Origin: a virus
Direction: 5' to 3' (one strand)
Length of the DNA: 33,356 bases
Virus record (IMG/VR): IMGVR_UViG_3300032265_000173
Coordinates: 1-33,356 of that record
Every line of letters begins with the position of its first letter. Position 1 is the first letter of the stretch. Position numbers and translations under genes: made by a program. Below are positions 1-33,356 of this stretch, one piece after another. The notes beneath the pieces were generated by a model. It saw only the letters and a list, made by a program, of their open reading frames with translations. It had not been told where the DNA came from and ran no database searches.

Positions 1-1
1 A

Positions 2-148
2 TTTCTTACTATTGAGGTTGTCTTACATATTAAAGATATTATCAACGGGCAGTTTTTTTGGCAGGTATGCCTTGGAGCGTTTGTTCCCGTTGTTATCCGT
101 TGGGCTACCCCGCAAGATGAATTCCCAGATGAGAGGACTCGACCATGA
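2..148 (+). CDS. C-terminal end of a small membrane protein (possible holin), cut by window edge
   Basis: An open frame enters from the left edge and stops at TGA 146-148, giving the last 48 residues of a protein. The visible part has a hydrophobic stretch (GQFFWQVCLGAFVPVVIRW) followed by a polar acidic tail ending DEFPDERTRP. The stop overlaps the endolysin ATG at 145 (ATGA), the coupling style used throughout this genome. A small membrane protein just before an endolysin is often a holin or antiholin, but this is inferred from position and hydrophobicity only. The start lies outside the window. Confidence 0.6.
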   Translation, partial: FLTIEVVLHIKDIINGQFFWQVCLGAFVPVVIRWATPQDEFPDERTRP

Positions 149-600
149 GCGCACAGGCAGTTATTGATATCGCCAAAAAGGAAATCGGTTACAAAGAAGG
201 AGCTAACAACGCCACTAAGTATGGTCAGGCTTTTGGGCTAGATCATGTCTCTTGGTGCTGCATATTCGTATGGTGGTGCTTCTTTGAGGCTGGCTTACAG
301 GCAAAGATTATGAAAACCGCCGGGGTTGAGGTTTTAGAGAACTGGGGCGTAAAGAATAAACTTACAGTTCCCATAGCCAATATTCAGCCGGGCGATCTCA
401 TCCTCTACGATTTCACCCACTCAGGACACGCCGAGCATATTGAAATTGCTACTAGCGCCGTAGATTCTTCACACATGGTTCACACTATTGGCGGAAATAC
501 CAGCAACCCTTCAACTGGCTCTCAGGCTAACGGTGACGGAGTGTACGCTAAGATTAGACCTACTAGCCTTATTAAGACGGTAGTTCGCCCACAATACTAA
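145..600 (+). CDS. CHAP-domain endolysin
   Basis: A 151-residue protein that is almost entirely one CHAP (cysteine/histidine-dependent amidohydrolase/peptidase) domain. The catalytic Cys is most likely C38 in SWCCIFV (family pattern WCxxFV). A PGDLILYDF strand at about 82-90 leads to the His motif around HAEHIEI (H98), and GGNTS follows at 116-120. It would cut peptidoglycan peptide or amide bonds during lysis. There is no separate wall-binding domain and no signal peptide, so it should depend on a holin for access to the wall. GAGAGG-like Shine-Dalgarno bases lie 8 nt upstream of the ATG. It sits between two membrane proteins, as in a lysis cassette. Family call is confident; bond specificity is unknown. 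Confidence 0.9.
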   Translation: MSAQAVIDIAKKEIGYKEGANNATKYGQAFGLDHVSWCCIFVWWCFFEAGLQAKIMKTAGVEVLENWGVKNKLTVPIANIQPGDLILYDFTHSGHAEHIEIATSAVDSSHMVHTIGGNTSNPSTGSQANGDGVYAKIRPTSLIKTVVRPQY

Positions 601-609
601 GGAGCAACA

Positions 610-828
610 ATGCTAGAAAAACTCTCACCTCAGCTTCGCCACGCGTTGATCGCACTACTTGGATCAGCGTTCACCATTGCAGTTGGATACATCCATAACT
701 TCCATTTCAGCGCGCCAGTTCAGGCTATCGTAGGATCGGCAGTAGCCGCACTTACCCTAGTCATTACCCCACTCACCAATCAGTACGGTATCGCCGAACT
801 CAATGCTGATGGAACTCCAAAAGCATAA
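610..828 (+). CDS. holin-like membrane protein
   Basis: A 72-residue protein with two predicted transmembrane helices, roughly residues 12-29 and 35-54, separated by a short turn (NFHFSAPV) and ending in a short polar tail. Size, topology and position just after the CHAP endolysin fit a class II-type phage holin that opens the inner membrane at lysis. AAGGAG is placed 5 nt before the ATG, overlapping the endolysin stop. A strong terminator follows, so this is the last gene of the lysis unit. Holin families diverge widely, so the call rests on topology and context. Confidence 0.72.
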   Translation: MLEKLSPQLRHALIALLGSAFTIAVGYIHNFHFSAPVQAIVGSAVAALTLVITPLTNQYGIAELNADGTPKA

Positions 829-845
829 CTAGAAAACTCTAAGAC

Positions 846-877
846 ACCCCCGCCTTAATCGGTGGGGGTTCTTTTTT
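846..877 (+). terminator. rho-independent terminator ending the lysis unit
   Basis: A 9-bp stem (ACCCCCGCC against GGTGGGGGT, one G-T pair) with a TTAATC loop is followed by a run of six T. It lies 17 bases after the holin-like stop and separates lysis genes from the next transcription unit. Confidence 0.9.
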
Positions 878-915
878 ATTTGGTAGAGTTCACCCAACTT
901 CTAAGGGGGGTTACT

Positions 916-1143
916 ATGGCTCTTGCAGATTCTCTTACCAAAAGAGACTTTCGCACCGACCTATGTTCTATTGGTAAAATCTACTCAACGCTTGATGACG
1001 GCGATAAGAAAGCCTTTGATAAGGCTATTGCCGATAATGTTCCCGTTAATACGCTATTGGTAGCTCTGCAATCTGAAGGCTATAAAGTAAGTTGGGGCGC
1101 AGTAAATAAACATATTAAGAATCTATGCCGGTGCGCCGAATGA
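916..1143 (+). CDS. small protein, possibly helix-turn-helix
   Basis: A 75-residue protein of unknown function. The start is taken at ATG 916, which has AAGGGGGG ending 5 nt upstream; the open frame extends back to 862 but that part lies inside the terminator hairpin. The mostly helical, soluble sequence has a C-terminal stretch (VNTLLVALQSEGYKVSWGAV, then a basic helix) that reads like a helix-turn-helix in which small proteins choose a DNA or partner site. It ends in ATGA overlap with the phosphoesterase. No family is recognised with certainty. Confidence 0.75.
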   Translation: MALADSLTKRDFRTDLCSIGKIYSTLDDGDKKAFDKAIADNVPVNTLLVALQSEGYKVSWGAVNKHIKNLCRCAE

Positions 1144-2177
1144 GTCTTAAAGATAACCTAGAGCCTGATCCGCAAATAGCCGATCTTCGCAAAGCCCTAC
1201 TTAATACGCAAAGGCAGTTAGCCAATGTCAAGAAGAATAAAGATGATTTCACCGCCGCCGTTGTTCAGGCAGCGCACGATGCCATGCTCTCGGCTGGAGC
1301 AGTTCCGCCAGTTCCTACGCCTAAAAAAGACTCGCGTACTAAGAAGGCTGAAGTAGCTCTACTGCACTCAACAGACTGGCAGTTAGGCAAGCAAACTCTT
1401 ACCTACAACTCTAGGGAGTGCGAGCGCCTTGTTAAGCAATCTATTGATAAGACCATCAAGATCGCTAACATCCAGCGCCAAGATCACCCCGTTAAAGAGG
1501 TAGTTCTTATGCTTGGCGGGGATTTAGTGGAGAACACTACGATCTTCCCGTCTCAAGTCTATGAAGTGGACTCGGATGTAATGAGTCAGTTCGTGGATGT
1601 TTCGCGCATACTTATAGATATAACTCGAACTCTCTTGGCGAACTTTGAGAAGGTTACAGTTATCTGCGAGCCGGGCAATCACGGGCGTATTGGTAAGTTC
1701 GGCGAACTCCCTAAAGATATCAACTGGGATAAATTGGCGTATATGTTTGCCGGACAAGCTCTCAAGGATGAGAAGCGCCTTACTTGGCAAATGACCAAGG
1801 AAGATATCCAGCGCGTAGAGATTGGCAACTACAAGGCTTTGCTTATTCACGGAGACGAGATCCGATGGGGTACTGCCTCAACGATTGTTAGATTCGCTGA
1901 TCGCTGGAGATCCGGGGCGTACAAGTTCTTTGATGAGGTAGATAAGATCACTAAGGGCTTTGAGTTCCGCGACCTCTACATCGGCCACTACCACCAGCAT
2001 CAGTCTTGGAACATGGCAAACGGAGAAGGTAGCGTGTTTATGTCAGGGGCGGTAGAGACGGGCAATCGGTACGCTAGAGACCTCCTAGCCTCTAACGGGG
2101 AAGCCTCTCAGCGCCTTCACTTCGTAGATCCCGAGAAGGGGCGTGTGAGTGCGGAGTATAGGTTATGGCTCGAATAA
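1140..2177 (+). CDS. calcineurin-like metallophosphoesterase (SbcD/Mre11-like)
   Basis: A 345-residue protein when started at ATG 1140, which overlaps the previous stop (ATGA); an upstream in-frame ATG at 1125 is less likely. An N-terminal helical, probably coiled-coil segment (about 1-50) is followed by a metallophosphoesterase domain with the metal motifs in order: STDWQLG (D79), GGDLVE (D128), GNHGR (N180, H181), LIHGDE (H237) and GHYHQH (about 282-287). Such enzymes use two metal ions to cut phosphodiesters; phage members of this type are often annotated as DNA repair exonucleases. No SbcC-like ATPase partner is in the window, so the substrate is uncertain. Confidence 0.88.
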   Translation: MSLKDNLEPDPQIADLRKALLNTQRQLANVKKNKDDFTAAVVQAAHDAMLSAGAVPPVPTPKKDSRTKKAEVALLHSTDWQLGKQTLTYNSRECERLVKQSIDKTIKIANIQRQDHPVKEVVLMLGGDLVENTTIFPSQVYEVDSDVMSQFVDVSRILIDITRTLLANFEKVTVICEPGNHGRIGKFGELPKDINWDKLAYMFAGQALKDEKRLTWQMTKEDIQRVEIGNYKALLIHGDEIRWGTASTIVRFADRWRSGAYKFFDEVDKITKGFEFRDLYIGHYHQHQSWNMANGEGSVFMSGAVETGNRYARDLLASNGEASQRLHFVDPEKGRVSAEYRLWLE

Positions 2178-2314
2178 GGATAAGAATCACTGGGAATATG
2201 AATTCTTACGATCTAGGTCTTTATGCCACTAATTACTCGCACCCGTTTAACTACAACTGGGAGATTGGCATAAGCCTTATTAAATGGCAGATAGGGCTAG
2301 AGCTATACAGATGA
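2165..2314 (+). CDS. small unrecognised protein
   Basis: A 49-residue reading frame starting at ATG 2165, inside the last codons of the phosphoesterase gene, and ending at TGA 2312-2314. It opens with a basic beta-like stretch (MARIRIRITG) and is rich in aromatic residues, with two Asn/Tyr-rich patches. It fills what would otherwise be a gap, and the overlap at both ends is the local gene-packing pattern. No family recognised. Confidence 0.5.
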   Translation: MARIRIRITGNMNSYDLGLYATNYSHPFNYNWEIGISLIKWQIGLELYR

Positions 2315-2379
2315 TATGGCTCTACCTGTTTATCCTAGCTCTATGGGCGCTGATAGCCGTTTTAGCGGGTATCTTTTAG
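2311..2379 (+). CDS. 22-residue single-helix membrane peptide
   Basis: ATG 2311 overlaps the previous stop (ATGA). The frame encodes a 22-residue peptide that is hydrophobic throughout, beginning MIWLYLFILA, and would just span a membrane. It is followed by a terminator-like hairpin. It may be a genuine tiny membrane peptide or a chance frame; the overlap and composition are the only support. Confidence 0.32.
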   Translation: MIWLYLFILALWALIAVLAGIF

Positions 2380-2400
2380 CACCCGAAGGGTGGATTCAAA

Positions 2401-2447
2401 ATTTTTTTTAATAAGAAAGCCCCTACTCGTAACTGAGTGGGGGCTTA
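2401..2447. terminator. hairpin between convergent genes, probable bidirectional terminator
   Basis: A 12-bp stem (AAGCCCCTACTC, 2417-2428, with GAGTGGGGGCTT, 2435-2446, one T-G pair) with a 6-base loop. On the reverse strand it is followed by T-rich TTCTTATT, giving a good terminator for the reverse gene at 2473-2685. On the forward strand the trailing T run is weak, so forward termination is less sure. Confidence 0.65.
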
Positions 2448-2472
2448 TCTGCGTTTCAGGGGGATCGGGATT

Positions 2473-2685
2473 CTAGCCTTGTTCTTCGCCGTCAATCAAA
2501 TCCTCGCCTGTTAGGGCGATATTAGATAGCTTCATAGTCTCTACGGCCTCGGCAAAGAGCTTAGTAGCCCTATTGCATAGATCGTCTAAATGGTCAGGGA
2601 AACTCTCGCTAGATTGGATTTCCACCTCTAGGTCATATACCCGCACCATTACGCTAATCATCCCCAAAGAATAGCCTAAAAACAC
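2473..2685 (-). CDS. only reverse-strand gene: small unrecognised acidic protein
   Basis: A 70-residue frame on the reverse strand, starting with GTG at 2685 preceded by GGGAAGG about 10 nt upstream; ATG starts at residues 9 and 13 are alternatives. The product is acidic and helical after residue 15, ending GEDLIDGEEQG. No opposing gene occupies this stretch, and the terminator hairpin at 2401-2447 lies downstream of it. All other genes here run on the + strand, so it would be transcribed separately from the region 2690-2760. Function unknown; a regulator of the divergent replication operon is possible but unproven. Confidence 0.5.
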   Translation of the reverse strand: MFLGYSLGMISVMVRVYDLEVEIQSSESFPDHLDDLCNRATKLFAEAVETMKLSNIALTGEDLIDGEEQG

Positions 2686-2766
2686 CTTACAAAATCCTTC
2701 CCTTTTCAGGGGATAAGCCGTACTCTGTAACTAATGCCAATCCCGGCAGATTAACTGGAGGTAAGA

Positions 2767-3414
2767 ATGACTCAAAAAGAAGTTCATCTCGTAGCAAAAA
2801 TGCTTGAACCTTTTGCCCCTAATGAAATAAATCAAATTCCTAAAGGTGGGCTAAAACTTGATTATGTTGGTCACGCCGCTTTAACTAAACGACTACTTGA
2901 GACTGATTTAAATTGGTCGTGGGAGCCATTTGCAATAGGTGAAGATGGATTACCTAAATTAGATGAGCGCGGTGGTTTGTGGATTCGCTTAACAGTTTGT
3001 GGGATTACTCGTATCGGTTACGGTGATTCTGGAAACTCAAGAGGAACGCAAGCCATTAAAGAAGCCATTGGAGATGCGTTGCGAAACGCTGGTATGCGTT
3101 TTGGTGCGGCTTTAGATTTATGGCACAAAGGAGATTTATTTGATCTTGCTGAATCGCGTGGCGATGCTAGGGAAGAAATGCAGAAAGTAGCTCGCCGCGA
3201 AGAGCAAGCAGTTACCGCACCCGCTTGGACTGACGAACAGAAAGCGTTAGCAGTTGAGGCGCTAGAGCAAGTTGCAAACATTGACTCGGTTGCAGAACTC
3301 AAGTTGTTTTACCAAGGTTGCAACGAGGCAAATCTTTTAGATATCCCAACTAACGGCACTACAATCAAGAAAGCAGTTGCAGATCGCAAGAAGGTATTGG
3401 AGGCAACCAAATGA
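2767..3414 (+). CDS. Rad52/22-like single-strand annealing protein
   Basis: A 215-residue protein matching the phage Rad52/22-type annealing family: KLDYVGHAALTKRLLETDL near residue 30, WSWEP, a GYGDSG turn, then KEAIGDALRNAGMRFG at about 97-112. These proteins form rings that anneal complementary single strands in phage recombination. The C-terminal third (about 130-215) is a variable helical tail, probably for partner binding. GGAGG lies 5 nt before the ATG. It is the first gene of the replication block, followed closely by a Cas4-like nuclease that could make the single strands it anneals. Confidence 0.87.
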   Translation: MTQKEVHLVAKMLEPFAPNEINQIPKGGLKLDYVGHAALTKRLLETDLNWSWEPFAIGEDGLPKLDERGGLWIRLTVCGITRIGYGDSGNSRGTQAIKEAIGDALRNAGMRFGAALDLWHKGDLFDLAESRGDAREEMQKVARREEQAVTAPAWTDEQKALAVEALEQVANIDSVAELKLFYQGCNEANLLDIPTNGTTIKKAVADRKKVLEATK

Positions 3415-3548
3415 GCATGATGCACCCACTCCCACCGCTACGCAATCGCCGTTACTACCAAGTGCGCTCAGTCGTGCGCGTGATCTTTTGGAGCAACGCG
3501 TTCTTCTGGTTTATGGTTGCAATTCTTGAGTTTGGGGGTCGCAAGTGA
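3411..3548 (+). CDS. small single-pass membrane protein
   Basis: A 45-residue frame beginning with ATG 3411, overlapping the Rad52-like stop (ATGA), and ending at TGA 3546-3548, which itself overlaps the next GTG start. A basic, proline-containing N-terminus (about 1-22) is followed by a hydrophobic helix (FWSNAFFWFMVAILEFG, about 26-42). Orientation with the basic part inside is likely. Function unknown. Confidence 0.55.
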   Translation: MSMMHPLPPLRNRRYYQVRSVVRVIFWSNAFFWFMVAILEFGGRK

Positions 3549-3889
3549 TTACTCCACAACAAGTTGAGAAGCGCCTCTTTGATTTATCAAAAGAAATGGA
3601 TGAAGCACACTCTGATCTCGTAGGGGCAGAACAAGAGTTTCATTCTGCCTCTGCTAATTACGAGGTTGCAATGGCTAAGGCTCGTATGAAGAACTCGCAT
3701 ACTGATCTGAAGATGACTGCCACCATGCGCGAGGATCAAGCGCTGATTGAGAACGAATCTATGCACCTACGGCTATCTATTGCGGAGGCATCAGTCAAGG
3801 CTTGCCGGGCTAATGTAAACCGTATTCGTACTCAGGTAGATATCACGCGTTCTATTAGCTCATCTATTAAAGCAACGCTGGAGTTGTAA
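3545..3889 (+). CDS. coiled-coil protein of unknown function
   Basis: A 114-residue protein that is almost wholly helical with heptad-like hydrophobic spacing, for example QQVEKRLFDLSKEMDEAHSD at the start and a second long helix after residue 70. It starts with GTG 3545 behind GGGGGT. Similar short coiled-coil proteins lie next to recombination genes in many actinobacterial phages; their role is not known to me. Translationally coupled to both neighbours. Confidence 0.75.
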   Translation: MITPQQVEKRLFDLSKEMDEAHSDLVGAEQEFHSASANYEVAMAKARMKNSHTDLKMTATMREDQALIENESMHLRLSIAEASVKACRANVNRIRTQVDITRSISSSIKATLEL

Positions 3890-4029
3890 TGACTTACGAC
3901 TTCTATGGGCAAGAGTGGTATGGCAAATGCGGTGCTTGCCGTACTGAGTTATATGCGCCAACCAAAGGCGCTTACTTGCTCCAATACTCGCTACATACTC
4001 ACTCTAATAATTGCTTAGGTGGTTACTAA
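3889..4029 (+). CDS. small zinc-finger-like protein
   Basis: A 46-residue frame from ATG 3889, overlapping the previous stop (TAATG). It carries CGAC (C14, C17), then H36, H38 and C42 (LHTHSNNC), a plausible single zinc site. The stop overlaps the next ATG in the same way. It may bind nucleic acid or a partner protein. Too short for the automatic length cut-off often used, but overlap and the Cys/His pattern support it. Confidence 0.6.
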   Translation: MTYDFYGQEWYGKCGACRTELYAPTKGAYLLQYSLHTHSNNCLGGY

Positions 4030-4193
4030 TGGCGGCTTGCGGTATATGTTCAGAACTAGGCAAGAAATTACACAAGCGCTGGTACAACTCGTACAAAGTC
4101 TATGTTTGTATGAAATGCGCTCTTGACCATGAAGATAAATTAGATGTGGGGGCGCTCAATGGACATTATCAAGACACTCACAACTGCGCTTAA
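4029..4193 (+). CDS. small Cys/His-rich putative zinc-finger protein
   Basis: A 54-residue protein starting at ATG 4029, which overlaps the previous stop; an upstream TTG start is unlikely. Metal-ligand candidates are C4 and C7 (CGIC), C27 and C30 (CMKC), H34, then H46, H51 and C53. The last 35 bases overlap the start of the Cas4-like gene in another frame. Function unknown; a nucleic-acid-binding zinc protein is a reasonable guess. Confidence 0.65.
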   Translation: MAACGICSELGKKLHKRWYNSYKVYVCMKCALDHEDKLDVGALNGHYQDTHNCA

Positions 4194-4812
4194 AGAGGCA
4201 GACAATCAACGCGCTAGATCAACTCAGGTAGAGCTAGGTGCTTCATCTGTTGGTGGGTGTCGCGCTCAGGCTTGGCATATCATTAACCAAACTCCGAAAA
4301 TAAACGAAGGAACTGAATCACTTGCGGCGATATTGGGTACTGCTATCCATAACACGGTACAAGAAGCGTTACAGTCATACGATCTGTTTGGTGAGGACTA
4401 TCTCCTTGAACAAGGGTTTGAGACCCCGGAACTCAAAGGGCATTGTGATTTCTATTCTCGAAAAGATAAGTTGGTCGTGGATTGGAAAACTACTAGCCTT
4501 AAAAACTTACCGAAGTTTCCGAGCGCACAACAGAAAATGCAAGTGCAACTTTACGGTTATCTCCTTACCAAGAATGGTTTGGAAGTTGAAACAGTAGCTC
4601 TTTGCGCTATTCCTAGAGATGGGCGTATGCGTGATATTAAAGTATGGCAAGCCCCATACGATGAGAGCGTTGCACTAGAAGGCTTACAGTGGATTGCTGA
4701 GATTAAAGCAATGGAATCTGCTCCCCCACCCGAGAGAAGCGCGGCTTTCTTTTGCCGCGATTATTGTTCTTACTACGACCCTAGCGGAAAGATTGGATGC
4801 ACAGGAAAATGA
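4159..4812 (+). CDS. Cas4/RecB-like PD-(D/E)XK exonuclease
   Basis: A 217-residue protein with the start at ATG 4159, preceded by GGGGG. The RecB-type nuclease core shows H64, GHCDFY (D97), VVDWKTTS (D108, K110) and the QVQLYGYLL helix (Q-x-x-x-Y motif, about 128-136). One Cys near the N-terminus (C34, GGCRAQAW) and three near the end (C199, C203, C214) match the 4Fe-4S ligand set of Cas4-type exonucleases. No CRISPR array or other cas gene is near. With the Rad52-like protein it probably resects ends for recombination. The stop overlaps the WhiB start. Confidence 0.87.
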   Translation: MDIIKTLTTALKEADNQRARSTQVELGASSVGGCRAQAWHIINQTPKINEGTESLAAILGTAIHNTVQEALQSYDLFGEDYLLEQGFETPELKGHCDFYSRKDKLVVDWKTTSLKNLPKFPSAQQKMQVQLYGYLLTKNGLEVETVALCAIPRDGRMRDIKVWQAPYDESVALEGLQWIAEIKAMESAPPPERSAAFFCRDYCSYYDPSGKIGCTGK

Positions 4813-5138
4813 GAGAAGTCAATGTCAAGGGAACGGACTGGACTAAGGCTAATTGCCGGGGACTAAACACAGAGATTTTTTACTTAGAGGAAAGCGATCT
4901 AAAGGATCGTGGTATGACGATTAAAGTTATTCGCAAAGTATGTTTTACCTGCCCTATTCGCAAAGCCTGTTTAGATGCTGGTATGGAAGAGGAATATGGA
5001 ATTTGGGGGGGCTTCACAAAGCGAGAGCGCGTGTATATTCGCAACGGCAATCTTCACGATACCGACATGAACCCAGTACGCCGTCAATTAGAGGACTTTG
5101 GCATTACGCTAGATGAAGCCATCAAGGGGGTTGCGTGA
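4809..5138 (+). CDS. WhiB-like iron-sulfur transcription regulator
   Basis: A 109-residue protein started at ATG 4809, which overlaps the previous stop (ATGA). The four Fe-S cysteines are C16, C45, C48 and C54, the canonical C-Xn-C-X2-C-X5-C arrangement, followed by the diagnostic turn GIWGGF at about 64-69 and a basic KRERVYIR stretch. WhiB proteins bind the primary sigma factor and adjust promoter choice. Phage copies can mimic or antagonise host regulators. The C-terminal 35 residues are an acidic extension. It is strong evidence for an actinobacterial host. Confidence 0.93.
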   Translation: MREVNVKGTDWTKANCRGLNTEIFYLEESDLKDRGMTIKVIRKVCFTCPIRKACLDAGMEEEYGIWGGFTKRERVYIRNGNLHDTDMNPVRRQLEDFGITLDEAIKGVA

Positions 5139-5431
5139 AAACTATTCTGCAAGAAGCTGAGACTGCGTTTATTACAGTCCATGAATCTTTCTGTTTAGAG
5201 CAGGATTCAAAGAAATGCAAGTTAAATCATTACGAACTAATTCAGCGTTTAGTTGATTATGAGAAAGGCATAGAAGATCGAATCAGGTCTGAGATTGCTG
5301 GCGATTTAGAAGAGGCAAGGGATTTCATGGTGCTAACAAAAGACCCGGAAGAAGGTAGCGCGGCGATGTGGATTAGGTTTGCCTTTGATAAAGCAATTGG
5401 ATTTTTAAGGGGTAAAAATGGCTTGGATTAA
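5135..5431 (+). CDS. unrecognised helical protein
   Basis: A 98-residue protein beginning with GTG 5135 in a GTGA overlap with the WhiB stop. It is acidic and helical, with a Cys pair (C20, C28) around a charged KK segment and a long helix from about residue 38. Its stop lies 14 bases inside the next gene. No domain recognised; position suggests a role in early gene expression or replication. Confidence 0.7.
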   Translation: MKTILQEAETAFITVHESFCLEQDSKKCKLNHYELIQRLVDYEKGIEDRIRSEIAGDLEEARDFMVLTKDPEEGSAAMWIRFAFDKAIGFLRGKNGLD

Positions 5432-6158
5432 AATTGATGACACTCTTCCCAATAACCCAAAAATTCTTCCGTTATCTGATGGGGCGTTTAGGCTTTACAT
5501 TGAAGCTTTGTGTTACTGCAATCAATATCTGACTGATGGATTTCTTGCGGATGCGGTTTTATTTCGATTAGATATAAATAATAACCGTAAAGAACTGGTT
5601 GAGGCTTGTTTGTGGATTGAATGCCAAAACGGTATGCAGATCAACGATTATACCGAACATCAAACCAGCAAAGCTGGTGTGGAAGAGAAGCGCCAACAGT
5701 CGCGTGATCGTGTAACGCGTTACAGAGAGAAAAGTAACGCTAATGTAACGCTACCAGAATACAGAATACAGAATACAGAAATAAATACTTCATCAAACAA
5801 GTTTGATGATTTCTGGTCTGTTTATCCAAGAAAGGTCGGAAAGCGCGATGCCGAGCGCGCTTACACGCGGGCGCTGAAGGTGGCTTCCTCTGAAGAAATC
5901 TTTGATGGAGCTAAACGCTACGCGGCAGATCCAAACCGAACTGCCGAATTTACGGCTCACCCGGCAACTTGGCTGAATCGTGGGTCATGGGCAGACGAAC
6001 CGTTACCCCCTAGAACGCCCACAAACGGCTCTCAGAGGCTTGTAACTGCCCCAACCCCTACTCCGCCCCGCTTCTCAATAGAAGATCAGCAAGAAGGCGC
6101 TCCTATGCCCGAATCCGTTAGGGCGCTTTTGGGGCGTATGGGCGATTTGCGCCAGTAA
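5418..6158 (+). CDS. phage replication initiator (DnaD/helix-turn-helix type)
   Basis: A 246-residue protein. The N-terminal part (about 1-75) resembles the winged-helix domain of phage replisome organisers (MAWIKIDDTLPNNPKI..., then SDGAFRLYIEALCYCN). A charged linker with the peptide YRIQNTEIN (about 114-122) leads to a C-terminal module with FWSVYPRKVGKRDAERAY and HPATWLNRGSWADE, a combination seen in phage replication initiators that load helicase. The tail (about 195-246) is proline-rich and probably flexible. AAGGGG precedes the ATG. The DNA of the linker carries a repeat cluster that may be the origin (5755-5809). No helicase or polymerase is present in the window, so host factors are probably recruited. 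Confidence 0.82.
   Translation: MAWIKIDDTLPNNPKILPLSDGAFRLYIEALCYCNQYLTDGFLADAVLFRLDINNNRKELVEACLWIECQNGMQINDYTEHQTSKAGVEEKRQQSRDRVTRYREKSNANVTLPEYRIQNTEINTSSNKFDDFWSVYPRKVGKRDAERAYTRALKVASSEEIFDGAKRYAADPNRTAEFTAHPATWLNRGSWADEPLPPRTPTNGSQRLVTAPTPTPPRFSIEDQQEGAPMPESVRALLGRMGDLRQ
5755..5809. repeat. tandem heptamers plus palindrome: candidate replication origin
   Basis: Three perfect tandem copies of CAGAATA (5755-5775) and a variant CAGAAATA (5776-5783) are followed by an inverted repeat, TCATCAAAC and GTTTGATGA (5790-5798, 5801-5809), with a 2-base centre. The block is AT-richer than its surroundings and lies in the linker region of the initiator gene. Lambda-like phages place iterons inside the initiator gene, so this is a reasonable origin candidate, but the repeats could also be only linker coding sequence. 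Confidence 0.45.
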
Positions 6159-6209
6159 GTAATCTATGCCACCATTTCATGTAAGAGTTACACAGATCAG
6201 GGGGATCAC

Positions 6210-6401
6210 ATGAATACTCTTCGCATACGCAAGGTAAGTGATGTAAGTCTTGGCGATGTAATTTATTTTGGCGGCCAGCATTTGACGATTACCGAAATTG
6301 ATGCAGACCGATTTGGGCGCGAGCTACATCTGCAAGAGCAAACAGGTCGCACTACCGTTCGTTTCTTTGCCGACTATGAAACTCTCAGCGTTGAGGCGTG
6401 A
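6210..6401 (+). CDS. small beta-rich protein of unknown function
   Basis: A 63-residue protein with alternating hydrophobic residues suggesting a small beta barrel (VSLGDVIYFGGQHLTITEI, then LHLQEQTGRTTVRFF). CAGGGGG is 6 nt before the ATG, and the end overlaps the resolvase GTG start. Small SH3-like folds of this kind occur in phage replication operons. No family assigned. Confidence 0.7.
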   Translation: MNTLRIRKVSDVSLGDVIYFGGQHLTITEIDADRFGRELHLQEQTGRTTVRFFADYETLSVEA

Positions 6402-6784
6402 TTAAGTTTTCGGTGGAAGGCACACCGATTCAGCAAGGCTCTATGCGCCATATTGGGCATGGAAGAATGATTCACAACAAGGCGGTAGAGCTTGCCGCGT
6501 GGAGAGCAGATATAGCCTCAGCCGCTAAACTGGCAGGGTGTACGCCAATCCTCGACCCGATTGCGATAACTATGAGATTTCGAGTTAAGCGCCCAAAGTC
6601 CGTAAAGCGCGACTACCCAACGGTTGCCCCGGATTTAGATAAATACATACGCGGGGTCAATGATGGGCTAACAGGCGTGGCGTTTGCAGATGACTCACAG
6701 GTTGTTCAGATAATCGCCAGCAAGGAATATGCCGATACTCCGGGTGTGGATATTGAAATTAGCGAAGGGTTTGACTGCCTTTAG
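6398..6784 (+). CDS. rusA: RusA-like Holliday junction resolvase
   Basis: A 128-residue protein, GTG start in a GTGA overlap. It follows the RusA pattern: an N-terminal FSVEGTPIQQGSM strand, RVKRPK, then PDLDKYIRGVNDGLTG with acidic residues D79, D81 and D89, the FADDSQV pair (D98, D99) and K109 in ASKEYA. RusA-type enzymes are dimers that cut four-way junctions with metal-bound aspartates. It is the last gene of the recombination block and would resolve branched DNA produced by the annealing protein. Length is normal for the family. Confidence 0.9.
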   Translation: MIKFSVEGTPIQQGSMRHIGHGRMIHNKAVELAAWRADIASAAKLAGCTPILDPIAITMRFRVKRPKSVKRDYPTVAPDLDKYIRGVNDGLTGVAFADDSQVVQIIASKEYADTPGVDIEISEGFDCL

Positions 6785-6797
6785 AACATCTGTTCGA
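6782..6797. promoter_or_regulatory. candidate LexA/SOS box
   Basis: TAGAACATCTGTTCGA matches the actinobacterial SOS palindrome TCGAAC-N4-GTTCGA at 11 of 12 defined bases, with an intact GAAC-N4-GTTC core. It overlaps the resolvase stop codon and opens the intergenic space before the 6915 gene. TATAAC at 6799-6804 could be a -10 element just downstream, but no well-spaced -35 was found. Confidence 0.42.
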
Positions 6798-6914
6798 TTA
6801 TAACGATTTGGTAACAAAGCTAGAAACTTGCCAAATAGCCTTCCAATCTGTTTGACTCAGGCGTATTGTTCTTCTTGTCAGGGCGAACGACCCTGATAAA
6901 ACTGGAGGCAATAA
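6785..6914. other. intergenic leader of the small-gene operon
   Basis: About 130 non-coding bases. They hold the right half of the SOS-like palindrome, a possible -10 (TATAAC, 6799-6804), and a 6-bp hairpin (TCAGGG, 6878-6883, with CCCTGA, 6891-6896) ahead of a good ribosome site (GGAGG, 6903-6907). The hairpin lacks a T run, so it is not a terminator. The layout suggests a new transcription start, not fully resolved by eye. Confidence 0.4.
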
Positions 6915-7118
6915 ATGGCTACATCATTAAAAAAGCATAAAGCAGGTTTATACAGTCTTAACGAGTATTACACCTACAAAATGGAAGATAGCGGTGTTTA
7001 TCGTTGGACAGTTGGCATTAAAGATGGATCGGGAAACAATACTTGGATTGAAGATTTTAAGACCTACAAAGCGGCTCGCGCATTTATTTTGCGCCAAATT
7101 GCAAAGGTAGGTGCATAA
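6915..7118 (+). CDS. small unrecognised basic protein
   Basis: A 67-residue protein with a Lys-rich start (MATSLKKHKAG) and a compact beta-strand middle (YRWTVGIKDGSGNNTWIEDF) followed by a helix. The shape, three strands and one helix, resembles small DNA-binding folds of the AP2/integrase-N type, but that is only a visual likeness. GGAGGC precedes the start. First gene after the intergenic leader. Confidence 0.65.
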   Translation: MATSLKKHKAGLYSLNEYYTYKMEDSGVYRWTVGIKDGSGNNTWIEDFKTYKAARAFILRQIAKVGA

Positions 7119-7373
7119 ATGGCTAAGGTAATAGATTCAATGGATAAATTAAACTTTATAAAAAAACACCTTGTTAAAGGTAATCGTTGGCACATTTTTA
7201 AAGAACGAAATTACACAACATCAATTACTTATTGCAACATGGGTTTTGAACCACAAGATTGTTCTTGGGGTTCAGCTAATGATGAACAATACAAATGGCA
7301 ATTTGGCAAAAAATGGCATCCTGAAAACATCTGCCCAAAGTGCGTAAAGAACTTTGAATTGGTGGTGGCATAA
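7119..7373 (+). CDS. small protein with a possible zinc site
   Basis: An 84-residue protein directly abutting the preceding gene. Its DNA is AT-richer and uses more A-rich codons than neighbours, a possible sign of recent acquisition. Possible metal ligands are C39, C48, H67, C72 and C75 (ICPKC). Tryptophan- and lysine-rich. Function unknown. Confidence 0.62.
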   Translation: MAKVIDSMDKLNFIKKHLVKGNRWHIFKERNYTTSITYCNMGFEPQDCSWGSANDEQYKWQFGKKWHPENICPKCVKNFELVVA

Positions 7374-7475
7374 ATGATTGCACTACTTCTTATCGCTACA
7401 CCCCTAGTAGGTTTAGGATTACTTCAACTTGTATTTATGCTTGAAGAGAGGATTACTGATGAAAGTTATCTGTAA
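7374..7475 (+). CDS. 33-residue single-pass membrane peptide
   Basis: ATG 7374 directly follows the preceding stop (TAAATG). It encodes 33 residues with a hydrophobic helix (about 2-22, MIALLLIATPLVGLGLLQLV) and a short acidic tail (EERITDESYL). The end overlaps the next gene by 17 bases. Topology suggests N-out or a signal-anchor. Function unknown. Confidence 0.5.
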   Translation: MIALLLIATPLVGLGLLQLVFMLEERITDESYL

Positions 7476-7713
7476 AGAAAATCATTGGTCTATTAAGGAT
7501 GGTCAGGTAATTCTTGATACGCCTGAAGGACAAGAGGCGGCTCGTAAGATGATTAAAGAACTAGAAAAAGTAATCCGCACTCAGATCCATAACGAGATTG
7601 CCGATATCAAGTTTACCGATAACCGCCAGCAGATTATGAAACACGGTTTAGAGAACTGCCTGCTTATGGTTCAAGATATCTGCGCCAAAATAGCGTTAGG
7701 AGATCAGAAATGA
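7459..7713 (+). CDS. unrecognised helical protein
   Basis: An 84-residue soluble protein, start at ATG 7459 with AGAGG 8 nt before it; a 10-codon upstream extension is ignored because it would remove this ribosome site. A short strand region is followed by long helices (about 25-80) with two Cys (C63, C71). Overlaps the next gene by ATGA. Function unknown. Confidence 0.65.
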   Translation: MKVICKENHWSIKDGQVILDTPEGQEAARKMIKELEKVIRTQIHNEIADIKFTDNRQQIMKHGLENCLLMVQDICAKIALGDQK

Positions 7714-7991
7714 GATCCACTTCTATTCAGGCGCAGATCAAAGCCGCGCCACGCGTACCTACTTACAAAGCCCTTGTTTTCAACCTTATCCTTGGTCGCG
7801 GAGAACACGGGGCAACAGATCAAGAAATACAAAATGTTCTGATGATGAGTGGCGATACCGTTCGCCCAACTCGAGGCAAGTTACTTAAGGATGGTCTGAT
7901 TTACGATTCCGGTAAAACCCGCAAGAATGAAAACGACAATGACTGCATTGTTTGGGTCGCATCCACCATCTCACAGACAGGACTCTTCTAA
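7710..7991 (+). CDS. winged-helix DNA-binding-like protein
   Basis: A 93-residue protein with a winged-helix layout: helix (TYKALVFNLILGRG), turn, helix (TDQEIQNVLMMS), recognition-like helix (DTVRPTRGKLLKDGLI) and a wing ending in DCIVWVA. Similar short wHTH proteins occur in actinophage genomes, often without known role. It starts by ATGA overlap and stops in TAATG overlap with the next gene, so it is translated in the same chain. Confidence 0.7.
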   Translation: MRSTSIQAQIKAAPRVPTYKALVFNLILGRGEHGATDQEIQNVLMMSGDTVRPTRGKLLKDGLIYDSGKTRKNENDNDCIVWVASTISQTGLF

Positions 7992-8158
7992 TGCCTCAGT
8001 ACGAATACCGATGCCCTGCCGATCAGTCAATGATTGAGATGTATCAATCTTTTGAAGATAGCTCTATACCTAACTGCCCGCAATGCAATCAGCAGATGAG
8101 CAAGCAGTTCCAAGCAACGCCCGCAGTATTTCGCGGTACAGGTTGGGGAGGTCAGTAA
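7991..8158 (+). CDS. FmdB-like small zinc-ribbon protein
   Basis: A 55-residue protein beginning MPQYEYRC, the signature opening of the FmdB/regulatory zinc-ribbon family, with a CPQC pair (C29, C32) and the typical end VFRGTGWGG. The usual first CxxC pair is reduced to one Cys (C8, then PAD), so only three Cys remain; zinc binding may be impaired or completed by another residue. Start is ATG 7991 in TAATG overlap; an upstream frame extension is rejected. Confidence 0.7.
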   Translation: MPQYEYRCPADQSMIEMYQSFEDSSIPNCPQCNQQMSKQFQATPAVFRGTGWGGQ

Positions 8159-8268
8159 TGAATCCTGATGTGTGCTACGAACACGGCAACACTTGTGACG
8201 AAAAGGGTTGCCTCTGCTTAGTGTTGATGAAAGAAGATTGCGAGCAATGTTTAGAGGAGGCCAAATGA
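8158..8268 (+). CDS. 36-residue Cys-rich peptide
   Basis: Starts at ATG 8158 in TAATG overlap and ends in ATGA overlap with the next gene. It contains six Cys in 36 residues (C6, C13, C18, C20, C28, C31), plus His9, and an acidic remainder. It could bind one metal ion. Its context in a coupled chain supports translation. Function unknown. Confidence 0.55.
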   Translation: MNPDVCYEHGNTCDEKGCLCLVLMKEDCEQCLEEAK

Positions 8269-8447
8269 TTCTTGGCTATCTTGGAATGGCAACGGGTATG
8301 TTCCTGATGTGGATTTGGCTTACTCAAGGATCGCCGTCAAGCCGTAGGAACAAACCTCAAGAAGCGCGTTGCGTTCATTGCTCAAAGGTGTATTTCACCG
8401 CAAGTAAATATTTACGAACCCCTAACTATTGTGAGGATTGCAAATGA
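8265..8447 (+). CDS. membrane-anchored zinc-ribbon protein
   Basis: A 60-residue protein started at ATG 8265 behind GAGGAGG. A hydrophobic helix (about 1-21, MILGYLGMATGMFLMWIWLT) is followed by a basic linker and a zinc-ribbon with two CxxC pairs (C36/C39, C56/C59). It would hold a small metal-binding domain at the membrane. A membrane-zinc-ribbon combination is uncommon in phages. Function unknown. Confidence 0.62.
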   Translation: MILGYLGMATGMFLMWIWLTQGSPSSRRNKPQEARCVHCSKVYFTASKYLRTPNYCEDCK

Positions 8448-8977
8448 TTATTGGACTATCTGGGTACGCTCAGGCCGGCAAAGATACCGTTGCCAACATT
8501 CTCGTTCAGCATCACGGTTACAAGCGCGTAGCGTTTGCCGACAAGATCAGGGAGTGCTTGTTTGCACTTGACCCAATCATCGCGGTACGAGCTGAGTACC
8601 CGCTTCATCTCTCAGAATACTTTGATGATTTTGGTTGGGAAGCCGCTAAAAAGATTCCCGAGGTTCGCCGATTGCTTCAGGTGCTAGGTACTGAGGTAGG
8701 GCGCAAAATCATTGACCCGCAGTTATGGATTGAGATGGCGCTTGGCAATGTTGAGGCTGGCGATAAGGTTGTAGTCACGGATGTCCGATTCCCGGATGAA
8801 GCCCAAGAGATTAAGTGGATGTTCGGAGAAGTGTGGCGCATAAATCGCCAAGGAATCTACGCGGCTAACGAGCATAGTTCTGAGATCGCTATGGATGATT
8901 GGATCTTTGACCGCACGATAGACAACTCAGGTGATCTTCAGATGCTTGAAGAGCTAGTAGATGATCTAGTTCTATGA
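8444..8977 (+). CDS. deoxynucleoside monophosphate kinase
   Basis: A 177-residue P-loop kinase started at ATG 8444 (ATGA overlap). The P-loop is GYAQAGKDT (about 7-15), followed by an FADKIRE helix, LGTEVGR, DPQLWIEM and the strand VVVTDVRFPDEA, the order seen in phage T4 gp1-type dNMP kinases. It would phosphorylate dNMPs to dNDPs in the cytoplasm, feeding replication. The location next to replication accessory genes fits. Substrate base preference cannot be read from sequence. Confidence 0.88.
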   Translation: MIIGLSGYAQAGKDTVANILVQHHGYKRVAFADKIRECLFALDPIIAVRAEYPLHLSEYFDDFGWEAAKKIPEVRRLLQVLGTEVGRKIIDPQLWIEMALGNVEAGDKVVVTDVRFPDEAQEIKWMFGEVWRINRQGIYAANEHSSEIAMDDWIFDRTIDNSGDLQMLEELVDDLVL

Positions 8978-9123
8978 ACGCCGAGTGGAATATAGGCCGG
9001 TGTAAATCATGCGGGGATTGGATCGTATTTGACCGCGCTTGCTCGGCTTGCTCTACAATAACCGCACGACCAAAGAAAGGGGATGCAGAAATGCAGACTA
9101 CAATCAATGGAGGCACACGATGA
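8974..9123 (+). CDS. small zinc-ribbon protein
   Basis: A 49-residue frame from ATG 8974, overlapping the kinase stop (ATGA). Two Cys pairs, C10/C13 (CKSC) and C23/C26 (CSAC), form a compact zinc ribbon, followed by a polar tail. Ends with TGA 9121-9123, where another ATGA overlap begins. Function unknown. Confidence 0.58.
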   Translation: MNAEWNIGRCKSCGDWIVFDRACSACSTITARPKKGDAEMQTTINGGTR

Positions 9124-9574
9124 GCGCACTAGGACAGGCGGCGATTGGAGCGGCCTGAAGTTAAAGGCTCGATTCCTTCTAGTAGCGGCAGTGGCCGTAG
9201 GACTCGCGCTTGCTAATCCGTCATACGCAATAGCTCCAAAACAGATGTTTGTACAACGAACACCTATGGCGGCAAAGCATTATGCCAAACTACAATTAAA
9301 TAATTATGGATGGGCAAGACAATGGGGATGTTTAGAAACTCTTTGGCAGAATGAATCCAACTGGAGACCTAATGCTAAGAATCACACTCCTGTTAAAATG
9401 TTCATAAGCGGTAAATGGATTAAATTCTATGCTGGCGGGATTCCGCAGAAATTAGGACTTAACCCAAATGCAAGCGTTGAAAAGCAAATATCGGTTGGGC
9501 TTAGTTATATCCGGGATCGTTACGGCTCACCCTGTAATGCTTTACGGTGGTGGAAGTCTCACTACTGGTACTAA
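9107..9574 (+). CDS. secreted lytic-transglycosylase-like enzyme
   Basis: A 155-residue protein if started at ATG 9107; the true start is unclear. A signal peptide is plain: basic KLKAR, hydrophobic FLLVAAVAVGLALA, then NPSYA cleavage region. The mature part shows the transglycosylase-like core WGCLETLWQNESNWRPNA, with the presumptive catalytic Glu (E83) in NES, and GGIPQ-LG further on. An insert of about 15 residues separates these, unlike usual members. Two Cys could form a disulfide. It would cut glycan strands after export. The ribosome site best positioned nearby serves ATG 9120 in another frame (see finding). A terminator follows. Function fits wall degradation distinct from the CHAP endolysin. 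Confidence 0.72.
   Translation: MEAHDERTRTGGDWSGLKLKARFLLVAAVAVGLALANPSYAIAPKQMFVQRTPMAAKHYAKLQLNNYGWARQWGCLETLWQNESNWRPNAKNHTPVKMFISGKWIKFYAGGIPQKLGLNPNASVEKQISVGLSYIRDRYGSPCNALRWWKSHYWY
9120..9158 (+). CDS. 12-codon mini-frame overlapping the transglycosylase start
   Basis: ATG 9120 overlaps the preceding stop (ATGA) and has GGAGGC 6 nt upstream, but the frame ends at TGA 9156-9158 after 12 codons (MSALGQAAIGAA). The stop overlaps an in-frame CTG codon of the transglycosylase gene. It may be a leader peptide for coupling, or a sign of a shifted start. Confidence 0.3.
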   Translation: MSALGQAAIGAA

Positions 9575-9578
9575 AGTT

Positions 9579-9598
9579 CCTAGTGCCGTTCCACTAGG
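9579..9598 (+). terminator. short hairpin after transglycosylase gene
   Basis: A 7-bp perfect stem (CCTAGTG with CACTAGG) and a 6-base loop, 5 bases after the stop codon. No T run follows, so on its own it is an mRNA 3-prime structure rather than a full terminator; it may work with the hairpin at 9603-9655. Confidence 0.45.
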
Positions 9599-9602
9599 AC
9601 AC

Positions 9603-9655
9603 AAGGGCGGTTGAGCAGAGATACCTCCAGTTCTCAGCTCCCGCCCTTCTTTTAT
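9603..9655 (+). terminator. long-stem rho-independent terminator
   Basis: Outer 8-bp stem AAGGGCGG (9603-9610) with CCGCCCTT (9641-9648), plus an inner partial pairing of GAGCAGAGA with TTCTCAGCTC, followed by CTTTTATT. It ends the operon that begins at 6915. Confidence 0.75.
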
Positions 9656-9660
9656 TGTGG

Positions 9661-9787
9661 TATGTTATGAGCGTTGGCAACCCGCCAACAGTCGAAATAC
9701 AACTTCATATTGAAGGTCTGACTTGTGAGGCCACAACTAGACCAACTAAACCCCTGAACCGTAATAAAAACGCTCAGGGGTTTTTTA
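9661..9787 (+). ncRNA. candidate small structured RNA
   Basis: The stretch between two terminators has no convincing gene but folds into successive hairpins: GTTGGC-AACCC-GCCAAC (9673-9689); AGTC and GACT (9690-9693, 9720-9723) closing CTTCA-TAT-TGAAG (9703-9715); and a final terminator hairpin with T run. An extended -10 like TGGTATGTT (9658-9666) precedes it, without a clear -35. This is the layout of a free-standing small RNA of about 115 nt, yet an untranslated leader of the peptidase gene is the alternative. Confidence 0.35.
9749..9787 (+). terminator. rho-independent terminator
   Basis: A 9-bp perfect stem AACCCCTGA (9749-9757) with TCAGGGGTT (9774-9782) and a T run extending to 9786, 17 bases before the peptidase ATG. 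It ends any transcript from the preceding intergenic patch, or acts as an attenuator in front of the peptidase operon. Confidence 0.85.
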
Positions 9788-9802
9788 ATGTAAGGTATGC
9801 CC

Positions 9803-10339
9803 ATGACCACAATCGCCGCAATTCAATACGAAGATCGAGTGGTCATAGGAGCGGATAGTCAAGTAACTGCTACTCGCCAATTTTCACATCCGCGTATGGC
9901 AAAGATTACAGAACGCGGTCAATATTTGATTGCCGGGGCTGGATTAAGTTCGGCTTGCGACATAGCTCAACATATTTGGATTCCACCTAAGCCGACAGTT
10001 GATGACCGTAAAGACCTGTATCACTTTATGATTGCCAAAGTAGTGCCATCTCTCAAGCAATCTTTTAAAGATAACGATTTCAAGTTAGAGGATGATAAAG
10101 ATGAAGAAACCCGATTCTCGTTCCTCATCGCCGTTTGTGGTGAGGTGTTTGATTTGGCTGACGATTTTGCCGTTAGCCTTGACAGTAGTGGTCATTACGC
10201 TATTGGATCGGGGTCTAGCCTCGCTCTTGGCGCGCTGGCACATGGCGCAACTCTTGAAGAGGCGCTCCAAGTAGCCGCCGATAAACACCCTTATACCTCA
10301 GCGCCTTTCTATTTCAAGGAGCAGGTAAAGCGTGGATAA
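9803..10339 (+). CDS. HslV/proteasome-like Ntn-hydrolase peptidase
   Basis: A 178-residue protein started at ATG 9803 with TAAGG 7 nt upstream; ATG 9797 is too close. After Met removal the N-terminal Thr would be residue 1 and the sequence TTIAAIQYED...GADSQVT...K reproduces the proteasome-family active site: T1, D17 and K33 at exact spacing. A GSGSSLALGAL motif follows at about 134-144, as in HslV and proteasome beta subunits. HslV opens the same way (TTI). No HslU-type ATPase is visible here, so it may pair with a host ATPase or act alone. It begins an operon with HNH and SSB genes. Role in infection unknown. Confidence 0.87.
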   Translation: MTTIAAIQYEDRVVIGADSQVTATRQFSHPRMAKITERGQYLIAGAGLSSACDIAQHIWIPPKPTVDDRKDLYHFMIAKVVPSLKQSFKDNDFKLEDDKDEETRFSFLIAVCGEVFDLADDFAVSLDSSGHYAIGSGSSLALGALAHGATLEEALQVAADKHPYTSAPFYFKEQVKRG

Positions 10340-10676
10340 GAAAATAGCAGAGACGGTTCTTGCAAGAGCTAAAGGATATTGCGAGGCGTGTGGCTTGCCC
10401 GGCGATGATTTTGCCTTGCACCATAGAAAACTGAAATCGCGTGGGGGCAAAGATGAAGTTGCCAACCTGATTGCGGTTCACCATAAGTGCCACAATCTAG
10501 GCACAGATAGTATTCACCTAAACCCAAAAGTGGCTACGGTGAAAGGTTGGATGATCCCTTCGTGGGCTAATCCCGCCGAATACCCCTTACATCTTCACGA
10601 TGCAGAGGTAGTAGTGTTGGACAACGAAGGCAATTACAACAAATTGGAGGCTCAACATGGCACAGATAACAGTTAG
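10332..10676 (+). CDS. HNH endonuclease
   Basis: A 114-residue protein starting with GTG 10332 behind AGGAG. The HNH motif is clear: CEACG (C17, C20), FALHHRKLKSRGGKDE, N45 and VHHKCHN (H50, H51, C53). The cysteines make the structural zinc site and the histidines bind the catalytic metal. The C-terminal half (about 60-114) is a tryptophan- and proline-containing extension. Not next to the terminase genes, so a packaging role is less likely than in HK97-like phages; it may cut host or competing DNA. Overlaps the SSB start by 20 bases. Confidence 0.83.
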   Translation: MDKKIAETVLARAKGYCEACGLPGDDFALHHRKLKSRGGKDEVANLIAVHHKCHNLGTDSIHLNPKVATVKGWMIPSWANPAEYPLHLHDAEVVVLDNEGNYNKLEAQHGTDNS

Positions 10677-11049
10677 CGGAAATGTAGGAACTGATCCTGA
10701 AATAAAGTTCTATGATGGAAAGAACGGCTCATTTGGTGTCGCTCGATTCTCTCTTGCCTATACCCCGCGTGAGAAAGATAAGGCAGGTAATTACACAGAT
10801 GGGATCACTACTTGGTTCTCTGTATCGGTTGTTGGCAGACAAGCAGAACTCGTTGCCGACTCCATCTCAAAAGGTCAGCGTGTTCAAGTTACTGGCGCAT
10901 TTAAGCAGTCCAGTTACACCGCCAAAGACGGAACACAAAAGCAAGGATTAGAGATTAAGGCAGATAGCGTTACTCTTGAACTTGTAGGCGCTAAGAAGGC
11001 AAAGCCAGTAGTTAATGATGAACCCGAGTGGGCTAACTCATGGAACTAA
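10657..11049 (+). CDS. ssb: single-stranded DNA-binding protein
   Basis: A 130-residue OB-fold SSB: MAQITVSGNVGTDPEIKFYD at the start, FSLAYTPRE, WFSVSVVGRQAELV and KGQRVQVTGAFKQSSYTAKDG in the canonical order. The C-terminal acidic tip (NDEPEWANSWN) is short and lacks the usual DDxPF ending, so interaction with host partners may differ. GGAGG is 6 nt before the ATG. It protects single strands during replication and annealing. Confidence 0.93.
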   Translation: MAQITVSGNVGTDPEIKFYDGKNGSFGVARFSLAYTPREKDKAGNYTDGITTWFSVSVVGRQAELVADSISKGQRVQVTGAFKQSSYTAKDGTQKQGLEIKADSVTLELVGAKKAKPVVNDEPEWANSWN

Positions 11050-11207
11050 TTGACTCTAAAACCGTCTGCGAGATTTTAGGTATCACTACTAATAATCTTC
11101 ATCAACTTCGTTACCGTAAGCAGTTGGTATGGGTTGAGAAGAAAGGCAAGCAGGTTTATTACAACCGCGTTGATGTAGAAACATTGAAGGCTAAACGCTC
11201 AAAGTGA
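11040..11207 (+). CDS. small helix-turn-helix (excisionase-like) protein
   Basis: A 55-residue frame from ATG 11040 overlapping the SSB stop. It shows a MerR/excisionase-type helix-turn-helix: SKTVCEILGITTNNLHQLRY, then a wing KGKQVYYNRVDVETL. Such proteins bind DNA as small regulators or DNA-bending factors; no integrase is visible, so an excision role is unlikely. GTGA overlap with the next gene. Confidence 0.72.
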   Translation: MELIDSKTVCEILGITTNNLHQLRYRKQLVWVEKKGKQVYYNRVDVETLKAKRSK

Positions 11208-11812
11208 AATGCGCTAACTGCCGTAAAGCATCTGAAAAGCCAATTTGCGATTCATGCTGGTCTTTTGCGGTAGATCAACTGCGCGCATTTTCTAAGCGTT
11301 ATCACGAACTTGAAGATGAGCTATCTCCTAGTAGTGGCGCACATGGCGAGCGAGTATCGGGATCTAAAACCCCACCGCTACCAGTGCGATTAGAAACCTT
11401 GCACTTGCGTACTGGCGGTATATCTACGCCACTTATTAAGCATGAAATAGAAATGCGAAAGATGCGCCAAGAGACTCGCATTACTTGGCGCGGAGAAGAA
11501 ATCAACCGAATAACCGTTACTTGCGAATATCACATCAAACGCCAGCAATGGACTTATGATGAATACGGCGATATTGCTGATCTTGCTACAACCATTATTA
11601 GCATCAGCAATAAGATCAACTATGTTCTAGGGCATAAGTCTGAGGATATTGTGATTGGCAGTTGCCCTACTATTGACGAAGAAGGAAAGCCCTGCAACGC
11701 TAAACTTAAAGTTAATCCACAAATGAAAGCGTTAGAAGTTACTTGTCGAGTCTGCGGAACGGTGTGGGATTCAACGCGCTGGAGATTGCTAGGAAAGATG
11801 ATAGATGCCTAG
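11204..11812 (+). CDS. zinc-ribbon protein with two Cys clusters
   Basis: A 202-residue protein started with GTG 11204. An N-terminal zinc ribbon (C3/C6, C15/C18: CANC, CDSC) is followed by a helical, partly disordered middle (about 25-100) with a Ser/Pro patch, a helical segment with YHIKRQQWTYDEY, and a second Cys cluster near the end (GSCP, CNAK, CRVCG). Proteins with this two-ended zinc arrangement are common in actinobacterial phages but of unknown function. Ends in ATGCCTAG overlap with the next gene. Confidence 0.75.
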   Translation: MKCANCRKASEKPICDSCWSFAVDQLRAFSKRYHELEDELSPSSGAHGERVSGSKTPPLPVRLETLHLRTGGISTPLIKHEIEMRKMRQETRITWRGEEINRITVTCEYHIKRQQWTYDEYGDIADLATTIISISNKINYVLGHKSEDIVIGSCPTIDEEGKPCNAKLKVNPQMKALEVTCRVCGTVWDSTRWRLLGKMIDA

Positions 11813-11969
11813 AATCAACGCCACACAAGCCGCGTTGCTTTATAAGGTAACAACTAGAACCGTCTATCGCTGGATTGAGCAAGAGCAGATCAAGTCCTAT
11901 GATGGATGGTATGAGCTTGATGACTTACAAGATGCGTATGAAAAACTACCCCACCGGCAACGGATTTGA
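11805..11969 (+). CDS. small MerR/excisionase-like DNA-binding protein
   Basis: A 54-residue frame from ATG 11805, overlapping the previous stop. Helix-turn-helix ATQAALLYKVTTRTVYRWIE is followed by a wing (SYDGWYELDDL). It is similar in plan to the gene at 11040 without being a copy. Last gene of this operon; a -10 element follows at 11999. A role in switching to the late operon would fit the position but is inference. Confidence 0.72.
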   Translation: MPRINATQAALLYKVTTRTVYRWIEQEQIKSYDGWYELDDLQDAYEKLPHRQRI

Positions 11970-11998
11970 TTTTATCCCTTATGTCAGTTATATTGCTC

Positions 11999-12004
11999 TA
12001 TAAT
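11999..12004 (+). promoter_or_regulatory. candidate -10 element of the late operon
   Basis: A perfect TATAAT stands 28 bases before the ATG of the first late gene, in the only non-coding gap in this area. No recognisable -35 at 16-18 bases upstream was found, so an activator or a phage-specific factor might be needed. Confidence 0.35.
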
Positions 12005-12032
12005 TGGCAAGGCGTGTAACTAGGATAGGATT

Positions 12033-12239
12033 ATGATTACCGCCGAAGCCACTCTTGATGAAATAGATGAAGCTCTAGCGCACTTGCGCGAACGCTTACA
12101 AGATCGCTACGGTAATCGCCTGACCTATCAACAGAGGCAACTTTACCTTTCTAGCGTAGATGATCTCCTAGATGCAAGACTTTCACTAACGGAAGGCAAC
12201 CGTGAAAATTTCAATAACAGAGCTATCTCTAGACCCTAA
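12033..12239 (+). CDS. small helical protein of unknown function
   Basis: A 68-residue protein with ribosome site TAGGATAGGA before ATG 12033. It is a helical hairpin (ATLDEIDEALAHLRERLQDR, then LTYQQRQLYLSSVDDLLDARLSL) and ends 38 bases inside the methyltransferase gene. The first gene of the late operon; small helical proteins here sometimes assist packaging, but nothing specific is recognised. Confidence 0.7.
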   Translation: MITAEATLDEIDEALAHLRERLQDRYGNRLTYQQRQLYLSSVDDLLDARLSLTEGNRENFNNRAISRP

Positions 12240-13365
12240 AAACGCTCGCAAGCACTCTCAGCGTAACCTTGACGCTATTGCGGCTTCTCTGCTAAAGTTT
12301 GGCCAGCGCAAGCCTCTGGTTGTTCACCGTGGCGTTGTCTTAGCGGGCAACGGAACTCTAGAGGCCGCGCGTTCTCTTGGCTGGACAGAGATTGATGTTG
12401 CCGAAGTTCCCAATGATTGGGATATGGATACGGCTAAAGCCTATGCGCTCGCCGATAACAGAACGGCTGAACTGGCTGAGTGGGATGAATCTGAACTCGC
12501 CAAACAATTATTAGAACTTGTAGATAACGAGTGGGATATAGCCGAATTAGGCTTTGAGATGCCACAGGTTATTGAAGTTGAGCCTGTTGACGAAGACGAT
12601 GTACCGGAAGCCCCGGCAGAGCCTAAAACTAAATTAGGAGATGTGTGGCAACTAGGTAAGCACCGTTTAGTCTGCGGAGACTCTACTGATGTGACGGTTC
12701 TAGACAAACTCCTAGGAAATGAAAAGGCTGATCTAGTCTGGACGGATCCACCATACGGCGTAAGTTATGTGGGCAAAACTAAAGATGCTCTTACTATTGA
12801 AAACGATACGCTTAATATTGCCGAACTTGAAGAATTCTTGCGTTCTGCTTTTAATGCAATTTTTACTGCTACAAAGCCCGGTGCTTGTTGGTATGTAGCC
12901 GCGCCTTCGGGCAACTTGTTTCAAGCCTTTAGCATTCCTTTATCAGAATTAGAAGTATGGCGGCACACCCTTGTATGGGTAAAGGACACCCTTGTTATGG
13001 GGCGCGCCGACTATCACTACCGCCACGAATCTATCTTCTATGGCTGGACACCGGGAGCGGCGCATCAAACCCCGCCAGACCGCAAGCAAGACACTATTTG
13101 GGAAATAAAGCGCCCAAAGGCCAACAAGGAACACCCTACGATGAAGCCAGTTGAACTTATTGAGCGCGCTATTCAGAACTCTAGCCTTGCAGGTCAATTA
13201 GTCCTAGATGCCTTTGGTGGCTCAGGGTCTACCCTTATTGCGTGTGAGCAGACAAAGCGCGTGGCTAGGCTAATAGAGCTAGACCCTAAATACTGTGATG
13301 TTATTGTGACCCGATGGGAGAACCTTACAGGGCTAAAAGCCGAGCTTGTTACTGTAAGTAATTAA
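12202..13365 (+). CDS. ParB-like/DNA methyltransferase fusion
   Basis: A 387-residue protein, GTG start behind GGAAGG. The N-terminal ParB-like module (about 1-95) has DPKNARKHS, a KFGQRKPLVV strand, LAGNGTLEAAR and ADNRTAELA. A linker rich in acidic and proline residues leads to an amino-methyltransferase with TDPPYG at about 181-186 and FGGSGST at about 338-344, i.e. catalytic motif before SAM motif (beta class), plus HPTMKP. It would methylate adenine N6 or cytosine N4. No cognate nuclease is near, so it is probably an orphan enzyme protecting phage DNA, expressed just before packaging. Confidence 0.9.
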   Translation: MKISITELSLDPKNARKHSQRNLDAIAASLLKFGQRKPLVVHRGVVLAGNGTLEAARSLGWTEIDVAEVPNDWDMDTAKAYALADNRTAELAEWDESELAKQLLELVDNEWDIAELGFEMPQVIEVEPVDEDDVPEAPAEPKTKLGDVWQLGKHRLVCGDSTDVTVLDKLLGNEKADLVWTDPPYGVSYVGKTKDALTIENDTLNIAELEEFLRSAFNAIFTATKPGACWYVAAPSGNLFQAFSIPLSELEVWRHTLVWVKDTLVMGRADYHYRHESIFYGWTPGAAHQTPPDRKQDTIWEIKRPKANKEHPTMKPVELIERAIQNSSLAGQLVLDAFGGSGSTLIACEQTKRVARLIELDPKYCDVIVTRWENLTGLKAELVTVSN

Positions 13366-13369
13366 CACT

Positions 13370-13990
13370 ATGGCTAATAACAGTGCAGTACCAGAACCCG
13401 ATTTAGTAGATAAAGAAGTCAAAGTCCTAGAGCTTCGCCGGGCAGGATTGACTTGGCAGAGGATCGCCGAAGAGACAGGCTACGCAACCCATGTAGGCGC
13501 TTACGCCGCATACAAGCGGGCTATCAAGCGTACTCAGCAACAACCCGCAGACGAGCTACGCGAAGCAGAATTAGACCGCATAGATAGACTTCAATTAGCA
13601 CTTTGGCCTAAAGCCATGAAAGGCGATAACGCTTCTATTAACACGATTGTTCGCCTTATGGAAAGAAGGGCTAGACTTCTTGGACTTGATACCGCAATCA
13701 AGATCCAGCAAGACATAACCACTTGGACAGGCGATGAATCCATTGATAGAGCAGTTAGAGACCTTGCCGCGTTACTCACCGCAAACGATGCAGATAGCAC
13801 AAGCACGAGTGCAGTGGCAGAGCATACAAGCGAGGCAGAACCAGTTGCCGCCGGAAACGAACTGGAAGAACTGGCTGATTCTGTCGGGGCGCGGGTGGGG
13901 CAAGACTCGGACAGGCTCGGAGTGGATAGTTTGGAAAGCCTTACAACAACCCAAGACGAGATGGGCAGTAGTAGCCTCGACCTCGGCTGA
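13370..13990 (+). CDS. small terminase-like protein
   Basis: A 206-residue frame. The first part is a DNA-binding helix-turn-helix (VLELRRAGLTWQRIAEETGY), then an oligomerisation-like helix (LDRIDRLQLALWPKAMKGD, INTIVRLMERRARLLGLD), the usual small-terminase plan upstream of a large terminase. It would recognise the packaging site. The last 84 residues or so are a Ser/Thr/acidic low-complexity tail encoded in the 257 bases that overlap the large terminase gene in another frame; whether this tail is functional is unclear. Ribosome site weak. Confidence 0.78.
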   Translation: MANNSAVPEPDLVDKEVKVLELRRAGLTWQRIAEETGYATHVGAYAAYKRAIKRTQQQPADELREAELDRIDRLQLALWPKAMKGDNASINTIVRLMERRARLLGLDTAIKIQQDITTWTGDESIDRAVRDLAALLTANDADSTSTSAVAEHTSEAEPVAAGNELEELADSVGARVGQDSDRLGVDSLESLTTTQDEMGSSSLDLG

Positions 13991-15128
13991 TATTACTGAT
14001 ACCTGTTTTGAGGGTGAGTCGGGGATTATCTCGGTACTCAATCGCTACGGTATCTATGACGAGAACTCTTACAACCGTACACGCTCGGCTTATACGCTTC
14101 CTAACGGATCGCGCATTAAAGGCTTCTCGGCTGAAAAGCCCGACAGACTTCGCGGCCCACAACATCATGGCGCTTGGTGTGACGAGTTAGCGGCTTGGGA
14201 GTATCCCGATACTTGGGATCAGTTGCAGTTTGGACTTCGCTTAGGCGTACATCCTCAGACGGTAGTTACGACTACTCCGCGCCCTACTAAGATTATTAAA
14301 GAGCTAATTAAAGATAGCGATACAATCGTTACTCGCGGTTCTACTTATGAGAACGCCGATAACCTCGCCGCCTCAACCCTTATCACTTTACAGACCAAGT
14401 ACGCCGATACAAGGCTGGGCCGCCAAGAACTCTTTGGTGAAATCCTAGATGACAACCCCGGCGCTCTGTGGACTCGTTCTATGCTAGAAACTGCAAGAGT
14501 AAAAGATGCTCCGTATCTAACTCGCGTAGTTGTCGGTATTGACCCCGCAGTTACTAGTGGTGAGGATTCAGACTCTACGGGTATCGTAGTCGCTGGCATG
14601 AGTCCAGACGGTCACTATTACATTCTTGCAGATTACACACTCAAGGCTTCCCCCCAAATGTGGGCTGAGAAAGCCGTATATGCCTTTGAACTACACAAAG
14701 CAGACCGCATCATCGCTGAAACGAATAACGGCGGCGATTTGGTAGTTTATCTCTTGCAACAAGTAAAGAACACAATCCCGGTAAAGAAAGTCACCGCCTC
14801 ACGCGGTAAAGCAGTACGAGCAGAACCTATCGCCGCTCTCTCCGAGCAAGGCAAACTTCACATGGTCGGATACTTCCCCGAGTTAGAAGATGAATTATGC
14901 GAGTATGAACCCGGTGTGAGTAGTAAATCGCCTGACCGTATGGATGCAATGGTTTGGGCAGTAACAGAACTGAGTGAAGGCTCAAATGCGCTGAATTACC
15001 TTTCTGCGCTCGCGGTATTCTGCCCTAGTTGCAGGATGCCTGCGCCTAAATCCACTAAATTCTGCCCGAAATGCAACACACTCATTGGAGAACCTGATGC
15101 CATCACAAGCGATAAGCCAAACGCCTGA
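13734..15128 (+). CDS. terminase large subunit with C-terminal zinc ribbon
   Basis: A 464-residue packaging motor. Walker A is SGRGWGKTRTG (about 51-61), the acidic Walker B site GAWCDELAAW, and motif III TTTPRPTK. The nuclease domain has GIDPAVTSGEDSDSTG, ETNNGGD and DRMDAMVWAV, the three acidic clusters that cut concatemers. Typical large terminases stop near here, but this one continues with a four-Cys zinc ribbon (C430/C433, C444/C447) and a short tail. Start ATG 13734 lies inside the small terminase gene; the N-terminal 50 residues (MNPLIEQLET...NQLPPETNW) match normal terminase starts, supporting it. Cytoplasmic, docks on the portal. Confidence 0.95.
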   Translation: MNPLIEQLETLPRYSPQTMQIAQARVQWQSIQARQNQLPPETNWKNWLILSGRGWGKTRTGSEWIVWKALQQPKTRWAVVASTSADITDTCFEGESGIISVLNRYGIYDENSYNRTRSAYTLPNGSRIKGFSAEKPDRLRGPQHHGAWCDELAAWEYPDTWDQLQFGLRLGVHPQTVVTTTPRPTKIIKELIKDSDTIVTRGSTYENADNLAASTLITLQTKYADTRLGRQELFGEILDDNPGALWTRSMLETARVKDAPYLTRVVVGIDPAVTSGEDSDSTGIVVAGMSPDGHYYILADYTLKASPQMWAEKAVYAFELHKADRIIAETNNGGDLVVYLLQQVKNTIPVKKVTASRGKAVRAEPIAALSEQGKLHMVGYFPELEDELCEYEPGVSSKSPDRMDAMVWAVTELSEGSNALNYLSALAVFCPSCRMPAPKSTKFCPKCNTLIGEPDAITSDKPNA

Positions 15129-15456
15129 TCCGCTTAACATTACAGTTCGCCAAAATCAGGAATGGGCTATTACTTTCTCCTATACAGATTCAACTGGAAC
15201 GCTGATCTCTTTGGCTGGATATACGCCACTACTTCAGTTCCGGACATCTGCGCTCGCTAAGACAACTGCGCTTTCTCTTACAGTTGGCAACGGCATTACC
15301 TTTAACCCAACATCATTGCCACAGGTTCAAGTAGATACAACAATCAACTGCGCTCCCGGCAAGTACGAGTGGGATCTTAAACTCACGCCTTCTAACGGCT
15401 CTTCTATCTTCCTAGGTGTCGGAACTGTTCAAGTCAATGCTGAGGTTTCTCGATGA
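15097..15456 (+). CDS. small beta-rich virion protein ahead of collagen-like fibre
   Basis: A 119-residue protein started at ATG 15097 with GGAG 6 nt before it, overlapping the terminase end in a different frame. Mostly beta strands (ITVRQNQEWAITFSYTDSTG, PLLQFRTSALAKTTALSLTV, YEWDLKLTPSNG). It resembles the small beta-sandwich baseplate or fibre-attachment proteins encoded before fibres in siphophages, but similarity is by shape only. Ends in GATGA overlap with the fibre gene, so translation is coupled. Confidence 0.65.
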   Translation: MPSQAISQTPDPLNITVRQNQEWAITFSYTDSTGTLISLAGYTPLLQFRTSALAKTTALSLTVGNGITFNPTSLPQVQVDTTINCAPGKYEWDLKLTPSNGSSIFLGVGTVQVNAEVSR

Positions 15457-17432
15457 CCGATAACATCAATGTATCGCCCGTAACGCCTCAGATCGTTGTC
15501 TCTGCGGCTGGCGCTCGCGGTGTTCAAGGAGCTACTGGAATACAAGGAGCGCAAGGCGTTCAAGGCACTCAGGGCGTACAAGGCACTCAGGGTCTATTGG
15601 GATTGCAAGGCGTACAAGGAACTCAAGGCACTCAAGGGGTTCAAGGAACTCAAGGCTTCTTGGGTACGCAAGGAACTGTTGGAGCGCAAGGCACACAGGG
15701 CGTACAGGGAACTCAAGGCGTACAGGGCTTGCTTGGATTGCAAGGCATCACAGGCGCTCAAGGTACAACTGGAACGCAAGGAGCTACTGGTACTCAGGGA
15801 TTAGTTGGTATTCAAGGTGCTATTGGTACTCAGGGAACAACTGGCGCTACAGGCGCTCAGGGAGTTCAAGGTTTACAAGGCCGCCAAGGTACAACAGGTA
15901 TTCAGGGTACAAACGGCACACAGGGAACTACTGGTACTCAGGGTACAACCGGAACTCAAGGTTTAACTGGTATTCAAGGAACTCTTGGCACTCAAGGAAC
16001 TACTGGCACATCAATTCAAGGAACTACTGGCGCTCAAGGCGTTCAAGGTATTCAAGGATTGCAGGGTCTTGGAGATCGCTACGCGACAAACTCCACAACT
16101 TCATTTGCTCTTGGTATAGGTGGATCAATCTCCATCACCGTAGGAACTGCACTTTCATATTCGGTTGGTCAATCTATCGTTGCCGCATACAACGGAACAA
16201 ACTATCAACTAGGAACTGTTACCGCTTACAATGTAGCAACAGGCGCTCTTACCTTTACGCAGACAACATTTGTAGGAACAGGCACATACGCTTCTTGGGC
16301 AGTCAATTTAGACGGCGCGCAAGGTATTCAGGGCGTTCAAGGAACTATCGGTACAGGCACTCAAGGTGCTACAGGTAGCCAAGGTACTATTGGTATTCAA
16401 GGTGCGGTTGGAACTCAAGGCGCTCTTGGCTTGCAAGGAGCTACAGGTTCTAATGGCTCAACAGGCACACAAGGAACAACAGGCACACAGGGCTTAACTG
16501 GTATTCAAGGTCTAACTGGAAATACTGGAAATACTGGCTCTCAAGGTACTACTGGTACAACTGGAAATACCGGATCGCAGGGAACTACAGGAACTCAGGG
16601 CGCGACAGGTACACAGGGTTTAATTGGAACACAGGGAACTACAGGTACTCAAGGTACTGCTGGATTTGTAGGTTCTAACGGTTCGCAAGGTACTCAAGGT
16701 ATCCAAGGAATTCAGGGCAATCAAGGTACAACAGGATTGCAAGGAACAACAGGTGCTACAGGCTCACAAGGTACAACTGGTTCTCAGGGAACGACTGGAT
16801 TCCAAGGTACTACGGGAGCGACAGGTTCTCAGGGAACTACGGGCTTGCAAGGTACTACTGGTACATCAGGCTCTAACGGCTCGCAGGGTACTACGGGTAC
16901 ACAGGGAACTACTGGATCAACTGGTAGCCAAGGCACCCAAGGCACTACTGGACTTCAGGGAACTCAAGGCACACTTGGCCTACAGGGGCTTCAGGGAACT
17001 ACTCCCACCGTATCTCTCCAGCAATGGCGCAAGGCAGCATCAGGTGGAGAAACTTCACTATCTGGCACAGATGATTTCTCCACTTCGCTTTCTTATGTAG
17101 TTGGCGCTGAACAAGTATTCATCAACGGCGTACTTCTAGAGCGTGGAGTGGACTACACCGCCTCAACAGGTACTTCAATCACAGGACTAACTGCCTTGAT
17201 CGCTGGCGATATCTCTACCGTTATCTCGCCATCATCTTTCACAATCGCTAACGCTATCCAATCTACACAGATCGCCGCTAAGGGTGATTTGATTGTAGGT
17301 ACTGGTTCGGGTACATATACCAATCAGGGCGTAGGCGGCAACCTTCAAGTATTACTAGCAGATTCCTCACAAGGCGATGGCGTTCGTTGGGGCGATGACC
17401 TACAAATCCTACAAATTATGGGAGCAAGATAA
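15453..17432 (+). CDS. collagen-like tail fibre
   Basis: A 659-residue fibre. After a short head (about 1-20, NVSPVTPQIVVSAAGA) there are two Gly-X-Y collagen-like arms (about 21-206 and about 288-517) made of units such as GTQGVQG and GTTGTQG. They are separated by a non-collagen beta island of about 80 residues (DRYATNSTT...), and followed by a C-terminal globular tip (about 518-659) that ends KGDLIVGTGSG...DDLQILQIMGAR, a KGDLI motif also seen in other phage fibres. The arms are expected to form a triple helix and the tip to bind the receptor or a partner. Starts in an ATGA overlap with the preceding gene. Confidence 0.88.
   Translation: MTDNINVSPVTPQIVVSAAGARGVQGATGIQGAQGVQGTQGVQGTQGLLGLQGVQGTQGTQGVQGTQGFLGTQGTVGAQGTQGVQGTQGVQGLLGLQGITGAQGTTGTQGATGTQGLVGIQGAIGTQGTTGATGAQGVQGLQGRQGTTGIQGTNGTQGTTGTQGTTGTQGLTGIQGTLGTQGTTGTSIQGTTGAQGVQGIQGLQGLGDRYATNSTTSFALGIGGSISITVGTALSYSVGQSIVAAYNGTNYQLGTVTAYNVATGALTFTQTTFVGTGTYASWAVNLDGAQGIQGVQGTIGTGTQGATGSQGTIGIQGAVGTQGALGLQGATGSNGSTGTQGTTGTQGLTGIQGLTGNTGNTGSQGTTGTTGNTGSQGTTGTQGATGTQGLIGTQGTTGTQGTAGFVGSNGSQGTQGIQGIQGNQGTTGLQGTTGATGSQGTTGSQGTTGFQGTTGATGSQGTTGLQGTTGTSGSNGSQGTTGTQGTTGSTGSQGTQGTTGLQGTQGTLGLQGLQGTTPTVSLQQWRKAASGGETSLSGTDDFSTSLSYVVGAEQVFINGVLLERGVDYTASTGTSITGLTALIAGDISTVISPSSFTIANAIQSTQIAAKGDLIVGTGSGTYTNQGVGGNLQVLLADSSQGDGVRWGDDLQILQIMGAR
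15520..17000 (+). repeat. collagen-coding repetitive DNA
   Basis: Two tracts (about 15520-16070 and 16315-17000) consist of degenerate 9- and 18-base units built on GGNACNCAAGGN with many near-identical copies. This is coding repeat DNA rather than CRISPR, and is prone to unequal recombination, so fibre length may vary between isolates. A unique 245-base stretch separates the tracts. Confidence 0.85.
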
Positions 17433-17737
17433 TGGCAGTTTCAGCAAAGACCCTATATCGCGGTGCGGCTTCAACAACGCTCACAACGACTCTCTACACC
17501 GTACCTTCTGCCACAACAACAGTTGTTACAGAGATCATGGTCGCTAATACTGCCGCTTCTTCTGCTACCTTCACTATTTATATGAACGGCACAATTATTG
17601 CTAACACAATTACAGTTGGCGCAAATGACACCACCGTTATCCCTTGCAAGCAAACTCTTGCCGCAACTCAGACTATTCAGGGCGGCGCTAGTGCTACAAC
17701 TGTAAATCTCTCCATTACAGGAGTGGAGATCGCATAG
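17432..17737 (+). CDS. small Thr-rich virion protein
   Basis: A 101-residue beta-rich protein, ATG 17432 in TAATG overlap with the fibre stop, rich in Thr and Ala (AKTLYRGAASTTLTTTLYTV, then TFTIYMNGTIIANTITVG). Pattern fits a small beta-sandwich fibre or decoration protein. The next gene starts GTG in its stop overlap. Structural role inferred from place and composition. Confidence 0.65.
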   Translation: MAVSAKTLYRGAASTTLTTTLYTVPSATTTVVTEIMVANTAASSATFTIYMNGTIIANTITVGANDTTVIPCKQTLAATQTIQGGASATTVNLSITGVEIA

Positions 17738-18360
17738 TGGCAAGCATATTTAAGTTGTCCAACCAGTCGGTTGCGACAGGCTTACAGGCGCATTATGACG
17801 ATATGTTGGCGGGTAATCCGTTCTTCAATCCTTGGGCCCCTGCTCCTAGTTACGACTCTATTGCTACAGTAACAGTCGGTTCGGGCGGTTCATCTAGCAT
17901 TTCCTTTACTTCAATTCCTAGCACTTATACGCATTTGCAGATTCGTGGCATTGGAAGATTGACAAATGCAGTTTCATCTAATGATGCAAGCCTGAGATTC
18001 AATACAGATTCAGGCAGCAATTATGCTCATCATCATTTATACGGTAATGGCGCATCTGCATCAACACCCGGAACTGGTTCAACCACATCGTCAATTTTGG
18101 TTTCTTATGGTGGTTTTCCCGGAACCAATACAACCACAACTGCGTTTTCTGGATTTGTTATTGACATTTTGGATTATGCAAGTACCTCTAAAAATAAAAC
18201 TGTTAGAGGTTTAATTGGTTATGATGCTAATGGAAGTGGCGAACTTAGTCTGTTTTCGGGTCTTTGGTTTAACAGCACTATTGCTGGCATATTTCAAATA
18301 GATTTTAGCGGTGTAACTTTTGCACAGTATTCTCAATTTGCACTTTACGGGGTAAAATAA
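17737..18360 (+). CDS. adhesin-like tail protein, copy 1 of related family
   Basis: A 207-residue protein with GTG start. After an N-terminal attachment part (about 1-44) it has the repeated adhesin domain: SGGSSSISFTSIPSTYTHLQI...AQYSQFALYGVK, shared with the next two genes (SIPSTYTDL...YSLYG; NIPQTGYTDL...YSTFSLYG). The shared domain is about 150 residues of beta strands. Probably binds cell-surface glycans or proteins. Codons are AT-rich in the middle compared with the collagen gene. Confidence 0.72.
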   Translation: MASIFKLSNQSVATGLQAHYDDMLAGNPFFNPWAPAPSYDSIATVTVGSGGSSSISFTSIPSTYTHLQIRGIGRLTNAVSSNDASLRFNTDSGSNYAHHHLYGNGASASTPGTGSTTSSILVSYGGFPGTNTTTTAFSGFVIDILDYASTSKNKTVRGLIGYDANGSGELSLFSGLWFNSTIAGIFQIDFSGVTFAQYSQFALYGVK

Positions 18361-18361
18361 A

Positions 18362-18856
18362 ATGGCAGCAGCAAATACATATACTCCGATATTTACAACG
18401 ACTCTTTCAAGCACTGCTTCAAGTGTAACTTTTTCAAGTATCCCATCTACTTATACTGACTTGATATTAGTATGTAACCCATTATCAACATCAGGTGATA
18501 CATATATTCAATTCAATGGAGATACTGCCACAAACTATTCATCAACTGTTTTATATGGCAATGCAGTTCCTGCTATTGGTTCTACCAGAACATCTTCTGA
18601 TTCTAAAATTTATTTAGACTGGCAAGCGACATCAACAACAACTGGCGCAACCAGTTACATTGTTTCAATAAACAATTATGCTAATACAACAACATACAAA
18701 ACAACTCTTGGCCGAGGAAATCAACCCTCCGCTGGAGTGGATGTCATTGTTGGTTTATGGCGCAGCACCAGCGCAATCAATTCAATAAAAATTACTGCGG
18801 TTGGTACTTTGCAAATTGGCACAACATATTCACTTTACGGAATACTTGCGGCTTAG
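18362..18856 (+). CDS. adhesin-like tail protein, copy 2
   Basis: A 164-residue protein that is essentially the shared adhesin domain alone: TLSSTASSVTFSSIPSTYTDL at the start and IGTTYSLYGILAA at the end. It lacks the longer N-terminal attachment section of copy 1. It is separated from it by a single base. Function inferred as receptor binding, from kinship with its neighbours and place in the tail-fibre block. Confidence 0.72.
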   Translation: MAAANTYTPIFTTTLSSTASSVTFSSIPSTYTDLILVCNPLSTSGDTYIQFNGDTATNYSSTVLYGNAVPAIGSTRTSSDSKIYLDWQATSTTTGATSYIVSINNYANTTTYKTTLGRGNQPSAGVDVIVGLWRSTSAINSIKITAVGTLQIGTTYSLYGILAA

Positions 18857-18865
18857 GGGGCAATA

Positions 18866-20260
18866 ATGGCAAATACACTCGTACTCTTAGAACGCATTAC
18901 GGTAGGAGCAGCAGGAGCATCTTCTGTTGTTTTCAGCAACATTCCGCAGACTGGTTATACGGATTTGAAAGTTGTATGGTCAGCAAAAACTGCTGGCACT
19001 TCAACCAACTATGCTGCTTGTCACTTCACGCTCAATAATGACACAACAACAAATCAGTATGTTCAAAGAAGATTGAGAAACAATCAAGGAACCGCTGATA
19101 CAGATGGTCAGACATATATCTTTTTAGATAACTCTTATGCAGATTCCAGCATTTCCGCTAACGCAAATGTATTTTCTCAACACGAGTTCTATATTCCTAA
19201 CTACACATCTTCCAATCAGAAGTCCATTGATTTTGTTACAACAATGGAAGGTAACTACGCCACATCAGGTTTTTATGGAAACATCATTGGCGCTGGTTTA
19301 TACAAAGGAACTTCTCCAATCACAAGTATTGAATGTTATGCAGATGGTTCTTCATTTGCCCAATACTCAACCTTCTCCCTATACGGCGTATCAGCCGTAG
19401 GCACTACCCCTACCAAGGCTCCAAAGGCTCTTGGCGGTAGCATCATTGAGACTGACGGTACTTACTGGTATCACGCTTTCCTATCATCAGGAACATTTAC
19501 ACCAGCCGTAGGATTGTCTTGCGACATTCTCGTAGTCGCTGGCGGCGGTGGTGGTGCTTCAGACTTAGGTGGCGGCGGCGGTGCAGGTGGCGTACTCGCT
19601 TTTGCTGCTCAAGGACTTACTGCTAATACTGGATATACCGCAACAGTCGGCGCTGGCGGTGCTGCTCAAACTACTGGAAGCACTAATGGTAATAACGGAA
19701 GTAACTCACAATTTGGTTCATTGACCGCTTCTGTTGGTGGCGGTGGTGGAGCGCATTATGATACCAATGGTCTTGCAGGTGGTTCAGGCGGTGGTTCAGG
19801 TAGATGGACAAGCGGAACAAACGGAACTATTGGTGGAACGGCCACTTCAGGTCAAGGTAATAATGGTGGCGGTGACATAACTTCCGATAGCAATGGTTGG
19901 TACACAGGTGGTGGCGGTGGTGCAGGTGCAGTAGGTGGAACCGCAACAACTACTTCATCAGGTAGTGGTGGTGCAGGAGTAAATACCTATACTGGTTTTG
20001 GTTCTCTTACAACTGCTTTATCAACACTTGGATTAGGTGCAGGTGGTTATATTGCTGGCGGTGGTGGTGGCGGTGCATATAATGCTAAAACTGCTGGAAC
20101 CGCAGGTTCAGGTGGTGCTGGTGCTGGTTCCAATGTAGGTAGCAGCGCAGGAAATAATGCCACTCCCAATACTGGTTCTGGCGGTGGTGGCGGTTCATCA
20201 TCAACAGGTCTTGGTGGTGCTGGTGGTTCAGGTCTTATTATCGTTCGTTACGCAGTCTAA
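18866..20260 (+). CDS. adhesin copy 3 fused to glycine-rich domain
   Basis: A 464-residue protein. The first 175 residues are the shared adhesin domain (VFSNIPQTGYTDLKVVW ... YSTFSLYGVSAVG). A linker with IIETDGTYWYHAFLSSGTF leads to a large glycine-rich region (about 224-460) with GGGGGA blocks, ending GGSGLIIVRYAV, a layout typical of phage receptor-binding tips with polyglycine-type packing. GGGGGC precedes ATG 18866. Together these suggest the most exposed receptor-binding component. Confidence 0.82.
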   Translation: MANTLVLLERITVGAAGASSVVFSNIPQTGYTDLKVVWSAKTAGTSTNYAACHFTLNNDTTTNQYVQRRLRNNQGTADTDGQTYIFLDNSYADSSISANANVFSQHEFYIPNYTSSNQKSIDFVTTMEGNYATSGFYGNIIGAGLYKGTSPITSIECYADGSSFAQYSTFSLYGVSAVGTTPTKAPKALGGSIIETDGTYWYHAFLSSGTFTPAVGLSCDILVVAGGGGGASDLGGGGGAGGVLAFAAQGLTANTGYTATVGAGGAAQTTGSTNGNNGSNSQFGSLTASVGGGGGAHYDTNGLAGGSGGGSGRWTSGTNGTIGGTATSGQGNNGGGDITSDSNGWYTGGGGGAGAVGGTATTTSSGSGGAGVNTYTGFGSLTTALSTLGLGAGGYIAGGGGGGAYNAKTAGTAGSGGAGAGSNVGSSAGNNATPNTGSGGGGGSSSTGLGGAGGSGLIIVRYAV

Positions 20261-20273
20261 GGAGAAGTAACAA

Positions 20274-20501
20274 ATGGCTGATACAAAGTTAGTAGTAGAT
20301 TGCTCAACAGGAGCAGTTGTGGAGTTTGAACTTACTCCAGAGGAAATTGCAGAGCGTGATGCTATGGCTGCTCAGGCTGAGTCTGATCGTGTAGCGCGTG
20401 AGGCTGAGATCGCCGCTGCTAACGCCGCTAAGGAATCTGCTCAGGCTAAACTCGCTGCTCTTGGATTGACCCCAGAAGAAATCGCCGCACTTTCTAAGTA
20501 A
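20274..20501 (+). CDS. small fibre-associated helical protein
   Basis: A 75-residue protein with a short beta start (TKLVVDCSTGAVVEFELT), then an Ala/Glu-rich helix (about 22-75) with EEIAERDAMAAQAESDR. It resembles the small proteins placed after phage fibres that act in fibre assembly, in shape and size. AAGGAG precedes the start. Chaperone role is inferred. Confidence 0.65.
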   Translation: MADTKLVVDCSTGAVVEFELTPEEIAERDAMAAQAESDRVAREAEIAAANAAKESAQAKLAALGLTPEEIAALSK

Positions 20502-20509
20502 GGATCATT

Positions 20510-21640
20510 ATGACTAAATCCCGCAACACCTCAGCGCTGATTGATTCAGTTACCGCCAAAGGCGATCTCATTGCGGGTACTGGGGCTAATACCACTACTA
20601 ATTTAAGCGTAGGCGCTGACGGATCAACACTCGTGGCAAACTCTTCTGCCAGCACAGGCGTATCGTGGGCAGGAAACTTGGCCGCTGGGCGTAATGCCGT
20701 TCTAAACGGAGCCTTTGACATCTGGCAGCGCGGTACTTCCATTACAACAAATGGAACCTATACCGCAGACAGATGGTATTGCAGCCTTGGAACGCCAGGA
20801 AGCGTATCTCGCCAAGCCACAAGCGACACAACTAATCTTCCAAATATTCAGTATTGCGCGAGAGTAGGAAGAAATTCAGGGCAATCTGCACAAGGATTTG
20901 AACAAATTTCTCAATCACTTGAAACCGTCAATTCAATTCCTTTTGCTGGCAAAACTGTAACAATGTCATTTTACGCAAGAGCGGGAGCAAACTTCAGTTC
21001 TACCTCTAACGCATTGACATTATTCTTGCAATCGGGAACAGGAACAGACCAAAATGTTTTGGTTACTTGGACTGGTGGCGCAACCGTTATCAATTCAACT
21101 GCAACCCTAACAACTACTTGGCAGCGCTTTACTTTTACTGGAACTGTTCCAAGCACTGCCACCCAATTAGGTTGGCAAATTTACTATCAAACTTCGGCAT
21201 CTGCCGCAGGAGCAGCCGATTACTTTGAAATCACTGGTATTCAGTTGGAAACTGGTTCGGTTGCAACCCCATTCATTCGTCAGAATGGAACACTTCAGGG
21301 GGAGTTAGCCGCTTGCCAGAGGTACTGCTACCAAACAAGCGCATCTCAAGATGTTCTTGGTTCGGGTGTTGCAAACAGTTCAACGGTTGCTTACACCTTT
21401 GTTCCTTGGCCTACAACTATGAGAAGCACTCCAGCAGTTACTTCAAGTAGCGGTGGCTCGTACTTTACTTTATACGCAGGAACAGTAAATCCTGGAGTAA
21501 GTGCTATTGGCACAGTTTACAACCCAACTGTTCGTGGCGCTCTTGTTTCTTGGACAACATCGGGATTGACTCAAGGCTATGCAGTTGTGGCAGTTGCTAC
21601 AAACGCAAACGGATATATTAGAGCGGATGCAGAATTATGA
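20510..21640 (+). CDS. tail fibre with jelly-roll carbohydrate-binding domain
   Basis: A 376-residue fibre. The start is a short repeat motif (AKGDLIAGTGANTTT) that also closes the collagen fibre, then a jelly-roll module: NAVLNGAFDIWQRGTS, ADRWYCS, GKTVTMSFYARAG, WQRFTFTGTVPSTATQLGW and EITGIQLETGSVATPF, followed by AACQRYCYQ and a beta C-terminal tip (about 280-376). This modular order is common in phage tail fibres that bind glycans. No hydrolase active site seen. Confidence 0.82.
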   Translation: MTKSRNTSALIDSVTAKGDLIAGTGANTTTNLSVGADGSTLVANSSASTGVSWAGNLAAGRNAVLNGAFDIWQRGTSITTNGTYTADRWYCSLGTPGSVSRQATSDTTNLPNIQYCARVGRNSGQSAQGFEQISQSLETVNSIPFAGKTVTMSFYARAGANFSSTSNALTLFLQSGTGTDQNVLVTWTGGATVINSTATLTTTWQRFTFTGTVPSTATQLGWQIYYQTSASAAGAADYFEITGIQLETGSVATPFIRQNGTLQGELAACQRYCYQTSASQDVLGSGVANSSTVAYTFVPWPTTMRSTPAVTSSSGGSYFTLYAGTVNPGVSAIGTVYNPTVRGALVSWTTSGLTQGYAVVAVATNANGYIRADAEL

Positions 21641-21801
21641 TTTATGAAGTTATCAAAACAGAAGGCTTTGCTGATGTCATCAAGGGTACAACCGAAGATG
21701 GTCAGGTTTGGTACATCCCTACCGACCCTGCAAATGCCGATTATCAGGCATACCTCAATAAAGACACACTCCCATCCAACTCTTCTACACCACAGAACTG
21801 A
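21637..21801 (+). CDS. small protein closing the fibre block
   Basis: A 54-residue frame from ATG 21637 overlapping the fibre stop (ATGA). Sequence has a beta turn (IKGTTEDGQVWYIPTDPANA) and a DYQAYLNKD segment, a motif I associate with small proteins next to tail fibres. The stop is immediately followed by a 6-bp hairpin (21800-21814). Function unknown; probably a fibre-assembly or tip accessory. Confidence 0.6.
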   Translation: MIYEVIKTEGFADVIKGTTEDGQVWYIPTDPANADYQAYLNKDTLPSNSSTPQN

Positions 21802-21814
21802 TACTGCTAGTATC
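21800..21814 (+). promoter_or_regulatory. small hairpin before the glycosidase-like gene
   Basis: A perfect stem GATACT-GCT-AGTATC sits 5 bases before ATG 21820, where no Shine-Dalgarno is visible. It may shape translation initiation of the downstream cassette. Stem is short, so significance is uncertain. Confidence 0.35.
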
Positions 21815-21819
21815 ACCCT

Positions 21820-22791
21820 ATGAACTTAGTCCAAAAGGCGGTTGGACATGGGGGCAAGTTAGCCCCTATTGCAATACCTAACACCTTTGGGGGAATGAAC
21901 CCCTCGGTATTTATTGACTCTGACGGCGATATCCTTGTTAATGTCCGGGTAGTCAATTACATTCTTTACCATAGCGAGAACAAGCAACTCTATCCCTCAA
22001 ACTGGGGGCCGCTTGCCTATCTCCATCCTGAAAAGGATCAGCGCCTAGTTACCGAAAATTACCTAGTACGCCTCAATAGCAATCTAGTAATGACCGACTG
22101 CACCAAGGTTGAGATGCTGAACTTGCATCAGCCCATTTGGGAGTTTGTCGGACTTGAGGATGCTCGCCTTGTCTATTGGGATGATTATTACCTCATAGGC
22201 GTTCGGCGCGATACCACAACTAATGGCGTAGGTCGTATGGAACTAACCAAGATCACGCTAGATAAAGAGAACTGGGTTGCTAAGGAAGTTGATCGCAAGC
22301 GAATCCCGGCTCCAGCGCCAGATAACTCGTACTGCGAGAAGAACTGGATGCCGATACTTGATAAGCCTTATCACTTCGTCAAGTGGTCTAGCCCTGTTGA
22401 GGTGGTCAAGTTTGACGGCTCAGAAACCAAGCAAGTCAGCGTTCGCCAAGGACTCCAACCGCCTAAAGATCAACGCGGCGGATCTCAGCTCATACGATGG
22501 GGCAACTGCTACATCTCGATAACCCATGAGGTTGATCTCTTCAAGAATTACCTTCAGCAAAAGGATGGCATATACCGGCATAGGCTCTGTGTCTATGACG
22601 ATCAGTTAAACCTTGTCGGTTTATCTAAAGAGTTCTCGTTCCTAGATTTTAGGATTGAGTTCTGCGTAGGTATCGCTGAATATCAAGGCGATCTACTGAT
22701 TAGTTTTGCCGTTGCTGATAACGCTGCATTTGTGTTACGCACACCACGCGGTATTATTGAGGATCTAATAGCGGAGGCGCTTGATGCTTGA
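21820..22791 (+). CDS. beta-propeller GH130-like glycosidase/phosphorylase
   Basis: A 323-residue protein. Motifs fit the five-bladed beta-propeller family related to GH130 phosphorylases: MNPSVFIDSDGDILVNVRVV, GLEDARLVYWDDYYLIG, EKNWMPI, RGGSQLIRWGNCYISITHEV and FRIEFCVGIAEYQGDLLISF. Such enzymes act on mannosides or related glycans, though distant members may only bind sugar. It has no signal peptide, so it acts inside the cell or in the virion. No clear ribosome site precedes ATG 21820. It is first of three coupled genes that seem to be a glycan cassette. Confidence 0.75.
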   Translation: MNLVQKAVGHGGKLAPIAIPNTFGGMNPSVFIDSDGDILVNVRVVNYILYHSENKQLYPSNWGPLAYLHPEKDQRLVTENYLVRLNSNLVMTDCTKVEMLNLHQPIWEFVGLEDARLVYWDDYYLIGVRRDTTTNGVGRMELTKITLDKENWVAKEVDRKRIPAPAPDNSYCEKNWMPILDKPYHFVKWSSPVEVVKFDGSETKQVSVRQGLQPPKDQRGGSQLIRWGNCYISITHEVDLFKNYLQQKDGIYRHRLCVYDDQLNLVGLSKEFSFLDFRIEFCVGIAEYQGDLLISFAVADNAAFVLRTPRGIIEDLIAEALDA

Positions 22792-23341
22792 TGAACTGAT
22801 CTACGCACTATCTAAAGACCCATTTGATCCTAAACTCAACTTTGATGTTGCCGTTGAATACGAGAAGGCAGATCAGATAGCGAGCGCAGTTTCCTTTTAT
22901 CTACGCACCGCAGAGTATGGCAAAGAGTGGGGCGATCTTTATGTCTATACCTCGCTGCTCAAACTTGCCAAATGCTTTAACGATCAGAATGACCGCCTAA
23001 CCACAGTCGAGACTTGCCTCATGCAAGCAATCGGTTATGACCTTGACCGCCCAGAAGGTTTCTTCCTCTTGTCGCAGTTCCACGAACGCCAAGGCAACTG
23101 GCGCAAGGCGTGGGTTTATTCGCGCATAGGTCAAAATGTGGCTAACGATGATTTTGGCTTTAGCCCACTACCTGCCGATGTTGGCTATGTATCGTATGCC
23201 CTAGAGTTTGAAGAAGCCGTTGCAGCATGGTGGCTAGGTCGCAAGCAAGAATCTATTGATATCTTCAACGAACTACTTCGCTTGGATATTTCAGACGAGT
23301 ACCGCAGCGCGATAGAGGCAAATCTTGCCGTTATTCTTTGA
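22784..23341 (+). CDS. TPR-like helical repeat protein
   Basis: A 185-residue protein of paired helices, started at ATG 22784 inside the end of the previous gene. Repeat-like segments (PFDPKLNFDVAVEYEKADQI, YDLDRPEGFFLLSQFHERQG, EFEEAVAAWWLGRKQESIDI) resemble tetratricopeptide repeats, which often accompany glycosyltransferase genes. Its stop is overlapped by the methyltransferase start. Likely a protein-protein scaffold for the two neighbouring enzymes. Confidence 0.7.
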   Translation: MLDELIYALSKDPFDPKLNFDVAVEYEKADQIASAVSFYLRTAEYGKEWGDLYVYTSLLKLAKCFNDQNDRLTTVETCLMQAIGYDLDRPEGFFLLSQFHERQGNWRKAWVYSRIGQNVANDDFGFSPLPADVGYVSYALEFEEAVAAWWLGRKQESIDIFNELLRLDISDEYRSAIEANLAVIL

Positions 23342-23984
23342 TATTGGCGCTAATCGTGGCGATGCTACGGTTGCTGCGCTCGCTCAAGGTTACGATGTAA
23401 TAGCCGTAGAACCTTCACGAATTTATGCAGATTTAGTTAAAAACTTTATTTATGAATCTCGCGTGATCCCGCTTAAGTTAGCCGCTTCTGATAAAGATAA
23501 CGAGCGCGTGGAGTTTTACGAGGCCGCAGAAGATGGACTAAGCACTCTCAATAAAGAGTGGCTGACCTCAGAGACTATGCCCTATGCCGGCAAGCCTTTC
23601 TGGACTACCTACGCCAATACGATCACGATAGACACTCTCGCCAAGATATACGGCGAGCCTGATCTAATCAAGATAGATGTTGAAGGCGCTGAGTGGTCGG
23701 TATTTAACGGGATGATTTGCAAATACAAGATGCTTGCCTTTGAGTGGACTCAGGAAACGCTAGACGAACACCAAAAGCAGTTACACTACTTAGCAGCTCT
23801 TGGCTATACAGAAGTAGCACCGCAGTTTATAGAACCCCACTTAGATCAGCCTGACAAGTGGTACGACATAGATCAGGATTTATGGGCTTGGCGAGATGCA
23901 CACGCTAAGGCTTGGGAAACTGATGGCTGGAAAAAGAATGAACTAAGACCAACCGCCGATGTAGGTATGTGTTGGGTTCGCTAA
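23325..23984 (+). CDS. FkbM-family SAM-dependent methyltransferase
   Basis: A 219-residue protein using a TTG start with GAGG 6 nt upstream. The SAM-binding motif is FDIGANRGDAT (about 5-15), followed by VEPSR and LIKIDVEGAEWSVFNGM, the FkbM signature. FkbM enzymes O-methylate sugars or other small groups. It lies next to the beta-propeller and TPR genes, which suggests methylation of a glycan. Codon usage looks like its neighbours, so no recent transfer is obvious. Target is unknown. Confidence 0.85.
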   Translation: MPLFFDIGANRGDATVAALAQGYDVIAVEPSRIYADLVKNFIYESRVIPLKLAASDKDNERVEFYEAAEDGLSTLNKEWLTSETMPYAGKPFWTTYANTITIDTLAKIYGEPDLIKIDVEGAEWSVFNGMICKYKMLAFEWTQETLDEHQKQLHYLAALGYTEVAPQFIEPHLDQPDKWYDIDQDLWAWRDAHAKAWETDGWKKNELRPTADVGMCWVR

Positions 23985-23996
23985 TAAGGAGACAAT

Positions 23997-25805
23997 GTGG
24001 GCATATTTGATCGCTTTGCCAAAGCAGTAGCAGACCAACTAGAGAAGTCTCCTAAGCTCTTTGCTGGCGCAAATACTATGACCGAGGCACAGATGCGTTC
24101 GGCTGGCGGTATTGCTCAGACTCAGTACGGATACGGCACATCAACGCCAATGCCTCGAAACCCACTTCTTGCCAATGTACCTTTCGCACCGGGCTTGCCT
24201 TTAATCCCCGGCGCTCTCAACCCGCTTAACCCTGATACTGGCAGACCTAATCCACGCCGTTATGAGTATTTGGTAGCACAGAACATCAATGTCAGCGAAA
24301 ACCGCCTAGTGCCATTTAAGACACTACGAGCCGCCGCAGATCAAATTGACATCCTGCGCCGTTGCATTGAGGTAAGGAAGGCCAAACTTACGGGGCTAGA
24401 GTGGGATATCGTTCTCACCGATGCCGCCTCTGAGCGCATTAGCGCCGAGTCTGGCGGTAATCACCTACGAGCTATGGCAGATGCCCGTATTAGATTCGCG
24501 CCCGAGATCGCGCGTATGCGTAAGTTCTGGGAAACTCCTGACCCTGCTAACGGCCTTGGTTTCACCGATTGGCTCTCAATGGCTATTGAAGAGATGGATG
24601 TTCTTGATGCGCTCGCCGTTTGGCCTGAAGCCACAGTAGGCGGGGAGATCCGAGGATTACAGATTCTAGATGGCTCGACTATCAAGCCACTCATTGATGA
24701 TCGCGGTATGCGCCCTGATCCCGAGACAGGCCCGGCTTTCCAACAGATTCTTTACGGATTCCCACGCTCTGAGTTCTCTGCAACGGTAGATGACGAAGCC
24801 GCAGATGGAGAGTTCTCTAGCGATGAACTTGCTTACCTTATTCGCAATCGCCGCGCTAATACAGTTTATGGATACTCACCAGTAGAGCGCGCTCTACCTA
24901 TGGCAGATATCTACTTGCGCCGTCAGCAATGGTTACGCGCTGAGTTCACAGATGGCGTTATGCCAAAGACCTTCTTAGAGCTACCTGAATCTGCCAATCT
25001 TACACCTGAGCAGATCCGCGCCTATGAAAATATCTTTAATGACGATCTAGCAGGGCAGACAGAACAACGCAATCGTATGCGCTTCCTCTTGCCGGGCGCC
25101 TCACTCAAGTTTGAAGAAGGCTACCAAGAGAAGTTCTCAGATCGTTTAGATGATTACCTCATCACCTCTATTACAGGACATTTTGGCGTTCTTCCTACTG
25201 AGATTGGATTCTCTGCTAAAGGCGGTATGGGTTCATCAGGTCATCAGGCAGGCGAAGCAGAAGCGGCAGAGCAGATCGGTACTATCCCAACTGCGCGCTG
25301 GCTCTCACAACAGATTTCTAACCTTTCTTATCGCTGGCTCGGTATGCCACGCGAACTTGAATTCCGTCTAGCACCTTCCGAGCGTTCTAATACTGAAGAA
25401 GCCGCAAAGCGCGATGATATTCGCAAGCGTTCTGCTGGTATGACTGTTAATGAAGGTCGAGCCGATCTAGGCTTGCCTCTTATTGATGCACCTGAAGCCG
25501 ATATGCCATTCCTTGTAGCAGGTCAATCAGTATTTCTCTTTAGCCCTGATGGAATGGTTGCCGCAGGAACTCCTGTAAATGAAAATGGCGAACAGACCGA
25601 GCCTGCCCCTGTTGCTGAGAAGCCAGTAGAGCCTAAGAAGGAAGAAGTTAAAAAGTTTATTCGTTGGGTACGCAAAGGCAATACTGCAAAGTCATTTAAC
25701 TTTGAACACTTAGAATCTACCTACGCTGAAGTTCTCAATAAGTTTGTTGAGGCTGGCGATCCTGACGGCGCTCGTTGGTACGCTGAACGCTATTTGGGGT
25801 TGTAA
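23997..25805 (+). CDS. portal protein
   Basis: A 602-residue protein started with GTG 23997 behind AAGGAG. After a disordered N-terminus, motifs such as RRCIEVRKAKLTGLEWDI, VLDALAVWPE, YGYSPVERALPMADIYLRRQ and NDDLAGQTEQRNRMRFLLPG, with the helical crown after about 370, match tailed-phage portals (HK97/SPP1-type). It forms the ring through which DNA enters and the head-tail vertex. C-terminal tail is charged. Followed directly by the MuF-like gene, as usual. Confidence 0.9.
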   Translation: MGIFDRFAKAVADQLEKSPKLFAGANTMTEAQMRSAGGIAQTQYGYGTSTPMPRNPLLANVPFAPGLPLIPGALNPLNPDTGRPNPRRYEYLVAQNINVSENRLVPFKTLRAAADQIDILRRCIEVRKAKLTGLEWDIVLTDAASERISAESGGNHLRAMADARIRFAPEIARMRKFWETPDPANGLGFTDWLSMAIEEMDVLDALAVWPEATVGGEIRGLQILDGSTIKPLIDDRGMRPDPETGPAFQQILYGFPRSEFSATVDDEAADGEFSSDELAYLIRNRRANTVYGYSPVERALPMADIYLRRQQWLRAEFTDGVMPKTFLELPESANLTPEQIRAYENIFNDDLAGQTEQRNRMRFLLPGASLKFEEGYQEKFSDRLDDYLITSITGHFGVLPTEIGFSAKGGMGSSGHQAGEAEAAEQIGTIPTARWLSQQISNLSYRWLGMPRELEFRLAPSERSNTEEAAKRDDIRKRSAGMTVNEGRADLGLPLIDAPEADMPFLVAGQSVFLFSPDGMVAAGTPVNENGEQTEPAPVAEKPVEPKKEEVKKFIRWVRKGNTAKSFNFEHLESTYAEVLNKFVEAGDPDGARWYAERYLGL

Positions 25806-27016
25806 TGAAATCCCCGGCAAAAGGCGCAATCGTAAGAATTGCCGCTAAAAACGCTGACAAGATTCGCGCCGCTTTCTCGGTAGCGATTGACTCAGAAGCG
25901 ATAGCGCAATCCTTTGCAGAGACTCACCCTGCTGGCGGGGAAGTAACCCCACAGATGGCAAGAGACTGGGCGCAGATTCATATAACAGTAGATAAGAAGC
26001 CGCTTGTAGATGCTCTACGCAGGCTTTACGCAGATGGTTGGGTAACAGGCGATCTTGCCGCTCGCTACACCCTAGCTCACCTTACCCGCAATAAGGCCAT
26101 AAATGCCCCTGCGGTTGGTTTGGTGAACTGGGATACTTGGACACCCGGTAACGCCGCCGCCTCTGCCCTGCTATCGCCTAAAGGCGGGTTGCAAACCCTT
26201 CTCGACAAGGCACAGATCACCATTGACGGAGTATCTAATACAAAGTTAGACCGCATCGGCACGATTCTTTCTGATGCGCTCGCGCAAGGCTTAACGCCTC
26301 AAAGCGTTTCAACTATGGTAGATCAGGTTGTAAATGATCCTGCTCAAGCTTTAGTGATTGCTCAGACCGAAATGAGTCGCGCAGTAGTTGATGCCGAACT
26401 TGCCCAATACGCAGATTCAGGCGTTGAGATGGTTGAATGGTTGGTAGCCGATCCTTGCCCTGAGTGCCAAGAGAACCTAGATGCTTCCCCTATCTCTATT
26501 GACGAAGATTGGCCTAATGGAGATGCGCCAGTTCACCCTAACTGTATGTGCGATATAGCTCCTTATATTACAGATAGCCTTTCACTATCAGTAAGCGCGG
26601 ATATTGTTAAATCAGTACCTAGCAAGATAGAAGTAGAACGCGCACTATCTCGCCTCAAGATTCTGCCTAATCCACCTTCCGGTGAACAAGGTGCAGATAC
26701 AGATAAGTTAGTTGAATCGCCTTGGCAAGTTATAGATCCAATCACTGTTAATCCGAGCATTTGGGATACGGCTGAAATGGCGTTAGTTCAGTTTGATAAT
26801 CTCACTGCAACAGACGATTATTTATTCCGTAAGAAACTTAAAGAACATATTAAGGCTATGGGTCAAGCCATTACACCTTACAGAAGTTTCGCCCTTATCG
26901 TTGAGAGAGACGGTCAGCAAATTATTATTGACGGACACCACCGCCTTATGGCTATGTGGATGCTCGGCTTTACAGAAGCACCAGTTTGGTTAGCCAAAGA
27001 AACTAAGGAGAAATAA
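25805..27016 (+). CDS. MuF-like head morphogenesis protein with C-terminal ParB-like domain
   Basis: A 403-residue protein, ATG in TAATG overlap with the portal. Residues about 150-250 form the MuF-like minor head domain: IAQTEMSRAVVDAELAQYA, then the cysteine-bearing ending PCPECQEN...DAPVHPNCMCD. After a linker, residues about 300-400 show a ParB-like module with DGHHRLMAMWMLGF (about 376-389), preceded by PSIWDTAEMAL. MuF proteins are often fused to toxin or enzymatic C-termini that travel with the capsid. The tail domain could be an injected or capsid-borne nuclease, but a structural role is possible. Confidence 0.82.
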   Translation: MKSPAKGAIVRIAAKNADKIRAAFSVAIDSEAIAQSFAETHPAGGEVTPQMARDWAQIHITVDKKPLVDALRRLYADGWVTGDLAARYTLAHLTRNKAINAPAVGLVNWDTWTPGNAAASALLSPKGGLQTLLDKAQITIDGVSNTKLDRIGTILSDALAQGLTPQSVSTMVDQVVNDPAQALVIAQTEMSRAVVDAELAQYADSGVEMVEWLVADPCPECQENLDASPISIDEDWPNGDAPVHPNCMCDIAPYITDSLSLSVSADIVKSVPSKIEVERALSRLKILPNPPSGEQGADTDKLVESPWQVIDPITVNPSIWDTAEMALVQFDNLTATDDYLFRKKLKEHIKAMGQAITPYRSFALIVERDGQQIIIDGHHRLMAMWMLGFTEAPVWLAKETKEK

Positions 27017-27301
27017 ATGGCACTTGTCCATATAAACGCAACCGCAGGAACTACTGCCACGCTTGTTTGCCAAGTAGCAACAGGAATACAACGCGGTGTT
27101 GCGGTACAAATCCAGAACGGCGATAGTGCCTCAATTTGGGTTGGTGATTCATCAATTACTACTTCTGGCGCTACAAAAGGTCATCTTATAACTGCTGCTG
27201 GAACTTTTCAGTTGTGGCTTAATCCGGGGGATAAAGTTTATGCAATCTCTGCGGCTGGAACTGCGGCTGGCGCAGTTGTAATTACTTACTCAGGTATCTA
27301 A
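27017..27301 (+). CDS. small beta-rich virion protein
   Basis: A 94-residue protein with strands (VHINATAGTTATLVCQV, SIWVGDSSITTSGATKG, TFQLWLNPGDKVYAISAAG), fitting a capsid decoration or head fibre protein. AAGGAG is 6 nt before ATG 27017. It lies between the MuF-like protein and protease, where decoration genes are common. Function by context. Confidence 0.65.
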   Translation: MALVHINATAGTTATLVCQVATGIQRGVAVQIQNGDSASIWVGDSSITTSGATKGHLITAAGTFQLWLNPGDKVYAISAAGTAAGAVVITYSGI

Positions 27302-27313
27302 GGAGAATAACTA

Positions 27314-28804
27314 ATGGCACTAGATTTCACTAATGCGTATGCACCTTTAATTAAGGCAGACAAACACGCTGACGGAACTATGACCGTTTATGGCAAAGCA
27401 ACAGATGACTCTATTGATTCAGATAGTCAAATCTGCGATGCAACATGGCTAGATACCGCCATGCCTCAGTGGTTTAAGTCAGGCGGTAATATCCGCGAAC
27501 AACATTCTAATATCGCGGCGGGAGTTGCTAAGGAATATGAAGTTAAGAACGATGGTCATTACATCACTGCTCTTGTCGTTGATCCTGTTAGCGTTAAGAA
27601 AGTCGAGACAGGCGTTCTTAAAGGCTTCTCAATAGGAATTCGCGCCCCACGCGTAGTACGCGATAACAAGGCAGTCAATGGTCGAATCATTGACGGTCAG
27701 ATCGTAGAGATCAGCCTTGTGGACAGACCCGCCAACCCAAATGCGAAGCTGATTATGGCTAAGAGCGTTGAAGGCGAATCATCATTGGTGCAAGTTGAAG
27801 AACTGCACGAATACAAAGCACCTCTGCCTACAGAGATTGCTAAAGCGACCAAGAAAGGGTCAAAGATGGACACAATCAAAAAGATCGCGGAATTGGCAAA
27901 GTCTTTGACACCAGACTCCGTAAAGTTCGATAAAGATGCGTTTGATGCCGCTCGTACTGCGCTCGCTAACCTCATTGTTGTAGAGGCTAACGAAATGGCT
28001 ACAGAAGGCTCAAACGAAAAGGATTCTATTGAAGAACTCCTTGATGCAGTTAAGCACTTATTCCACTGGTACGAAGGCGAAGTTGCCGAAGGCGAAGTTG
28101 CCGCCCCAGAACTCAACACCATTGAGCTAGGCGCAGAAGCCGAAGTTACTAAGAGTGGTTGCGATCACGAAGATTCTTGTGCTGGTTGCGATTGCGCTGG
28201 TTGCTCAGACTGCGGCGGTTGCGATGACAAGATGTGTAAGGGTTGCTCTTACAAGATGGCAGAAAAGTCCGATACTGCTGAGAAGTGCTTAGATTGCGGT
28301 TGCCACAAGCCAGCCGAATCTCATGGTCGCACAGATGTATCAGTTGCCGAAATGGTTAGCCCAGATCAAACACCTAAGTCTGATGAGGCTGACGAAGTTC
28401 CAGCAGTAGCCGAAGAGGTTGTTGCTGAAGAAGAAGTTTCTGAGACACCAGTTGCCTCAGAAGATGAGAGCCTTAAAACTCTTGTTGCAGAAGCCGTTAA
28501 GAGTGCTATGGAAAAGTTTGAAGCAGAGAAAGGCGCTTTAGTTGCTGAAAAAGAGTCAGCAGTAGAGAAGTCTTTGAGTCTTGAAACCCAACTAGCAACG
28601 GCACTAACTAAGACAGTTGCAGGTGGCCCAAAGCGCGCCGCGACTATCTCAGGCGCACAATCAAATGAATACCTCGTTAAAGCCGCAACCTATAAGGCTA
28701 AGGCTCAAGCGACAACCGATCCTGTTCTCGCTAAAGGTTACATGGCGCTCTACGCAGAGTTTTCTGCTAAGGGTGGCATTGCAACCGATAGCGTGAGCGA
28801 ATAA
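27314..28804 (+). CDS. prohead protease fused to scaffold, with Cys-rich insert
   Basis: A 496-residue protein. The N-terminal HK97-type protease domain (about 1-145) has the catalytic His in REQHS (H64), Ser in GFSIGIR (S106) and the EISLVDRPANP finish. A scaffold part follows: helical and acidic (about 185-270 and 345-460). Between them, residues 283-330 hold 12 Cys in 48 residues, a clear metal-binding-type cluster not expected in phage proteases. An internal ATG at 27866, behind GAAAGGG, could yield the scaffold alone. Protease would cleave scaffold and capsid arms during maturation. Confidence 0.88.
   Translation: MALDFTNAYAPLIKADKHADGTMTVYGKATDDSIDSDSQICDATWLDTAMPQWFKSGGNIREQHSNIAAGVAKEYEVKNDGHYITALVVDPVSVKKVETGVLKGFSIGIRAPRVVRDNKAVNGRIIDGQIVEISLVDRPANPNAKLIMAKSVEGESSLVQVEELHEYKAPLPTEIAKATKKGSKMDTIKKIAELAKSLTPDSVKFDKDAFDAARTALANLIVVEANEMATEGSNEKDSIEELLDAVKHLFHWYEGEVAEGEVAAPELNTIELGAEAEVTKSGCDHEDSCAGCDCAGCSDCGGCDDKMCKGCSYKMAEKSDTAEKCLDCGCHKPAESHGRTDVSVAEMVSPDQTPKSDEADEVPAVAEEVVAEEEVSETPVASEDESLKTLVAEAVKSAMEKFEAEKGALVAEKESAVEKSLSLETQLATALTKTVAGGPKRAATISGAQSNEYLVKAATYKAKAQATTDPVLAKGYMALYAEFSAKGGIATDSVSE
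27866..28804 (+). CDS. possible nested scaffold protein from internal start
   Basis: In-frame ATG 27866 (residue 185 of the protease) has GAAAGGG 6 nt upstream, and starts at the junction between protease and scaffold helices (MDTIKKIAEL). Lambda uses the same design for its scaffold (Nu3 within C). If used it yields a 312-residue scaffold that includes the Cys-rich cluster. Confidence 0.45.
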   Translation: MDTIKKIAELAKSLTPDSVKFDKDAFDAARTALANLIVVEANEMATEGSNEKDSIEELLDAVKHLFHWYEGEVAEGEVAAPELNTIELGAEAEVTKSGCDHEDSCAGCDCAGCSDCGGCDDKMCKGCSYKMAEKSDTAEKCLDCGCHKPAESHGRTDVSVAEMVSPDQTPKSDEADEVPAVAEEVVAEEEVSETPVASEDESLKTLVAEAVKSAMEKFEAEKGALVAEKESAVEKSLSLETQLATALTKTVAGGPKRAATISGAQSNEYLVKAATYKAKAQATTDPVLAKGYMALYAEFSAKGGIATDSVSE

Positions 28805-28830
28805 CACACTTAACGAAAGGAATAACCTTT

Positions 28831-30480
28831 ATGGCACAGTTGCCTAAAGCCACAGACCTTTTCGGTGATGTAAAGCCAAAGAAAGCCGCAGAACTTCAGG
28901 AGCAATACCTCGGAGAACTCAATAAGTCTTTCTCTAACCCATCAACCGTTCCGGGTCAAGCACCAACAGTAGATGCTGCTTCACAGATCGAGGCTCTTGT
29001 TGCAAACAAGTCTCTTTCACCAGATGCAGTAGGTTCACTCAACGCGGCTCTTGCAGCTCAGCGTATTGCTTCAGCAGATATCGTAAAAGACATCTCGCTT
29101 ACAAGCCCACTTAGCACATCTTTTGCGGCCTTCGATCTCGAAGCACCTGCAAAGTTGCTTACACCACGCCCAACACCTCTACGCAACAAGATTGTTCGTA
29201 AAAAGGGTGTCGGTACATCACACCGCGTAAAGCGTATTACTGGTTACACTGGTACTGGTACTGGTGGACAAGGAAATATCTGGCCGGGTATCACAGAAAC
29301 AACAACCACTGCTTTTGGTTCAATTAACTTTGAGCGTGGCCCAAAGATCGCTTACACTGCCGATGATCTAGTAATCCCTTACAACTCATACTCACTATCT
29401 GACTCAGTTAGCTTTGATGCTAACTTCTCAGGTCTTGGATATCAGGATCTCCGTCAGCTCTCAAGCACATCTACTCTCTACGCAACAATGTTGATGGAAG
29501 AGCGTATGTTCCTCTACTCACGCGGTACTGCATCAGGTTTCTCAGGCGCTCTCGCAGCTCCAACAGTTACCCTTTCAGCAGTTTCAGCAACAGGTTCACA
29601 GGTCGGCCTTACAAACGGCACAACCTATTATGTCTATGCAACTTCTTCTGCTGGTTCTTTTGGTGAGTCTGTTCTTTCAACAGTTCAGTCTCAGGCAATC
29701 ACCACAGGTCAGGTTGTTAAGATTGCCGTAAACAATGTTGTCGGCGCAGTTGGCACAAAGGTTTATGTCGGTACAACAACTGGTGCGGCTAACGCTCACT
29801 ATGTTGGTACTATCTCAGGTCTTGCAGGCTTCATCAACGGCACAGGTGGCCCAGTAACAGGAGACAACCTTGTATTCAATACAACAGGTACTCTTGCTTC
29901 TACCATTTCTGCTGATACCTCTGCTTATGCAACAGGTTACGATGGAATCATCCCAACTGTCCTCGGTGCAAACTCAGGCGCAGTCAATGAGATCAACTCA
30001 ACCTTCTCTACATCTAATCCGGGCGTTGAATACCAGACTGTATTCGGCACACTTTACGATGGAGTCAAAGCTGACCCAGATGAGATCCTCATCAACGGTG
30101 CAGATCGCCGTCAGCTCTCAGATGCAATCAAGAATGGCTCAACTGCTAACTACCGTCTAAATCTCTCTCAGACAGATACAGGCGATTATGTTGGTGGAGC
30201 AGTTATTGGTGCTTTGCACAACGAGACAACTGGCAAGTTAGTTGATATCACGGTTCACCCTTGGCTTCAGCCGGGTGTATCTCCAGTCCTTTCCTACACA
30301 CTTCCAATCCCTGACACAGAGGTTTCTGATGTTTGGGCGGCAGTCAATGTTCAGGACTATATGGGAATCCAGTGGCCTGTTACACAGTTCGCTTATGAAT
30401 TCTCAACATACTATCGCGGAACATTCTTCTGTTATGCACCTGCTTGGAATGGTGCAGTATCAGGAATTATCTCAGCGTAA
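28831..30480 (+). CDS. major capsid protein with Ig-like insert
   Basis: A 549-residue protein in the HK97-type position after protease/scaffold. An N-terminal helical segment of about 90 residues may be a scaffold arm. Capsid-type motifs: SFAAFDLEAPAKLLTPRPTPLRN, then TTTAFGSINFERGPKIAY and the E-loop-like region. Residues about 243-335 (APTVTLSAVSATGSQVGL ... GTISGLAGF) are an Ig/fibronectin-like insert with a TYYVYATSSAG strand. The shell end resumes at about 365. AAAGGA precedes the ATG but lies within a small hairpin. Confidence 0.87.
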   Translation: MAQLPKATDLFGDVKPKKAAELQEQYLGELNKSFSNPSTVPGQAPTVDAASQIEALVANKSLSPDAVGSLNAALAAQRIASADIVKDISLTSPLSTSFAAFDLEAPAKLLTPRPTPLRNKIVRKKGVGTSHRVKRITGYTGTGTGGQGNIWPGITETTTTAFGSINFERGPKIAYTADDLVIPYNSYSLSDSVSFDANFSGLGYQDLRQLSSTSTLYATMLMEERMFLYSRGTASGFSGALAAPTVTLSAVSATGSQVGLTNGTTYYVYATSSAGSFGESVLSTVQSQAITTGQVVKIAVNNVVGAVGTKVYVGTTTGAANAHYVGTISGLAGFINGTGGPVTGDNLVFNTTGTLASTISADTSAYATGYDGIIPTVLGANSGAVNEINSTFSTSNPGVEYQTVFGTLYDGVKADPDEILINGADRRQLSDAIKNGSTANYRLNLSQTDTGDYVGGAVIGALHNETTGKLVDITVHPWLQPGVSPVLSYTLPIPDTEVSDVWAAVNVQDYMGIQWPVTQFAYEFSTYYRGTFFCYAPAWNGAVSGIISA

Positions 30481-30492
30481 GTTAATTAAGGG

Positions 30493-30516
30493 TAGGGCGG
30501 TGTCAAAGCCGCCCTA
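30493..30516 (+). promoter_or_regulatory. hairpin after the major capsid gene
   Basis: A perfect 8-bp stem TAGGGCGG with CCGCCCTA and an 8-base loop lies 12 bases after the capsid stop, without a T run. It probably stabilises capsid mRNA or partially attenuates the downstream genes, not a complete terminator. Confidence 0.55.
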
Positions 30517-30534
30517 TTCACTACAGGAGGCAAA

Positions 30535-30798
30535 ATGTCAAGGATGATCCCACCAAAGGGTATGAAGGAACTTGCGGTAGAAACTTCTAAAGGCACGAAA
30601 GTATTAAAGGCTGGCAAAGATGGAATGTTTCATATTAACGATCCAAAACTAGCTCGTCAGTTAAAGAAAGAAGGCTTGGGAGTCGCTGGTACTGCTGGCG
30701 TACTTACCAATGCTTCGCAAGTTGGCTACACCTGCAACGCGTGTGGTTTCGGTTCATTCTTCAAGAAATGCGGAAAGTGTGGGGAAATAAATGAGTAA
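30535..30798 (+). CDS. small zinc-ribbon virion-region protein
   Basis: An 87-residue protein with a Lys-rich start, then C67/C70 (CNAC) and C79/C82 (CGKC) near the end, GFGSFFKKCGKCG being the zinc-ribbon core. GGAGG sits 5 nt before the ATG. Comparable zinc-ribbon proteins follow capsid genes in other actinophages. Role unknown; could bind a capsid protein or DNA. Overlaps the connector gene by 8 bases. Confidence 0.72.
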   Translation: MSRMIPPKGMKELAVETSKGTKVLKAGKDGMFHINDPKLARQLKKEGLGVAGTAGVLTNASQVGYTCNACGFGSFFKKCGKCGEINE

Positions 30799-31684
30799 CG
30801 CATATACAGGTACTACCCATCAGTTCTCAACCCCTTATCTGACCCTAGATGAGTTCAAGAACGCTCCTACGGCTATTGATATTTCCAACCTTGTATTTAA
30901 CTCGCAAGACCCTGATGTGCAGGATGCAGAGCTAAACAATGTGATCGCTCGCGCTTCCTCATGGATTGATACCTTTTGCAATCAGGTTCTAGCCGCTACC
31001 ACAGAGCAAGAACAACAGAGAACTCGTATCGGCGCTGACGGCACATTCCGCTTGCACCCACGCTATAACCCTATTATTGCCCTTACCTCTATGCAGTACG
31101 GCAACCCTTCAACTCAGTTGCAGACTCTCTCAGATTGCTCGATTGCGTGGATTGAAGATTCACAGATTATTGTTCCTTACGCAAACCTTTCACTTACTTA
31201 CTCTTCACAAGGCGCGCTTCAATTTGGCTTCCCAACTAGCCCACGCGTTGAGACTTATATTAGATACACCTACATTGCCGGGTACGCCAATACAACTATC
31301 GTCAGCGCAACCGCAGGGCAATCAACTTTGACCGTAGCAGATGGCACAGGAATTATTGCTGGTCAGATGATGAAGATTTATGATGGCTACAGTAGCGAGA
31401 ATGTTATGGTCGCAAGCACTTACACATTTGGCTCAACTACCGTTCCTCTTGTTAATCCTCTTGGCTATAGCCACGCGGCAGGTATCTCAATCTCAGCACT
31501 TCCACCAGCCGTTAAAGAAGCGGCGATTCTTGTAACTACCGCCTTCCTCAAAGTTCGTGGAGATTCTTCTATGACTATGTCGGTTGGCACAAGCGCTGGC
31601 CCAAGCACACCCGGCAAAGATAAACTCAGCGATGAGATATTTCTTGCCAAAGACTTGCTTCAGCCTTACCGCAGGGTCAGATAA
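30791..31684 (+). CDS. head-tail connector protein
   Basis: A 297-residue protein. N-terminal helices (ELNNVIARASSWIDTFCNQV) and the strand pattern (TRIGADGTFRLHP) resemble HK97 gp6-type connectors; the C-terminal helix (PPAVKEAAILVTTAFLKVRG, ending DLLQPYRRVR) is also characteristic. A beta insert (TAGQSTLTVADGTGII) is larger than usual. It would sit below the portal. Stop overlaps next ATG. Confidence 0.8.
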   Translation: MSNAYTGTTHQFSTPYLTLDEFKNAPTAIDISNLVFNSQDPDVQDAELNNVIARASSWIDTFCNQVLAATTEQEQQRTRIGADGTFRLHPRYNPIIALTSMQYGNPSTQLQTLSDCSIAWIEDSQIIVPYANLSLTYSSQGALQFGFPTSPRVETYIRYTYIAGYANTTIVSATAGQSTLTVADGTGIIAGQMMKIYDGYSSENVMVASTYTFGSTTVPLVNPLGYSHAAGISISALPPAVKEAAILVTTAFLKVRGDSSMTMSVGTSAGPSTPGKDKLSDEIFLAKDLLQPYRRVR

Positions 31685-32190
31685 TGGCAGTAGGTCGCAA
31701 AGAAGCCAGAGATACCATTGCTACCTTTATTAAGCCACCACAGGTAGATGGTATCAATCAAGTATTTACCTCATTTCCTAAGCGTATTAACTTTGAAGTT
31801 AATGCTTTGCCTTCTCAAAAGAACCGTTGCGCCGCAGTAGTTTTTATTGAGTCCGAGACAGAGACTCGTATCGGCTTAGGCGGTTATACCTCAGCAGGTG
31901 CGGCTACTGGTATTAAGAAGGTTGATTACTCGGTAGCGATTCAGCTCTTTCACCATTCGGTTGAAAATAACGCTGAAGATGCTATGGCTGATTTTGATAA
32001 TGTTATAGATAACCTCAAAAACCGCTTACGCTCAGATCACCAGTTTGGCGATAAGTCAGGCGTACTTGTATGGCAAGCGGCAGAACCAGTCATTAACACT
32101 TCTTACGGCGAGCCAATGAGCGGTACTGGTACTGCTACTGAAACTTGGGCAGTTGTAAGATTTGATGTAACCCAAGTAATTAACGCATAG
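31684..32190 (+). CDS. tail completion/terminator-like protein
   Basis: A 168-residue protein with mixed strands and helices (MAVGRKEARDTIATFI, AAVVFIESETETRIGLGG, KVDYSVAIQLFHHSV, ATETWAVVRFDVTQ), fitting the tail terminator/completion group that caps the tail tube in siphophages. Position between the connector and tail tube agrees. It is the usual fourth gene of the head-tail joining block. Call is by position plus fold pattern. Confidence 0.68.
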   Translation: MAVGRKEARDTIATFIKPPQVDGINQVFTSFPKRINFEVNALPSQKNRCAAVVFIESETETRIGLGGYTSAGAATGIKKVDYSVAIQLFHHSVENNAEDAMADFDNVIDNLKNRLRSDHQFGDKSGVLVWQAAEPVINTSYGEPMSGTGTATETWAVVRFDVTQVINA

Positions 32191-32198
32191 GAGCAGAA

Positions 32199-32363
32199 AT
32201 GAAATTTACATATAACGGCACAGACGAGCGCGTATTTCCATCGCTTGCAATCGTAGTTCAACCCGGCGATAGTTTTGAAGCTCCTGATGATTTCAGCGCA
32301 GCAAATGTTTCAGCACCAAAAGCAACCCCTGTAAAAGACCCAACACCAACAGTAGGAGAGTGA
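32199..32363 (+). CDS. small protein before tail tube
   Basis: A 54-residue frame from ATG 32199 with GGAG 5 nt upstream. Beta start (MKFTYNGTDERVFPSLAIVV) leads to VQPGDSFEAPDDF and a Pro-rich end. It resembles small phage proteins placed before the major tail gene. Stop is 1 base from the next start, so coupled. Role unknown, structural by place. Confidence 0.65.
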   Translation: MKFTYNGTDERVFPSLAIVVQPGDSFEAPDDFSAANVSAPKATPVKDPTPTVGE

Positions 32364-32364
32364 A

Positions 32365-33354
32365 ATGCCACTAGCACAACCATCCGTTAAGTCGTATTTA
32401 GGCGTTGCCCTAGAAACGACAAAAGGAACACCAGTAACGGCTACAAACTTTGTGCCAGTTACCATGAACTCATTTAAGCCAGTTGATGTAATCGCGCCTC
32501 TCTATGACACAGGGCTTCGCGGATCAATGGTTGAAAACTATGCCTATGTTCAAGGTCGCAAGCACACCACCGTTGATTTTGGCGGCCCAGTCTTTGCAGA
32601 TACAGTCGGCTACTGGATTGCAGGCGTACTTGGCGATGTAACCACTACAGGCTCAAGCGCTCCCTATACCCACGCTATTGCACTCAAGAACGCAGTAGGA
32701 ACAACAGGCGATGCTCAGCCAAAGGCTCTTACAATCACAGACTTCTACTCTGCAAACACACGCCAATATCCCGGCGTTCAAATCACAGATTTTGGTCTAA
32801 CCTTTAACGCTGACGGTATGTTGGAATACACAGTTAAGACTATGGGTTGGGCTTCTGTTACAACTACCGCACCCGCCCCATCGTTTTCAACAGTTTTACC
32901 TACTCAGGTTTGGACTGGAACAGTAACAATCGGTGGATCAACTGTTGCCTATGTTCGCACAGGAACACTTGATCTTTCTCGCAAGTCAGAGGCAATCTTT
33001 GGCGTTGGCAATACTCAGAATCCATATCAGGTATTCCTTGGCGCTCTTACTGCTAAAGGCAAGATCACCTTTGTAATGCAAGACGATACCGAGCTAACTC
33101 GCTATATCACTAACACTCAGCCAGCACTTACCTTCAACTTCTCAACAGGTTCAGGCGCAACCGCAACTCAGGTTGCTTTCACTCTTACAAAGGGTGCTTA
33201 TGTAACTGGCGCGATTGAGCGTAACGCTGATTATGTTGAAGTAACTGTAGATATCGAAGGTCTTGGAAATACCACAGATGTTGGATCTACTTCAGGATAC
33301 TCACCTGTTAAGTTCACGCTTCAGAACGCTCTCCCAAGCGGAACATTCCAGTAA
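32365..33354 (+). CDS. major tail tube protein
   Basis: A 329-residue protein complete within the window. N-terminal ALETTKGTPVTATNFVPV and FGGPVFADTVGYWIAGVLGD are typical of phage tail tube subunits, as are the repeated beta strands (TITDFYSANTRQYPGVQITD, GTLDLSRKSEAIFGVGN). It would stack as rings to form the tail tube for DNA passage. The tape measure and chaperone genes should follow outside the right edge. Confidence 0.85.
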   Translation: MPLAQPSVKSYLGVALETTKGTPVTATNFVPVTMNSFKPVDVIAPLYDTGLRGSMVENYAYVQGRKHTTVDFGGPVFADTVGYWIAGVLGDVTTTGSSAPYTHAIALKNAVGTTGDAQPKALTITDFYSANTRQYPGVQITDFGLTFNADGMLEYTVKTMGWASVTTTAPAPSFSTVLPTQVWTGTVTIGGSTVAYVRTGTLDLSRKSEAIFGVGNTQNPYQVFLGALTAKGKITFVMQDDTELTRYITNTQPALTFNFSTGSGATATQVAFTLTKGAYVTGAIERNADYVEVTVDIEGLGNTTDVGSTSGYSPVKFTLQNALPSGTFQ

Positions 33355-33356
33355 CC

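Follow-up and report, generated by a model that had tools for sequence, protein, structure and literature searches.

A candidate glycan-building gene cassette between the tail fibre and portal genes of environmental phages

Between the tail fibre genes and the portal gene of a phage, three coupled genes encode a propeller protein with a GH130/GT108 fold, a TPR superhelix and an FkbM-family methyltransferase. With moderate confidence, we propose that this cassette is a mobile module working in the cytoplasm, which assembles a methylated glycan on a protein of the phage, the neighbouring fibres being the likeliest target. The analysis covered the whole stretch of 33,356 nucleotides of IMG/VR record IMGVR_UViG_3300032265_000173, called the window below, together with its relatives in viral and cellular genomes.

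Gene organisation, exchange and distribution of the cassette

The three genes lie on the plus strand. Gene 1 (21820-22791) encodes the propeller (323 aa), assigned from its AlphaFold2 model, Foldseek searches, invariant residues and motif mapping. Gene 2 (22781-23341) encodes the TPR superhelix (186 aa), assigned from Pfam TPR_2, its model, Foldseek and PHROG 13126, and gene 3 (23325-23984) encodes the FkbM-family SAM methyltransferase (219 aa), assigned from PF05050, TIGR01444 and its SAM motifs. The propeller and TPR reading frames overlap by 11 bp and the TPR and FkbM frames by 17 bp. Upstream, on the same strand, are a Thr-rich collagen-like tail fibre gene (15453-17432; Pfam collagen, 5.2e-61), a glycine-rich fibre protein gene (18866-20260; PF21722, 2.6e-14) and, directly 5' of the cassette, a tail fibre gene (20510-21640; phrog_4492 tail fiber, 7.6e-44), the products of all three being candidate acceptors. 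Downstream are the portal gene (23997-25805, plus strand; PF04860, 6.7e-13; phrog_2662, 5.1e-57), which starts at 23997, 12 bp past the end of the FkbM gene, and a MuF gene. Coordinates, overlaps and flanking matches agree with an earlier note, made from the letters of the window, which had described three tightly coupled genes between fibres and portal. Being conserved as proteins across many loci, the three frames are not chance ORFs. Their G+C content is similar to that of the neighbouring genes. No Rfam RNA or tRNA was detected in the whole window, no sigma-70-like site in its positions 20000 to 25000, and a megablast search of the window did not find a near-identical named phage.

The portal protein was used as an anchor for finding relatives. 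At a portal identity of at least 61%, the cassette adjoins the portal gene in 39 of the 42 assessable loci, oriented as in the window in 25 and reversed in 14. The remaining 3 close relatives have no cassette, and in 2 of them terL abuts the portal gene. Below 61% identity, 27 of the 29 assessable loci lack the cassette and 2 carry it; the contrast in cassette presence between close and distant portal relatives is strong, the loci not being independent of each other. Searching the whole records of 25 cassette-free loci, of up to 40 kb, revealed no copy elsewhere. In the cassette-free loci inspected, the fibre set that separates terL from portal is shorter, and the cassette goes with the long fibre block. 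In close relatives the set is thus neither absent nor randomly placed, and the gene order that the earlier note had held to be unusual is the usual one in this lineage.

In the propeller tree, the window groups with loci L001, L002 and L003, whereas L002 and L003 fall in another well-supported clade of the portal tree. This mismatch indicates that cassettes have been exchanged. At least two or three orientation switches are found on the propeller and portal trees. An invertible cassette was considered and rejected: no long inverted repeats flank the cassette in the window, L124 or L130, so that the reversals do not correspond to an obvious site-specific inversion. The reversed cassettes imply that membership of the late operon is not obligatory, which counts against the explanation that we favour. 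The contig of relative L129 (IMGVR_UViG_3300048694_000100, 40,164 bp) has propeller gene fragments at its two ends and therefore probably represents a whole genome of about 40 kb in circularly permuted form.

Scanning IMG/VR yielded at least 599 propeller relatives, and at least 593 with a more distant propeller profile, two sets that may overlap. Among GTDB genomes, phage-type patterns were matched in 5 contigs only, all in MAGs or draft bins, where virus DNA may be included, and the propeller profile was positive in 2 of 291, 4 of 299 and 6 of 199 genomes in partly overlapping samples. The family is thus abundant in phage contigs and rare in the sampled cellular genomes, and none of Pfam, PHROGs and NCBIfam has a dedicated model for it. 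Named carriers are Synechococcus phages S-SCSM2R and DSL-LC02 and, remotely, Actinomycetia phage DSL-LC01. In DSL-LC02, tail fibre genes surround those for the propeller, for a TPR-FkbM-radical SAM fusion and for a second FkbM protein. No existing description of a propeller-TPR-FkbM set in phages was found in the open-access literature.

The TPR gene follows the propeller gene in the great majority of the near loci, and a TPR-bearing gene belongs to the contiguous downstream chain in 62 of the 74 distant loci with enough flank. Propeller and TPR are the conserved core of the cassette in both sets. The third part is more variable. FkbM follows in roughly half of the near loci, is absent from 8 portal relatives with at least 2 kb upstream, and elsewhere either gives way to an O-methyltransferase together with GT25 or is fused with the TPR protein. 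At distant loci, the propeller is fused to TylF-like or FkbM methyltransferases or to radical SAM, and the downstream proteins carry GT2, GT17, GT25 and GT7C domains. Where identifiable, the third part is always of a sugar type (FkbM, TylF-like O-methyltransferase, GT25, GT2/GT17/GT7C or radical SAM). Of the trio that the earlier note had treated as a unit, propeller and TPR do travel together, but FkbM is optional and stands outside the core. DUF6445, an uncharacterised domain, is fused to TPR-bearing proteins in L082 (8962-10827) and L260 (6956-8809) and occurs in 6 of 86 among the cassette partners.

In bacteria, the parts of the cassette also occur fused to each other. One protein of 729 aa, from a genome of the cyanobacterial group, matches the phage TPR profile at residues 183-343 (E 1.6e-12) and the propeller profile at 391-715 (E 3.6e-25), the residue numbers referring to a 733-aa open frame; the SunS glycosyltransferase (E 3e-8) and GmaR are matched at its N-terminal end. 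TPR also precedes propeller in three further bacterial proteins, each about 1,200 aa long, and the C-terminal domain of one of them (L282) matches macrolide-sugar O-methyltransferases. In L286, which this cyanobacterial-group genome also encodes, FkbM, TPR and propeller share a single frame. These fusions are the strongest argument for the three phage genes acting jointly on sugars. SunS modifies a peptide and GmaR flagellin, and the likeness of the fusion to both points to a protein acceptor. In SunS, GmaR and O-GlcNAc transferase-type enzymes, a TPR is likewise coupled to a sugar-transfer unit; in contrast, the window has no GT2 domain, and catalysis would fall to the propeller, which is a chain by itself. 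One Rhodobacteraceae bin (G003) carries 3 propeller copies on 3 contigs (L281, L285 and L287), and behind each copy comes an ORF of 413-414 aa that matches TPR. For the bacterial homologues L288 to L291, the surrounding DNA examined showed neither a TPR nor an FkbM match.

Folds and active-site residues

As a single sequence, the propeller gave no significant match in Pfam, PHROGs, NCBIfam or the PDB, and single-protein PDB and family searches with the remote relative L084 were similarly unproductive. An alignment of 44 phage homologues (A1; 61-96% identity to the window protein) was used to build an AlphaFold2 model with a pLDDT of 86.5 and a pTM of 0.89. The top Foldseek matches of this model in the PDB all belong to GH130, with E-values down to 7.8e-10 and TM-scores of about 0.53-0.62: beta-mannoside phosphorylases come first (5b0p, E 7.8e-10), followed by the mannoside synthase Uhgb_MS. 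The dual mannosyltransferase-phosphorylases of Leishmania (GT108) share the fold, the likeness being at fold level, with MPT-2 (6q4z) at rank 50. The GH130 family PF04041 weakly matches 20 of the 44 homologues (best E 0.0015). At its curated cut-off the window propeller has no match and is therefore not a formal GH130 member. One propeller homologue from a named phage is annotated as a beta-mannosyltransferase. In BFVD, the model resembles Pithovirus LCPAC proteins of 450-560 aa (TM 0.75-0.80) and, more weakly, parts of giant-virus proteins named fucosyltransferase, WcaK-like and LicD-like, which suggests a wider use of such propellers in virus glycan building.

Active-site residues were mapped by profile alignment and motifs onto a comparison set made of GH130 proteins and BT3780, the published residue numbers of the latter being checked against its sequence. 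N27 corresponds to N74 of BT3780, E113-D114 to E141-D142 and D300 to D363; R43 corresponds to R89 by motif spacing, and K174, within the motif SYCEKNW, may tentatively correspond to K199. The candidate general acid of BT3780 is D142, and its mutants D142N and D363A have no activity (PMC4599007). N27, D114 and D300, which occupy catalytic or sugar-site positions in GH130, are invariant in the 44-homologue alignment. Over the whole length, the profile alignment to GH130 subgroups has a low probability, and it is convincing at the N-terminal, ED-x-R and C-terminal stretches only.

On the nucleophile side, the motif is TECGPP..YNG in BT3780-type hydrolases, RVGAGAAP..YHG in a phosphorylase-like GH130 group and QRGGSQ..ITHE in the phage family. 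GH130 phosphorylases are marked by three basic residues facing the phosphate, and hydrolases by a pair of Glu. The phage propeller thus has Arg and His (R219 and H236) at the hydrolase Glu and Asn positions, while keeping the catalytic Asp. R219 and H236 fit the phosphorylase-like motif; a third basic residue, R129 or R130, was matched by position alone. R129-R130, R219, H236, the catalytic Asp and the sugar-site residues are invariant down to about 40% identity. The residues of note are N27, R43, E113-D114, K174, R219, H236 and D300. With GH130 mannoside phosphorylases and mannosidases (PF04041) the phage family shares the propeller fold, the sugar-site Asn and Asp and the ED-x-R motif with its catalytic Asp, and with the phosphorylase-like group also the Arg/His pair. 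It differs from GH130 in scoring below the Pfam cut-off, in its invariant SYCEKNW and RGGS motifs, and in always standing alongside TPR and methyl- or glycosyl-transferases. Having Arg/His in place of the hydrolase Glu motif, the propeller is likely, judging from these residues, a transferase or a phosphorylase and not a glycosidase. The term glycosidase-like in the earlier note holds for the GH130 fold but not for the active-site signature: the catalytic Asp D114 is present, but a sugar-cleaving activity is not supported, as a phosphorylase-like Arg/His pair stands in place of the hydrolase Glu motif.

Gene 2 matches Pfam TPR_2 below threshold (5.9e-5). Its AlphaFold2 model, built from 38 homologues, is a ten-helix superhelix (pLDDT 93.4), which bears out the earlier assignment as TPR. 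Among solved structures, consensus TPRs and the O-GlcNAc transferase TPR domain come nearest to it, and the protein also matches the TPR part of PHROG 13126 (glycosyltransferase). As these fold matches are generic, the fold alone does not name the partner; the protein is probably a scaffold or an acceptor-binding subunit. Gene 3, similarly, is confirmed as an FkbM methyltransferase, above the curated cut-offs of both PF05050 (3.4e-15; 57 bits, cut-off 22.7) and TIGR01444 (7.9e-18; 65.3, cut-off 37.7). Its SAM motifs FDIGANRGD and IKIDVEGAE are intact and conserved among 45 sequences.

Fibre neighbourhood, possible function and alternatives

Sugar-transfer genes of this kind are consistently close to virion fibre genes, collagen-like or glycine-rich in other phages. 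Once the nearest set of loci is left aside, collagen-like genes make up 53 of the 256 within 2.5 kb of the cassette, against 12 of 161 beyond 4.5 kb (nominal p about 3e-4). Pfam matches on the 111 nearest neighbours comprise 17 collagen, 12 glycine-rich, 4 Mtd_N and 4 fn3, and PHROG tail-fibre families have about 17 near against 4-5 far members, the fibre-proximity count being inflated because some loci share ancestry with the fibre region of the window. When flank is available on both sides, a collagen-like gene is found within 2.5 kb in 22 of 32 loci; its absence from about a third of them counts against the explanation that we favour. In the window, the collagen-like fibre contains 138 G-X-Y triplets, in which Thr occupies 59 X and 40 Y positions. 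This Thr array could offer dense O-glycan sites, an argument that is no more than suggestive, as collagen-like genes located far from the cassette show a similar richness in Thr.

No transmembrane or signal-like segment was predicted in 168 cassette proteins (alignments A1, A5 and A6), from which the work of the cassette would be cytoplasmic. The genes present, their folds, conserved residues, coupling, swapping and fusions, and the closeness to fibres are observations; catalytic direction, sugar, acceptor and purpose we infer as follows. The probable activity of the propeller is that of an inverting glycosyltransferase, or of a phosphorylase run in the synthetic direction, within the GH130/GT108 superfamily. 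It would take a mannose-type sugar from a sugar phosphate or a nucleotide sugar and transfer it; D114 would serve as general acid, and the phosphate would be bound by R219/H236 (perhaps R129/R130). The role of the TPR protein would be to keep the enzymes in contact and/or to offer them a protein acceptor, as in O-GlcNAc transferase and SunS-like GT2-TPR enzymes, and FkbM would O-methylate the transferred sugar. As acceptor, a tail fibre encoded nearby is likeliest, either collagen-like and rich in Thr/Ser or glycine-rich; it would be modified while still in the cytoplasm, ahead of assembly, and swapping the third part or the whole cassette would give a different glycan. The coherent glycan-directed job anticipated by the earlier note is well supported by the joint travel of propeller and TPR, by the fusions to sugar methyltransferases and glycosyltransferases in phages and bacteria, and by the nearby fibres.

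Phage-encoded glycosyltransferases decorate the capsid and tail tube of mycobacteriophage virions (Freeman 2023, as cited in PMC12619734). As summarised there, phage-encoded sugar enzymes act on virion proteins; they differ from those of the cassette, which has another core enzyme and for which fibres are the presumed target. If the cassette does glycosylate fibres, it would give environmental phages an enzymatic means, open to test, of varying their adhesins at a level above the protein sequence, and would link protein glycosylation with enzymes of the GH130 type. More speculatively, the propeller might found a new glycosyltransferase family active in TPR-guided fibre glycosylation, with the swappable third part serving as a glycan code that diversifies receptor-binding surfaces in freshwater and marine phages.

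Less probable, but a serious alternative, is a role on the host surface, where the cassette would modify an LPS O-chain or capsule during infection and thereby block superinfection or adsorption of progeny to debris. The pelagimyophages provide a precedent: in their host-recognition cluster glycosyltransferases adjoin the fibres, and the authors favour a change of the host O-chain (PMC7029224). These are also aquatic phages with sugar enzymes next to fibre genes, but their enzymes are mostly GT8, and the portion of that article considered here does not mention a propeller-TPR core. The GT25 and WavE matches, which are LPS-type names, and the reversed cassette of 14 relatives, which permits expression apart from the late operon, agree with a host target. 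Against it, none of the 168 cassette proteins has a membrane or signal-like segment, the SunS/GmaR-like and TPR fusions indicate a protein acceptor, and the window genes overlap and run into the portal gene, which makes late expression likely.

The position among virion genes would also suit a non-catalytic sugar-binding or structural virion component, the methyltransferase being unrelated cargo. A lectin function was examined on account of sequence matches to PLL2 and rejected: these are weak, and GH130 enzymes come best in the fold search. Since the catalytic Asp and the residues of the sugar site do not vary down to about 40% identity, and since there are fusions with methyltransferases and glycosyltransferases, we consider a non-catalytic propeller improbable. 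Glycosylation of phage DNA or of a modified base, evading restriction, is a role often assigned to phage glycosyltransferases; it appears very improbable here, as the cassettes examined include no gene for modified-base synthesis, and the protein-glycosyltransferase-like fusions and fibre neighbourhood point elsewhere. Equally slight is the probability of a catabolic mannoside phosphorylase or mannosidase feeding host sugar metabolism as an auxiliary metabolic gene: the best solved structural matches are mannoside phosphorylases, but the constant TPR partner, the methyl- and glycosyl-transferase partners, the lack of any transporter or sugar-catabolism gene among cassette partners and the missing hydrolase Glu motif all speak against it.

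Three other genes of the window were noted. The MuF-type minor head protein (25805-27016) has a C-terminal ParB-like nuclease domain (weak in Pfam, 0.027, with several PHROG ParB/nuclease matches) which is missing from most relatives, where MuF measures 258-271 aa; it resembles MuF proteins with variable toxin-like tails. A fusion of a ParB-like domain with an N6/N4 DNA methyltransferase is encoded at 12202-13365, just 5' of the terminase genes, and a Cas4/PD-(D/E)XK-like nuclease at 4144-4812, in the early region.

Follow-up and report, generated by a model that had tools for sequence, protein, structure and literature searches.

A cysteine module of phage head genes, carried within the protease-scaffold or encoded as a separate microgene

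What are twelve cysteines doing within 48 residues of a phage scaffold? The question is raised by a whole virus record, 33,356 bases long and perhaps only a fragment, which is referred to here as the window. The open reading frame (ORF) at positions 27314-28804 of its plus strand encodes a protein of 496 amino acids with 13 cysteines, located at residues 41, 283, 289, 292, 294, 297, 300, 303, 308, 311, 325, 328 and 330. All but one of them fall within residues 283-330 (positions 28160-28303), exactly as an earlier, sequence-only reading of the window had reported, and in 20,000 shuffles of the protein the maximum number of cysteines per 48 residues was 8, with a mean of 3.8. The sequence-only reading offered zinc clusters or redox-controlled assembly as explanations for what it took to be one cluster, inserted between scaffold helices. 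Scaffold and protease functions are commonly attributed to enzymatic domains or to long helical ones.

The protein that carries the cluster

The product of the ORF begins as a head maturation protease with a T4 gp21-like fold and continues as a helical scaffold. Residues 6-151 match the unnamed family phrog_21715 (1.5e-29), and the ORF also matches phrog_617 (2e-10; labelled major head protein) and two families of head maturation proteases, phrog_80 (1.3e-8) and phrog_3270 (1.6e-6), which places it by sequence among the head maturation protease-scaffolds of the S77/S78 group; the scores for Peptidase_S78 (PF04586, 14.9 bits) and for the NCBIfam proheadase_HK97 model (TIGR01543, 14.5) are below the respective cut-offs of 21 and 59. 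His64 and Ser106 of the protease domain (residues 1-155, positions 27314-27778) are invariant in all 26 aligned rows, showing the conserved His/Ser of such proteases, and presumably form the catalytic pair. An AlphaFold2 model built from 32 sequences (mean pLDDT 60.8) was compared with known structures by Foldseek. Only one PDB match fell below E 0.001, that to gp21, the capsid assembly protease of T4 (5jbl_B; E 6.9e-6, probability 1.00), and herpesvirus proteases were among the next rows (E about 0.05), hence the model has the Herpes/T4 gp21 protease fold.

The protease domain is followed by a helical scaffold segment (residues 207-258, positions 27932-28087, modeled as helices 207-231 and 236-258). 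The cysteine region comes next, and an acidic linker separates it from the long C-terminal scaffold helix (residues 383-435, positions 28460-28618). The cluster is thus located between predicted scaffold helices, in agreement with the sequence-only reading. The model has pLDDT values below 50 at residues 266-327 and 338-383, and therefore the small metal site proposed below is not visible in it as a fold.

The protease-scaffold gene is flanked by a portal gene, by one for a MuF-like protein (phrog_115 at 2.5e-13, PF04233 slightly under its cut-off) and by the presumed capsid gene. The last of these (positions 28831-30480, plus strand) belongs to an unnamed family, phrog_13692 (3.9e-73); its position behind the protease, analogous to that of a gene annotated as major head protein in Alicyclobacillus phage MMB025, suggests that it encodes the major capsid protein. 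The window thus shares a protease, a helical scaffold and a downstream capsid gene with known head maturation protease-scaffold fusions (T4 gp21 fold; PF04586, phrog_80, phrog_21715). However, the two named fusions that we compared, THSA-485A and MMB025, have 2 and 1 cysteines, respectively, and lack the cluster.

Conservation of the cysteine cluster

We kept 80 of 128 relatives of the protease-scaffold from viral contigs, and 77 of these 80 carry at least nine cysteines within some 48 residues; the exceptions are L047 with seven and L051 and L057 with four. Across the relatives the densest 48 residues contain 4, 7, 9, 10, 11 or 12 cysteines. Therefore the cluster is not a sequencing artefact, a possibility that the sequence-only reading had raised, and it is not missing from all homologues, although the two distant named ones lack it. 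Together with the window these relatives form 31 representatives at 90% identity; 28 were aligned, and the remaining three were left out because they lack the second of the two modules described below. The invariant cysteine columns use both TGC and TGT across the 28 sequences, which indicates that the amino acid is conserved and not merely the DNA.

The sequence-only reading knew of no named scaffold domain of this kind, and none emerged: searches of Pfam, NCBIfam and PDB with the cysteine segment of the window alone, and of PHROGs with that of the 28 members (best E 0.078), returned nothing usable.

Two separable modules in the scaffold

The cluster is not the single unit that it was taken for. 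It consists of two modules that occur apart, as seen in the 28-sequence alignment and the accompanying codon table. Module A (residues 283-311, positions 28160-28246) contains nine cysteines in the window. Five cysteine columns are invariant among the 28 sequences, and the number of cysteines in the module varies: six in 11 sequences, seven in 12 and nine in five, with four or none in some other relatives. One column (number 43) is occupied by cysteine in 10 sequences, by histidine in 12 and by other residues in six, in a part of the alignment where gaps blur the neighboring columns; judged from the sequences, this swap looks like an exchange typical of metal ligands. In one relative, L025, a module A motif (KEPDTTAGCDCAGC) occurs twice, apparently by tandem duplication, bringing the total to 17 cysteines.

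Module B (residues 325-355, positions 28286-28378) comprises CLDCGC-x6-HG and a DVSVAEMVSPDQTPK tail. The residues K-C-L-x-C-G-C-x6-H-G are invariant in the alignment, so that all 28 sequences contain C-x2-C-x-C-x6-H, four putative ligands at the fixed spacing expected of a CCCH zinc knuckle, and their codons show synonymous turnover (TGC/TGT and CAT/CAC). This module was likewise found in 77 of the 80 relatives and is absent from the distant homologues L082 and L083. Two further searches added at least 80 loci each among the matches listed; 218 of the resulting 234 protease ORFs have a 3' end and exceed 380 residues, and they reduce to 108 distinct ORFs, or 62 at 90% identity. Among the matches listed, 54 of these 62 contain module B, a proportion that is not a natural frequency because the set includes loci found via the module itself. 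The eight without it are L047, L051, L057, L082, L083, L185, L215 and L221. In six relatives (L180, L203, L206, L213, L217 and L219) module B is retained with few or no module A cysteines, therefore the modules are separable. The motif CxxCGC-x6-H is absent anywhere in the records of L047, L051, L057, L185 and L221, which may be fragments, so that module B either can be lost or lies outside the fragment; on the strength of these five relatives, module B is not strictly indispensable.

Module B as a separate microgene behind the capsid gene

In L228, and also in L282, the scaffold has no module B, and an ORF of 32 amino acids (MCLECGCGEVSNTHGRDDVSTAVIVSPNETPK) is found behind the capsid gene. 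A DNA pattern for such a microgene, M-C-L-[ED]-C-G-C-x6-H-G, matched 77 viral stretches. In 73 of them the match is a gene of 27-43 amino acids, and in the remaining four (L250, L303, L272 and L277) the motif begins a larger protein. The presumed capsid gene lies upstream of the microgene in 66 of the 73 loci and a homologue of the 87-amino-acid gene of the window lies downstream in 72; at least one of the two accompanies it in every locus. The ATG of the microgene overlaps the capsid stop codon by one base (TAATG or TGATG) in 60 of the 66 loci and follows 1-2 bases behind the stop in the other six, an arrangement that points to translational coupling of the microgene to the capsid gene. A protein of this size is easily missed by gene callers.

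There are 40 distinct microproteins. The constancy of CxxCGC and of the histidine among them is not independent evidence, as both are part of the search pattern. All 40 end in a tail of the form [VM][ST][TIV]A, which resembles the scaffold tail after module B (DVSVAEM in the window). When compared with 89 distinct modules found in cis, the microproteins show a median identity of 75%, and the aligned part covers a median of 97% of the microprotein; L270 and L146, for example, agree at 86% over 37/37 residues. The insertion itself is visible when scaffolds are set side by side: L217 reads ...EEAEGKKPIKKSEK-[CLECGC...ETP]-KSLDTVIP..., and the microgene-bearing L309 reads ...EEAEGKKKIKAKK-KSIDTVVP... 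with no insert. The scaffolds of L282, L228 and L215 lack it as well, and the description of the cluster as an insert holds. From these sequence comparisons, module B corresponds to the whole of a microprotein that is a separate gene in related phages, a correspondence that is new.

Module B occurs in cis or in trans

Among the matches listed, 148 loci contain the protease, the capsid gene and downstream DNA, and they represent 103 distinct proteases. We looked for module B in the protease ORF and in the 260 bases behind the capsid gene. It is present in cis only in 64 distinct loci, in trans only in 33, in both places in none and in neither in six (L047, L051, the distant L082 and L083, L250 and L303); similarity and pattern searches supplied these loci, so 64:33 does not reflect how often the two states occur in nature. 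Of the 103 loci, 97 thus have module B in one place and not in the other, and none of the 33 protease ORFs on microgene loci contains it. Broken down by source, the protease search contributed 48 cis, one trans and two neither, the module search 16 cis, the microgene search 32 trans and two neither, and the distant pair two neither. The window is a cis locus: the position that the microgene occupies in relatives corresponds here to a gap of 54 bases (30481-30534, plus strand) between the capsid stop at 30480 and the next gene at 30535, and this gap holds no microgene.

We mapped the two states onto a tree of the protease domain with 69 rows (43 cis, 24 trans and two with neither), leaving out L305, L258, L257 and L107, in which the start of the domain is cut off, as well as L250, L303, L082 and L083. 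The tree requires seven cis/trans changes, and its starred branches force at least six for the trans label; it supersedes a tree with two changes on 50 labelled rows, which was rejected because a narrow anchor had cost it many rows. The bootstrap is not fully settled and phage recombination is likely, so the count of switches is rough and may be inflated. In the commonest pairing of independent pairs, six were opposite, one was a tie and none went the same way (p 0.031, range 0.031-0.0625).

Other contexts of the motif

The CxxCGC-x6-HG core is also found outside these two places. In L277 and L272 a Peptidase_S78_2 (XkdF) protein starts with it (family matches at 1.4e-14 and 2.4e-6, respectively, each passing the cut-off), and L322, L327 and L329 show the same build by alignment, with an ambiguous start codon in L322. 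All five retain the C-C-C-H set, which is part of the search pattern, within a CLDCGC...HGD domain of about 48 amino acids with a predicted helix. The AlphaFold2 model of L277 is poor (mean pLDDT 54.4). The likeness to the window consists in the same knuckle on a prohead protease; however, the protease is of another family and the knuckle is N-terminal rather than within a scaffold. The core has thus been joined to two families of prohead proteases in different ways.

In L250 and L303 the motif starts a protein of 252 amino acids that resembles nucleotidases and polynucleotide kinases (phrog_415, 3.2e-9) and is encoded between portal and protease. L323 and L328 are small proteins with a CxDCGC-x6-HGD motif and a different C-terminal part.

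Small proteins with the motif are also encoded in cellular genomes, namely in Chloroflexi and Nitrospirae metagenome-assembled genomes (MAGs), represented by three stretches in the genome_contigs collection. A similarity search within the phylum of one Chloroflexi MAG gave matches in 15 of 151 genomes, that MAG included. Six of the 15 loci were fetched; MC-x2-CGC-x6-H is present in each of L342-L346, the five that similarity alone had identified. These unnamed cellular proteins (L339-L346) share the N-terminal C-C-C-H spacing with module B, and the helix after their motif resembles that of the phage form fused to Peptidase_S78_2. However, they are 56 to at least 75 amino acids long and have a further segment, which the module of the window lacks, the tail of the latter being different. 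A profile of the 28 sequences detected no relative in genome_contigs, where 26 stretches matched a pattern and none was confirmed.

The nearest named models are those of HypB in NCBIfam, with scores of 13.6-15.6 for HypB_prefix_1, whose cut-off is 30. Three cysteines of E. coli HypB, Cys2, Cys5 and Cys7, bind nickel together with its N-terminal amine (PMC7055735), and the microprotein has the same M-C2-x2-C5-G-C7 spacing as this high-affinity site. However, it has no GTPase domain, for which 27-43 amino acids are too short, the cis form has no free N-terminus, and an invariant histidine follows seven residues on. With scores below the cut-off as well, we do not assign the module to the HypB nickel sites.

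Named phages yielded no match to the module region or to the cellular protein, and plasmids none to the cellular protein. A composite query retrieved only Aeromonas phage PX29 (E 5) among named phages, and the L305 microgene retrieved eight records, all at E 2 or worse, of which the Microbacterium ones are a DNA-binding protein; Gordonia phage Bakery and Rhizobium phage RHph_Y3_1, with matches near head genes, were rejected because they lack the motif. Among the open-access papers listed for scaffolds, zinc and cysteine, none describes such a module in its title or in the opening of its abstract.

Proposed role in head assembly

We propose, with a probability of about 0.55, that module B is a CCCH metal knuckle which acts in head assembly, either as part of the scaffold (in cis) or as a companion of the capsid protein (in trans), and that module A is a second, looser site. 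The proposal draws on sequence: the conservation, the exclusivity in two places, the start/stop overlap and the fusion to two kinds of prohead protease. Module B would hold one metal ion by Cys325, Cys328, Cys330 and His337, ahead of the conserved tail [VM][ST]xA. Since the motif of the scaffold lies in mid-chain and the invariant histidine is a natural fourth ligand, the site is most simply a zinc site and the ion most likely Zn2+; nickel could still be the metal of the microprotein form. Of the zinc clusters suggested by the sequence-only reading, metal binding thus stands as the best interpretation, given the C-C-C-H set of module B and the apparent Cys/His exchange in module A, and the single cluster of twelve cysteines does not.

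Within the procapsid the module would stay with the capsid protein and the protease-scaffold, where it would probably link scaffold to capsid lattice as a local clamp or adaptor or, alternatively, time proteolysis as a prodomain; digestion of the scaffold would remove it. What such a clamp could do is illustrated by phage D3, where a scaffold domain clamps the inner capsid surface and is digested at maturation (PMC12749128). Supply in cis would be by the insert in the scaffold, as in the window, and supply in trans by the microprotein of 27-43 amino acids, whose translation would be coupled to that of the capsid protein. Module A may be a lineage-specific Cys/His metal site.

Several other explanations have to be weighed against this one. 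The small protein might be selfish or act on the host, merely hitch-hiking with head genes, as its cellular counterparts (15 of the 151 genomes searched within one phylum) and its movement between places could suggest. We consider this unlikely: in the phage loci that were read, L323 and L328 apart, the motif occupies head-gene places (the scaffold, the position behind the capsid gene, S78_2 proteases and the gap between portal and protease), and maturation should destroy an insert in the scaffold. A metallothionein-like or multi-metal sink, which scavenges or carries metal and plays no part in capsid geometry, would agree with the CxC and CxxC runs and variable cysteine number of module A and with its doubled motif in L025, but it accounts poorly for the fixed four-ligand motif of module B, the tail shared by all 40 distinct microproteins and the restriction to just one of two places per locus. 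The window segment, moreover, matches no Pfam family up to E 10, those of metallothioneins included, and is not identified as a bacterial metallothionein; we find such a sink quite unlikely.

The cysteines are numerous and close enough for an iron-sulfur cluster in the scaffold, and some phage tail proteins hold such a cluster. However, the Cys/His exchange and the variable spacing suit zinc better and the window segment matches no iron-sulfur family in Pfam or NCBIfam, which makes this site decidedly improbable. Finally, disulfides in the scaffold or procapsid might control assembly or release, as the sequence-only reading had considered in view of numerous CxxC pairs. This redox switch has lost ground and appears highly improbable: histidine replaces cysteine at one column of module A, the cysteine number varies freely among relatives (4 to 12 in the densest 48 residues), and the heads of tailed phages assemble in the reducing cytoplasm.

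Returning to the metal knuckle, the cysteine module appears to be a hitherto undescribed component of capsid construction, shared among phages. We give roughly even odds to the fuller statement that it is a metal-binding head-assembly microprotein which has repeatedly been swallowed and released by the scaffold, normally occurs in one of the two forms, and has independently been joined to a second family of prohead proteases. If true, capsid assembly would gain a further participant: a metal knuckle of 30 residues, usually present and either part of the scaffold or separate, which serves as a capsid co-factor with or without a covalent link to the scaffold. The cis and trans forms of one part among close relatives constitute a natural experiment.

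Further features of the loci

The 87-amino-acid protein encoded behind the capsid gene of the window (positions 30535-30798) has no Pfam match and a zinc-ribbon-like end, TCNACGFGSFFKKCGKCG. The C-terminal segment of the MuF-like protein (positions 25805-27016), at about residues 320-402, weakly resembles ParB-like nucleases (PF08857 at 0.027, phrog_620 at 0.0013). L031, L039, L048 and L063 contain an additional segment, SYPIANVxDLKNAIQAFGRAK, between the protease and the helical part, and L031 and L063 also carry an N-terminal extension, FVPPAEVRANAKRGLEL.
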